NCBI GenBank assembly: GCA_944321335.1
Contig: CALUKX010000023.1
Location: 1-40,788 of the forward strand
Length of the DNA stretch: 40,788 bases
Reading direction: 5' to 3'
Source of the DNA: an uncultured Phocaeicola sp.
GTDB taxonomy: Bacteria > Bacteroidota > Bacteroidia > Bacteroidales > Bacteroidaceae
The number at the start of each line of letters is the position of its first letter. Position 1 is the first letter of the stretch. The notes beneath the pieces were generated by a model. The model had not been told where the DNA came from. It saw nothing but the letters and a program-made list of their open reading frames with translations, and did no database searches. A program made the translations under genes and the position numbers. This document shows positions 1-40,788 of this stretch, in pieces.

Positions 1-45
1 GAAATCATACTCTATGAAAAATGAGACACCTATGATTATATAATG

Positions 46-77
46 AAAAAGAGGATGCATCATTTTGACACATCCTC
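46..77 (-). terminator. Candidate terminator after recG
   Basis: On the minus strand a 7-bp stem (GAGGATG at 51-57 with CATCCTC at 71-77, 13-nt loop) is followed by five T residues (46-50). It lies 17 bp past the recG stop and would end the pdxJ-to-recG operon. The stem is short, so strength is uncertain. No gene is visible in positions 1-93. Confidence 0.55.
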
Positions 78-93
78 CTCATTTTTTATCCTA

Positions 94-2193
94 TCAGGAG
101 ATAACCGACCAATTGACATTCTTTTTGCGGAGTTCCTTCAGCTGCAGCCAGACAACGGCATTTTCGGGATTCTCACCGTTTGGGTCGGCATCCAACAGTT
201 TTTCAGCTATCTCACGGACATATTGCAACAATTGTCCGTCGCGGGCAATATCAGCAATCTTCAAATCGAAGGCTACCCCGCTTTGCTGCGTACCTTCCAG
301 ATCGCCCGGACCACGAAGCTTCAGGTCAGCCTCAGCAATTTCGAAACCGTCGTTGGTCTGCACCATGATTTCAATCCGCTTACGCGTTTCTTCCGTAAGT
401 TTATAGCCTGTAACCAGAATACAATACGACTGGTCGGCACCACGTCCGACACGTCCCCTCAGCTGATGCAACTGTGACAGTCCGAAACGTTCGGCATTCT
501 CGATTACCATAACCGAAGCGTTAGGCACATTCACACCCACTTCGATAACGGTTGTTGCCACCATTATCTGTGTTTCATTGGCCAGGAAACGCTGCATTTC
601 TGCGTCCTTTTCGGACGGTTTCATCTTTCCATGGACCTTGCTGACCTTATATTCAGGAAAAGCCTCGCAAATATGCATGTATCCTTCTTCCAGATTCTTG
701 ATATCCATCTTCTCGCTTTCCTGTATCAACGGATATACAATATACACCTGACGACCTTCCTGTATCTGTTTCCGCATGAAGGCATACATGGAAGCACGAC
801 GGTTATCGAACTGATGGACTGTCCGAATCGGCTTTCTGCCGGGAGGAAGTTCATCGATAACGGAAACATCCAAATCACCATACAAAGTCATGGCCAACGT
901 ACGAGGAATCGGGGTTGCCGTCATGACCAACACATGGGGAGGGTTAACATTCTTCGCCCACAACTTGGCACGTTGCGCCACACCGAAACGATGCTGTTCG
1001 TCGATAACCACCAATCCCAACGCCGAAAAGTTGACCGTATCTTCTATGACCGCATGAGTCCCGATAAGGATATGCACATCCCCTGTCAGCAAATCCTGCA
1101 AGATTTTCTCCCTGCGTTTGCCTTTGATTGTTCCAGTAAGCAATTCCACCCGCACATCCATACCTTGCAGGAAACGGGTTATCGTTTCGTAATGCTGCGT
1201 GGCCAATATTTCGGTCGGCGCCATCATACAAGCCTGATAACCATTGTCCAAAGCAATCAACATCGTCATCAGAGCCACCAATGTTTTACCGCTGCCGACA
1301 TCACCTTGCAGCAAACGGTTCATCTGCCTTCCGCTGCCCATATCACGGCGCATCTCCTTGATGACACGCTTCTGGGCTCCGGTAAGCTGGAACGGAAGAT
1401 TCTGCGAATAGAATGTATTGAAGATTTCACCTACACGACCGAAAACCAAGCCGCGGAACTTGTTCCTTCTTTCCTTTGTATATCGAAGGATATTCAGCTG
1501 GATGTAAAAGAGTTCCTCAAACTTCAGCCTATATTGCGCTTTCCGCAATAACTCGGGATTCTGAGGGAAATGAATATTATACAAGGCATCGGTGAGTGAC
1601 ATCAGGTTATGTTCCGACACCAGTTTCGGACTCAAGGTTTCATCGAATACCCCATTCTGCAAGGAGATGAAAAGATTCTTCATCAGCTTTTCCAACGCAT
1701 GCGAATTAAGGTTGGTGCGTTTCATCTTCTCTGTCGTATTGTAGAATGGTTGGAGTCCCATCGAAGAAAGGGTAAGTTCGTTGGCCGGATCGATATCCGG
1801 ATGAGCGATATTGATTCTTCCGTTAAAGACTGTAGGCTTTCCGAATACGATATATTCCTCATTTGCCTTGTAGCGTCCCATAATGTATTTGAGTCCCTGG
1901 AACCACACCAGATCCACCACCCCCGTCCCATCGGAGAAATGGCCGACAAGACGACGCTGACGGCCTTCACCTTGGGTTTCAAAGCTCAATACCCGACCTC
2001 TCAACTGGATATAAGGCATATTCCCGTCTATTTCATGGATATAATACAAACGGCTGCGGTCGACATATTTGTAAGGGAAATAATACAGCAAGTCCTTGAA
2101 GGAATAGATATTCAATTCCTTGTTCAAGACCGCCGCACGTTGCGGCCCCACCCCTTGTAAGAACTTTATATCACGTGTAGATAAATCGAACAT
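94..2193 (-). CDS. recG: ATP-dependent DNA helicase RecG
   Basis: RecG remodels stalled replication forks and branch-migrates Holliday junctions in the cytoplasm. The 699-residue product has the usual family length. An N-terminal wedge/OB region (about 1-150) includes a FLQGVGPQRA helix-hairpin-helix-like start. The helicase core follows: Walker A GDVGSGKT at about 297-304, the DEQH box at 398-401, the TATPIPRTLAMTLYGDLD stretch typical of RecG after residue 424, and a C-terminal QLHQLRGRVGRG motif VI. It is the last gene of a minus-strand run, 14 bp after ispD. All motifs are intact. Confidence 0.98.
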   Translation of the reverse strand: MFDLSTRDIKFLQGVGPQRAAVLNKELNIYSFKDLLYYFPYKYVDRSRLYYIHEIDGNMPYIQLRGRVLSFETQGEGRQRRLVGHFSDGTGVVDLVWFQGLKYIMGRYKANEEYIVFGKPTVFNGRINIAHPDIDPANELTLSSMGLQPFYNTTEKMKRTNLNSHALEKLMKNLFISLQNGVFDETLSPKLVSEHNLMSLTDALYNIHFPQNPELLRKAQYRLKFEELFYIQLNILRYTKERRNKFRGLVFGRVGEIFNTFYSQNLPFQLTGAQKRVIKEMRRDMGSGRQMNRLLQGDVGSGKTLVALMTMLIALDNGYQACMMAPTEILATQHYETITRFLQGMDVRVELLTGTIKGKRREKILQDLLTGDVHILIGTHAVIEDTVNFSALGLVVIDEQHRFGVAQRAKLWAKNVNPPHVLVMTATPIPRTLAMTLYGDLDVSVIDELPPGRKPIRTVHQFDNRRASMYAFMRKQIQEGRQVYIVYPLIQESEKMDIKNLEEGYMHICEAFPEYKVSKVHGKMKPSEKDAEMQRFLANETQIMVATTVIEVGVNVPNASVMVIENAERFGLSQLHQLRGRVGRGADQSYCILVTGYKLTEETRKRIEIMVQTNDGFEIAEADLKLRGPGDLEGTQQSGVAFDLKIADIARDGQLLQYVREIAEKLLDADPNGENPENAVVWLQLKELRKKNVNWSVIS

Positions 2194-2207
2194 GCCAACT
2201 CAGATGT

Positions 2208-2870
2208 TTACAACAAAGCTTCGGCAATCTTCAGATCGAACGGAGTAGTCAGCTTGATATTCTCCCGATTGCCTTTCACTAGAAAGACACGATGTCCCAA
2301 AGCCTCAACCACCGAAGCATCATCGGTAAACGAAGGGACATATTCCTGCGCATAAGCACGCTTGAGCAAGGAAACGCTAAAGACCTGAGGAGTTTGAACC
2401 AACTTGTATCGGTCGCGCGAAACGGTTTCACTACTATCTCCATCGAGTAGATGACGAACAGTCTCCACTATATCAATGACCGGAATTACCGCCAGTTTAT
2501 CTTTTGCCGTATCATAACATGCCGCAATCACTTCCTTGGACACGAACGGACGGACACCGTCGTGCACCCCGACCAAGCCATCAGTCTCCACTAAAGCCAA
2601 TCCGTTCTTCACAGAATGGAAACGGGTTTCTCCACCATCGGCTATCCGATACGGGAGATTGAATCCATACTGCACACAAAGATTCTTCCAGTAGCCTTGT
2701 TGGGCTACCGGAAGAACCAATATAATCTTAATATCATTGTCGTAAGCGTAAAAAGCCTCCAGGGTACGCATCAGCACCGGTTTCCCTTTGACAGGAATAA
2801 ACTGTTTGGGGATATCCCCTCCCATACGGAGTCCCTTTCCGCCTGCAACGATAACAATATACTTATCCAT
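2208..2870 (-). CDS. ispD: 2-C-methyl-D-erythritol 4-phosphate cytidylyltransferase
   Basis: IspD makes CDP-methylerythritol from MEP and CTP, the third step of the non-mevalonate isoprenoid pathway. The 220-residue protein opens with the nucleotidyltransferase loop [15 protein letters not shown] (canonical GxGxRMGxxxPKQF). It also shows HDGVRPF (usually HDAARP), a TPQVF motif and [12 protein letters not shown] near the end. The start codon overlaps the stop of the upstream DJ-1 family gene by one base (TGATG), so the two are probably translationally coupled. Confidence 0.96.
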
Positions 2871-3418
2871 CAGGCAAGCAACATTCCTTTCTTCACTTCC
2901 AAAGCCTTATCGGCTCCTGCCAACTTTTCGAGGAGAGTAAATGCAAATTCAGGAGCTGCACCCGGACCTTTTCCTAAGATAAAGTTATCGGAAACCTCCA
3001 CCATGTTGCCTGTATATTCAGCACCTTCCAGATACTTGTCGAAACCTGGATAGCAAGTTGCCTTCTTGCCTTTCAGCAAACCTCTTCTACCATAAACCAG
3101 CGGAGCGGCACAAATGGCAGCCAATGGTTTCTTGGCAGCTGCAAAACTCATGATCAGTCTATCGAGACCGGCATGTGCATCCAAGTTTGTTGTACCAGGA
3201 AGGCCACCCGGCAATACTACCATTTCCACATCTTCTTCCTTCAAGTCTTCGAACAACACATCGGCCACTACAGGAACTTGATGAGCGCTGACAACAGTCT
3301 TGTTGCCTGTTACAGACACGGTCTTGACGTTCAAACCGCCACGACGCAGAACATCCAACGGGAACATGGCTTCCATTTCTTCGAAACCTTCAGCCAAAAA
3401 GATACAAATTGCTTTCAT
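2870..3418 (-). CDS. DJ-1/PfpI family protein
   Basis: A 182-residue single-domain protein of the DJ-1/ThiJ/PfpI superfamily. The nucleophile elbow is [11 protein letters not shown] with Cys103, and the acidic residue that tunes this cysteine lies in GFEEMEA (about 12-18). The family includes glyoxalases, deglycase-like proteins and redox chaperones, so the substrate cannot be deduced. Full-length DJ-1 homologues are about 180-190 residues, so it is complete. It sits between the TonB-like gene and ispD; the genes share no obvious pathway. Confidence 0.92.
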
Positions 3419-3497
3419 AATGATTCAATATTTAGGTTAATATGACAACCGACAAAGAATAAGATCCTTCCGGTTGCCGGCAAATATTTAACAAACC

Positions 3498-4319
3498 TTA
3501 TTTCAATCTGAAATAATAAGTGATGGTACCAGTCTGGTTGTCCACTCCACTTATCGTATTGAAACGGGCCTTGGCTGCCGCTTCCAATGCCGCTTCACGC
3601 AAAGCCGGATTGACAGTATTGGTCCGCTTGTTAATGCTTGTGCGGATAACCTGGCCTGCCGGATTTACAACAATAGTAACAACCACACGCCCTTCATCCT
3701 GAACGTTATAGACAGGAGAAGGCAATCCACCCGGTCCAAGGGAACGTCCGTTCAAATCGAAAGTACCTATACCGCCTACCCCTGAAGTCTTTCCGGCACT
3801 ACTGTTACCGGTCTTGCTTCCTTGAGTTCCGGAACCGGTGGTTGCAGTCCCCTTACTTCCCATCTTCGAGCCTTTCCCGAATGCGCCTGCCACTTTACTG
3901 GCTGCAGCTTGCGCTGCGGCACGTTCAGCTTCCGCACGTTTTTCTTCCTCAGACTTCTCTTTCAGCCGTTCATCCTCCTTCTTCGGTTTCACCTCATCTT
4001 TCTTGGATGAAGCGTCCTCTTTCGGATTCTCCTTTTTCACCTCAACCGACGGTTCATCATCCTGAGTTATCATCGGTTGGTCATCCGAAGCCATTTCCTC
4101 AGGCTGTGAGGCAGATTGTTCTTCCGGCAAGACATCCACATCCGTCATTGTAAAAGGATCGGAATCGCCTTGAGAAAATTCATTATCTCCAAGCATAACC
4201 GGCACACCACCCTCCTCCTGTTTTTCGGGAGGAGTAAGCGTCAAAAAGAACAGCAACAGCAATACCGCTACGTGCAGCAATACAGTTCCTACTATTCCGG
4301 CTATCTTACTATTTTTCAT
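3498..4319 (-). CDS. TonB-family energy transducer
   Basis: A 273-residue TonB-type protein that would pass ExbB/ExbD energy to outer-membrane TonB-dependent receptors. A transmembrane anchor lies at about 7-28 (AGIVGTVLLHVAVLLLLFF). A long charged Glu/Lys/Pro-rich linker (about 55-135) and a Gly/Ser-rich stretch (about 140-185) would span the periplasm. The C-terminal TonB-like domain runs from about 195 (GRVVVTIVVNPAGQVI) to FRLK. It starts 3 bp after exbD, so exbB-exbD-tonB form one module. Bacteroidales carry many TonB paralogues, so no gene symbol is given. Confidence 0.9.
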   Translation of the reverse strand: MKNSKIAGIVGTVLLHVAVLLLLFFLTLTPPEKQEEGGVPVMLGDNEFSQGDSDPFTMTDVDVLPEEQSASQPEEMASDDQPMITQDDEPSVEVKKENPKEDASSKKDEVKPKKEDERLKEKSEEEKRAEAERAAAQAAASKVAGAFGKGSKMGSKGTATTGSGTQGSKTGNSSAGKTSGVGGIGTFDLNGRSLGPGGLPSPVYNVQDEGRVVVTIVVNPAGQVIRTSINKRTNTVNPALREAALEAAAKARFNTISGVDNQTGTITYYFRLK

Positions 4320-4322
4320 ACA

Positions 4323-4739
4323 TTAATTCTTGTCGGGGCGACGTGTCGCCAGCACCATCTTGAAATGATTCTCGTTCGCAATATTCAACACACGGACAAT
4401 CTCGCGGTAAGGTATAGACTCATCGGCATAAAGCGCTACATACATCTCAGGCTCTTTCTGCGCACATTGCTGCAGAAAACCGGCAACCTCATCAACGTCC
4501 AAAGGCATCTCATCCTCATTGCCGAACGCTCCATAATAGTTGAGATCCTTATCAATGATTACACGCGCCATCGGCTTTGCCGATGTCTGTTGCGCCCCCT
4601 GCGGCAGAAGCACCTTAATCGCATTCGGCGAAACCATAGTCGAAGTAATCATGAAAAAGATCAGCAACAGAAAAATCAGGTCGGTCATTGACGACATGCT
4701 GAAACTGGGTGATATCTTCTGTCTTCTTTTCAGTGCCAT
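4323..4739 (-). CDS. exbD: Biopolymer transport protein ExbD/TolR
   Basis: ExbD is part of the inner-membrane proton channel that powers TonB. The 138-residue protein has one N-terminal transmembrane helix containing the key aspartate (SMTDLIFLLLIFFMITS, Asp20) and a periplasmic domain behind it. It begins 3 bp after exbB and ends 3 bp before the TonB-like gene. TolR is the alternative family name; the adjacent TonB-like gene favours the ExbD role. Confidence 0.93.
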   Translation of the reverse strand: MALKRRQKISPSFSMSSMTDLIFLLLIFFMITSTMVSPNAIKVLLPQGAQQTSAKPMARVIIDKDLNYYGAFGNEDEMPLDVDEVAGFLQQCAQKEPEMYVALYADESIPYREIVRVLNIANENHFKMVLATRRPDKN

Positions 4740-4742
4740 AGC

Positions 4743-5483
4743 CTATTCCTTATTATCAGTCGGCTCGTTCAACAAATCCATGAAGGCAATGGTACGCGCT
4801 TCCATCTGACTCACGACCTTATCCACACGATAAACCAAGTGATTATAAGCAAACATGGTAGCGATACCCACCACAAGACCACCGACTGTAGTAATCATCG
4901 CCTCATAAATACCACTCGACAATAGAGTAATATCGATATTGTTTCCGGCATTCGACATATTCCAGAACGCACGCACCATACCCGTAACCGTACCAAGGAA
5001 TCCCAACATAGGAGCACCGCTGGAAATTGTAGCCATAATCGACAAACGGTTCTCGAGTTTGGCTACTTCGATATTTCCCGTATTTTCGATAGCCGCCTGA
5101 ACATCGGCAACCGGCCGTCCCATACGGGTAATACCCTTCTCGATCATACGGGCGGAAGGGGTATTGGTAATCCGGCAATAATTGATGGCCGACTTTATCT
5201 CACCACTCTTAATATAATCGCGGATACGGTCCATGAACAACGGATCATCCTTACCGGCTTTACGGATAGCCACTGCACGTTCAAAGAAAATGTAGAAAGC
5301 TACAACTGACATCAAGGCAAGGACAATCATAATCCAACCTCCTTTGCAAGCCATATCCCAAAGATTCATTTCGGGTTCACCCGAAGCAACCGGAGTCAGC
5401 ATCGGATTTGCACCGGTCATAGTATCGGCAACACTTTGAGCGGCTGCCAGCAAGGTCATTGTCATCATAGTCAACGAAGGCAT
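4743..5483 (-). CDS. exbB: MotA/TolQ/ExbB proton channel family protein
   Basis: ExbB-type subunit of the ExbBD proton channel, 246 residues. Three membrane segments are visible: about 50-70 ([19 protein letters not shown]), about 148-175 ([18 protein letters not shown]) and about 188-215 ([21 protein letters not shown]). The first start codon overlaps the end of pdxJ by 13 bp. A second in-frame ATG at 5468 would avoid this, so the exact start is open. It heads the exbB-exbD-tonB module. Confidence 0.93.
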
Positions 5484-6184
5484 TTTTTATATTCTTCAAT
5501 AGTTTTCTTCAATCCAAGATAAAGTGCATCACAAATCAAGGCATGACCGATTGAAACTTCATCCACCCACGGAATATTCTCATGGAAATACGCCAGATTC
5601 TCCAGGCTCAGGTCGTGACCGGCATTCAGTCCCATACCTAAATTGCGGACAATCGTTGCAGCTTCGACAAAAGGAGCGATAGCTTCTTCACGGTTCTGCG
5701 CATACTTGGACGCATACGGTTCGGTATAAAGTTCCACACGGTCGGCACCGGCCTTGGCGGCATATTCGATCATTTCAGGATCAGTACCCACAAAAATGGA
5801 GGTACGCACACCGGATTTGCCGAAAACATCCATCAGTTCACTCAAGAAAGTAAAGTGATCCTTGGTATTCCAACCGGCATTCGAGGTAATCTGATCCGGA
5901 GCATCCGGCACCAACGTTACCTGATGCGGCTTGACACGGAGCACCAGATCGACAAACTCCTTCGAAGGATAACCTTCGATATTGAATTCTGTATGTAAGA
6001 TAGGACGCAAAGCCAACACATCGGCATAACGGATGTGACGTTCATCCGGACGTGGATGAACGGTAATACCTTCTGCACCGAATTTCTCACAATCTAACGC
6101 TACTTTCTCCACATCGGGATTATTTCCGCCTCGGGCATTCCGCAAGGTAGCTACCTTGTTTATATTCACACTTAATTTAGTCAT
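5471..6184 (-). CDS. pdxJ: Pyridoxine 5'-phosphate synthase
   Basis: PdxJ condenses 1-deoxyxylulose 5-phosphate with 3-amino-1-hydroxyacetone phosphate to give pyridoxine 5'-phosphate (vitamin B6). The 237-residue TIM barrel has the family's N-terminal [14 protein letters not shown] and the active-site HPRPDERHI motif, plus GLNAGHDL near the C-terminus. It is the first gene of the minus-strand operon and is divergent from nadK. A TAACTTTG -7-like box lies upstream at 6223-6230 (minus strand), with no good -33 box. Confidence 0.96.
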
Positions 6185-6202
6185 ATTGCATTTTATTTTT
6201 TA

Positions 6203-6230
6203 TATCTTTGTGTCTATACTTGCAAAGTTA
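6203..6230. promoter_or_regulatory. Divergent -7 boxes for nadK and pdxJ
   Basis: Two matches to the Bacteroidetes -7 consensus TAnnTTTG lie back to back between the genes: TATCTTTG at 6203-6210 on the plus strand (toward nadK) and TAACTTTG at 6223-6230 on the minus strand (toward pdxJ). Neither has a TTTG -33 box at the ideal distance, so the call rests on the -7 boxes and their placement. Confidence 0.5.
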
Positions 6231-6294
6231 ACAGGTTTTATCAGAAACCTAGCTATTTTGCCTAACAAAAGAATGATAAAAAACGCTACAAGAT

Positions 6295-7185
6295 ATGCAA
6301 AAGAAACTCAGATTTGCCCTATTCGGGAATACATACCAAGAACATAAATCGGCGCATGCCACCCACCTGCTGGATATATTGCGCAAGAAAGGTGCCGAAA
6401 TATGTATCAGCAACGATTTCTACGACTTCTTGCAGCAACATTCCCAAGCCGATTTGAACGGTGTGGAAGTTTTCCAAGGAAACAATTTCAATGCCGACAT
6501 GGTATTGAGCATCGGTGGCGACGGAACATTCCTCCGTGCCGCCAGCCGCGTTGGAAAGAAAGAGATTCCAATTCTGGGTATCAACACCGGACGTCTGGGA
6601 TTTCTTGCAGACATCTCCCCCAACCAGATTGAAGAAACTTTTGATGAAATCTACGCAGGCAAATATCTGGCAGAACCTCGCCGTGTACTTCATCTCACTT
6701 GTGATAACGACCATATATTGAAGGGATATCCCTATGGATTGAATGAAATAGCCATATTGAAACGTGACAGTTCGTCCATGATAACAATCCATGCCTACAT
6801 CAACAACGAATTGCTTTGTTCGTATCAGGCAGACGGGCTGGTAGTAGCTACGCCTACAGGATCAACGGCCTATTCCCTGAGTGTAGGGGGTCCGATTCTG
6901 GTTCCTCAGAGCGGCACAATCAGCCTTACGGCAGTTGCTCCACATACATTGAATGTCCGTCCGATAGTCATCCGCGACGAATGGGAAATCACATTGGACG
7001 TGGAAAGCCGCAGCCACAATTTCCTGGTTGCAGTTGACGGACGTAGCGAAACTTGCCGGGAAGGTACGCGACTCACCATCCGCCGTGCAGATTATTTTGT
7101 CCGTATCGTAAAACGCTGCCACCACACATTCTTCAACACCTTGCGCGAGAAAATGATGTGGGGAGCCGACACCCGAACAAAATAG
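6295..7185 (+). CDS. nadK: NAD kinase
   Basis: NadK phosphorylates NAD to NADP in the cytoplasm. The 296-residue product carries the diagnostic [10 protein letters not shown] motif (about 74-83), [12 protein letters not shown] (about 96-106) and the glycine/threonine motif [15 protein letters not shown] (about 180-194), ending in typical fashion for the family. It stands alone on the plus strand, divergent from the pdxJ operon and convergent with the GH51 gene. A 9-bp inverted repeat (GTGGGGAGC 7158-7166 / GCTCCCCAC 7192-7200) spans its stop codon but has no clear T tract. Confidence 0.97.
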
Positions 7186-7221
7186 GCATCAGCTCCCCAC
7201 AAAAAACTGACCAGACGGGGG

Positions 7222-9726
7222 TTATTTCACCGTTTTGGTCTTTATACAGATTACATTCAAAGAATAAGCCGGTAATTCATAATCGAATTTCTCACTCACC
7301 TTCAGCTTGCTTTCAACCGGCTTGACATTCTGGTCGACAGGTTTTCCTGTCAGTACATTCAGTACCGCTTCACTTGAAGGCAGGCCCGGACAATTGACTG
7401 TTGTCTTCACAGATACCGGCAACAGATTCACCAATTTGATGATCACATCACCACTCTTGCTATCTTTTATGATAGAGGTTCCAATCCGCTTGTTTACATC
7501 CCCACGGTTATTGTCTGTAGTACGGTTGGCAGGCAGATAAGTATCTCCCGAATTCTGTCCGTAAAGCAACTGGGTATAATAACCTACAGTCGGTTTCACT
7601 TCCTGATTATTGAAATAAATCAAATCCGGACTCCATTGAGTATGGCCTTCTTTCGCCAACAACGGAGCATACGATGACATTGTTACCACATCACCGTTAC
7701 GTTCTACGGCAGTCAGATACAAAGCCTCAGCCAATGCTGTCTCAACGTTATTCGGTCGGCCAGGCAGATGCGCTGCATATTCACCCAAATAAACCTTCGA
7801 CTTGGTACGATCGTAAGCATCGTAGAAATTCTGATTGTTGATGAACCAACCCGGAGTATTGTAGTAATGCTCATCCACCATCGGAATATCCAGCTTGTCG
7901 GCCAATTTCCATCCTTCTTCATAATCGGTACCTTCATAGAACGGACCTACCGTACCGATAATTGTGATTTCAGGATATTTCTCACGCACTACATTATAAA
8001 TCTTGGTAAAACGTTCTTCAAACACATCTGTAATCAAATCCTCATTACCGATACCGATGTATTTCAAGTTGAAAGGTTTCGGATGACCTGCCTCAGCACG
8101 CATCTTCGCCCATTTGCTGGTTTTCGGATCACCGTTGGCATATTCTATCAAATCAAGAATATCCTGAATATAGGCATCCATCTCTTCCATCGGAATACCA
8201 CATTGCTGGCCGCCACTCAACAATTTTCCTTCAATATTGGCAGAGTTCTGGCAAGGAACACCGGCTGAAACAACCGGTACAGGTTCAGCACCCAGATCTT
8301 CGCAGAACTGGAAATATTCGTAATAACCCAATCCACGGGTCTGGTGATAATTCCACAAGTTACGCAACGGTTTACGAGCTTCCAGCGGACCGATAGAACC
8401 TTTCCAGTCGTAGATATTATCAATTCCGTTACCATGAGCTACACAACCGCCGGGGAAACGCATGAAACGAGGATGCAGATCGGCAATAGTCTGAGCCAAA
8501 TCCTTGCGCAAACCGTTCTTATGGCCTTTGAACGTATTTTGTGGGAAAAGGGAAATCAAGTCCAAGTGATAGGTTCCGGCATTCTGCGGAGCGACCACCA
8601 GTTCAGCGGCTCGTACATCGGCTGTAGCTGTTATCACACCCGAAACTTTCTTCCATTGAGTAGAAGACACTTTCACAGACGTCTGACCGACCGTCTTTCC
8701 ATCCTGATCAACCAGCAACACATCGACCTTGCCGCCTTTCATGCCGGCAGGCACTCTTCCAAAGAGTGAGAAATCATACTTCTCTCCTTTCTTCAGCACA
8801 ATGCCATCGAAACCCGGATTTTGCAGGCGAGCTCCAGGAGTCTGAACCTCGAATACAGCATAATGGGAATTATTGGCATGAATCGGGTCTTCAGTAGCGA
8901 TAGAGAACTTGCCTCCTTCTCCCTTCACGCTCCAAGCATAATCCGACGTGAAACCTTGCGGAGCACCATCCGACGGGCTGTACTCAAAATCACGGTTCTG
9001 TACCAATTCTGCATACAAACCGCCATCGGCACCGTAATTGATATCTTCGAAGAAAACACCGATCAGTTTGTCGCTGATAGGACGAGCCTCATCAGGAAGG
9101 ACATCCAATTGCATTGTCACATCCTTCAGTCCGTTGAAACGATGTTCATCCTGAGCTGTACATTCAGCTTCCACCAAAGCCTTGTTGGCACGATATCCGG
9201 CAAACTTCACCATCTTATCAACTTCGCTCCAACCTACTTTCTGCATATAACCATTCTGCAACGTACCATCGATCAAAACCGAAGCTTCTTTTTCGGCAGC
9301 AGATGACTTAAAATCGGGAGCTGCATGAATACCTTCCTTGCATCCATTCAAGAAATAACTCTGACGAGTCCAGGCCAACAAATCGGAAGAAGCCGCATGT
9401 CCCATTTCCATTCCGTTCTCATTCAGCTGCCACACACAGTGCCACAAGCCGTCTGTTCCACGCATCAAACGGGGTTTTATCATCCGCTTTTCCGATCCCC
9501 ATGCTCCATAATCACATTTCACATATCCGTAAGCATCGCCCACGCTGAACCATTGTTTGGCATCGCGGCTCCACGCAAATTTCAATCCGCTACGTCCGGC
9601 ATCCTGATCTGTAGCATAAGAAAAAAGATAAACAGAATCAAGCCGGTTTACCATATCCTGTCCTTGAACAGACACCGGCAAAACAGTCAACGCCGCCCCC
9701 AAAGCAGCCACGTGTTTCCATTTCAT
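7222..9726 (-). CDS. Secreted GH51 alpha-L-arabinofuranosidase
   Basis: An 834-residue exported glycoside hydrolase predicted to release arabinofuranose from plant arabinan or arabinoxylan. A signal peptide covers about 1-22 and lacks a lipobox cysteine. An N-terminal region (about 30-135) has beta-propeller-like GH43-type repeats. A CBM4/9-like jelly-roll insert is at about 255-395. The GH51 barrel follows, with the acid/base in GIGNEDL (Glu562) and the nucleophile in VYLGEYAAH (Glu649), then a C-terminal beta domain. Single-enzyme context: no susCD genes are next to it. The -7-like box CAAAAATA (minus TATTTTTG) is at 9770-9777. Confidence 0.93.
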   Translation of the reverse strand: MKWKHVAALGAALTVLPVSVQGQDMVNRLDSVYLFSYATDQDAGRSGLKFAWSRDAKQWFSVGDAYGYVKCDYGAWGSEKRMIKPRLMRGTDGLWHCVWQLNENGMEMGHAASSDLLAWTRQSYFLNGCKEGIHAAPDFKSSAAEKEASVLIDGTLQNGYMQKVGWSEVDKMVKFAGYRANKALVEAECTAQDEHRFNGLKDVTMQLDVLPDEARPISDKLIGVFFEDINYGADGGLYAELVQNRDFEYSPSDGAPQGFTSDYAWSVKGEGGKFSIATEDPIHANNSHYAVFEVQTPGARLQNPGFDGIVLKKGEKYDFSLFGRVPAGMKGGKVDVLLVDQDGKTVGQTSVKVSSTQWKKVSGVITATADVRAAELVVAPQNAGTYHLDLISLFPQNTFKGHKNGLRKDLAQTIADLHPRFMRFPGGCVAHGNGIDNIYDWKGSIGPLEARKPLRNLWNYHQTRGLGYYEYFQFCEDLGAEPVPVVSAGVPCQNSANIEGKLLSGGQQCGIPMEEMDAYIQDILDLIEYANGDPKTSKWAKMRAEAGHPKPFNLKYIGIGNEDLITDVFEERFTKIYNVVREKYPEITIIGTVGPFYEGTDYEEGWKLADKLDIPMVDEHYYNTPGWFINNQNFYDAYDRTKSKVYLGEYAAHLPGRPNNVETALAEALYLTAVERNGDVVTMSSYAPLLAKEGHTQWSPDLIYFNNQEVKPTVGYYTQLLYGQNSGDTYLPANRTTDNNRGDVNKRIGTSIIKDSKSGDVIIKLVNLLPVSVKTTVNCPGLPSSEAVLNVLTGKPVDQNVKPVESKLKVSEKFDYELPAYSLNVICIKTKTVK

Positions 9727-9873
9727 GACATTAAAAGATTTAAGTTATGTTTTTCAAAATTATAATGGGCAAAAATACACTTATTATATGAAATAGCCTA
9801 ATTTACAGAAACAAATATCTGGTTTCAAAGAATGTTTAACGACATATTCAGACTGTTTCTGCCTGAAAAGAAA

Positions 9874-9909
9874 AAGGCAGACGGGTATTACTTTCCTTCC
9901 GTCTGCCTT
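9874..9909 (-). terminator. Terminator after murF
   Basis: An 11-bp perfect stem (AAGGCAGACGG at 9874-9884, CCGTCTGCCTT at 9899-9909) lies 31 bp past the murF stop, with a T-rich tail on the minus strand. The rest of 9727-9939 holds only the GH51 upstream region. Confidence 0.8.
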
Positions 9910-9939
9910 CTATTATATTATAATGAGAACGTTCTTCTA

Positions 9940-11223
9940 TCAAAGATATTCGGGCAATTGGCTCAACTTCATACTGTTCGACCCCTTTACCAAAATATAG
10001 AAACCATCCGGCTTCCGACTCTTTAAAGCTGCAATAACCGCATTCACATCGTTGAAATGTTCATAGCTATGGACAGTTGCCGCAAATTCCGGACCCACAA
10101 GAACGACACGTTCAAACTTACATTCCTTCAGAAAATCCACCACCTTCTGATGCTCTTCACGGCTGATTTCTCCCAATTCCTTCATATCACCCAAAATCAC
10201 CATCTTATGTTCCGCCTCAATCAATCGGAAATTCTGCAAGGCGGCCATCATACTGGTCGGATTAGCATTATAAGCATCGACAATCAGTTTATTGGATCCG
10301 GTTTCGACCAACTGCGAGCGATTGTTCTGAGGTACGTAGCCGGCAAGTGCATCACAAACCTGTTCGGCCGACACTCCGAAATAAGTACCGATGGTAGCTG
10401 CAGCCAAGGCATTATCGAGATTATACGAACCTATCAGATGAGTCTGTACCTGATAAGATTTTCCTCCGGAAGTCCATTCCAAAGCCAGAAACGGAGAACA
10501 GGAAACCAGCTTACCGCTAACATACAGTCCCTCGGTCTGACCATAATGTACACAATTCAAATCGTGGGCGATTCCATTCAGATACGGATTTTCATTCTGT
10601 ATAAAAATGGTAGAATTTCCTTTCTCACGTAAGAAATCATAAAGTTCCCCTTTTGTCTTTATCACTCCTTCGAAAGAACCGAATCCCTGCAAGTGAGCCC
10701 TACCCACATTGGTAATGATACCATAATCAGGTTCGGCTATATGTACCAAAGCCTTTATCTCTCCCGGATGATTGGCTCCCATCTCGACAACAGCAATTTC
10801 ATGCTCCTTAGTCAGCCGCAACAAAGTCAGAGGCACACCGATGTGATTATTGAGATTTCCCTGTGTATATAGTACATTGTATTTCTGTTTCAGGACCGTC
10901 GATATCAGCTCCTTCGTAGTAGTCTTGCCGTTCGTTCCCGTAACACCGATAATCTTCGTGCCCAACTGACGGCGATGATAGTTGGCAAGCTGCTGCAATG
11001 TCTTCAGACAATCATCCACCAGAAAGATATTCTCCCCGGCATATTCCTTTTCATCGACAACCGCATAACGGCAACCTTTTCCCAAAGCCTGTGCGGCAAA
11101 CGTGTTACCATTGAATGACTCACCTTTCAAGGCGATGAACATGGAACCCTCCGGACAATTACGACTGTCGGTCGTAACCGTACCACATTCAAGGAATCGT
11201 CTATATAATTCAGCTATTTCCAT
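9940..11223 (-). CDS. murF: UDP-N-acetylmuramoyl-tripeptide--D-alanyl-D-alanine ligase
   Basis: MurF adds D-Ala-D-Ala to the UDP-MurNAc-tripeptide, the last cytoplasmic step of the peptidoglycan precursor. At 427 residues it has family length. The N-terminal domain shows the TDSRNCPEGSMFIAL motif (about 18-32). The ATP loop is GTNGKTTTK (about 96-104), followed by EMGANHPGEI and YNANPTSM in the central and C-terminal domains. It is a single gene with a TATCTTTG -7 box on the minus strand (11246-11253) and its own terminator. ddl, which supplies its D-Ala-D-Ala substrate, is at 25898. Confidence 0.96.
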   Translation of the reverse strand: MEIAELYRRFLECGTVTTDSRNCPEGSMFIALKGESFNGNTFAAQALGKGCRYAVVDEKEYAGENIFLVDDCLKTLQQLANYHRRQLGTKIIGVTGTNGKTTTKELISTVLKQKYNVLYTQGNLNNHIGVPLTLLRLTKEHEIAVVEMGANHPGEIKALVHIAEPDYGIITNVGRAHLQGFGSFEGVIKTKGELYDFLREKGNSTIFIQNENPYLNGIAHDLNCVHYGQTEGLYVSGKLVSCSPFLALEWTSGGKSYQVQTHLIGSYNLDNALAAATIGTYFGVSAEQVCDALAGYVPQNNRSQLVETGSNKLIVDAYNANPTSMMAALQNFRLIEAEHKMVILGDMKELGEISREEHQKVVDFLKECKFERVVLVGPEFAATVHSYEHFNDVNAVIAALKSRKPDGFYILVKGSNSMKLSQLPEYL

Positions 11224-11245
11224 CTCTGCAAAATTTAATGATGCA

Positions 11246-11307
11246 CAAAGATATATGAAAAATAGTATTAAGTAACGGCAAAAAACGAATTATTGTGTGT
11301 ACATTTG
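11246..11307. promoter_or_regulatory. Divergent -7 boxes for murF and folP
   Basis: TATCTTTG on the minus strand at 11246-11253 serves murF. TACATTTG on the plus strand at 11300-11307 serves folP. The folP box lies downstream of the first in-frame start codon (11295), so translation more likely begins at 11334. Confidence 0.55.
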
Positions 11308-11333
11308 CATACAAAGAGGATTCTGAAACAAAC

Positions 11334-12194
11334 ATGGGAAACATTACCACGAAATTCATCAATGTCAACGGAAACCTGATGGACCTTTCCTATCCACAGG
11401 TTATGGGAATACTGAACGTTACTCCCGACTCCTTCTATGCCGGCAGCCGGAAACAGACCGAGAAGGAAATCATCGAACGTGCACGCCAGATTCTTGACGA
11501 AGGAGGCAGCATTATCGATCTGGGAGCCTATTCGTCCCGTCCCAATGCCGAAAACATTTCGGCGGAAGAAGAGATTCGACGGCTGCGCAATGCATTGAAG
11601 CTGATCCGCAAGGAATATCCGTCGGCTGTCCTTTCCATCGATACGTTCCGTGCCGATGTAGCCCGTATGTGTGTGGAAGAATATGGTGCAGACATTATCA
11701 ATGACATCGCTTCGGGCGATATGGACGAGAACATGTTTCCGACCGTAGCTAAGCTTGGTGTACCATACATTATCATGCACATGCAGGGAACACCTCAAAA
11801 CATGCAAAGCAATCCTCATTACGAGAATGTAACTAAAGAAGTACTCTACTATTTTTCAGAAAAGGTACAGAAACTGAAAGAACTCGGAGTGAAAGACATC
11901 ATTGTCGATCCGGGATTCGGTTTCGGCAAGACACTCGAACACAACTACGAACTGCTCAACCACATGGAAGAGTTCGCCATCTTCGGACTTCCGATATTGG
12001 TCGGCGTTTCGCGCAAGTCGATGATCTACCGCCTGTTGGGAGGAGGCCCCGAAGACGCCTTGAACGGAACGAGTGTCATCAACACCATCTGTCTGCTGAA
12101 AGGTGCAGACATAGTACGGGTACACGATGTTAAAGCCGCTGTCGAGGCGGTCAAGATAGTAGCGGCCATGAAAGGCCTTAAACCAAACGAATGA
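11334..12194 (+). CDS. folP: Dihydropteroate synthase
   Basis: FolP joins p-aminobenzoate to the pterin diphosphate to make dihydropteroate in folate synthesis; it is the sulfonamide target. From the ATG at 11334 the product is 286 residues. It has MGILNVTPDSF (about 24-34), DLGAYSSRP, SIDTFRADVA, INDIASG and DPGFGFGKT, all family signatures. An upstream in-frame ATG at 11295 would add 13 residues but precedes the apparent promoter box at 11300-11307, so it is rejected. The gene is 3 bp ahead of cdaA, a linkage common in Bacteroidetes. Confidence 0.96.
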   Translation: MGNITTKFINVNGNLMDLSYPQVMGILNVTPDSFYAGSRKQTEKEIIERARQILDEGGSIIDLGAYSSRPNAENISAEEEIRRLRNALKLIRKEYPSAVLSIDTFRADVARMCVEEYGADIINDIASGDMDENMFPTVAKLGVPYIIMHMQGTPQNMQSNPHYENVTKEVLYYFSEKVQKLKELGVKDIIVDPGFGFGKTLEHNYELLNHMEEFAIFGLPILVGVSRKSMIYRLLGGGPEDALNGTSVINTICLLKGADIVRVHDVKAAVEAVKIVAAMKGLKPNE

Positions 12195-12197
12195 CCT

Positions 12198-12992
12198 ATG
12201 CCCTTTGATTTTTCCATAATAAGCATTAAGGATATCATCGACATCCTGTTGGTGGCCTATCTGTTGTACAAGACTTACCGACTGATGAAATCGTCGGGTT
12301 CCATCAATGTGTTTACCGGAATCCTGGTATTCATCGTGATCTGGGTAATCGTTTCCCAGGTGCTTCAGATGCGGTTGCTCGGTTCCATCTTCGACAAGCT
12401 GGTAAGTGTAGGAGTCATTGCATTGATTGTCCTCTTCCAGGATGAAATCAGGCACTTCCTCCTCACCTTAGGTTCACGCCATCGAAGCAACAGCCTGTTC
12501 CGCTTTCTGAAAGGAAGTAAAAAAGGCGACGAAAACAAGGAAGAAATCATGCCGATTGTCATGGCCTGCATGAACATGAGTAAAGGAAAAGTAGGAGCAC
12601 TGATTGTTATAGAAAAAGATTTCCCGTTGGATGACATTGCACGTACGGGAGATATAATCGACGCCAATATCAACCAACGGTTGATCGAGAATATATTCTT
12701 CAAGAACAGTCCGCTGCACGACGGTGCCATGGTAATCAGCCATAAACGGATCAAGGCTGCGGGATGCATCCTGCCGGTTTCGCACAACCTGAATATCCCG
12801 AAGGAACTGGGATTGCGCCATCGTGCCGCATTGGGTATCTCACAGGAAACTGACGCCATTTCCATCATCGTATCCGAAGAAACCGGAGGTATCTCCATCG
12901 CTTATCAAGGTGAGTTCTACTTACGACTCACAGCCGAAGAACTGGAACGTATGCTGACCAATGGAGTCCGCAATCAGGAAGAAAACGTTTAA
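12198..12992 (+). CDS. cdaA: Diadenylate cyclase CdaA (DacA type)
   Basis: CdaA makes the second messenger c-di-AMP from two ATP at the membrane. The 264-residue protein has N-terminal membrane helices at about 7-27, 38-56 and 68-82. The DAC catalytic domain (about 115-245) includes the DGA motif at 175-177 (NSPLHDGAMVI) and RHR at 207-209. It follows folP after 3 bp and is probably cotranscribed. Its 3' end overlaps the convergent GNAT gene by 4 bp. Confidence 0.95.
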   Translation: MPFDFSIISIKDIIDILLVAYLLYKTYRLMKSSGSINVFTGILVFIVIWVIVSQVLQMRLLGSIFDKLVSVGVIALIVLFQDEIRHFLLTLGSRHRSNSLFRFLKGSKKGDENKEEIMPIVMACMNMSKGKVGALIVIEKDFPLDDIARTGDIIDANINQRLIENIFFKNSPLHDGAMVISHKRIKAAGCILPVSHNLNIPKELGLRHRAALGISQETDAISIIVSEETGGISIAYQGEFYLRLTAEELERMLTNGVRNQEENV

Positions 12993-14023
12993 TTGAGCAT
13001 CAGACTCATGTAAGGATGCAAGTCCTTCATGATCCAAGTTGTAAGTTCCCTTATCGTAAATACACGGAAATCCGGTCCTTCCTGGTAACCACGTTCCACC
13101 TTTCCATTACAAAGATGATAGAAACCGTTATTGGAAGGAATGGCCTCATCGTCTATCACTTCGATATATAGGTCGATATGTTTGCCTGAATCGGATTGGG
13201 CGAAAAGCTCCAGACAGGCCGGCACATCAATCAATCTAGCCATGCCCAATGGATGATCGGCATCGGAAGAAGGGACGAACAGTTCGGCTTTCTTCAATTT
13301 ATATTGAGTCAGGATATGCAAAATCGCAGGAGTTTCGTCTTCGGCATCGGAAAGCAGCATTTCCTTTACGGAAAGCATGTCTTTTTGCGGGACACAGAAC
13401 ACCATTCCCGTAAGCAGACCGCCTTCATGGATGGTCCACAAGTCACCACCCGACAAACGTAAGTCAGCTAATACAATCTCCATATCCTCGATTGTATGCT
13501 GCACGCAGCAAGGACGTTCATTCATCTGTTCATTAAAGAACGTATAAACTTCGCTACTCACCTTTTTCAACAGATCTAACTTACTGATAAACAGATTTGT
13601 ATTATAGTTATTAACAGATTGTTCATAACTGTTGATAACTTTGGTTGAATAGTTGAAACAGACCGCATAACCGGAACGGCCATAATACGCCTTCAACCAC
13701 TCTTCTGCAGGAATCAGGGAAGCGACAAGCACACCCTGGTTATACATCGCACGATGTGTCTGATACAACAAACGTCGCATGATACCCCGATTCCGATAAT
13801 CGGGCAAGGTACAAGCTCCGGAAATATACGACATCGGAATGTCATGTCCACAGAAAGTCATGGGATAAGGTATCATCTGCAAAGCCGCAACCACCTTTCC
13901 ATCCTCTTCAATCACCTGATTGATTTCCTCCTGATAACGCATGTTGAAATAAAGGTCAACGAAGGCATCATCATCGTCAAAACAGGTTTTCCACAACCGG
14001 CGGGTCTGTTCTTTGGTATTCAT
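12989..14023 (-). CDS. GNAT-family N-acetyltransferase
   Basis: A 344-residue protein whose N-terminal half is a GNAT acetyltransferase domain. The acetyl-CoA loop is in PDYRNRGIMRRLL (about 74-86), preceded by the beta-strand pair around MSYISGACTL. The C-terminal half resembles the sterol-carrier-like half seen in Eis-type acetyltransferases, but the similarity is only in layout. The substrate is unknown. Its start overlaps the stop of the upstream DUF2156 gene by 4 bp (ATGA), indicating coupled translation. Confidence 0.85.
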   Translation of the reverse strand: MNTKEQTRRLWKTCFDDDDAFVDLYFNMRYQEEINQVIEEDGKVVAALQMIPYPMTFCGHDIPMSYISGACTLPDYRNRGIMRRLLYQTHRAMYNQGVLVASLIPAEEWLKAYYGRSGYAVCFNYSTKVINSYEQSVNNYNTNLFISKLDLLKKVSSEVYTFFNEQMNERPCCVQHTIEDMEIVLADLRLSGGDLWTIHEGGLLTGMVFCVPQKDMLSVKEMLLSDAEDETPAILHILTQYKLKKAELFVPSSDADHPLGMARLIDVPACLELFAQSDSGKHIDLYIEVIDDEAIPSNNGFYHLCNGKVERGYQEGPDFRVFTIRELTTWIMKDLHPYMSLMLN

Positions 14024-14910
14024 CGCAATTCAACAATGTATTTTTCGAGTATCGTTTCGGGATGATATGAAAGTTTTGCCTTACGCAATCCTTCCAACCC
14101 CAAATCTTCCTCACGGTTAATATAGATATATTGTTCGGGAATATGATTGGCGAACTCGTAATTGATCATCGTATACGATCCTTCAATATCGGTATTCGCC
14201 TTCTCCACGCAAGTATCAAAAGTTTCATTGTTGATGGGAGCACCGAAAGTGAAAGCGGCAATCTCGCCGTTCACATGCAGGACACCCCCCATCAGGTCGA
14301 GCTCATTCATATGTTCCAACGCGGCGGTCATCGAACGGCGTTCGGCCTGCAACGCTTCATTCTCTGCACAATCGTTGGCTTTGCACCATAACGATTCGAG
14401 ACGGAGACATTCCGGTATCAGTTCCGGAGTGAGCGGTTTGTACTCATAATCGGGATACGAAGCCTTGAACTTGTTGATATGATTCCGTTTCGGTTGGTAC
14501 TTCTTTCCACGGAGTGTGGCCAAATCGGAACGCAGATAGACATAGTCGGCATAATCACGGTCAGAAGTAAAGGTAAATCGGTCGGGAAAAGCCGCTTCCA
14601 GTTCGGCACGCATATTCACACAGACGCCCAACAAACGGAAGGGAACGCCTTCGGCACGGGCATCTTCTATCAAAGCCTCGATGACCGGAGCCACATTGCC
14701 TGTACCTACCGGCATCATATACACCTGTTCACCTTCGATATAGAAACGGAACAGAAGAAAGCCGTCCATCTCCGCTATCTCGGTCTGATACAGAAACCGC
14801 CAACTATACAGATTCGTAAACGACAAGTCGCAATTGCGACGTTTGCTGCATAACGTATATTTTTGAACCCTCTCCTTATCTTCCAGTTCTATCGGTTGAA
14901 AATTAATCAT
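14020..14910 (-). CDS. DUF2156 / phosphatidylglycerol lysyltransferase-like protein
   Basis: A 296-residue soluble protein related to the C-terminal domain of MprF/LPG synthases (DUF2156), itself a double GNAT-like fold. Visible landmarks are YLRSDLATLRGKKYQPKRN (about 126-144), typical of this family, and the late KANTDIEGSYTMINYEFA segment. There is no membrane flippase part, so it is a stand-alone aminoacyltransferase-like domain. The acceptor is unknown. It is the first gene of a pair with the GNAT gene. Confidence 0.85.
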   Translation of the reverse strand: MINFQPIELEDKERVQKYTLCSKRRNCDLSFTNLYSWRFLYQTEIAEMDGFLLFRFYIEGEQVYMMPVGTGNVAPVIEALIEDARAEGVPFRLLGVCVNMRAELEAAFPDRFTFTSDRDYADYVYLRSDLATLRGKKYQPKRNHINKFKASYPDYEYKPLTPELIPECLRLESLWCKANDCAENEALQAERRSMTAALEHMNELDLMGGVLHVNGEIAAFTFGAPINNETFDTCVEKANTDIEGSYTMINYEFANHIPEQYIYINREEDLGLEGLRKAKLSYHPETILEKYIVELR

Positions 14911-15032
14911 ACATTATATTATTATTAAAAAAGCGGTTTATATTCGTCCGAAACCATCCCGACGCAATCGCCTGTGTCTTCGGACGGATATACCCCGCCT
15001 TATCATTCTTTTCTATCTACGAAATTACAATA

Positions 15033-15728
15033 TTAATACAATCCGAGCAAATGTAAAATGGTCGGAGTCAGCAAGGCTGTCAGGATTCCGTTCAGAGTCA
15101 GACCCAGACTGGCGTATGCTCCATACTTTCCGCTCACTTCCATCGCTCTTGAAGTTCCTACCGCATGCGAAGCCGTACCCATCGACAAACCTTGTGCAAT
15201 GGGGCTGCCCACATGACCAACCTGCAGGACCTTGAATCCGCAGATGGCACCGAACAGACCAACTACAATCACTACGGCTGCAGTCAACGACGGAATACCG
15301 CCTACCGCACTGGAGACCTCCATGGCAATCGGAGTTGTCACCGATTTCGGAGCCAGCGACATGACCACTTCAGGAGAAGCACCCAATACCTTGGCAATAA
15401 CAGTCACCGAAACCAGACCGACAATACATCCCGCTAATTGAGAAACAATTATCGGCATCAATTGTTTTTTGATCATGCGCAATTGTAGATACAACGGTAC
15501 GCCCAAAGCCACAACCGCCGGTTTCAGCCAGAACTCTACCAAAGCACCCGCCTCGTGGTATTTCTCATACGAAATATCTGTTGCCTTCAAGAAACAGATA
15601 AGCAATGCAATCGCAATCAGAATCGGGTTCAGGATAACCCATCCGGTCTTTTTCTGTAACAATTTTGAGAAGAAAAAGAAGCCAAACGTAATGGCCAGCA
15701 AAAAGAACTCATTTTCTAAAAAATCCAT
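15033..15728 (-). CDS. lrgB: LrgB/CidB-family membrane protein
   Basis: A 231-residue polytopic membrane protein of the LrgB family. Markers include LAPKSVTTPIAMEVS (about 126-140) and GTASHAVGTSRAMEV (about 184-198), characteristic of LrgB, and many hydrophobic helices. LrgAB/CidAB have been described as holin-like modulators of murein hydrolases and, in some species, as pyruvate transporters; here that would fit the nearby pta-ackA acetate pathway, but this is inference. Its start overlaps the end of lrgA by 20 bp. Confidence 0.93.
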   Translation of the reverse strand: MDFLENEFFLLAITFGFFFFSKLLQKKTGWVILNPILIAIALLICFLKATDISYEKYHEAGALVEFWLKPAVVALGVPLYLQLRMIKKQLMPIIVSQLAGCIVGLVSVTVIAKVLGASPEVVMSLAPKSVTTPIAMEVSSAVGGIPSLTAAVVIVVGLFGAICGFKVLQVGHVGSPIAQGLSMGTASHAVGTSRAMEVSGKYGAYASLGLTLNGILTALLTPTILHLLGLY

Positions 15729-16059
15729 ACTTACGAACCAATTGGTGAACCCATCCTGTTACAACTAACACTAAAACCGTACTCACGAAGGTCGCGATGA
15801 CTATCGGCCAGAATTCTGCAGTGATGATATCAAAATACAGCATCAAAGCAACTCCCGAAGGAACAAAGAAGAAACCGAGGTTAGCGACCAAGAAATCGGA
15901 CAAGCCTTGCACCCAGTGCAGCTTGACCCAACCTAACTTCAAGAACAGGGTGAGCATAAGCATTCCGATGATACTCGACGGAAGCTTGATTCCCGTAAGA
16001 TAAACAATCAATTCACCCAGTGCCAGACATCCGAAAAGGATAGAACATTGACGTATCAT
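15709..16059 (-). CDS. lrgA: LrgA/CidA-family holin-like protein
   Basis: A 116-residue protein with four predicted membrane helices, the partner of LrgB. The LPSSIIGMLMLTLFL motif (about 26-40) and VPSGVALMLYFD (about 71-82) are typical of the family. It lies upstream of lrgB with a 20-bp overlap, so the two are coupled. A TAATTTTG -7 box (minus strand, 16102-16109) stands about 43 bp upstream. Confidence 0.92.
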   Translation of the reverse strand: MIRQCSILFGCLALGELIVYLTGIKLPSSIIGMLMLTLFLKLGWVKLHWVQGLSDFLVANLGFFFVPSGVALMLYFDIITAEFWPIVIATFVSTVLVLVVTGWVHQLVRKYGFFRK

Positions 16060-16237
16060 ACCTATAAAAAACTAATGAAAACTAATATTAAAAACCGGAT
16101 GCAAAATTACATATTCAACCTAATCAGCGCCACTTCCTCTACGCTTTTTCCTCCAAGATGTTATCGAACATAAAGTTTTTACATACTTTAATAAGAAAAA
16201 TTTCGTCTAATTGCAAACTAGATATTACAAAAATACG

Positions 16238-16245
16238 TATTTTTG
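16238..16245 (+). promoter_or_regulatory. pta promoter -7 box
   Basis: TATTTTTG matches TAnnTTTG and stands 66 bp ahead of the pta start, leaving a leader of about 60 nt. No ideal -33 box is seen. The gap 16060-16311 otherwise contains only the lrgA upstream region. Confidence 0.5.
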
Positions 16246-16311
16246 CAGTGCGATACTCTTGGGGTTGTTATCGCACACAGAGGAAATGTCTATAACATAT
16301 TATTATAAATC

Positions 16312-17322
16312 ATGGATTTAATTAGTCAAATCGTTGAACGCGCTAAAGCTAACAAACAGCGCATCGTACTTCCGGAAGGAACTGAAGAACGTACATTGAA
16401 AGCTGCCAATCAAATATTGACAGATGGTGTAGCCGACTTGATTCTGTTGGGTAACCCTGACGAAATCATGAATCTTGCTAAAGAATGGGGCCTGGGTAAC
16501 ATTCACAAAGCTACTATTATCGATCCAGAAAATCACCCTAAGAAAGAGGAATATGCACAGTTGTTGTGCGAACTTCGTAAGAAGAAAGGTATGACCATCG
16601 AAGAAGCACGTAAGCTTGTCTTGGATCCGTTGTATCTGGGCTGTCTGATCATCAAGGCAGGTGATGCTGACGGTCAGTTGGCCGGTGCCCGCAACACTAC
16701 AGGCAACGTACTTCGTCCGGCCTTGCAGATTATCAAGACCGCTCCGGGTATCACTTGCGTATCGGGTGCCATGTTGCTGTTGACTCACGCTCCTGAATGT
16801 GGTGACAACGGTGTATTGGTAATGGGTGACGTAGCCGTAACTCCGGTTCCGGATGCAGGTCAGCTGGCACAGATCGCTATCTGTACAGCACGCACCGCAA
16901 AAGCTGTTGCAGGTTTGGATCCGCGCGTAGCCATGTTGAGCTTCTCTACAAAGGGTTCAGCTAAGCACGAAGTTGTCGACAAGGTTGTTGAAGCATTGCA
17001 GATTGCAAAAGGCATGGATCCTGACTTGAAAATCGACGGTGAACTGCAGGCAGATGCCGCTTTGGTTCCAAAGGTAGGCGAAAGCAAGGCTCCGGGTTCA
17101 AAGATTGCAGGTAAAGCAAACGTTTTGGTTGTTCCTTGCCTCGAAGTAGGTAACATCTCTTACAAGCTGGTTGAACGTCTGGGACACGCTACTGCAATCG
17201 GTCCTATCTTGCAGGGTATCGCACGTCCGGTAAACGACTTGTCACGCGGTTGCTCAATCGACGATGTTTACAAGATGATCGCTATTACAGCCAACCAGGC
17301 TATTGCTGCCAAAGCACAATAA
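16312..17322 (+). CDS. pta: Phosphate acetyltransferase
   Basis: Pta converts acetyl-CoA and phosphate to acetyl phosphate, feeding AckA for ATP and acetate production. The 336-residue protein is the short, single-domain form. It shows VLPEGTEERTLKAA near the start and ARNTTGNVLRPALQIIKT, FSTKGSAKHEVVDKV and ELQADAALVP in the catalytic half. ackA follows on the same strand after 95 bp with a hairpin between them, so the two may be partly uncoupled. Confidence 0.97.
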   Translation: MDLISQIVERAKANKQRIVLPEGTEERTLKAANQILTDGVADLILLGNPDEIMNLAKEWGLGNIHKATIIDPENHPKKEEYAQLLCELRKKKGMTIEEARKLVLDPLYLGCLIIKAGDADGQLAGARNTTGNVLRPALQIIKTAPGITCVSGAMLLLTHAPECGDNGVLVMGDVAVTPVPDAGQLAQIAICTARTAKAVAGLDPRVAMLSFSTKGSAKHEVVDKVVEALQIAKGMDPDLKIDGELQADAALVPKVGESKAPGSKIAGKANVLVVPCLEVGNISYKLVERLGHATAIGPILQGIARPVNDLSRGCSIDDVYKMIAITANQAIAAKAQ

Positions 17323-17340
17323 ACCAACCCTAATCATATA

Positions 17341-17386
17341 CAGAATTGTCATCCGCCGATTTCTCAGCGGATGGCATCTGTTTTTT
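17341..17386 (+). terminator. Hairpin with T-run between pta and ackA
   Basis: A 7-bp core stem (CATCCGC 17350-17356 / GCGGATG 17367-17373), extended by an outer CAGA/TCTG pairing, is followed by six T residues at 17381-17386. It looks like an intrinsic terminator or attenuator inside the pta-ackA unit. Confidence 0.7.
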
Positions 17387-17417
17387 AAACGTACATTAAA
17401 AACCAATTTATCAGAAT

Positions 17418-18623
17418 ATGAAAATCTTAGTACTCAACTGCGGTAGTTCATCCATCAAATACAAATTGTTTGAAATGACTACTAAGGAAGTTCTCGCTCA
17501 GGGTGGTATCGAAAAGATCGGTCTGCCAGGTTCTTTCCTGAAACTGACTTTGCCAAACGGCGAGAAGAAAATCATTGAAAAGGACGTTCCGGAACACACT
17601 ACAGGTGTACAGTTTATCTTCGATACACTGACAAATGCAGAATACGGAGCAGTGAAAGACTTGCACGAAATCAACGCTGTAGGACACCGCGTACTGCACG
17701 GAGGAACAAAATTCAGTGGTTCTGTACTGATTGACCAGGCTGTTATCGATGCGGTAGAAGAATGTTGCGACCTCGGCCCGTTGCACAACCCGGCTAACCT
17801 GAAAGGTATCTATGCCGTTCAGAAGCTGTTGCCTGAAGTACCTCAGGTAGCTGTATTCGATACCGCTTTCCACCAGACTATGCCGGATTATGCATATCTT
17901 TATGCTATCCCTTACAAATATTTCGAAAAGTACGGAATCCGTCGTTACGGTTTCCACGGAACCTCTCACCGCTACGTTTCAAAGCGTGTCTGCGAATTCC
18001 TGAACATTCCGCAACAGGGCTCACGTATCATTACCTGCCACATCGGTAACGGTGGTTCTATCGCTGCAGTAAAGGACGGCAAGTGTATTGATACTTCAAT
18101 GGGTCTGACTCCGTTGGAAGGTTTGATGATGGGTACACGTTCGGGAGATATCGATGGTGGTGCCATCACCTACATCATGAAGAAGGAAAACCTGACTCCG
18201 GACGAAATGTCTACACTGTTGAACAAGAAGAGCGGTGTATTGGGTATCTTTGAAAAATCAAGTGATATGCGTGAACTGGAAGATGCAGTAGCCAGAGGTG
18301 AAGAACGCGCTATCCTGACAGAAAACATGTATTTCTACCGCATCACCAAGTACATCGGTGCTTATGCAGCAGCCATGGGCGGTGTTGATGTCATCCTGTT
18401 TACAGGTGGTGTCGGTGAAAACCAGGCTACAGCTCGTGCCGGTGTCTGCAAGACCTTGGGATTCCTTGGCGTCAAGATTGATGCAGAAAAGAACAAGGTA
18501 CGCGGTAAGGAAGCAATCATCTCTACAGACGACTCTAAGGTGAAGGTTGTAGTAATCCCGACCGACGAAGAGCTGATGATTGCATCAGATACAATGGACA
18601 TCGTAAGTAATCTGAAGAAATAA
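17418..18623 (+). CDS. ackA: Acetate kinase
   Basis: AckA makes ATP and acetate from acetyl phosphate and ADP. The 401-residue protein begins with LVLNCGSSSIKYKL (Asn7 in the phosphate loop). It has VGHRVLHGG, FDTAFHQTMP, RYGFHGTSHRYV, HIGNGGSIAA and FTGGVGEN, all signatures of the acetokinase family. Length and motifs are complete. With pta it forms the classic substrate-level phosphorylation pathway of an anaerobic fermenter. Confidence 0.98.
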   Translation: MKILVLNCGSSSIKYKLFEMTTKEVLAQGGIEKIGLPGSFLKLTLPNGEKKIIEKDVPEHTTGVQFIFDTLTNAEYGAVKDLHEINAVGHRVLHGGTKFSGSVLIDQAVIDAVEECCDLGPLHNPANLKGIYAVQKLLPEVPQVAVFDTAFHQTMPDYAYLYAIPYKYFEKYGIRRYGFHGTSHRYVSKRVCEFLNIPQQGSRIITCHIGNGGSIAAVKDGKCIDTSMGLTPLEGLMMGTRSGDIDGGAITYIMKKENLTPDEMSTLLNKKSGVLGIFEKSSDMRELEDAVARGEERAILTENMYFYRITKYIGAYAAAMGGVDVILFTGGVGENQATARAGVCKTLGFLGVKIDAEKNKVRGKEAIISTDDSKVKVVVIPTDEELMIASDTMDIVSNLKK

Positions 18624-18670
18624 GATTATTTAAATAGATTAAAAATGAGGATATTCCTTGTAAGTTTTCT

Positions 18671-18678
18671 TATCTTTG
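18671..18678 (+). promoter_or_regulatory. kdgK promoter -7 box
   Basis: TATCTTTG matches TAnnTTTG, 78 bp before the kdgK start. The predicted leader of about 70 nt has no strong hairpin. A 30-codon ORF crosses this area from 18644, but it starts upstream of the box and has no other support. Confidence 0.5.
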
Positions 18679-18756
18679 GGCAACGAAAACCAAAGGGGAG
18701 AGGACTTATGAGGAATATTTCTTTATCCCCCGACTAAACTTGATAGAACACAAATT

Positions 18757-19797
18757 ATGAAAAAGAAAATTGTAACCTTCGGCGAGATTATGCTCCGTCT
18801 CAGCACTCCCGACAATCTACGCATCCAGCAAAGCCGTGATTTTTTGGTCAACTACGGAGGAAGCGAAGCGAATGTTGCCATTTCCATCGCCAACTTCGGT
18901 GGTGAAGTCGACTATATTACCCGCCTGCCGGATAATGCACTTGCAGAAACCTGCATCTCGGAGCTTCGTTCGCACAACATCGGAACAAGCCATATCCTGA
19001 TAGGCGGACGACGTCTGGGCACTTATTTCATGGAAAAAGCCGCTGCTATGCGTAACTCAAAAGTCATCTACGACCGTGAGTTTTCCGCCTTCTCTGAACT
19101 GAAACCGGGTATGATCAACTGGCATGAGATTTTCAAGGATGCCGCCATCTTCCATTGGTCGGGTATCGATGCAGCCCTAACCCCAGGTTTGGCCGATGTC
19201 TGCAAGGAAGCAATCGGTGTTGCAAAGGAAATGGGCCTGATGGTTTCGTACGATATCAACTACCGCAAGAATCTGTGGAACTACGGCAAGACCGCACAGG
19301 AAGTGCTTCGCCCGCTGATGGTTTACAGCGATATCATGTTCGGTAGCGAAGGTGAATACAACCTGTTGATGGGACTGAAAGGTCCGGGATTCAAAGCTAC
19401 AAAAGCTAATGAGCCATACGATGTCAAGGCTTACGAACAGTTCTGCAAGGACATCAAAGCACAGGTTCCGGAGTGCAAATACATCTATATTGCACTGCGT
19501 AATGTAATGAGTACCGAACATCATACGTTTGCCGGCGTACTCTATTCGAACGATTCACTGAAATACAGCCGTGTATTCGATATCGTCAATGTTGTGGATT
19601 GTGTAGGTGTAGGCGATGCATTCTGCGGAGGTCTGTTGTACGCTCATCATGCATACGACAACGACCAGAAGCGCGTAGATTTCGCTACCGCTGCAGCAGT
19701 ACTGAAGAACACCATTGTAGGCGACAGCAACATGGTCAAAAAATCGGAAGTGGAAAGTCTGTTGGCACAACAGGAAGCCGGCGAACTGGCAAGATAA
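18757..19797 (+). CDS. kdgK: PfkB-family sugar kinase, probable 2-dehydro-3-deoxygluconokinase
   Basis: A 346-residue ribokinase-type enzyme expected to phosphorylate 2-keto-3-deoxygluconate in uronate breakdown. The N-terminus FGEIMLRLSTPDN and NYGGSEANVAISIANFGG are typical of KdgK. The C-terminal PfkB signature reads VGVGDAFCGG with catalytic Asp287 (the usual form is GAGD). Substrate assignment comes from family resemblance; other PfkB sugars are possible. No uronate genes lie beside it. A bidirectional terminator separates it from lpxH. Confidence 0.85.
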   Translation: MKKKIVTFGEIMLRLSTPDNLRIQQSRDFLVNYGGSEANVAISIANFGGEVDYITRLPDNALAETCISELRSHNIGTSHILIGGRRLGTYFMEKAAAMRNSKVIYDREFSAFSELKPGMINWHEIFKDAAIFHWSGIDAALTPGLADVCKEAIGVAKEMGLMVSYDINYRKNLWNYGKTAQEVLRPLMVYSDIMFGSEGEYNLLMGLKGPGFKATKANEPYDVKAYEQFCKDIKAQVPECKYIYIALRNVMSTEHHTFAGVLYSNDSLKYSRVFDIVNVVDCVGVGDAFCGGLLYAHHAYDNDQKRVDFATAAAVLKNTIVGDSNMVKKSEVESLLAQQEAGELAR

Positions 19798-19815
19798 TTT
19801 CCATCTCAAATAAAA

Positions 19816-19863
19816 AAAGTGTGTCAGAATTTTCATGGGTATATGATTATTCTGACACACTTT
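19816..19863. terminator. Bidirectional terminator between kdgK and lpxH
   Basis: A perfect 15-bp stem (AAAGTGTGTCAGAAT at 19816-19830 and its complement at 19849-19863) is flanked by A and T runs on the two sides, so it can stop both convergent genes. Confidence 0.85.
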
Positions 19864-19884
19864 CTTTTATTCGGATTCTACCGA

Positions 19885-20661
19885 TTATCCGGCAGAAGTC
19901 TCTCCTTCGATATATTGCTCGAGGAACATGTTCTCACCATCGAATACCGCATAGGAGAATTCGGTAATCCAATCGCCCAGAATCATCATCCGGGCACTTC
20001 GGCTCAGCATCAGGTCGAGCATGATATGACGATGTCCGTAGATGAAATAATTGATGTTGGGATGTGTACTCAGATATTCTTTGGTGAACAATACCAACGG
20101 TTCCTTGTCCTCTCCCATATATTCCGGCTCACGACCGTCCTTCCGTTTCAGTCGGCTGTGTTTCGCCCATTCCAATCCAAGCTCGACACTCCATCTCGGA
20201 TGCAAGGCCGAAAACAGGGTTTGCAAAGTCTTGCTATGGAACATCGCACGCAGGAACTTGAACTTACGGTCGTCATCGCCCAGTCCGTCGCCGTGCGCCA
20301 GAAAGAATTCCTTCCCGTAAATCTCACAGGTAATCGGTTCGCGGTGCAAGATTACTCCACACTCCTTTTCCAGATAATCCCCGCACCAGATATCATGGTT
20401 GCCGATGAAGAAATGCACCTCCACCCCCATATCCGAGAGTTCCGATATCTTACCGAGGAAACGGGTATAGCCTTTCGGCACGACCAACTTGAACTCATAC
20501 CAGAAATCGAACATGTCACCCAACAGATAAATGGCTGCAGCCCTATGCTTGATACTGTCGAGGAAATTCACCAGACGGCGTTCCTGAGTACGGCGATGCT
20601 CTATGGCACGCGAACCAAGGTGTGCATCCGACAGGAAATATACATTCTTCATCTCATCCAT
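19885..20661 (-). CDS. lpxH: UDP-2,3-diacylglucosamine diphosphatase
   Basis: LpxH cleaves UDP-2,3-diacylglucosamine to lipid X in lipid A synthesis, as a peripheral membrane metallophosphoesterase. The 258-residue protein has the metal-binding series SDAHLG (about 11-16), GDMFDFW (48-54), GNHDIWCGDY, AHGDGLGDDD and YGHRH. ATGs at 20661 and 20652 are both plausible starts. It is last in the minus-strand run GT2-radC-DUF59-lpxH. Confidence 0.93.
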   Translation of the reverse strand: MDEMKNVYFLSDAHLGSRAIEHRRTQERRLVNFLDSIKHRAAAIYLLGDMFDFWYEFKLVVPKGYTRFLGKISELSDMGVEVHFFIGNHDIWCGDYLEKECGVILHREPITCEIYGKEFFLAHGDGLGDDDRKFKFLRAMFHSKTLQTLFSALHPRWSVELGLEWAKHSRLKRKDGREPEYMGEDKEPLVLFTKEYLSTHPNINYFIYGHRHIMLDLMLSRSARMMILGDWITEFSYAVFDGENMFLEQYIEGETSAG

Positions 20662-20673
20662 AGCTATTCTTAT

Positions 20674-20994
20674 TTATAGGAAACCCAATTCGAGCTTTGC
20701 CTCTTCGGTCATCATATCCTTGTCCCATTCCGGTTCGAACACCAGATTAATCTGTGCCCCTTTGATTCCGTCGATGGATTCAATCTTCTGACGCACATCC
20801 TCCATGATGAAATCGGCCGCCGGACAATTGGGGGCAGTCAGTGTCATATCGATCGATACTTCACCGTCGTCCTGAAGGTCGATCTTATAGATCAAGCCCA
20901 AATCATATACATTCACAGGAATTTCCGGATCGTACACCGTTTTCAGCATATCGACTATTCTCTCCTCTATTTTCAACTTCGTTTCGTTATCCAT
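20674..20994 (-). CDS. MIP18/DUF59 iron-sulfur assembly factor
   Basis: A 106-residue protein of the DUF59/MIP18/SufT-like family, linked to Fe-S cluster maturation. It shows DPEIPVNVYDLGLIY (about 22-36) and TAPNCPAADF with the conserved cysteine (about 59). A longer reading from 21093 would overlap radC and add a stretch unlike the family. The ATG at 20994 follows an AAGGA ribosome-binding motif and is chosen. It lies 12 bp from lpxH. Confidence 0.9.
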   Translation of the reverse strand: MDNETKLKIEERIVDMLKTVYDPEIPVNVYDLGLIYKIDLQDDGEVSIDMTLTAPNCPAADFIMEDVRQKIESIDGIKGAQINLVFEPEWDKDMMTEEAKLELGFL

Positions 20995-21055
20995 AAATCC
21001 TTGTATTAGTTCGTTTATGCAAATGTAATAAAAAAATAGAATAACAGAAACAGAG

Positions 21056-21745
21056 TCAGATTCTTCCCTCATCCGAATAACTATAATATGCACCGTCGGT
21101 AATGATGATATGGTCGAGCATACGGATATTCATCGTATCGGCAGCCTGATGCAGGGCTTCAGTCAGCCTGTCGTCATCACGGCTCGGAGCGATGTTGCCC
21201 GACGGATGATTGTGACAAAGAATGATGGATACGGCCCGTTTCAGGATTGCTTCCCTGAGAATGCAGCGGACATCGACCTGTGTGGAAGCCAATCCGCCCG
21301 AACTGATCTTCACCCGATCAATCACCTTCGACGATTGGTTGAGCAGCAGTATCCAACATTCCTCCACCGGAAGATCGCACATGACAGGATAAAACAATTC
21401 ATAGATGTCTTTCGAATAACGGATATTTTTCCGTGTGATGGGTTCTCCTTCCGTCCGTCTTTTGCCCAATTCCATTGCAGCCAACACCTTGACAGCTTTG
21501 GCCGGACCAATACCTTTATACTGGCAGAGTTCCTCAAATCCTGCCTTACCCAATGCAGAAAGATTGTTCCGATAGCCTTCCAACACTTTCCGCATCAGCT
21601 CTATCGCCGAATCTTCGGCCGTTCCCGAACCTATCAGGATAGCCAACAGCTCGGCGTTGCTCAATGCCGAAGCTCCCTGCATCATCATCCGTTCACGCGG
21701 GCGGTCTTCTTTCGCCCATTGATTGATCGATAACTTATTTGCCAT
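21056..21745 (-). CDS. radC: DNA repair protein RadC (JAB/MPN domain)
   Basis: A 229-residue RadC-family protein. An N-terminal helix-hairpin-helix-like region (about 15-90) has QYKGIGPAKAVKVLAA. The C-terminal JAB1/MPN metalloprotease-like domain contains the JAMM signature CHNHPSGNIAPSRDD. The name comes from an old mutant link, and the biochemical role is still unclear in the family. It lies between the GT2 gene and the DUF59 gene in one direction. Confidence 0.93.
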   Translation of the reverse strand: MANKLSINQWAKEDRPRERMMMQGASALSNAELLAILIGSGTAEDSAIELMRKVLEGYRNNLSALGKAGFEELCQYKGIGPAKAVKVLAAMELGKRRTEGEPITRKNIRYSKDIYELFYPVMCDLPVEECWILLLNQSSKVIDRVKISSGGLASTQVDVRCILREAILKRAVSIILCHNHPSGNIAPSRDDDRLTEALHQAADTMNIRMLDHIIITDGAYYSYSDEGRI

Positions 21746-21781
21746 GTCTTTCCGTTTACGACCGGCAAGCTACCGGTCGGG

Positions 21782-22771
21782 TTATTCGTAAAAATTCTTT
21801 TCGAAAGCGGAATAGGAACCTTTACCCAGCACACAGCGTTTCCACCAGGCAGCCAGGAACCCCGTTCCATACCCCGTCAACTGTATAAACGCTGCAATTA
21901 CGGAAAGTATACCGATATACGGATTTTTATTTTGAATGGAAGAATCGAGAAAGATAATCACGGCAAACAGAGCCAGCAGCAACAAGCTCCACGGACAGAT
22001 AATGGCACACAGCAAGACCAGCACCACTCCCACAGTAAAGACCGCCGGAAGCATGTGCACCAGTTTCAACGATTCAGGATACTTCTTGTACAGGTTGATA
22101 CGGGCGATTCCCGAGTTATGAACTTGCTTGAAGAATTTCTTCAGATCGGTACGGCGTTTGTGCCATACCCATGCCTCCGGGAACAGACGGCAACGGTATC
22201 CTCCTTTGAAGATACGGATACTGAAATCGATATCCTCACCGAAACGCATCTTCGAGAAACCGCCCAATGCCTTATATACATCGGCTTTCACTCCCATATT
22301 GAAACTGCGTGGATAGAACTTGTCCATCTTCTTTTTCCCGCCACGGATGCCTCCTGTGGTAAAGAACGAAGTCATGGCATAATTGATGGCTTTCTGCACC
22401 GGGGTAAACGAATCGTGTGCACGGTCGGGACCGCCGAATGCATCTGCAGGCTCACGTTGCAGTTCGGCTTCCACGGCAGCCAGATAGCCGGGAGGGATAA
22501 CACAATCGGAATCCAGGATCAACAGATATTCCCCTTTGCTCCGTTCAGCCCCATAGTTACGGGTCTGTCCCGGACCGGAATTGGGCTTGTTGTAGTAATG
22601 TACATCGAGTTTGTCGAGGTATTTTTTCACCACATCTTCACAAGGGATGGACGATCCGTCCTCCACCACAACCACCTCAAAGTCCTTCAAGGTCTGGCCG
22701 GTCAGGCTTTCCAACAACTCGTCCACCTCATCGGGACGGTTAAACACCGGAATGATAAAAGAATATCGCAT
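21782..22771 (-). CDS. Family 2 glycosyltransferase with C-terminal membrane helices
   Basis: A 329-residue GT2 enzyme. The GT-A domain starts at YSFIIPVFNRPDEV, with VVVVEDGSS and the metal-binding LILDSDC (DxD-type). Hydrophobic segments near the C-terminus (about 225-300) would anchor it in the inner membrane. The ATG at 22771 is preferred because the reading from 22798 only adds a nine-residue tail outside the fold. The acceptor and sugar are unknown. It probably heads the GT2-radC-DUF59-lpxH run. Confidence 0.88.
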   Translation of the reverse strand: MRYSFIIPVFNRPDEVDELLESLTGQTLKDFEVVVVEDGSSIPCEDVVKKYLDKLDVHYYNKPNSGPGQTRNYGAERSKGEYLLILDSDCVIPPGYLAAVEAELQREPADAFGGPDRAHDSFTPVQKAINYAMTSFFTTGGIRGGKKKMDKFYPRSFNMGVKADVYKALGGFSKMRFGEDIDFSIRIFKGGYRCRLFPEAWVWHKRRTDLKKFFKQVHNSGIARINLYKKYPESLKLVHMLPAVFTVGVVLVLLCAIICPWSLLLLALFAVIIFLDSSIQNKNPYIGILSVIAAFIQLTGYGTGFLAAWWKRCVLGKGSYSAFEKNFYE

Positions 22772-22886
22772 AGCTGTTCGTTCTGTTTCCACCGACAAAT
22801 ATAAATCATTCTTCCGTATTTATTTCTATCAAGCTGCTGTAGAATTTTGTTATCTTTCTAAATATATTTTATATCCTTGCTACGGA

Positions 22887-22930
22887 AACCGTATAGTTTC
22901 CGAACGAGAACCGTACGGTTTCCGGTCGGA
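22887..22930. repeat. Two tandem 22-bp palindromic repeats
   Basis: Two adjacent, imperfect 22-bp units starting AACCGTATAGTTTCCG (22887-22908) and AACCGTACGGTTTCCG (22909-22930). Each contains an inverted repeat; AACCGTACGGTT in the second is a perfect 12-bp palindrome. They are GC-richer than the surrounding intergenic DNA between the GT2 gene and efp. Role unknown. Confidence 0.6.
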
Positions 22931-22958
22931 GAACATAAAATATAAAAGGATAAAATAA

Positions 22959-23007
22959 AAAACGCAAACCGTCAAGGAAAGATTTTCCTCCAATCGGTTT
23001 GCGTTTT
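22959..23007 (-). terminator. Terminator after efp
   Basis: A perfect 13-bp stem (AAAACGCAAACCG at 22959-22971 / CGGTTTGCGTTTT at 22995-23007) followed on the minus strand by a T-rich run, 54 bp past the efp stop. Confidence 0.85.
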
Positions 23008-23061
23008 CTGCAATATGTTTCCCTTCCGCCGAAAAGCATCAGGAAAGAATCATCAAATCAA

Positions 23062-23628
23062 TCAAGCCTTAACACGACCTACGTAAGAACCGTCGCGAGT
23101 ATCAACTTCGATGATTTCATCCTGGTTGATGAACAACGGAACACGTACAGTAGCACCAGTTTCTACAGTTGCAGGCTTAGTAGCGTTTGTAGCAGTATCA
23201 CCCTTCAATCCCGGTTCTGTGTAAGTAACCTTCAGCTGAACCTTAACCGGCAATTCAGCGAACAGGATAGTTTCAGTAGAAGCGTCAGATACAACTTCAA
23301 CAATCATTTCTTCCTTCAGGAAGTCAACACCTTCAATCAGATCGTGAGCGATAGGCACCTGTTCGAAAGTTTCCTGGTTCATGAAGATATAATCTTCACC
23401 TTCTTTATACAGATACTGGTAAGGACGACGTTCTACACGTACATCTTCCAGCTTTTCACCGATATTGAAACGGCGTTCCAAAACATAACCGTCAACAACG
23501 TCTTTCAGTTTGGTACGCATGAAAGTGTTACCCTTACCCGGCTTTACATGCAGGAAGTCGATACAGAAATACAATTTGCCGTCCATACGGATAGCTGTTC
23601 CGATCTTAATGTCTTGAGCATTAATCAT
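23062..23628 (-). CDS. efp: Elongation factor P
   Basis: EF-P relieves ribosome stalling at polyproline stretches. The 188-residue protein has the three beta-barrel domains: a KOW-like domain I (about 1-65), an OB domain (about 66-130) and a C-terminal OB domain ending in IEVDTRDGSYVGRVKA. The loop that enters the ribosome reads HVKPGKGN with Lys32 at the tip, the position modified in lysylated EF-Ps. Which modification applies cannot be seen. It is divergent from rpmH. Confidence 0.97.
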   Translation of the reverse strand: MINAQDIKIGTAIRMDGKLYFCIDFLHVKPGKGNTFMRTKLKDVVDGYVLERRFNIGEKLEDVRVERRPYQYLYKEGEDYIFMNQETFEQVPIAHDLIEGVDFLKEEMIVEVVSDASTETILFAELPVKVQLKVTYTEPGLKGDTATNATKPATVETGATVRVPLFINQDEIIEVDTRDGSYVGRVKA

Positions 23629-23684
23629 AACTAAATTCTTTATTTATTATGTAATTATTAGATTATTCGATTCGAATTCGACTG

Positions 23685-23716
23685 CAAAATTAATTGAAAT
23701 CACGAAAAAACGCAAA
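23685..23716 (-). promoter_or_regulatory. efp promoter (-33/-7)
   Basis: On the minus strand a TTTG -33 box (23713-23716) and TAATTTTG -7 box (23685-23692) are 20 nt apart, a good fit to the Bacteroidetes consensus. The leader to efp would be about 50 nt. Confidence 0.75.
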
Positions 23717-23742
23717 AAGATTTGTCTAAAAATGACTTAGCA

Positions 23743-23774
23743 TTTGGTTTATTTGAAAAAAGTCACTAATTTTG
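23743..23774 (+). promoter_or_regulatory. rpmH promoter (-33/-7)
   Basis: TTTG at 23743-23746 and TAATTTTG at 23767-23774, spaced 20 nt, match the consensus. The start codon of rpmH is 46 nt further on. It lies back to back with the efp promoter. Confidence 0.75.
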
Positions 23775-23819
23775 CAGCCCGAACGCATAGAATAATAACA
23801 TAAATAAGTATATACAAAA

Positions 23820-23981
23820 ATGAAAAGAACTTACCAACCCTCTAACAGAAAGAGAAGAAACAAACACGGTTTCCGCGAAAGAATGGCAACTGCAAACGGT
23901 CGCCGAGTATTGGCTGCACGTCGTGCCAAAGGTCGTAAAAAATTGACAGTATCTGACGAATACAACGGTGTGAAAGCATAA
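23820..23981 (+). CDS. rpmH: 50S ribosomal protein L34
   Basis: A 53-residue, highly basic protein beginning [20 protein letters not shown] and ending in SDEYNGVKA. This is the L34 pattern: TYQPSxRKRxxxHGF, then RMATxxGRxVLxxRRxKGRxxL. L34 binds 23S rRNA near the tunnel exit region. Here the gene is not in a dnaA-rnpA context but stands alone with its own strong promoter and a near-perfect terminator. It is too short for many gene finders. Confidence 0.96.
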
Positions 23982-24006
23982 CCGTGCGTTGGAAATAAGA
24001 TTTAAG

Positions 24007-24044
24007 AAAGCCGCAAAACACATCAACCTGTGTTTTGCGGCTTT
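24007..24044 (+). terminator. Terminator after rpmH
   Basis: A 16-bp perfect stem (AAAGCCGCAAAACACA at 24007-24022 and its complement at 24029-24044) with a 6-nt loop and a T-rich tail. It starts 25 bp past the stop codon. Confidence 0.92.
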
Positions 24045-24091
24045 TCTTTTCTAGAAGTGCCGCTTTTGGATATTTATATCTGAAAAAATTG

Positions 24092-24099
24092 TATCTTTG
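24092..24099 (+). promoter_or_regulatory. -7 box for the PASTA-rluD-ddl run
   Basis: TATCTTTG matches TAnnTTTG, 23 bp before the start codon at 24123. A TTTG at 24065-24068 lies 23 nt upstream, slightly longer than ideal. Confidence 0.5.
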
Positions 24100-24122
24100 C
24101 CAAAACTATATACATATTTAAT

Positions 24123-24794
24123 ATGGTAACCTTTAAAGAATTCTTTTCATTCAAGAATAACCGTTTCTTCTGGCTCAATCTCATCGCGATGATTGTAGTC
24201 CTTTTGGCCGTTTCAACCGGCACGCTTTTCTGGCTCGACCACTATACACATCACGGCGAATCGTATGTGGTACCCAATGTGAAGGACAAGACCTTTACAC
24301 AGGCCGAAGAGATTCTGAGCAAGAATCACATGAAAGCAGTAATAGTCGATTCAAGTTATGTGAAAGGAATGCCGGCCAATATCATACTCGACCAGACACC
24401 GGCCGGCGGAATGCGCGTTAAGGAAGGACGTACCATCTATCTGACCATCAATACCGACAAGGTGCCTTTGGTCAAGATTCCAGATATCATCGACAACACT
24501 TCCGCCCGTCAGGCCGAAGCCAAGCTGAAGGCGATGGGATTCCACCTTACAGAACCAGAATATGTTTCCGGCGAACAGGAATGGGTGTATGGCATCAAAT
24601 ACCGCGGACGTAGCCTGTCGGCCGGCGACAAGGTGCCGCACGAATCGTTGCTCACACTCTGTATCGGCAACTCCCCGATGGGAGACTCGTTTGCAGATTC
24701 TATCAGCAATGCAAATACAAAAAACATCCCTCAAACCGGATCACAAGGCAACGACGACAACAGCGCTCCCAAAGTCGATGATTCCTGGTTTTAA
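24123..24794 (+). CDS. PASTA-domain membrane protein
   Basis: A 223-residue protein with a short cytoplasmic tail, one transmembrane helix (about 15-38) and a periplasmic part with PASTA repeats. The first repeat begins YVVPNVKDKTFTQAEEIL (about 48-65) and the second begins VKIPDIIDNTSARQAEAKL (about 117-135). A third, less clear one may follow to about 185. A Ser/Asn/Asp-rich tail ends the protein. PASTA domains bind muropeptides or beta-lactams in PBPs and Ser/Thr kinases; no kinase or PBP domain is attached here. It precedes rluD by 33 bp. Confidence 0.87.
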   Translation: MVTFKEFFSFKNNRFFWLNLIAMIVVLLAVSTGTLFWLDHYTHHGESYVVPNVKDKTFTQAEEILSKNHMKAVIVDSSYVKGMPANIILDQTPAGGMRVKEGRTIYLTINTDKVPLVKIPDIIDNTSARQAEAKLKAMGFHLTEPEYVSGEQEWVYGIKYRGRSLSAGDKVPHESLLTLCIGNSPMGDSFADSISNANTKNIPQTGSQGNDDNSAPKVDDSWF

Positions 24795-24827
24795 TTGCAA
24801 CAACACATCAACAATCAACTTTATAGA

Positions 24828-25901
24828 ATGGCAGAAGAGTATATAGACGACGAACTGGATGATTCATTGGACGATATAGAGCCGGTGGATCAGACGCCCG
24901 AGCTGTATGAACACTTCCGAGTAGTTGTCGACAAAGGTCAGGCACCGGTGCGTATCGACAAGTATCTGTTCGAACGTATCGTAAATGCATCCCGCAACCG
25001 TATCCAGACTGCGGCCGATGCAGGATTTGTCATGGCCAACGGCAAGCCTGTAAAAAGCAGCTACAAGGTAAAGCCTCTTGATGTGCTGACGGTCATGATG
25101 GACCGCCCACGCTACGAAAACGACATCATCCCCGAAGATATCCCACTCGATGTAGTATATGAAGACGATGACCTGATGGTAATCAACAAGCCGGCAGGAC
25201 TGGTGGTTCATCCGGGTTGCGGAAATTATCACGGGACATTGGTCAACGCCATCGCCTGGCATCTGCGCGATGTACCGACATACAATCCGAACGACCCGCA
25301 GGTGGGTTTGGTACACCGTATCGACAAGGACACTTCCGGTCTGTTGGTTATCGCCAAGACTCCCGATGCCAAGACCAATCTGGGTATGCAGTTCTACAAC
25401 AAGACCACCAAGCGCGAATACAATGCTTTGGTATGGGGTATCATCGATGAAGACGAAGGTACCATCACCGGCAACATCGGACGAAACCCGAAAGACCGTA
25501 TGCAGATGGCTGTCCTCTCCGACCCTACCCAAGGCAAGCATGCCGTAACCCATTACCAGGTGCTGGAACGTTTGGGATACGTTACACTGGTGAAATGCGT
25601 ACTCGAAACCGGACGTACCCACCAGATACGTGTACACATGAAACACATCGGCCACGTACTGTTCAACGACGAACGCTACGGCGGCCATGAAATATTGAAA
25701 GGAACTCATTTTAGTAAATACAAACAATTTGTAAACAACTGTTTCGACATTTGTCCGCGACAAGCCCTTCACGCCAAGACACTGGGTTTCGTACATCCAC
25801 GTACAGGCAAGGAAATGTTCTTCACTTCCGAACTGCCCGACGACATGACCCGCTTGCTGGAAAAATGGAGAACCTATATCAGTAACAGAGAACAATTATG
25901 A
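24828..25901 (+). CDS. rluD: 23S rRNA pseudouridine synthase (RluD family)
   Basis: Modifies uridines in 23S rRNA (helix 69 in the E. coli RluD case). From the ATG at 24828 it is 357 residues. An acidic N-terminal tail (1-20) leads to an S4 RNA-binding domain (about 40-100: RIDKYLFERIVNASRNRIQ). The RluA-type catalytic domain follows, with HRIDKDTSGLLV and catalytic Asp166. A reading from 24795 adds 11 unconvincing residues. Its stop overlaps the ddl start by 4 bp. The exact target bases are inferred from the family. Confidence 0.92.
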   Translation: MAEEYIDDELDDSLDDIEPVDQTPELYEHFRVVVDKGQAPVRIDKYLFERIVNASRNRIQTAADAGFVMANGKPVKSSYKVKPLDVLTVMMDRPRYENDIIPEDIPLDVVYEDDDLMVINKPAGLVVHPGCGNYHGTLVNAIAWHLRDVPTYNPNDPQVGLVHRIDKDTSGLLVIAKTPDAKTNLGMQFYNKTTKREYNALVWGIIDEDEGTITGNIGRNPKDRMQMAVLSDPTQGKHAVTHYQVLERLGYVTLVKCVLETGRTHQIRVHMKHIGHVLFNDERYGGHEILKGTHFSKYKQFVNNCFDICPRQALHAKTLGFVHPRTGKEMFFTSELPDDMTRLLEKWRTYISNREQL

Positions 25902-26875
25902 AACGCATTATCGCTATTGTAGCCGGAGGTGATTCCTCCGAACACGATGTTTCCATGCGCAGTGCTGAAGGCATCTACTCTTTCATCGACAAAGACAAGT
26001 ACACATTATATATAGTAGAGCTTACCAAAGAAAAATGGGAAGCGCTTCTTCCCGACGGAAGCCGTGCAGCAATCGACAAGAACGATTTCAGCTTCTGCCA
26101 CGACGGACAGAAGGTTAGACCCGATTTCGCCTACATCACCATCCACGGAACTCCGGGTGAGAACGGTATCCTGCAGGGATACTTCGAGCTGATAGGTATT
26201 CCGTACTCCACCTGCGACGTACTGGTTTCGGCCATGACATTCAGCAAGTTTACCCTGAACCAATATCTGAAAGGGTTCGGTGTACGTGTAGCGGAATCAA
26301 TGCTTGTCAACAAGCGTAACGGCGTTTCCGATGAGATAGTAATGGAAAAGATCGGACTGCCCTGTTTCATCAAACCGAACGCCAGCGGTTCTAGCTTCGG
26401 AGTAACCAAGGTTAAAACCAAGGAACAAATCCAGCCTGCATTGGAGGCAGCTTTCAAGGAATCGGATGATGTGATGATAGAGGCTTTCATGGACGGTATC
26501 GAACTGGCAAACGGATGCTACAAGACCAAAGACAAATCGGTAGTATTCCCGATTACCGAAGTCGTAAGCAAGAACGAGTTCTTCGACTACAATGCCAAAT
26601 ACAACGGTGAAGTGACCGAAATCACTCCGGCACGTCTGAGCCCGGAACTGACCGACCGTGTACAGAAACTCACATCGGCCGTTTACGACATCCTCGGATG
26701 CAAGGGCATCGTACGAGTAGACTACATCATCACCGAAGGCGAAAAGATCAACATGCTCGAAATCAATACCACTCCAGGTATGACAGCCACTAGCTTCATT
26801 CCGCAGCAGGTACGTGCGGCAGGCATCGACATCAAGGACGTGATGACAGATATTATTGAAGACCAATTCAACTGA
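25898..26875 (+). CDS. ddl: D-alanine--D-alanine ligase
   Basis: Ddl joins two D-Ala for the peptidoglycan stem. The 325-residue ATP-grasp enzyme has the N-terminal GGDSSEHDVSMRSAEGI, the substrate loop FFDYNAKYNGEVTEITPA and the C-terminal metal/ATP segment EINTTPGMTATSFIPQQ. It overlaps rluD by 4 bp (ATGA). Its product is used by MurF, encoded at 9940-11223. Confidence 0.97.
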   Translation: MKRIIAIVAGGDSSEHDVSMRSAEGIYSFIDKDKYTLYIVELTKEKWEALLPDGSRAAIDKNDFSFCHDGQKVRPDFAYITIHGTPGENGILQGYFELIGIPYSTCDVLVSAMTFSKFTLNQYLKGFGVRVAESMLVNKRNGVSDEIVMEKIGLPCFIKPNASGSSFGVTKVKTKEQIQPALEAAFKESDDVMIEAFMDGIELANGCYKTKDKSVVFPITEVVSKNEFFDYNAKYNGEVTEITPARLSPELTDRVQKLTSAVYDILGCKGIVRVDYIITEGEKINMLEINTTPGMTATSFIPQQVRAAGIDIKDVMTDIIEDQFN

Positions 26876-26892
26876 TTTGTCAAAAAATTCCG

Positions 26893-26900
26893 TATATTTG
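26893..26900 (+). promoter_or_regulatory. -7 box before the acyltransferase gene
   Basis: TATATTTG matches TAnnTTTG, 22 bp ahead of the start at 26923. No -33 box at the ideal distance; the only nearby TTTG (26876-26879) is too close. Confidence 0.4.
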
Positions 26901-26922
26901 AGAAAACAAAAAAGACAGTACC

Positions 26923-28080
26923 ATGATTATACCTGCCGAATTCAATGAAATCCGTCCGTACACCCCTGAGGAGCTACCTCAAGTATTCGACGAACTGCTG
27001 GCAGACCCTTCATTCCAGGAGGTCCTGGCGGCTATCATGCCGGGTGTGCCGACCGATATGATTGCAGCGCAGCTCCGTAGCTGCAAGACCAACCTTGACG
27101 TGCAGAAGAAATTCTTCTACTCATTGCTGAAAGGAGAAATCATACAGAAACATACCGACGGTTTCGACATGGACACATCTTCTTTGGCCGACAAGCAGAA
27201 GAACTATACTTTCATATCCAACCACCGCGACATCGTTCTCGATCCGGGACTCATTTCTGTAGGATTGGTCGACAACCAATTCTCGACAACCGTAGAAATC
27301 GCCATCGGCGACAATCTGCTCATCTATCCGTGGATCAAGAAACTGGTACGCGTCAACAAGTCGTTCATCGTGCAGCGCGCACTAACCATGCGCCAGATGC
27401 TTGAATCCTCAGCCCGCATGTCGAGATACATCCATTTCGCCATCACCGAGAAGAAAGAAAACATCTGGATCGCCCAACGTGAAGGCCGTGCCAAAGATTC
27501 GAACGACCGCACACAAGACAGTGTACTGAAGATGTTGGCAATGGCCGGAGAAGGTGATATCATCGACCGTCTGAAGGAACTCAATATCGTTCCTACGGCA
27601 CTTTCCTACGAATACGATCCATGCGATTTCCTAAAAGCGATGGAAATGCAACAGAAGCGTGATATCGAAGGATTCAAGAAGAGCCAGCAGGACGATCTTA
27701 ACAACATGCAGACCGGTATTTTCGGATACAAGGGAAGAGTACATTTCCAGACAGGGCCTTGTATCAATGAGGGACTGGAAGCCTTGCGCGGACTCCCGAA
27801 GACCGAAGTGTTCACCCGGATATCCGAACTCATCGACACATATATCCACCGTAATTACCGTATCTATCCGGGCAATTACGTGGCTTGCGACCTGCTGAGC
27901 GGAACAAACACATTTGCCGACAAATACACGGCAGAAGACAAAGCACGTTTCGAAGCCTATATCCAAAAGAAGCTCGACATGATCCAGCTTCCGGATAAGG
28001 ATGAGGACTTCCTTCGCAAATGTATGCTGGCCATGTATGCAAATCCTGCAATCAACCATCAGCAAGCAATCCAGGCATGA
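26923..28080 (+). CDS. PlsC-like glycerolipid acyltransferase
   Basis: A 385-residue protein of the 1-acyl-glycerol-3-phosphate acyltransferase superfamily. The catalytic block is SNHRDIVLDPGLIS (about 97-110), and a second block is IAQREGRAKDSNDRTQ (about 184-199), corresponding to the FPEGTRS motif of PlsC. The spacing from His to Asp is five residues, where PlsC has four. No clear membrane helix is seen. It may act in phospholipid or amino-lipid synthesis; the acceptor is not known. The next gene starts inside its stop codon (ATGA). Confidence 0.82.
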   Translation: MIIPAEFNEIRPYTPEELPQVFDELLADPSFQEVLAAIMPGVPTDMIAAQLRSCKTNLDVQKKFFYSLLKGEIIQKHTDGFDMDTSSLADKQKNYTFISNHRDIVLDPGLISVGLVDNQFSTTVEIAIGDNLLIYPWIKKLVRVNKSFIVQRALTMRQMLESSARMSRYIHFAITEKKENIWIAQREGRAKDSNDRTQDSVLKMLAMAGEGDIIDRLKELNIVPTALSYEYDPCDFLKAMEMQQKRDIEGFKKSQQDDLNNMQTGIFGYKGRVHFQTGPCINEGLEALRGLPKTEVFTRISELIDTYIHRNYRIYPGNYVACDLLSGTNTFADKYTAEDKARFEAYIQKKLDMIQLPDKDEDFLRKCMLAMYANPAINHQQAIQA

Positions 28081-28733
28081 AACAATTCCTGACATATACC
28101 CTTCTTCTTTGCATGTTTCTGCTTGAAGCATGCAAGGACGATGATTATGTATACCCCAGTGTAGTGACCGAGTTCATCGATGCGAAGACAGATGATACGG
28201 GAACACTCAGCCATCTGATTTCGGACAAGGGCATCACCTATCGGATAAATCCAAGGGAAGGTATTGACGGCCTCACCCCCGACAGCCTGTACCGAACTGT
28301 ATCCATCTTCCAGCCATTGGAAGACGATTCGGCCGGAGAACCGATAGTACAGCTATACAAGTGCCAGCTTATCCTGGCCCCGATACCGGTAGCACCGGAA
28401 GATTTCAAGGATGGAGTGAAGACCGATCCGGTAGGCATCCAAAGCATCTGGAAGTCGGGCAACTACATCAACCTGATTCTGGAGGTGATGGTAAAGGAAA
28501 AGACACACACTTTTTATTTCATCGACGACGGAATGACGAAGGAGGATGGAAAAGACATCATCAACATCCGCCTTTATCATAACAGCGACGATGACTATGA
28601 AGCCTACACCCGCCGTGCCTACCTTTCGCTTCCGCTACAGACCTATCTGCAGAAACTCGAAGCCGGAGCGGCACTCCGCCTGACCATCAACACCTATAAG
28701 GAAGGAAACATTTACAGAGAATTCACTTACTAA
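28077..28733 (+). CDS. NigD-like lipoprotein
   Basis: A 218-residue exported lipoprotein with a signal peptide and lipobox LLEAC (Cys19), followed by a Lys/Asp-rich stretch. The body resembles NigD-like proteins of Bacteroidales, with an N-terminal beta-barrel-like region and a C-terminal region ending in LRLTINTYKEGNIYREFTY. Their function is not established; NigD was named from a bacteriocin-linked locus. The ATG at 28077 overlaps the upstream stop by 4 bp and gives a clean signal peptide, so it is preferred to a start at 28020. Confidence 0.85.
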   Translation: MKQFLTYTLLLCMFLLEACKDDDYVYPSVVTEFIDAKTDDTGTLSHLISDKGITYRINPREGIDGLTPDSLYRTVSIFQPLEDDSAGEPIVQLYKCQLILAPIPVAPEDFKDGVKTDPVGIQSIWKSGNYINLILEVMVKEKTHTFYFIDDGMTKEDGKDIINIRLYHNSDDDYEAYTRRAYLSLPLQTYLQKLEAGAALRLTINTYKEGNIYREFTY

Positions 28734-28745
28734 TCCGGACAAACT

Positions 28746-29144
28746 ATGATAAAGACACTCTATTTCATGTTCTTTGTGTTTGCATGCCTCTTCGGACTTT
28801 TTGCATGCAGCGCAAAGGCTCAGGACAAATTCAAGAACCTTTCGTCGGATGAATTCGAACGATTTATCCAGGACGAAGAGGTACAGCGTGTAGACGTACG
28901 CACCGTAGCCGAATATAGCGACGGACATATTCCGGGAAGCCTGAACATCAACATCCGCGACGATTCTTTTGCCGCTGTAGCCGATGAGGTGCTCGACAAG
29001 GACCAGCCGGTTGCCGTCTATTGCAAGAGCGGACGGAGGAGCCGTAACGCAGCCCGTATTCTGGCCGATAAAGGATTCAAGGTCTATAACCTCGACAAAG
29101 GATTCGACAACTGGAAAGAATGTGGTAAAGATGTCGAAAACTGA
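28746..29144 (+). CDS. Rhodanese-domain lipoprotein
   Basis: A 132-residue single rhodanese domain with an export signal. The lipobox LFAC places the acylated cysteine at 21. The active-site loop is YCKSGRRSRN with catalytic Cys93, and VRTVAEYSDGHIPGSLNI is the classic domain entry. Exported rhodaneses act in periplasmic sulfur transfer or redox control; the partner is unknown. It starts 12 bp after the NigD-like gene, so the two are probably cotranscribed. Confidence 0.9.
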   Translation: MIKTLYFMFFVFACLFGLFACSAKAQDKFKNLSSDEFERFIQDEEVQRVDVRTVAEYSDGHIPGSLNINIRDDSFAAVADEVLDKDQPVAVYCKSGRRSRNAARILADKGFKVYNLDKGFDNWKECGKDVEN

Positions 29145-29158
29145 TAAGCAACAATAAA

Positions 29159-29218
29159 AAAGAGTGTCAAACCTATCATCTGTTCCGCTTATGGAACCGG
29201 GTTGGTTTGACACTCTTT
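29159..29218. terminator. Bidirectional terminator between the rhodanese gene and argF'
   Basis: A 15-bp perfect stem (AAAGAGTGTCAAACC at 29159-29173 and its complement at 29204-29218) with a 30-nt loop that itself contains a small hairpin (GTTCC/GGAAC). A and T runs on both sides let it serve the two convergent units. Confidence 0.85.
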
Positions 29219-29238
29219 CTATATCCAGAAGCCGGAAT

Positions 29239-30204
29239 TTAATCCAAGCTCTGCAACATCCGTTTCAAGACGACAGTAGCCGAAATCTCACGGTTGGCCG
29301 CTTCGGGGATAACCAGTGAAGTCGGCGCTTCGATTACGTCATCGGTAACAATCATGTTACGGCGAACCGGCAGACAGTGCATGAAGAAAGCATTGTCGGT
29401 TACAGCCATATGAGCCGTATCCACTGTCCAACTCATATCCTTACTCAATACCTTTCCGTAATCGGCGGGATTGGTAACTCCCGGACAAGCCCAGTTCTTT
29501 GCATAAATAAAATCTGCACCTTCGAAAGCCTTCATCTGATCGTATTCCACCTTCGCCCCACGTACGAACTTCGGATCAAGCTCGTATCCGTGCGGATGGG
29601 TGATTACGAAATCCACATCGGCCTCGTTCATGAAATCGGCAAACGAGTTGGGCACAGCCTGAGGAAGTGCACGAGGATGCGGAGCCCAAGTCAGAACCAC
29701 CTTCGGACGTTCCTTTCTTTTATATTCCTCGATAGTGATCAGATCGGCAAAAGCCTGCAGCGGATGGCCTGTAGCAGCCTCCATCGAGAACACCGGCTTG
29801 CCCGAATACTTGATGAACTGATTCAGAATCTTTTCGGTATAATCGTCCTCACGACTCTCGAAACGTGCAAATGAACGTACGCCGATGATATCGCAATACG
29901 ATGCCATAACCGGAATAGCCTCCAACAGATGTTCACTCTTGTCGCCATCCATAATCACGCCACGTTCGGTTTCAAGCTTCCATGCACCCTGATTCACATC
30001 CAGCACAATCACATCCATGCCCAAGTTGCGGGCAGCCTTCTGTGTACTCAGACGGGTACGCAAACTATTGTTGAAAAATATCAGCAGACAAGTACGGTGC
30101 TTGCCTAAAGCCTCGTATTTATAACGGTCTTTCTTAATCTCAAAAGCTTCGGCAAGGGCGGTCTTCAAATCTCCCAAATCGAATACGTTCGTATAAGTCT
30201 TCAT
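29239..30204 (-). CDS. argF': N-succinylornithine carbamoyltransferase
   Basis: Transfers a carbamoyl group to N-succinylornithine in the Bacteroidetes arginine pathway. The 321-residue protein has FFNNSLRTRLSTQKAA (about 43-58, carbamoyl phosphate site), MEAATGHPLQAFADL and FMHCLPVRRNM, the last typical of the acetyl/succinyl-ornithine clade. At residue 90 (MDGDKSEHL), the known specificity switch, it has Ser. By recall, this is Pro in B. fragilis SOTCase and Glu in Xanthomonas AOTCase. Ser there fits succinylornithine use. A TATATTTG -7-like box lies upstream at 30239-30246. Confidence 0.92.
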   Translation of the reverse strand: MKTYTNVFDLGDLKTALAEAFEIKKDRYKYEALGKHRTCLLIFFNNSLRTRLSTQKAARNLGMDVIVLDVNQGAWKLETERGVIMDGDKSEHLLEAIPVMASYCDIIGVRSFARFESREDDYTEKILNQFIKYSGKPVFSMEAATGHPLQAFADLITIEEYKRKERPKVVLTWAPHPRALPQAVPNSFADFMNEADVDFVITHPHGYELDPKFVRGAKVEYDQMKAFEGADFIYAKNWACPGVTNPADYGKVLSKDMSWTVDTAHMAVTDNAFFMHCLPVRRNMIVTDDVIEAPTSLVIPEAANREISATVVLKRMLQSLD

Positions 30205-30346
30205 ACGCCAAATTGTATATTAATTAGTTTTATGTCGACAAATATACTATAAAAATACAACAAACAAGTATTTTCACTAGAAATATTTCGATGTTTATTC
30301 ATTCGCATCCTTCCGGATACCCGAATCGGGACAAGTCGGTAAAAGC

Positions 30347-31594
30347 CTATTTACGGATTTGTCCGTTACCTTCGATCAACCATTTATAGGTAGTGATTTC
30401 ACGAAGTCCCATCGGGCCACGGGCATGAAGTTTCTGCGTACTGATGCCTATCTCAGCACCTAAGCCGAATTGGGCTCCATCGGTAAATGAAGTCGGTGCA
30501 TTGGTATATACACATGCGGCATCGACTGCCTTCGAGAAATAATCGGAAGCACTACGGTCTTCGGTTACGATACATTCGCTATGTTTCGAGCTATATGTAT
30601 AAATATGCGATATAGTCTCATGAATATCGGCAACTGTCCTGATAGCCATCTTATAATCGAGAAACTCCGTTCCGAAACTTTCAGAAGTGGCTCGGCAAAG
30701 CAGTTCATCGGGATATCCGCCTTTCAAGGCACCATAAGCAGCCTCATCGGCATAGATGATAACATGACTATCCTTCAAGGGAGCACAGAGTGCAGGCAGA
30801 TCGGCCAGACGGGAAGCGTGAACCAACAGACAATCCAAGGCATTGCAAACACTCACACGGCGGGTCTTGGCATTGTTCACTATCGCTTTACCTTTTTCCA
30901 GATCGCCGGCTGCATCGAAATACGTATGGCAGATACCGGCTCCTGTTTCGATAACCGGAATAGTCGCTTCCTTGCGTACATGTTCGATCAGGCGGCTGCT
31001 ACCACGTGGGATAATCAAATCGACCAAGCCTTCCGCATGAAGGAGTTCGGTAGTCGATTCATGTCCCGGTGGAAGAAGCTCGACTGTATGCACATCCATC
31101 TTGAAACGTTCCAGCACCTCATGAATCACCTTCACGATAGCCCGATTCGACGAATCGGCATCACTACCACCCTTCAATACACAAGCGCTGCCACTCTTCA
31201 CGCAAAGCGAGAACACATCGAAGCTCACATTGGGACGTGCCTCGTATATCACACCGATTACACCGAAAGGAACACTCACCTTCTTCAGGCGCAATCCATT
31301 AGGACGGACAGTTTCTTCCAAAGTAATTCCCAACGGAGAAGGCAGGTTAGCCACATTACGCATATCCGATGCGATACCTTCGAGACGCTCGGCAGTCAGT
31401 TTCAGACGGTCGTATTTCGGATTGGACGGATCCATCCGAGCCAGATCCTCCGCATTTGCCGCCAAAATTTCATCGGCATGTTCCAACGCCGCATCGGCCA
31501 CAGCCAGCAGCAGCTTATCGATCAGCCCTTCGTCGAGCAACGGCAATTTACGTGATGCCTGACGAACTGCTTCTAAAGTTTCTTTAATTTCCAT
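30347..31594 (-). CDS. proA: Gamma-glutamyl phosphate reductase
   Basis: ProA reduces gamma-glutamyl phosphate to glutamate semialdehyde in proline synthesis. The 415-residue aldehyde dehydrogenase-fold protein has [19 protein letters not shown] (about 117-135), [15 protein letters not shown] and the catalytic cysteine in [15 protein letters not shown] (Cys250). It stands 142 bp from argF'. Its usual partner, glutamate 5-kinase (proB), is not next to it in this window. Confidence 0.96.
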
Positions 31595-31738
31595 AAGATA
31601 TCAACGTATTTACAAACTAAAGGCAACCAAAAGTAAGCAAAGCCCCTTTATTTATGATTTTATGCAAAAATAGAATTATTTCTGTTATTTACCTGCTTTT
31701 TTCGGGCATTTCTCTAACAATATATCAAATTAAATGCT

Positions 31739-31746
31739 TATCTTTG
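31739..31746 (+). promoter_or_regulatory. -7 box before the DUF2007 gene
   Basis: TATCTTTG, a TAnnTTTG match, 54 bp before the start at 31801. No clear -33 box. On the opposite strand a TACTTTTG box (31628-31635) may serve proA. Confidence 0.45.
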
Positions 31747-31800
31747 AATAAAGAAATTGAGAGAATTATCCCTTATTATTAACCCTTAAAAATTAAAACT

Positions 31801-32031
31801 ATGAATGCAAGAACATACGGTTCATTAGTGGAGGTTTTCAAAGGTACACTTTGGGAAGCTGAATTGGTCAAAGGCTTGCTCTCATCAGCAGGCGTTGACG
31901 CGATGATCAAGGACGAAACATTGTCCGCTGTCACATCTCCCTATGCAGCAATGGGAGGAGCTGTTTTAGTTATGGTTAATAAGGAGGAGGAAGTTTACGC
32001 TAAACAAGTAGTATCACGAAGGAAAGTATGA
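31801..32031 (+). CDS. DUF2007 small protein
   Basis: A 76-residue soluble protein of the DUF2007 type, called a putative signal-transducing domain. It has the pattern VFKGTLWEAELVKGLLSSAGVDA, then a loop and VLVMVNKEEEVYAKQVV. The fold resembles a small ferredoxin-like alpha/beta unit. The function is unknown. Its last bases overlap the next start by 4 bp (ATGA). Confidence 0.8.
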   Translation: MNARTYGSLVEVFKGTLWEAELVKGLLSSAGVDAMIKDETLSAVTSPYAAMGGAVLVMVNKEEEVYAKQVVSRRKV

Positions 32032-32501
32032 AAGGAAAAGTCTTAGCAGCATTGGCTGTCCTGTCTTTTTCAGCAATTAGCTTGAATGCACAAAACTTAC
32101 AGACCACAACTTGGAATGCCTACGGGGTCAGTTTCAAGGCCCCGCAGGGATTTAGTATCGAAGACGATTCGGAAGAAGGGTATATAATAAGTACACCCGA
32201 ATATTTCATCACCGTACAGTTATTGGAAGGGGAAGGAATCAGTAAATCGGAAATTATCGATGAACTGAAGAACATTGCTACCGACGATGAGGTAAGCAAC
32301 CAGACTCCTGTAACCCGTTTCGAGTTGCCGCAATTCTATGGAGCACAGTTGCAGGGCGACTGTGAAGGAGATTCACACTGTCTTTACTGCTATCTGCTCA
32401 GCAAGGACGACAGCTGTGGATTCTATGTATCCATTCTTTACACCACAAAAGGCGACCAATTACCCGAACAGATTTTGAAAAGCTTTAAGCTTGAATATTA
32501 A
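32028..32501 (+). CDS. Exported protein of unknown function
   Basis: A 157-residue protein with a clear signal peptide (about 1-21, ending SLNA|Q). The mature part is rich in beta strands, with aromatic residues and four cysteines (about residues 115-135, DCEGDSHCLYCYLLSKDDSC) that could form disulfides. I do not recognise the family. It is translationally coupled to the DUF2007 gene by a 4-bp overlap. The 181-bp gap after it contains no gene. Confidence 0.75.
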   Translation: MKGKVLAALAVLSFSAISLNAQNLQTTTWNAYGVSFKAPQGFSIEDDSEEGYIISTPEYFITVQLLEGEGISKSEIIDELKNIATDDEVSNQTPVTRFELPQFYGAQLQGDCEGDSHCLYCYLLSKDDSCGFYVSILYTTKGDQLPEQILKSFKLEY

Positions 32502-32682
32502 CCTGCCGGAATCTTTTATCAAGAAGAAAAAATGTCCTACATAGCCAATTTGCTGTGTAGCAACGGTTTATTTCACTTCATCAAGCGATTTTCAGTTTCT
32601 GAGTGTGAAAAAATAGTTTAAGAATCTTCCGTACTTTGTGAAGATTTTATACCTTAGAGCGACTATTTAAATCAGAACAACT

Positions 32683-33648
32683 ATGCATTATACACGATAT
32701 ATCAAAAAGACATTCATTGCCACCACGCTGTTCCTGTCCTTGTCCGTAAGCGGATTGTCGGCACAAGTCCTGTATGAAAGTCCTTTAGTGACAAACCAAG
32801 CATATAGCTGCATCGACATACCTAAGAGCGTAAGTTTCTGTGGGGAGAAGATTGACCTTACCCGTTTCGACCGTAGGGAACGTATCGACCGTGAGCTTCT
32901 GGCATTCACCTATATGCACAGCAGCTCCATTCAAATGATAAAGCGTGCAAACCGATATTTTCCGATGATCGAATCCATTTTGCGTGAAAACAAAGTTCCG
33001 GATGACTTCAAGTATCTGATGATAATAGAAAGCAATGCAAACCCGTTGGCACGTTCAGGGGCCGGAGCTGCCGGCCTTTGGCAGTTCATGCCCGCAACTG
33101 CCCGTGAGTTCGGTCTGGAAGTAGGAAATACCGTTGATGAAAGATACCATGTAGAAAAGTCAACCCGTGCAGCTTGTCGTTTACTTAAACAAGCCTATTC
33201 GCGTTTCGGAAGTTGGGTCAATGTGGCGGCATCGTACAATGCCGGACAAGGACGTATCTCCAACGCACTGGAAGATCAATACGAAGACGATGCACTCGAT
33301 CTTCAGCTGGTAGAAGAAACCACACGCTATGTTTACCGCATCATAGCCGCCAAGATTATGTTCAGCAATCCGCAGCAATTCGGTTTCCGGTTACGTTCGA
33401 GCGACCTATATCCGCCTATTCCATATCGTGAAGTAAAGGTCGAGGCAACCATAGACGATCTTCCGCGTTTCGCAAAAAGCCAAGGTACTACCTACGCCTT
33501 ACTGCGCAATCTGAACCCTTGGCTACGCAGCAGTTCATTGCATGTACACGGTGGAAAAATTTATTATCTGCAGATTCCCGACAAAACCGAGATGCATTAC
33601 AATCCTCGGGTGATCATACCTCATGACAGACGTTGGGTGGTAGACTAA
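32683..33648 (+). CDS. Lytic transglycosylase (SLT domain)
   Basis: A 321-residue exported murein hydrolase that cleaves glycan strands with 1,6-anhydro ends. A signal peptide covers about 1-27. The SLT domain (about 90-230) holds the catalytic Glu116 in MIIESNANPLA, the GAAGLWQFMPATAREFGL motif and AASYNAGQGRI. This resembles the MltD type; no LysM repeat is evident, and a short C-terminal domain follows. Its terminator abuts the left attachment site of the integrative element. Confidence 0.93.
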   Translation: MHYTRYIKKTFIATTLFLSLSVSGLSAQVLYESPLVTNQAYSCIDIPKSVSFCGEKIDLTRFDRRERIDRELLAFTYMHSSSIQMIKRANRYFPMIESILRENKVPDDFKYLMIIESNANPLARSGAGAAGLWQFMPATAREFGLEVGNTVDERYHVEKSTRAACRLLKQAYSRFGSWVNVAASYNAGQGRISNALEDQYEDDALDLQLVEETTRYVYRIIAAKIMFSNPQQFGFRLRSSDLYPPIPYREVKVEATIDDLPRFAKSQGTTYALLRNLNPWLRSSSLHVHGGKIYYLQIPDKTEMHYNPRVIIPHDRRWVVD

Positions 33649-33652
33649 AAAG

Positions 33653-33687
33653 AAAAGCGAGAACCGATTCCATCGATTCTCGCTTTT
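33653..33687. terminator. Terminator after the transglycosylase gene
   Basis: An 11-bp stem (AAAAGCGAGAA 33653-33663 / TTCTCGCTTTT 33677-33687) starts 4 bp past the stop codon. It has A and T ends on both sides. Before the element inserted, it would also have lain just past the 3' end of tRNA-Pro. Confidence 0.85.
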
Positions 33688-33702
33688 GTCGGAATGAGGC
33701 GA
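33688..33702. repeat. Left attachment site (15-bp direct repeat)
   Basis: GTCGGAATGAGGCGA here is identical to 38213-38227, where it forms the 3' end of tRNA-Pro. It marks the left boundary of the integrative element, next to the transglycosylase terminator. Confidence 0.85.
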
Positions 33703-33787
33703 TTTCTGAATTCTGTGGTTAATCTCAACTCGCACTTGATTTTCAATAATTTATAAAATTCAAAAAGTTCAAGATCGACGGCTTTTT

Positions 33788-33807
33788 GTCCCGATTTCGT
33801 CCCGGGT
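33788..33807. repeat. Left copy of 20-bp subterminal repeat
   Basis: GTCCCGATTTCGTCCCGGGT is found in the same orientation at 38139-38158. Both copies lie inside the element, 60-90 bp from the attachment repeats. Possible integrase arm-type sites. Confidence 0.75.
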
Positions 33808-33856
33808 AAAAGCCTTAAAAAAACAGATAACAATATATGAATGTGATTGTTATCTG

Positions 33857-34252
33857 TCACACAGCTTTACTCTCACCTCCTTCGGCCAACTTCTTCAGGA
33901 GGTTCACTATCTCGTTTTTCAGGCTGCTCACCTCTTGCTGCAGCCTGTCATTTTTTTCGCGTTCTGCCATATAGAGATTCAACAAAGAGTGAAAGTCCAT
34001 TGACTCAAGACTGGTGTCAATCACCATTGACCCCTGACCTGTAATCAACCACATCAAGTTGATATCTGGATAGATGCGATTTATACTACGCAACAAATCG
34101 ACTGTGTAATTCTCACTGATCGTCCGAATATAACCTCTGCTCTTCCCGAGATCTTGTGATAACTTATTCGGCGACACTCCTTTCATGTTGCATATCAGCA
34201 ACATACGTTCCTTAATGCTCGTTGGCTGTGGGTTCTCTTCCATAATTGGCAA
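33857..34252 (-). CDS. XRE-like repressor of the integrative element
   Basis: A 131-residue protein. An N-terminal helix-turn-helix region (about 10-60: MLLICNMKGVSPNKLSQDLG, then SRGYIRTISENY) is followed by the LMWLITGQGSM stretch common in Bacteroidetes phage repressors. A C-terminal coiled coil (about 95-125, EKNDRLQQEVSSLKNEIVNL) could dimerise. There is no LexA-type peptidase domain. A second ATG at 34243 is possible. It is divergent from a small regulator across a motif-rich region. Confidence 0.75.
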   Translation of the reverse strand: MPIMEENPQPTSIKERMLLICNMKGVSPNKLSQDLGKSRGYIRTISENYTVDLLRSINRIYPDINLMWLITGQGSMVIDTSLESMDFHSLLNLYMAEREKNDRLQQEVSSLKNEIVNLLKKLAEGGESKAV

Positions 34253-34270
34253 TGTTATATATTGTTAATG

Positions 34271-34367
34271 GTGCGCATTTTATTACGCATAACGCATTGT
34301 GGTGCGAAATAAATAACGCATATTTACGCAACGGTTATTTCAATGCGTTGCGCTTCGTTTCGTGCGT
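34271..34367. promoter_or_regulatory. Cluster of ACGCA/TGCGT motifs, candidate operator
   Basis: ACGCA occurs at 34285, 34292, 34316 and 34326, TGCGT at 34344 and 34363, and partial TGCG copies at 34272 and 34303, all in under 100 bp between two divergent regulator genes. Typical of a phage-like control region, though the binding protein is inferred. Confidence 0.5.
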
Positions 34368-34425
34368 TGTAAAAATAATGAATCGTGACGTATTGGCAAT
34401 GTTTAACTTTAATAATTATTCTATT

Positions 34426-34635
34426 ATGGTATTTACTGAGTACATGAATTCTCTTCCAGACGTAAAGGAAGAAACAATCAAAAAGCTTGTCGAGGTTACA
34501 TCGACCTCACGCTCAACTGTCATGAGATGGATTAAGGGCGAGATCATTCCACCACCTGTCAAGAGAAGGCTCATCGCCCAGGAACTTAACAAGTCGGAAA
34601 AAGAATTGTTCCCCAACGTGTATGCCCAGCCTTGA
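34426..34635 (+). CDS. Small putative DNA-binding regulator
   Basis: A 69-residue protein from the ATG at 34426 (MVFTEYMNSLPDVKEE). The middle SRSTVMRWIKGEIIPPP resembles a recognition helix followed by a wing, and the tail is LNKSEKELFPNVY. Similar short proteins occur in the control regions of Bacteroidetes prophages as Cro- or Xis-like factors. Longer starts at 34378 or 34246 are in frame, but the latter would overlap the repressor. It lies opposite the XRE gene. Confidence 0.6.
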   Translation: MVFTEYMNSLPDVKEETIKKLVEVTSTSRSTVMRWIKGEIIPPPVKRRLIAQELNKSEKELFPNVYAQP

Positions 34636-34639
34636 ATTT

Positions 34640-34806
34640 TTTAATAGTCCCGACGGGACTACTACCTCTTAAGGATGTTGTAAAAACTATTCAAATTATT
34701 AAAATCTATTCTGTTTTTTGCATAAGTCACGCAACCCTGAAAGGACTGCTGTACCTTATCGGGCGCAACAACCGCCCGCTACCGGTTATCTGACTGATAC
34801 AATCAG
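34640..34806 (-). ncRNA. Candidate omega RNA of the IS607-family TnpB
   Basis: Read on the minus strand, the 3' end of tnpB and the DNA past its stop hold a series of hairpins: CTGAT/ATCAG (34794-34806), CGGGCG/CGCCCG (34760-34778) and a 7-bp stem TAGTCCC/GGGACTA (34645-34661). TnpB guide RNAs normally overlap the tnpB end and run to the element's right end, with the guide taken from flanking DNA. Exact ends are not resolved. Confidence 0.35.
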
Positions 34807-35959
34807 ACTCACCGACTACTTTTCTCAAGATGTTCACCGCTCCGTTCACGTCCGCATTGATGTATTTCCCTGTGGAAGAACGGAACAGTCCACGTTTTAC
34901 CCTCTTCCCAAGATAAGATTCATGTCTCCCGATTTCTTCCTCTGCAAGCGCATCACATTTTGATGTATAGGATTCTTCATTTTCCACGAACCGTATGCCA
35001 GCCATTTCACATTTATATTTCAGATAGGAAGCCAGTCTCGCAAACGGAATCTGTACGAACTTCTGATTGTTGCGCTTTCCGATGTTTACCGACTGTTTCC
35101 AGCCGGTGTTGTAGCCTACAACTAAGTTCCCTATTCTGTTTTCTATAAGATGATTGACTATCATGCGGCTGTATTTGTGAAACGCATCCTCAAAGTATCT
35201 GTCACGCTTTTCATAAAGATTTTGCATCCGCTTTGTAGCTTTCTTTATTCCCTGCTTGTCCTTTATGCTTTGCAGCTTTGCAAGCTGGCGGTTAAAGTTT
35301 CTGTTGTAGGATTTCAGGAACTTGCCGCTATAAAGAAAGCTGCCTTTCTCCGTTACCATCGTAGCCAGATTGTCGATGCCCAAATCTATTGAAGCGTATC
35401 CGGACTTGTCTAAATCTGCATTTTTGGCTTCATAACGATAAACTATTTCAACTTTCATCTTCTTGCCGTAAGGAAGTATTCTTACTTGCTGAAAATCCTG
35501 AATGCGGTCCTTATACTTCTCCCATTGAGGAATAGGGATAAAAAGGTCTTTAGCAAGACAGATTATTCCATCCTTGATTCTTGCCGACTGATTAGGATAA
35601 TACAGATTAAACAGGCTTCCGCGCTTTCTGAAAGACGGAAGCTGCGGCATAGCCTTGTATTTGGCAGGGTGTGCCTTAAAGTCCTTTATAGCCTTGCAGT
35701 ATGCTTTCACATTCCTGTCCAGAACTTTCAGAATCTGCTGCGATACCTGAGCTTTGAGGAGCCTGTAGTTTATCTCTTCCTCAAGGTTGGGTGTAGCTTT
35801 CATCAGCTTATCCATATCGGCATACCAAAGCCATTTGTTTTCATTCTTCAAAGTCTGACGGAACAGGTATAAGGCCTGATTGTAGAGGTTGTTTGAAACC
35901 TTGCACAGGTTTACAAGCTGTTCCGTTTGCGGAATGTAAAAACTATATATCAAGTTCAT
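34727..35959 (-). CDS. tnpB: TnpB, RNA-guided nuclease-family protein (variant active site)
   Basis: A 410-residue OrfB/TnpB protein, the family ancestral to Cas12. The RuvC-I motif is ASIDLGIDN (Asp192), and RuvC-III is INADVNGAVNIL (Asp370). At the RuvC-II position, where TnpBs have Glu in a pattern like VIVIEDL, it reads LVVGYNTGWKQ with Gly282. Before RuvC-III the usual CxxC...CxxC zinc finger is reduced to one cysteine (Cys335 in YTSKCDALAEEE). Glu326, 328 and 329 are nearby. It may use a rearranged catalytic site or be nuclease-dead. Its start overlaps the end of tnpA by 17 bp. Confidence 0.9.
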   Translation of the reverse strand: MNLIYSFYIPQTEQLVNLCKVSNNLYNQALYLFRQTLKNENKWLWYADMDKLMKATPNLEEEINYRLLKAQVSQQILKVLDRNVKAYCKAIKDFKAHPAKYKAMPQLPSFRKRGSLFNLYYPNQSARIKDGIICLAKDLFIPIPQWEKYKDRIQDFQQVRILPYGKKMKVEIVYRYEAKNADLDKSGYASIDLGIDNLATMVTEKGSFLYSGKFLKSYNRNFNRQLAKLQSIKDKQGIKKATKRMQNLYEKRDRYFEDAFHKYSRMIVNHLIENRIGNLVVGYNTGWKQSVNIGKRNNQKFVQIPFARLASYLKYKCEMAGIRFVENEESYTSKCDALAEEEIGRHESYLGKRVKRGLFRSSTGKYINADVNGAVNILRKVVGESDCISQITGSGRLLRPIRYSSPFRVA

Positions 35960-36551
35960 TTTTCAAGTCCTCCCTTATCAGTTCCATTTTCTTTTTCCGT
36001 CTCCTTGAATACATCTTCATGGCAAAGCAGTGAAGCATTGAAATGATGTCGGAAAATATTTCCTTCTCATCATCTTCAGTCGTTGATTCGGTTTTGTTGA
36101 TTACAATAATCTTGCAGTTGTATTCCAAAAACAGACGTTCAAACATATCAAAGGATATTCTGCTGAAGCGGTCTTTGTACGTAATGTATATACTCCTTAT
36201 TCTATAATTCAAGACATCTTCCAGCATAGAGCGGAACTGTTTCCTTTCAAAATTCATTCCGCTTGCTATATCCTTATACACTTTATCTACTTTCACTCCA
36301 TTCGCATTACAATAGCTTATAAGAGTTTCTGCCTGATTCTCGAGGTCTCTTTTCTGTTTAGAAGTTGAAACTCTCGCATAAACCACATTTACACGATTTT
36401 CGGAAAGTCCGGCTTTTCGATATACGTCTTCTTCGTTGTAGTCATACTGCTTGTTCGCCTGCATCACTACACGTATATCGCCATTCTTTACATATTTGAC
36501 AAGCGTTTGCCTGCTAATATTTAATATCTTTAATACCTTTGATGATTTCAT
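35943..36551 (-). CDS. tnpA: IS607-family serine recombinase TnpA
   Basis: A 202-residue transposase. The N-terminal MerR-like helix-turn-helix (about 4-46) has LNISRQTLVKYVKNGDIRV. The serine recombinase domain begins VVYARVSTSKQKRDLENQ, with likely nucleophile Ser62, then YKDRFSRISFDMFE (about 133-146) as the catalytic arginine helix. The family cuts and joins a circular intermediate with little target preference. A consensus promoter (-33 36583-36586, -7 36556-36563, 19 nt apart) overlaps the start. Confidence 0.92.
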   Translation of the reverse strand: MKSSKVLKILNISRQTLVKYVKNGDIRVVMQANKQYDYNEEDVYRKAGLSENRVNVVYARVSTSKQKRDLENQAETLISYCNANGVKVDKVYKDIASGMNFERKQFRSMLEDVLNYRIRSIYITYKDRFSRISFDMFERLFLEYNCKIIVINKTESTTEDDEKEIFSDIISMLHCFAMKMYSRRRKKKMELIREDLKNELDI

Positions 36552-36586
36552 ATTACAAATATAACCTAATAATATGAAATATCAAA
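36545..36586 (-). promoter_or_regulatory. tnpA promoter inside an inverted repeat
   Basis: The -7 box TATATTTG (minus, 36556-36563) and the -33 TTTG (36583-36586) are 19 nt apart. The -7 box sits in the spacer of an 11-bp inverted repeat, ATTTCATATTA (36545-36555) / TAATATGAAAT (36570-36580), which also covers the tnpA start codon. Confidence 0.6.
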
Positions 36587-36650
36587 TATATTATAGAATA
36601 ATTTTAATATTTTTCTGTATTATATTAATGTTCTACCCTTGTTCTACCGA

Positions 36651-36878
36651 CTACATCGACACCCGTATTAAGTCCTGGAATATTCGTATGCTTTTCACCA
36701 CCGAACCAAGGTGCTGATGGTGAACGCCGGTGTTAACCATTTCCTGCAAGTCGTCGGCCAGATCTTGCGTCAAAGACAATGTTAATTCGACGTCATGCAG
36801 TGAATACTTATCCATAATGTCATAGATTGATACGGTGTCAATTTCCACCTTCTTTGATGTCGTCGCGACATTCATCAT
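36651..36878 (-). CDS. Small protein of unknown function in the integrative element
   Basis: A 75-residue protein I do not recognise. It is mostly helical in character, with IYDIMDKYSLHDVELTLSL and an LADDLQEMV segment, acidic in the middle and with a His-rich loop (GVHHQHLG). Starts at 36878 or 36875 are equivalent. It lies 45 bp downstream of the integrase gene on the same strand, the position often held by an excision factor, but nothing in the sequence confirms that. Confidence 0.55.
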   Translation of the reverse strand: MMNVATTSKKVEIDTVSIYDIMDKYSLHDVELTLSLTQDLADDLQEMVNTGVHHQHLGSVVKSIRIFQDLIRVSM

Positions 36879-36922
36879 TTTTTTCTCTCATAAGTTTAAT
36901 TTTAAAATTGCAAAAATAACGA

Positions 36923-38077
36923 TTAAAAATCACCTTCATAGTTTTTAATCAGCGAGTTAGCTTCCTGAATGTCGTGAGGCGTATAGATATCAGTCATCAG
37001 AATACTGCTGTGTCTGGCCTGGTCCCGTACCGACAGTACATCATAATGCCGTAGCATATTCGTGATGCCGGTATCCTTCAGGCTGTAGAACTTATACGTG
37101 GTCGGAAACTTCAAGTCCTTCCGTACGTGGGCAGCCCACCAATCACGGAACATCTTCTCAGAAACCTTCTGAGGCCCAGGCTTGAAGCCCTTGGAAAATA
37201 AATAATCACTTGAAGCTGCATTGAAGATTCCCAAATCAAGCATCAAGTGAATAACCTTGGCCGGAAGGGTAATCGTGCCATCCTTTTTATTCTTCGATAT
37301 CGTGTCCTCAACGAAGATTGTCTGCCGCTTCAGCGATATGTTCCCTACCCGTAACCGGCACATCTCGGCCGGCCGGATGAAACAGCAATAAAGTATATAG
37401 CTTCCCAACAAGAAATACTTATTCTTCTCGAGCAGGTATTCGTTCAGCATCTCGAGCTGATGCTGTTGAATGATTGTGCGGTTTTTCTTTTTGAAGTTCC
37501 TCCCAAGGATGGCTATTCCTTCAGTCGGGTTCGCCTTGATATAGTTCTTAGACAGACAGAACTGGCTGAACTGCCGAAGAAAAGCCAGATAATTATCTCT
37601 GGTATATGCTGTATTGTCCCTGACAACATATACTTCGTCCAGGAACTCAATACAGAAATCCTTATCGAACTGGTAGATGTAAGTGATGGGTACTTTCTTA
37701 CCTTGATTGAATTCGACCATGTTTTTCAGCTGTGAAGTATAGGCCTTGTGTGATTCGCTCCGATAAGTGCCATCCCGTAACAGCTTGTCGATATAGCTGC
37801 GATATCGCTTGACAACCTCATGGAAAGTCATATAGGCCGACCCATGCTCCTTCTCGATCCACGGGTTCCAGCCGAGAGCAAGCTTCTCGGCCAACCGGTT
37901 CATAAAATCTTTGGCGTATTTCCTCCGTTGACCAGGAGCGATTGAATTCAGTTTGATTTTTTTCCTTCGCATCTTCCCCTGGGCGGGATCGAATGCGTAA
38001 AAGTCGATGTAGACTTCTTTCCCTGCACCGTGATATACCGGTGGTGTGTAGCTTCGGATAGATTGTAATGTAGGCAT
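36923..38077 (-). CDS. Tyrosine recombinase integrase of the integrative element
   Basis: A 384-residue phage-type integrase. An Arm-DNA-binding N-terminus (about 1-75), a SAM-like core-binding domain (about 80-185) and a catalytic domain (about 200-375) are visible. Catalytic residues: Arg235 in CCFIRPAEMCRL, Lys near 262-265, Lys334 in FYSLKDTG where the second Arg normally stands, His356 in QARHSS and nucleophile Tyr365 in TDIYTPH. The SLK(H/D)TG variant is usual in Bacteroidetes integrases. The gene points away from the tRNA-Pro attachment site, 62 bp from the right 20-bp repeat. Confidence 0.93.
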   Translation of the reverse strand: MPTLQSIRSYTPPVYHGAGKEVYIDFYAFDPAQGKMRRKKIKLNSIAPGQRRKYAKDFMNRLAEKLALGWNPWIEKEHGSAYMTFHEVVKRYRSYIDKLLRDGTYRSESHKAYTSQLKNMVEFNQGKKVPITYIYQFDKDFCIEFLDEVYVVRDNTAYTRDNYLAFLRQFSQFCLSKNYIKANPTEGIAILGRNFKKKNRTIIQQHQLEMLNEYLLEKNKYFLLGSYILYCCFIRPAEMCRLRVGNISLKRQTIFVEDTISKNKKDGTITLPAKVIHLMLDLGIFNAASSDYLFSKGFKPGPQKVSEKMFRDWWAAHVRKDLKFPTTYKFYSLKDTGITNMLRHYDVLSVRDQARHSSILMTDIYTPHDIQEANSLIKNYEGDF

Positions 38078-38138
38078 TTTTTTATTATGTGGCTAAATAC
38101 GAGCGTCTTAACCACATAACTTGTCTTATTGATGTCCC

Positions 38139-38158
38139 GTCCCGATTTCGTCCCGGGT
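38139..38158. repeat. Right copy of 20-bp subterminal repeat
   Basis: Identical to 33788-33807, same orientation. Here an extra GTCCC precedes it, so the GTCCCG unit occurs twice in a row. It lies between the integrase start and the right attachment site. Confidence 0.75.
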
Positions 38159-38172
38159 GTTTTAAAATAATT

Positions 38173-38205
38173 AAGGTAACTACCCTTAGTTCAGATAGTT
38201 ACCTT
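38173..38205 (-). terminator. Hairpin past tRNA-Pro, likely terminator
   Basis: A 10-bp perfect stem (AAGGTAACTA 38173-38182 / TAGTTACCTT 38196-38205) starts 9 nt past the tRNA 3' end on the minus strand and is followed by an A/T-rich run. It belongs to the element and appears to replace the host terminator. Confidence 0.65.
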
Positions 38206-38212
38206 ATACTTG

Positions 38213-38227
38213 GTCGGAATGAGGCGA
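38213..38227. repeat. Right attachment site (15-bp direct repeat)
   Basis: GTCGGAATGAGGCGA, identical to 33688-33702. Fourteen of its bases are the 3' end of tRNA-Pro, so insertion leaves the tRNA intact. Confidence 0.85.
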
Positions 38228-38286
38228 CTCGAACGCCCGACCCCTACGTCCCGAACGTAGTGCGCTACCAACTGCGCTACATTCCG
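38214..38286 (-). tRNA. tRNA-Pro(CGG)
   Basis: A 73-nt cloverleaf without encoded CCA. Acceptor stem CGGAATG/CATTCCG (7 bp), D stem GCGC/GCGC, anticodon stem CTACG/CGTAG with loop TTCGGGA (anticodon CGG), T stem GGGCG/CGCCT with TTCGAGT loop, and discriminator A. The C1-G72 pair is typical of bacterial tRNA-Pro. Its 3' end is the integration target of the element to the left. Confidence 0.95.
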
Positions 38287-38316
38287 ATTGCATCCGTTAT
38301 TTCTCGTTTGCGGTTG

Positions 38317-38347
38317 CAAAGGTAGACATATTTCTCAAACCGACAAA
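38317..38347 (-). promoter_or_regulatory. tRNA-Pro promoter
   Basis: Minus-strand TTTG (38344-38347) and TACCTTTG (38317-38324), exactly 19 nt apart. The bases after the -7 box, GCAACCGCAAA, are repeated in the tRNA-Phe promoter. Confidence 0.85.
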
Positions 38348-38403
38348 ACAAAACTGATATTTTTTTCAAAGAAAATTATTTTTCCAACTTTTTCACAGCA
38401 AAG

Positions 38404-38434
38404 TTTGCAGATTCAAAAAGTTTGCCTACCTTTG
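38404..38434 (+). promoter_or_regulatory. tRNA-Phe promoter
   Basis: TTTG (38404-38407) and TACCTTTG (38427-38434), 19 nt apart. It is a mirror image of the tRNA-Pro promoter, the two sharing CTACCTTTGCAACCGCAAA. Confidence 0.85.
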
Positions 38435-38458
38435 CAACCGCAAAACAAAACAATGCAT

Positions 38459-38531
38459 GGTGCCATAGCTCAGTTGGTAGAGCAAAGGACTGAAAATCCT
38501 TGTGTCCCCGGTTCGATTCCTGGTGGCACCA
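38459..38531 (+). tRNA. tRNA-Phe(GAA)
   Basis: A 73-nt cloverleaf, no encoded CCA. Acceptor stem GGTGCCA/TGGCACC, D stem GCTC/GAGC, anticodon stem AAGGA/TCCTT with loop CTGAAAA (anticodon GAA), T loop TTCGATT and discriminator A. A recombinase remnant follows it, so its 3' end probably served as an integration site too. Confidence 0.95.
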
Positions 38532-38555
38532 CTTTGAAGAAAAGCAAAAGATAGT

Positions 38556-38588
38556 AAAATCCTGATTTCCAAGCGAAATCAGGATTTT
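38556..38588 (+). terminator. Terminator after tRNA-Phe
   Basis: A 14-bp perfect stem (AAAATCCTGATTTC 38556-38569 and its complement 38575-38588), 5-nt loop, followed by T residues; 24 nt past the tRNA. Confidence 0.88.
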
Positions 38589-38634
38589 TTGTTTTCTCCC
38601 GACACGCAAAAAACGGCAAAATATTACCGTTCGA

Positions 38635-38680
38635 GGTGGAGCAAAAGGTGGAGATAAAAGGTGGAGCAAAAATCTCCACC
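38635..38680. repeat. GGTGGAG repeats before the recombinase remnant
   Basis: GGTGGAG occurs three times directly (38635, 38647 and 38660, spaced 12-13 bp) and once inverted (CTCCACC 38674-38680), the last pair forming a 7-bp hairpin. Regular spacing close to one helical turn, between tRNA-Phe and the recombinase, suggests integrase arm-type sites. Confidence 0.55.
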
Positions 38681-38774
38681 GAATTAGAGTCTTTCTCACT
38701 GATTTGCAATATTTTGCGTATCAAGAAAACGTGGTCGGTTTCCTACTTTTGTCCAAACTAAAAACTGTAGGAAA

Positions 38775-39167
38775 ATGAAAAGAAGTTCATTCAATGTGCT
38801 TTTCTTCTTGAAGAAGACCAAGCTGCTGAAAAACGGAGAAGCATCCGTTTGTATGCGTATCACTGTAGATGGTACGCGAGTTGAAAACAACATCCGCAAA
38901 AGCATTGACCCGTCTCTCTGGAGTCAGGCTAAGGAATCCGCCAGAGGCAAAAGCCGCAAATCATGCGATCTGAATGCCTACATCGAAAATGCGAGAATCA
39001 AGTTACATCAGATTTTTTGTGAGCTGGAAGAACAGAACCAGCCTATAACAGCGCGTCTGTTACAGGAAATATTTTTCGGACAGGACAAAGAACCGGAAGC
39101 GGTCCGCACCTTTATCGGTACCATGCAAGAGCATAATAACCAATGCCGTGCCTTAAATTGTCTGTAA
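38775..39167 (+). pseudogene. Truncated tyrosine recombinase (N-terminal part only)
   Basis: A 130-residue reading frame with the start of a Bacteroidales integrase. An Arm-DNA-binding region (about 1-60: VLFFLKKTKLLKNGEASVCM, RKSIDPSLWSQ) leads into the core-binding domain, up to EHNNQCRAL. Relatives continue for about 270 more residues with the R-H-R-Y catalytic domain; here the frame ends four codons later. The break is near 39154-39170. A TACTTTTG -7 box (38744-38751) precedes it. A functional N-terminal DNA-binding protein cannot be excluded. Confidence 0.75.
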
Positions 39168-39170
39168 CTT

Positions 39171-39245
39171 ATGAAAAGAGAAATTATCCATATAACGGAG
39201 GACGGCAGAATACTTATCCGCCCCAACAATTACGTGAGTATATAA
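39171..39245 (+). pseudogene. Possible N-terminal remnant of another mobile-element gene
   Basis: A 24-residue frame, MKREIIHITEDGRILIRPNN, then stop after four more residues. Its opening recalls short HTH proteins often found near Bacteroidales integrases, but this is from memory and weak. It lies 4 bp after the recombinase remnant and suggests a deletion junction in this area. Confidence 0.25.
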
Positions 39246-39308
39246 TAAGCAAACTGTTCCTATCTGAAAAGCAGATGTTTATCTGCATGGTGAATAGAAA
39301 TCATAAGT

Positions 39309-39328
39309 CATATCTAAAATGCGGATAA
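39309..39328 (+). repeat. Cassette-flanking repeat, copy 1
   Basis: CATATCTAAAATGCGGATAA matches 40760-40779 in 19 of 20 positions, same orientation. It runs into the palindrome at 39321-39359. Confidence 0.65.
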
Positions 39329-39359
39329 TAAGCCGCAAAATTTGCGGTTAATTATCCGC
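39321..39359. repeat. 39-bp near-perfect palindrome
   Basis: Two 19-nt arms around a single A match at 17 of 19 positions; outer arms GCGGATAAT/ATTATCCGC, inner arms CCGCAAA/TTTGCGG. No T run follows on the plus strand, so it is unlikely to be a plain terminator. A smaller hairpin GCAGAT/ATCTGC (39271-39286) lies just upstream. Confidence 0.75.
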
Positions 39360-39407
39360 GAAACTCTCTTAAATTAGTATTATATGAAGTTTATCGTGAT
39401 AAATCAT

Positions 39408-39415
39408 TACCTTTG
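39408..39415 (+). promoter_or_regulatory. -7 box of the first cassette gene
   Basis: TACCTTTG, identical to the tRNA -7 boxes here, ends 19 bp before the ATG at 39434. It overlaps a possible TTG start at 39413, which argues for the ATG. No clear -33 box. Confidence 0.5.
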
Positions 39416-39433
39416 GAAGTAAATATAAAAAAT

Positions 39434-39793
39434 ATGATTGAACCTTTTAAAGATTATGGAGATTTTGTAAACCATAAAAACGAACGAATTATCTGTTTCA
39501 ATATAAGCAGAACATATTTGGGTTGTGAACGTCCGAATTTATATGAATGTACCCGCAAATATTGGAGATTAAATGGTCAACGAGCCAAGAAAGCAGATTT
39601 AGTTTTTGCAATTTGTTGTGGTTATATTGTTGGAATCTTCAAGCCGCATCATTGGTTTCCTACCCAATGTGAGAAATACAAAGGACGATGGGAGTTTGAA
39701 GGAGAACAAATATTTGATTCTCCTTACCAGAATCAAGATATATCAAAAATCGTACGTAACAGACAAAATCCTGTGATGTATATAAACATGTAG
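39434..39793 (+). CDS. Unknown 119-residue protein in the AT-rich cassette
   Basis: A small cytoplasmic protein, with no signal peptide or membrane segment. Visible landmarks are ICFNISRTYLGCERPNLYECT, then KYWRLNGQRAKKADLVFAIC, GYIVGIFKPHHWFPT, RWEFEGEQIF, and RQNPVMYINM at the end. This order (LYE.T...W, AxxVFA, W.P, R.EF.GE, QNP..Y.N) resembles a domain I associate with restriction- and defence-type proteins, but I cannot name the family with certainty. It is AT-rich compared with the core genome. A TTG start at 39413 is rejected because it lies in the promoter box. Confidence 0.7.
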   Translation: MIEPFKDYGDFVNHKNERIICFNISRTYLGCERPNLYECTRKYWRLNGQRAKKADLVFAICCGYIVGIFKPHHWFPTQCEKYKGRWEFEGEQIFDSPYQNQDISKIVRNRQNPVMYINM

Positions 39794-39797
39794 TTAT

Positions 39798-40673
39798 ATG
39801 ACAGCAAATTCTGATTTAATAATATATCAAGAAAACGAACTTTACGGCCTGAAGGATTGTAATGGCAATGTCATTATTTCTCCTCAATATAAGGAAATGT
39901 ATCCATTCAGTTGTGGTTTAGCTCTCGTCAAAAACAATAAGTCCCAACTTGGTTACATAAATAAAGAAAATAAACTCATAGTACCGTTTGATTTATATTC
40001 TTGGTGTGACCCACAATTCGTTTGTGGATATGCGCGGGTTGTACGCTATAATACAATAAGCGGGAAAGACGAATGGGGAATTATAGATACAGATGGTAAT
40101 GTCATTGTACCTATAAAATATGATAAGATATGGTCTCTTAATGAAAGTTATCTACATTCGGTTAAAGCTTTCATTGAAAATAAAGAGGTTCTTATAAATC
40201 TTTGTATATTTCCTAAACGTGTTGTTTTTAGCGGTTTAAAGTATATAGCAACATATACGATAGAAGATTTCAAAGCTATTTTTAATTGTACACGTATAGA
40301 TGTAAAGGTAAATCCAAAGACAGAAGAACTATTTTTCTCTTACGGGTGCCACACTGGGTATGTTGCATTAAAATGGAAGCCAATCGCGCCAGTTATATCA
40401 GTAGTTATTAATAGTGCCGGTTCTCTCTTTTTGCTTCTACATGAAAGAGAAGATACGGGAAAAACAAACTTTGAAAAAAGTATTTATAAAAGACAAAGGG
40501 AAAAATCATCTACACAGAAACAACAACTTTCTAATACAACTTCTTGGGAGTATGAAAAAGAAAATACAATAGATTCAGACAGTTGGAGTGACCCATATGG
40601 AGACGAACGGGCATATTATGATGGTTGGTCTAGAGAAGATGTCGAGTCTGGATTAGCTGATGCATACGAATAA
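39798..40673 (+). CDS. WG-repeat protein
   Basis: A 291-residue protein. The N-terminal third has WG (KWG) repeats: LYGLKDCNGNVIISPQYKEM (about 16-35), QLGYINKENKLIVPF (about 50-64) and EWGIIDTDGNVIVPIKYDKI (about 91-110). Two more blocks have diverged. The C-terminus (about 235-291) is polar and acidic, with YYDGWSREDVESGLADAYE. No signal peptide or membrane segment. WG-repeat proteins of Bacteroidales are often in toxin/immunity or defence islands, but the molecular role is unknown. It starts 4 bp after the 119-residue gene, so both are likely on one transcript. Confidence 0.8.
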   Translation: MTANSDLIIYQENELYGLKDCNGNVIISPQYKEMYPFSCGLALVKNNKSQLGYINKENKLIVPFDLYSWCDPQFVCGYARVVRYNTISGKDEWGIIDTDGNVIVPIKYDKIWSLNESYLHSVKAFIENKEVLINLCIFPKRVVFSGLKYIATYTIEDFKAIFNCTRIDVKVNPKTEELFFSYGCHTGYVALKWKPIAPVISVVINSAGSLFLLLHEREDTGKTNFEKSIYKRQREKSSTQKQQLSNTTSWEYEKENTIDSDSWSDPYGDERAYYDGWSREDVESGLADAYE

Positions 40674-40759
40674 TTCATTTCTGAAAAAATAAATCAAAAG
40701 AAACTTTAATCTATAAATTATTTAAGGTTTACAAAGTAAAATCACAAGAGTTAGTCAAG

Positions 40760-40779
40760 CATATCTAAAATGCTGATAA
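40760..40779 (+). repeat. Cassette-flanking repeat, copy 2
   Basis: CATATCTAAAATGCTGATAA, one mismatch to copy 1. It lies 87 bp past the WG-repeat gene and is cut off 9 bp later by the window end, so a following palindrome could not be checked. Confidence 0.65.
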
Positions 40780-40788
40780 ATATTGATT

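Follow-up and report, generated by a model that had tools for sequence, protein, structure and literature searches.

Introduction

According to the available text of PMC12247911, a rAID cluster of Bacteroidales requires a rAID-type tyrosine recombinase, with BF9343_RS08045 as the reference, at least two co-directional genes with a GC content below 41%, orphan immunity genes, and conserved intergenic motifs. PD-T4-3, which has been renamed CMoRE, is described in the accessible part of PMC12923530 as a type IV modification-dependent restriction enzyme, in which the C-terminal domain binds 5hm-dCTP and the N-terminal GIY-YIG domain is the nuclease. DUF4062 is presented, in the portion of PMC13174449 at hand, as a TIR-like NADase domain of a phage-defence system named Swarozyc.

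We investigated a locus that a first-pass annotation had read as a recombinase followed by an integron-like or rAID-type gene cassette. The window, that is, the whole stretch of DNA analysed, is the entire contig G000:C23 (40,788 bases) of a 2.67 Mb assembly that consists of 95 contigs and is 84% complete. Comparisons were made among 61 genomes of the same genus, including the source genome, and among 399 genomes of the family. Most probably, the locus is an ordinary mobile island in a state of decay, and its two cargo genes are possibly new among phage-defence genes.

Results

Integrase and island at tRNA-Phe

The island insertion site is the tRNA-Phe (gaa) gene detected by ARAGORN at 38459..38532 on the forward strand, on which all features of the window described below also lie. 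The 3′ end of this gene is the attL-side copy of the attachment sequence (38515..38539). The recombinase gene had been annotated as truncated, and this was confirmed: the ORF at 38775..39167 retains about 127 aa from the start and the final 3 aa of a 410-aa tyrosine recombinase, and Pfam detected only the arm-binding domain PF17293. The intact integrase in locus L029 (genome G007) is a 410-aa tyrosine recombinase carrying PF17293, PF13102, and PF00589. Integrase matches with E ≤ 1e-150 were present in 14 of the 61 same-genus genomes, the remnant in the window falling below that cut-off. The best six were 98–100% identical to the L029 copy, and the next four were 89–90% identical. The integrase is preceded by tRNA-Phe in L026, L027, L029, and L036, and the same order is observed in the window, where the ORF starts at position 38775.

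Downstream of the integrase in L029 lie a small gene, a pair of HTH-type genes (of which the one scanned has PF12728), a gene for a MobA/VirD2 relaxase (PF03432), and other genes. The distance from tRNA-Phe to attR is 13.3 kb, and attR is a 134-bp copy of the tRNA-Phe 3′ region with 87% identity to positions 38514–38647 of the window. With attL located at the tRNA and attR at its opposite end, the L029 element is an integrative mobilizable element. The gene order is repeated in L034, L035, and L036, where a Fic gene (DUF4172, Fic) additionally lies after the small gene and before the HTH genes. The recombinase in the window belongs to a mobilizable island at tRNA-Phe, as its integrase. Some of the further L029 genes appeared restriction-like by eye.

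The attachment motif was single in the window when searched at up to 3 mismatches, and no attR was found between the second cargo gene and the second 20-bp repeat described below; an attR may be located past the end of the contig. No relaxase was detected among the ORFs scanned in 38775–40788. BLAST comparison with L035 revealed three losses in the window: about 840 bp within the integrase, about 220 bp inside the next gene, and 29 bp at its end. This next gene, which encodes 124 aa in the relatives and belongs to no Pfam family, is represented in the window by a remnant at 39171..39328.

Two repeats as ends of one small gene

The first-pass annotation had reported two 20-bp repeats, and both were found, at 39309..39328 and 40760–40779, with identity at 19 of 20 positions. 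A pair of this quality did not occur in any of 40 dinucleotide shuffles of 38775–40788. With up to 3 mismatches allowed, the 20-bp pattern is expected 0.06 times per window and was found 3 times. In the rest of the genome, only three 20-mers matched, each with 3 mismatches, and one of them is located at window position 5633.

The last codons of the small gene read CATATCTAAAATGC; the 27 bp that follow, including the stop codon, form a spacer before a palindrome. The order of gene end, 27-bp spacer, and palindrome was uninterrupted in 9 of 16 palindrome rows. In the first copy in the window, the small-gene 3′ end (39309–39322) is fused to the palindrome, and the BLAST gap of 29 bp relative to L035 is flanked by ATGC on both sides. 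The first repeat thus abuts the palindrome because the 29 bp between two ATGC motifs were lost. The second repeat with the following 9 bp (40760..40788) constitutes the final 29 bases of the contig and consists of the small-gene end and the first 15 spacer bases, which is the junction present in the relatives. This 29-mer was identical at 29 of 29 positions in L028, L029, L031, L032, L034, and L035 and at 28 of 29 in L030, L033, and L036. Both repeats are therefore ends of the same gene, and they are most likely paralogous gene ends and not cassette recombination sites. In the family-wide search, the junction was found with 0–1 mismatch at nine places in eight same-genus genomes, and two more 1-mismatch matches were found in other genera; the 2-mismatch matches in the 399 family genomes are partly due to chance.

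Palindrome usually upstream of a Fic gene

The near-palindrome that had been annotated at the first repeat was also confirmed. It covers 39 bp (39321..39359) with 19-nt arms that are 89% complementary. Its 27-base core had no second copy on any contig of this genome and was present in 15 of the 61 genus genomes, including our own. Counting places with the same 80-bp surroundings once, and using only the best place of each locus, gave 16 distinct palindrome places. A Fic start was located just downstream at 11 of these (10 identified by script and one, L132, by eye); the other 5, the window among them, had no Fic start. In the cases that were read, the palindrome ends 7 bp upstream of a box of the TAnnTTTG type, either TATATTTG or TATCTTTG. 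The palindrome precedes the Fic gene in L134 and L138, with no integrase recognised within the 3-kb locus, and follows the integrase without a small gene in L026 and L027.

The palindrome in the window is identical at 39 of 39 positions to those in L028, L031, L034, L035, and L039 even though the Fic gene is gone, and the loss of the Fic gene must therefore be recent. A Fic query against the bin gave only a distant match (26%) on contig C1. The palindrome is a putative operator, perhaps bound by the C-terminal helix-turn-helix of the Fic protein itself. The C-terminus of the Fic protein gave weak HTH_11 and DeoR matches, below the cut-offs.

Two further roles for the palindrome were rejected. 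It is unlikely to be a cassette site or a recombinase core, since a Fic start follows it at most of its places and the attachment site of the island is the tRNA end. Nor is it likely to be the terminator of the integrase operon, because L037 and L039 have it after the tRNA-Phe end with no integrase between; the lack of a T run after the palindrome also argues against termination.

Origin of the second repeat

We investigated the arrangement of related islands around tRNA-Phe. Beyond attR, L029 contains a diverged small-gene end, a palindrome, and a Fic stub, and two repeat-like ends therefore flank the island. In L031, a tRNA 3′ fragment (95% identity over 109 bp) lies directly before a small-gene remnant, the spacer, the palindrome, and the Fic gene, and the same contig carries an integrase with 90% identity, located about 16 kb further upstream. 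The L035 integrase is preceded not by the whole tRNA but by a tRNA 3′ fragment, which fits stacking. These arrangements indicate that newer islands insert at the tRNA beside older ones. Small-gene remnants that become progressively shorter precede the Fic gene in L030, L031, L032, and L038. The locus in the window is thus probably a decayed, stacked integration site at tRNA-Phe, in which the second repeat would derive from an older remnant of the same island family. The right-hand remnant is only inferred, because the contig ends inside it.

Several observations do not fit stacking well. There is no attR copy between gene 2 and the second repeat, unlike in L029 and L031, and the homology of the second copy begins exactly at CATATC without a visible reason. 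The 5 palindrome places without a Fic start, the loci L026 and L027 without a small gene, and the fully matching palindrome in a window that lacks the Fic gene also count against it. Furthermore, a single insertion of a segment consisting of palindrome, genes, and repeat between the 14-bp gene end and the spacer explains both junctions, whereas stacking needs two events.

The last point leads to a different explanation, which we regard as unlikely. A circular unit made up of the palindrome, gene 1, gene 2, and a 14-bp core could have been inserted site-specifically by a tyrosine recombinase at the small-gene 3′ end, duplicating the 14-bp core, in the manner of an integron cassette or a small non-autonomous integrative element. 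The left junction would then be the 14-bp end joined to the palindrome and the right junction the 14-bp end joined to the original spacer, both generated in one step, and 3′ gene ends are a usual target type of such insertion. However, this is a single instance, and nothing interrupts the nine rows of gene end, spacer, and palindrome. In most cases the palindrome is part of a Fic upstream region, the attachment site of the integrase itself is the tRNA end, and the gene pair occurs elsewhere without the repeat or the palindrome (the best matches in L189–L193 were 14–15 of 20 and 21–23 of 39 positions, respectively).

The position of the second copy at the very end of the contig raises the question of an assembly effect, in which extension by a single short k-mer carried the contig into a sequence shared with an intact island of another strain. 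The assembly is fragmented and incomplete, the contig ends with precisely the 29 bases of this copy, and 29 is a default k in a common metagenome assembler. By eye, however, the join showed no homology that could account for a false path, and we give this explanation a low probability, slightly below that of a site-specific insertion.

Cargo genes

The two AT-rich genes that had been described as having a promoter box of their own were confirmed. The box, TACCTTTG (39408..39415), was read directly and is called a −7-type box on the basis of TAnnTTTG, which we take to be the Bacteroidales promoter consensus; a similar box precedes gene 1 in L189–L192. Gene 1 (39434..39793) encodes 119 aa and gene 2 (39798..40673) encodes 291 aa. 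The genes are co-directional and separated by 4 bp, and their GC contents are 0.336 and 0.337, respectively, compared with 0.450 for the window.

Gene 1 matched the PADLOC model PD-T4-3 with an E value of 6.7e-10 at profile positions 136–208 of 256 only. Against PDB entries 9u75 and 9u7u, the E value was about 8e-5 with the single sequence and 4.2e-10 and 7.1e-9 with a nine-sequence profile. These alignments identify gene 1 as a stand-alone homologue of the C-terminal, 5-hydroxymethylcytosine-sensing domain of CMoRE/PD-T4-3. It was detected in 28 of the 399 family genomes at E ≤ 1e-8, including the source genome, and had one match in phage records (34.5% identity over 92%). Gene 2 carries WG repeats (PF14903, Pfam) and was detected in 8 of the 399 genomes at E ≤ 1e-30, again including our own; 35 phage records matched, none over 80% of the gene length. 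Neither the cargo nor the junction was found in viral contigs.

Gene 1 lies next to gene 2 in the window and also in G163, G256, and G111, which represent three other genera. In these three genomes, the pair is followed by a third gene of 483–486 aa, and the one member scanned contains DUF4062, HATPase_c_4, and a winged helix. In G255, gene 2 is replaced by a 133-aa ORF; in G124, a DUF4062 gene comes after gene 1, which has one internal stop. In total, DUF4062 was found near gene 1 in 5 of the 28 gene-1 loci when about 1.5 kb on each side was considered, and was not found in the others. L040 has gene 2 without gene 1. In L189–L192, the module lies between genes that are ordinary by eye, with no recombinase recognised alongside and neither the repeat nor the palindrome, which indicates that the repeats are no part of the module. 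The DUF4062 proteins keep a TEREY motif, which may be the region of the putative catalytic glutamate.

A DUF4062 gene is absent beside genes 1 and 2 in the window, where its start would fall near 40730–40760. In the same genome, an 84%-identical DUF4062 gene is present alone on contig C16, without genes 1 and 2. A literature search of titles and abstract starts returned no description of the combination of gene 1, gene 2, and DUF4062, with a coverage limited enough that the name Swarozyc itself was missed, probably on account of its accent.

The first-pass annotation had suggested that the cargo might be immunity factors or another kind of defence gene, and had called for a profile search of both proteins. 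The search against Pfam, NCBIfam, PADLOC, and PHROGs gave no immunity-family match for the cargo genes as far as the contig reaches, and the assignment as immunity genes was rejected. The defence part of the suggestion finds support from homology in the case of gene 1.

These data also bear on a rAID immunity-gene array. The tyrosine recombinase is followed, before the contig end, by two co-directional genes that lie below the limit of 41% GC, in agreement with the numerical rule in the available text of PMC12247911. However, the recombinase is the tRNA-Phe island integrase, and HTH genes and a relaxase gene lie behind its intact copies. There are two genes only, with no repeated motif between them and no immunity family matched. 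A repeated intergenic motif of the rAID type was not found in this genome, in which the palindrome core occurs once and the 20-mer occurs at the ends of the segment, apart from the 3-mismatch matches. A rAID array is consequently a highly improbable explanation.

Discussion

The results are best explained by decay and stacking of tRNA islands. A mobilizable island composed of the integrase, the small second gene, usually the Fic gene, two HTH genes, the relaxase, and variable cargo would enter the tRNA 3′ end. In this lineage, deletions have worn away parts of the integrase and of the small gene together with the 29-bp stretch; the Fic and mobilization genes are absent from the contig. The two-gene cargo follows the palindrome left over from the Fic upstream region, and the second repeat would be the eroded small-gene 3′ end of an older island remnant of the same family to the right. 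If this is correct, a likely false lead is removed, because the two junctions of a decaying tRNA island can mimic a cassette with terminal repeats in Bacteroidales.

In regards to the cargo, the compact gene pair connects a domain for modification sensing with a DUF4062 NADase gene, and does so in several genera. Our leading interpretation, offered tentatively, is that gene 1 recognises modified phage DNA and acts together with a DUF4062 NADase as the effector. With slightly more reserve still, gene 1, gene 2, and the DUF4062 protein might together make up a defence module not described before, whose free-standing modified-cytosine sensor, unlinked to any nuclease, triggers a TIR-like NADase through the WG-repeat partner. 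Modified phage DNA would then lead to NAD+ loss instead of DNA cleavage, and in this genome the effector, encoded at a separate locus, could act in trans. Cytosine-modifying phages evade ordinary restriction, and a sensor combined with NAD+ depletion and no nuclease would represent a different response to such phages.

The resemblance to integron gene cassettes is superficial and consists of a recombinase located outside a repeat-bounded gene segment. At most one unit lies before the contig end at the second copy, and no array is seen. In most places the palindrome stands ahead of a Fic gene, and the repeat forms the 3′ end of a gene. No site of the integron type travels with the cargo, given that the same gene pair in L189–L191 has neither the repeat nor the palindrome. 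The integron-like cassette of the first-pass annotation is thus not supported, and the same applies to its rAID array. The locus shares with the rAID clusters of Bacteroidales, as characterised in the available text of PMC12247911, a tyrosine recombinase followed by short, low-GC, co-directional genes, and differs from them in its island integrase, the lack of an immunity family and of a visible array, and the lack of a motif between the genes.

The relatives of the locus agree with the tRNA-targeting integrative mobilizable elements of Bacteroidales: they have the integrase at tRNA-Phe, attR derived from the tRNA 3′ end, HTH genes, a MobA/VirD2-type relaxase, and variable cargo that is restriction- or helicase-like by eye. 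The copy in the window differs in that it is a remnant with a truncated integrase, and the relaxase and attR are absent from the contig.

Gene 1 resembles CMoRE/PD-T4-3, as reported in the accessible part of PMC12923530, in that it matches the 5hm-dCTP-binding C-terminal domain by sequence homology. It differs in that the 119-aa protein has no GIY-YIG nuclease domain and stands alone beside a WG-repeat gene. In comparison with Swarozyc, the DUF4062 protein found here carries HATPase_c_4 and a winged helix (in the one member scanned) and is absent beside the pair in the window. What is shared with Swarozyc, as far as the portion of PMC13174449 at hand describes it, is the DUF4062 protein itself, which follows the gene pair in three genera and lies near gene 1, without the WG gene, in two more genomes.

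Likely integration sites

Another tyrosine integrase, the second in the window and 384 aa long (PF00589; 36923-38077, minus strand), adjoins a tRNA-Pro gene (38211-38286, minus strand). In the window, this integrase and the eroded island remnant at tRNA-Phe are arranged back to back. The window likely contains two integration sites, at tRNA-Pro and tRNA-Phe, that lie no more than 400 bp apart. Upstream of the start of the tRNA-Phe island integrase, three direct GGTGGAG repeats and one inverted CTCCACC copy occupy 38635-38680, and they are also present in L029, a relative with the intact island. These repeats are possibly arm-type integrase sites.

Palindrome variants and contig end

The palindromes of two related loci, L138 and L037, diverge from that of the window and retain symmetry in parts of both arms. 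Because these arm parts are still symmetric, the variants suggest that a dyad site ahead of the Fic gene is conserved. At 40760-40788, the contig breaks off after exactly 29 bases of the shared sequence. A k value of 29 is common among assemblers, and the position of the contig end is possibly a graph effect.

Relatives of the module genes

Small ORFs with a LIDTGATHN-type motif were observed near other WG-repeat relatives of gene 2 (L150, L151, L152, and L193); judged by eye, they look like aspartyl (retropepsin-like) proteases. Relatives of gene 1 in L164, L167, L168, L172, L177, L179, and L180 appeared by eye to be fused or adjacent to GIY-YIG- or HNH-like ORFs, as if a single sensing domain were paired with various effectors.

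On another contig of the source genome (L202, G000:C16, reverse complement 8345-9802), a DUF4062 gene occurs by itself; it is 84% identical to the module's third gene. Its neighbours are two convergent ORFs that by eye are chromate-transport-like, and neither gene 1 nor gene 2 was found near it in the 18 kb of G000:C16 examined.

Resolvase and TnpB genes

At 34727-36551 (minus strand), a serine resolvase gene (PF00239) is followed by one for an OrfB_IS605/TnpB protein with a Cas12f1-like TNB domain; together they make up an IS607-type pair.
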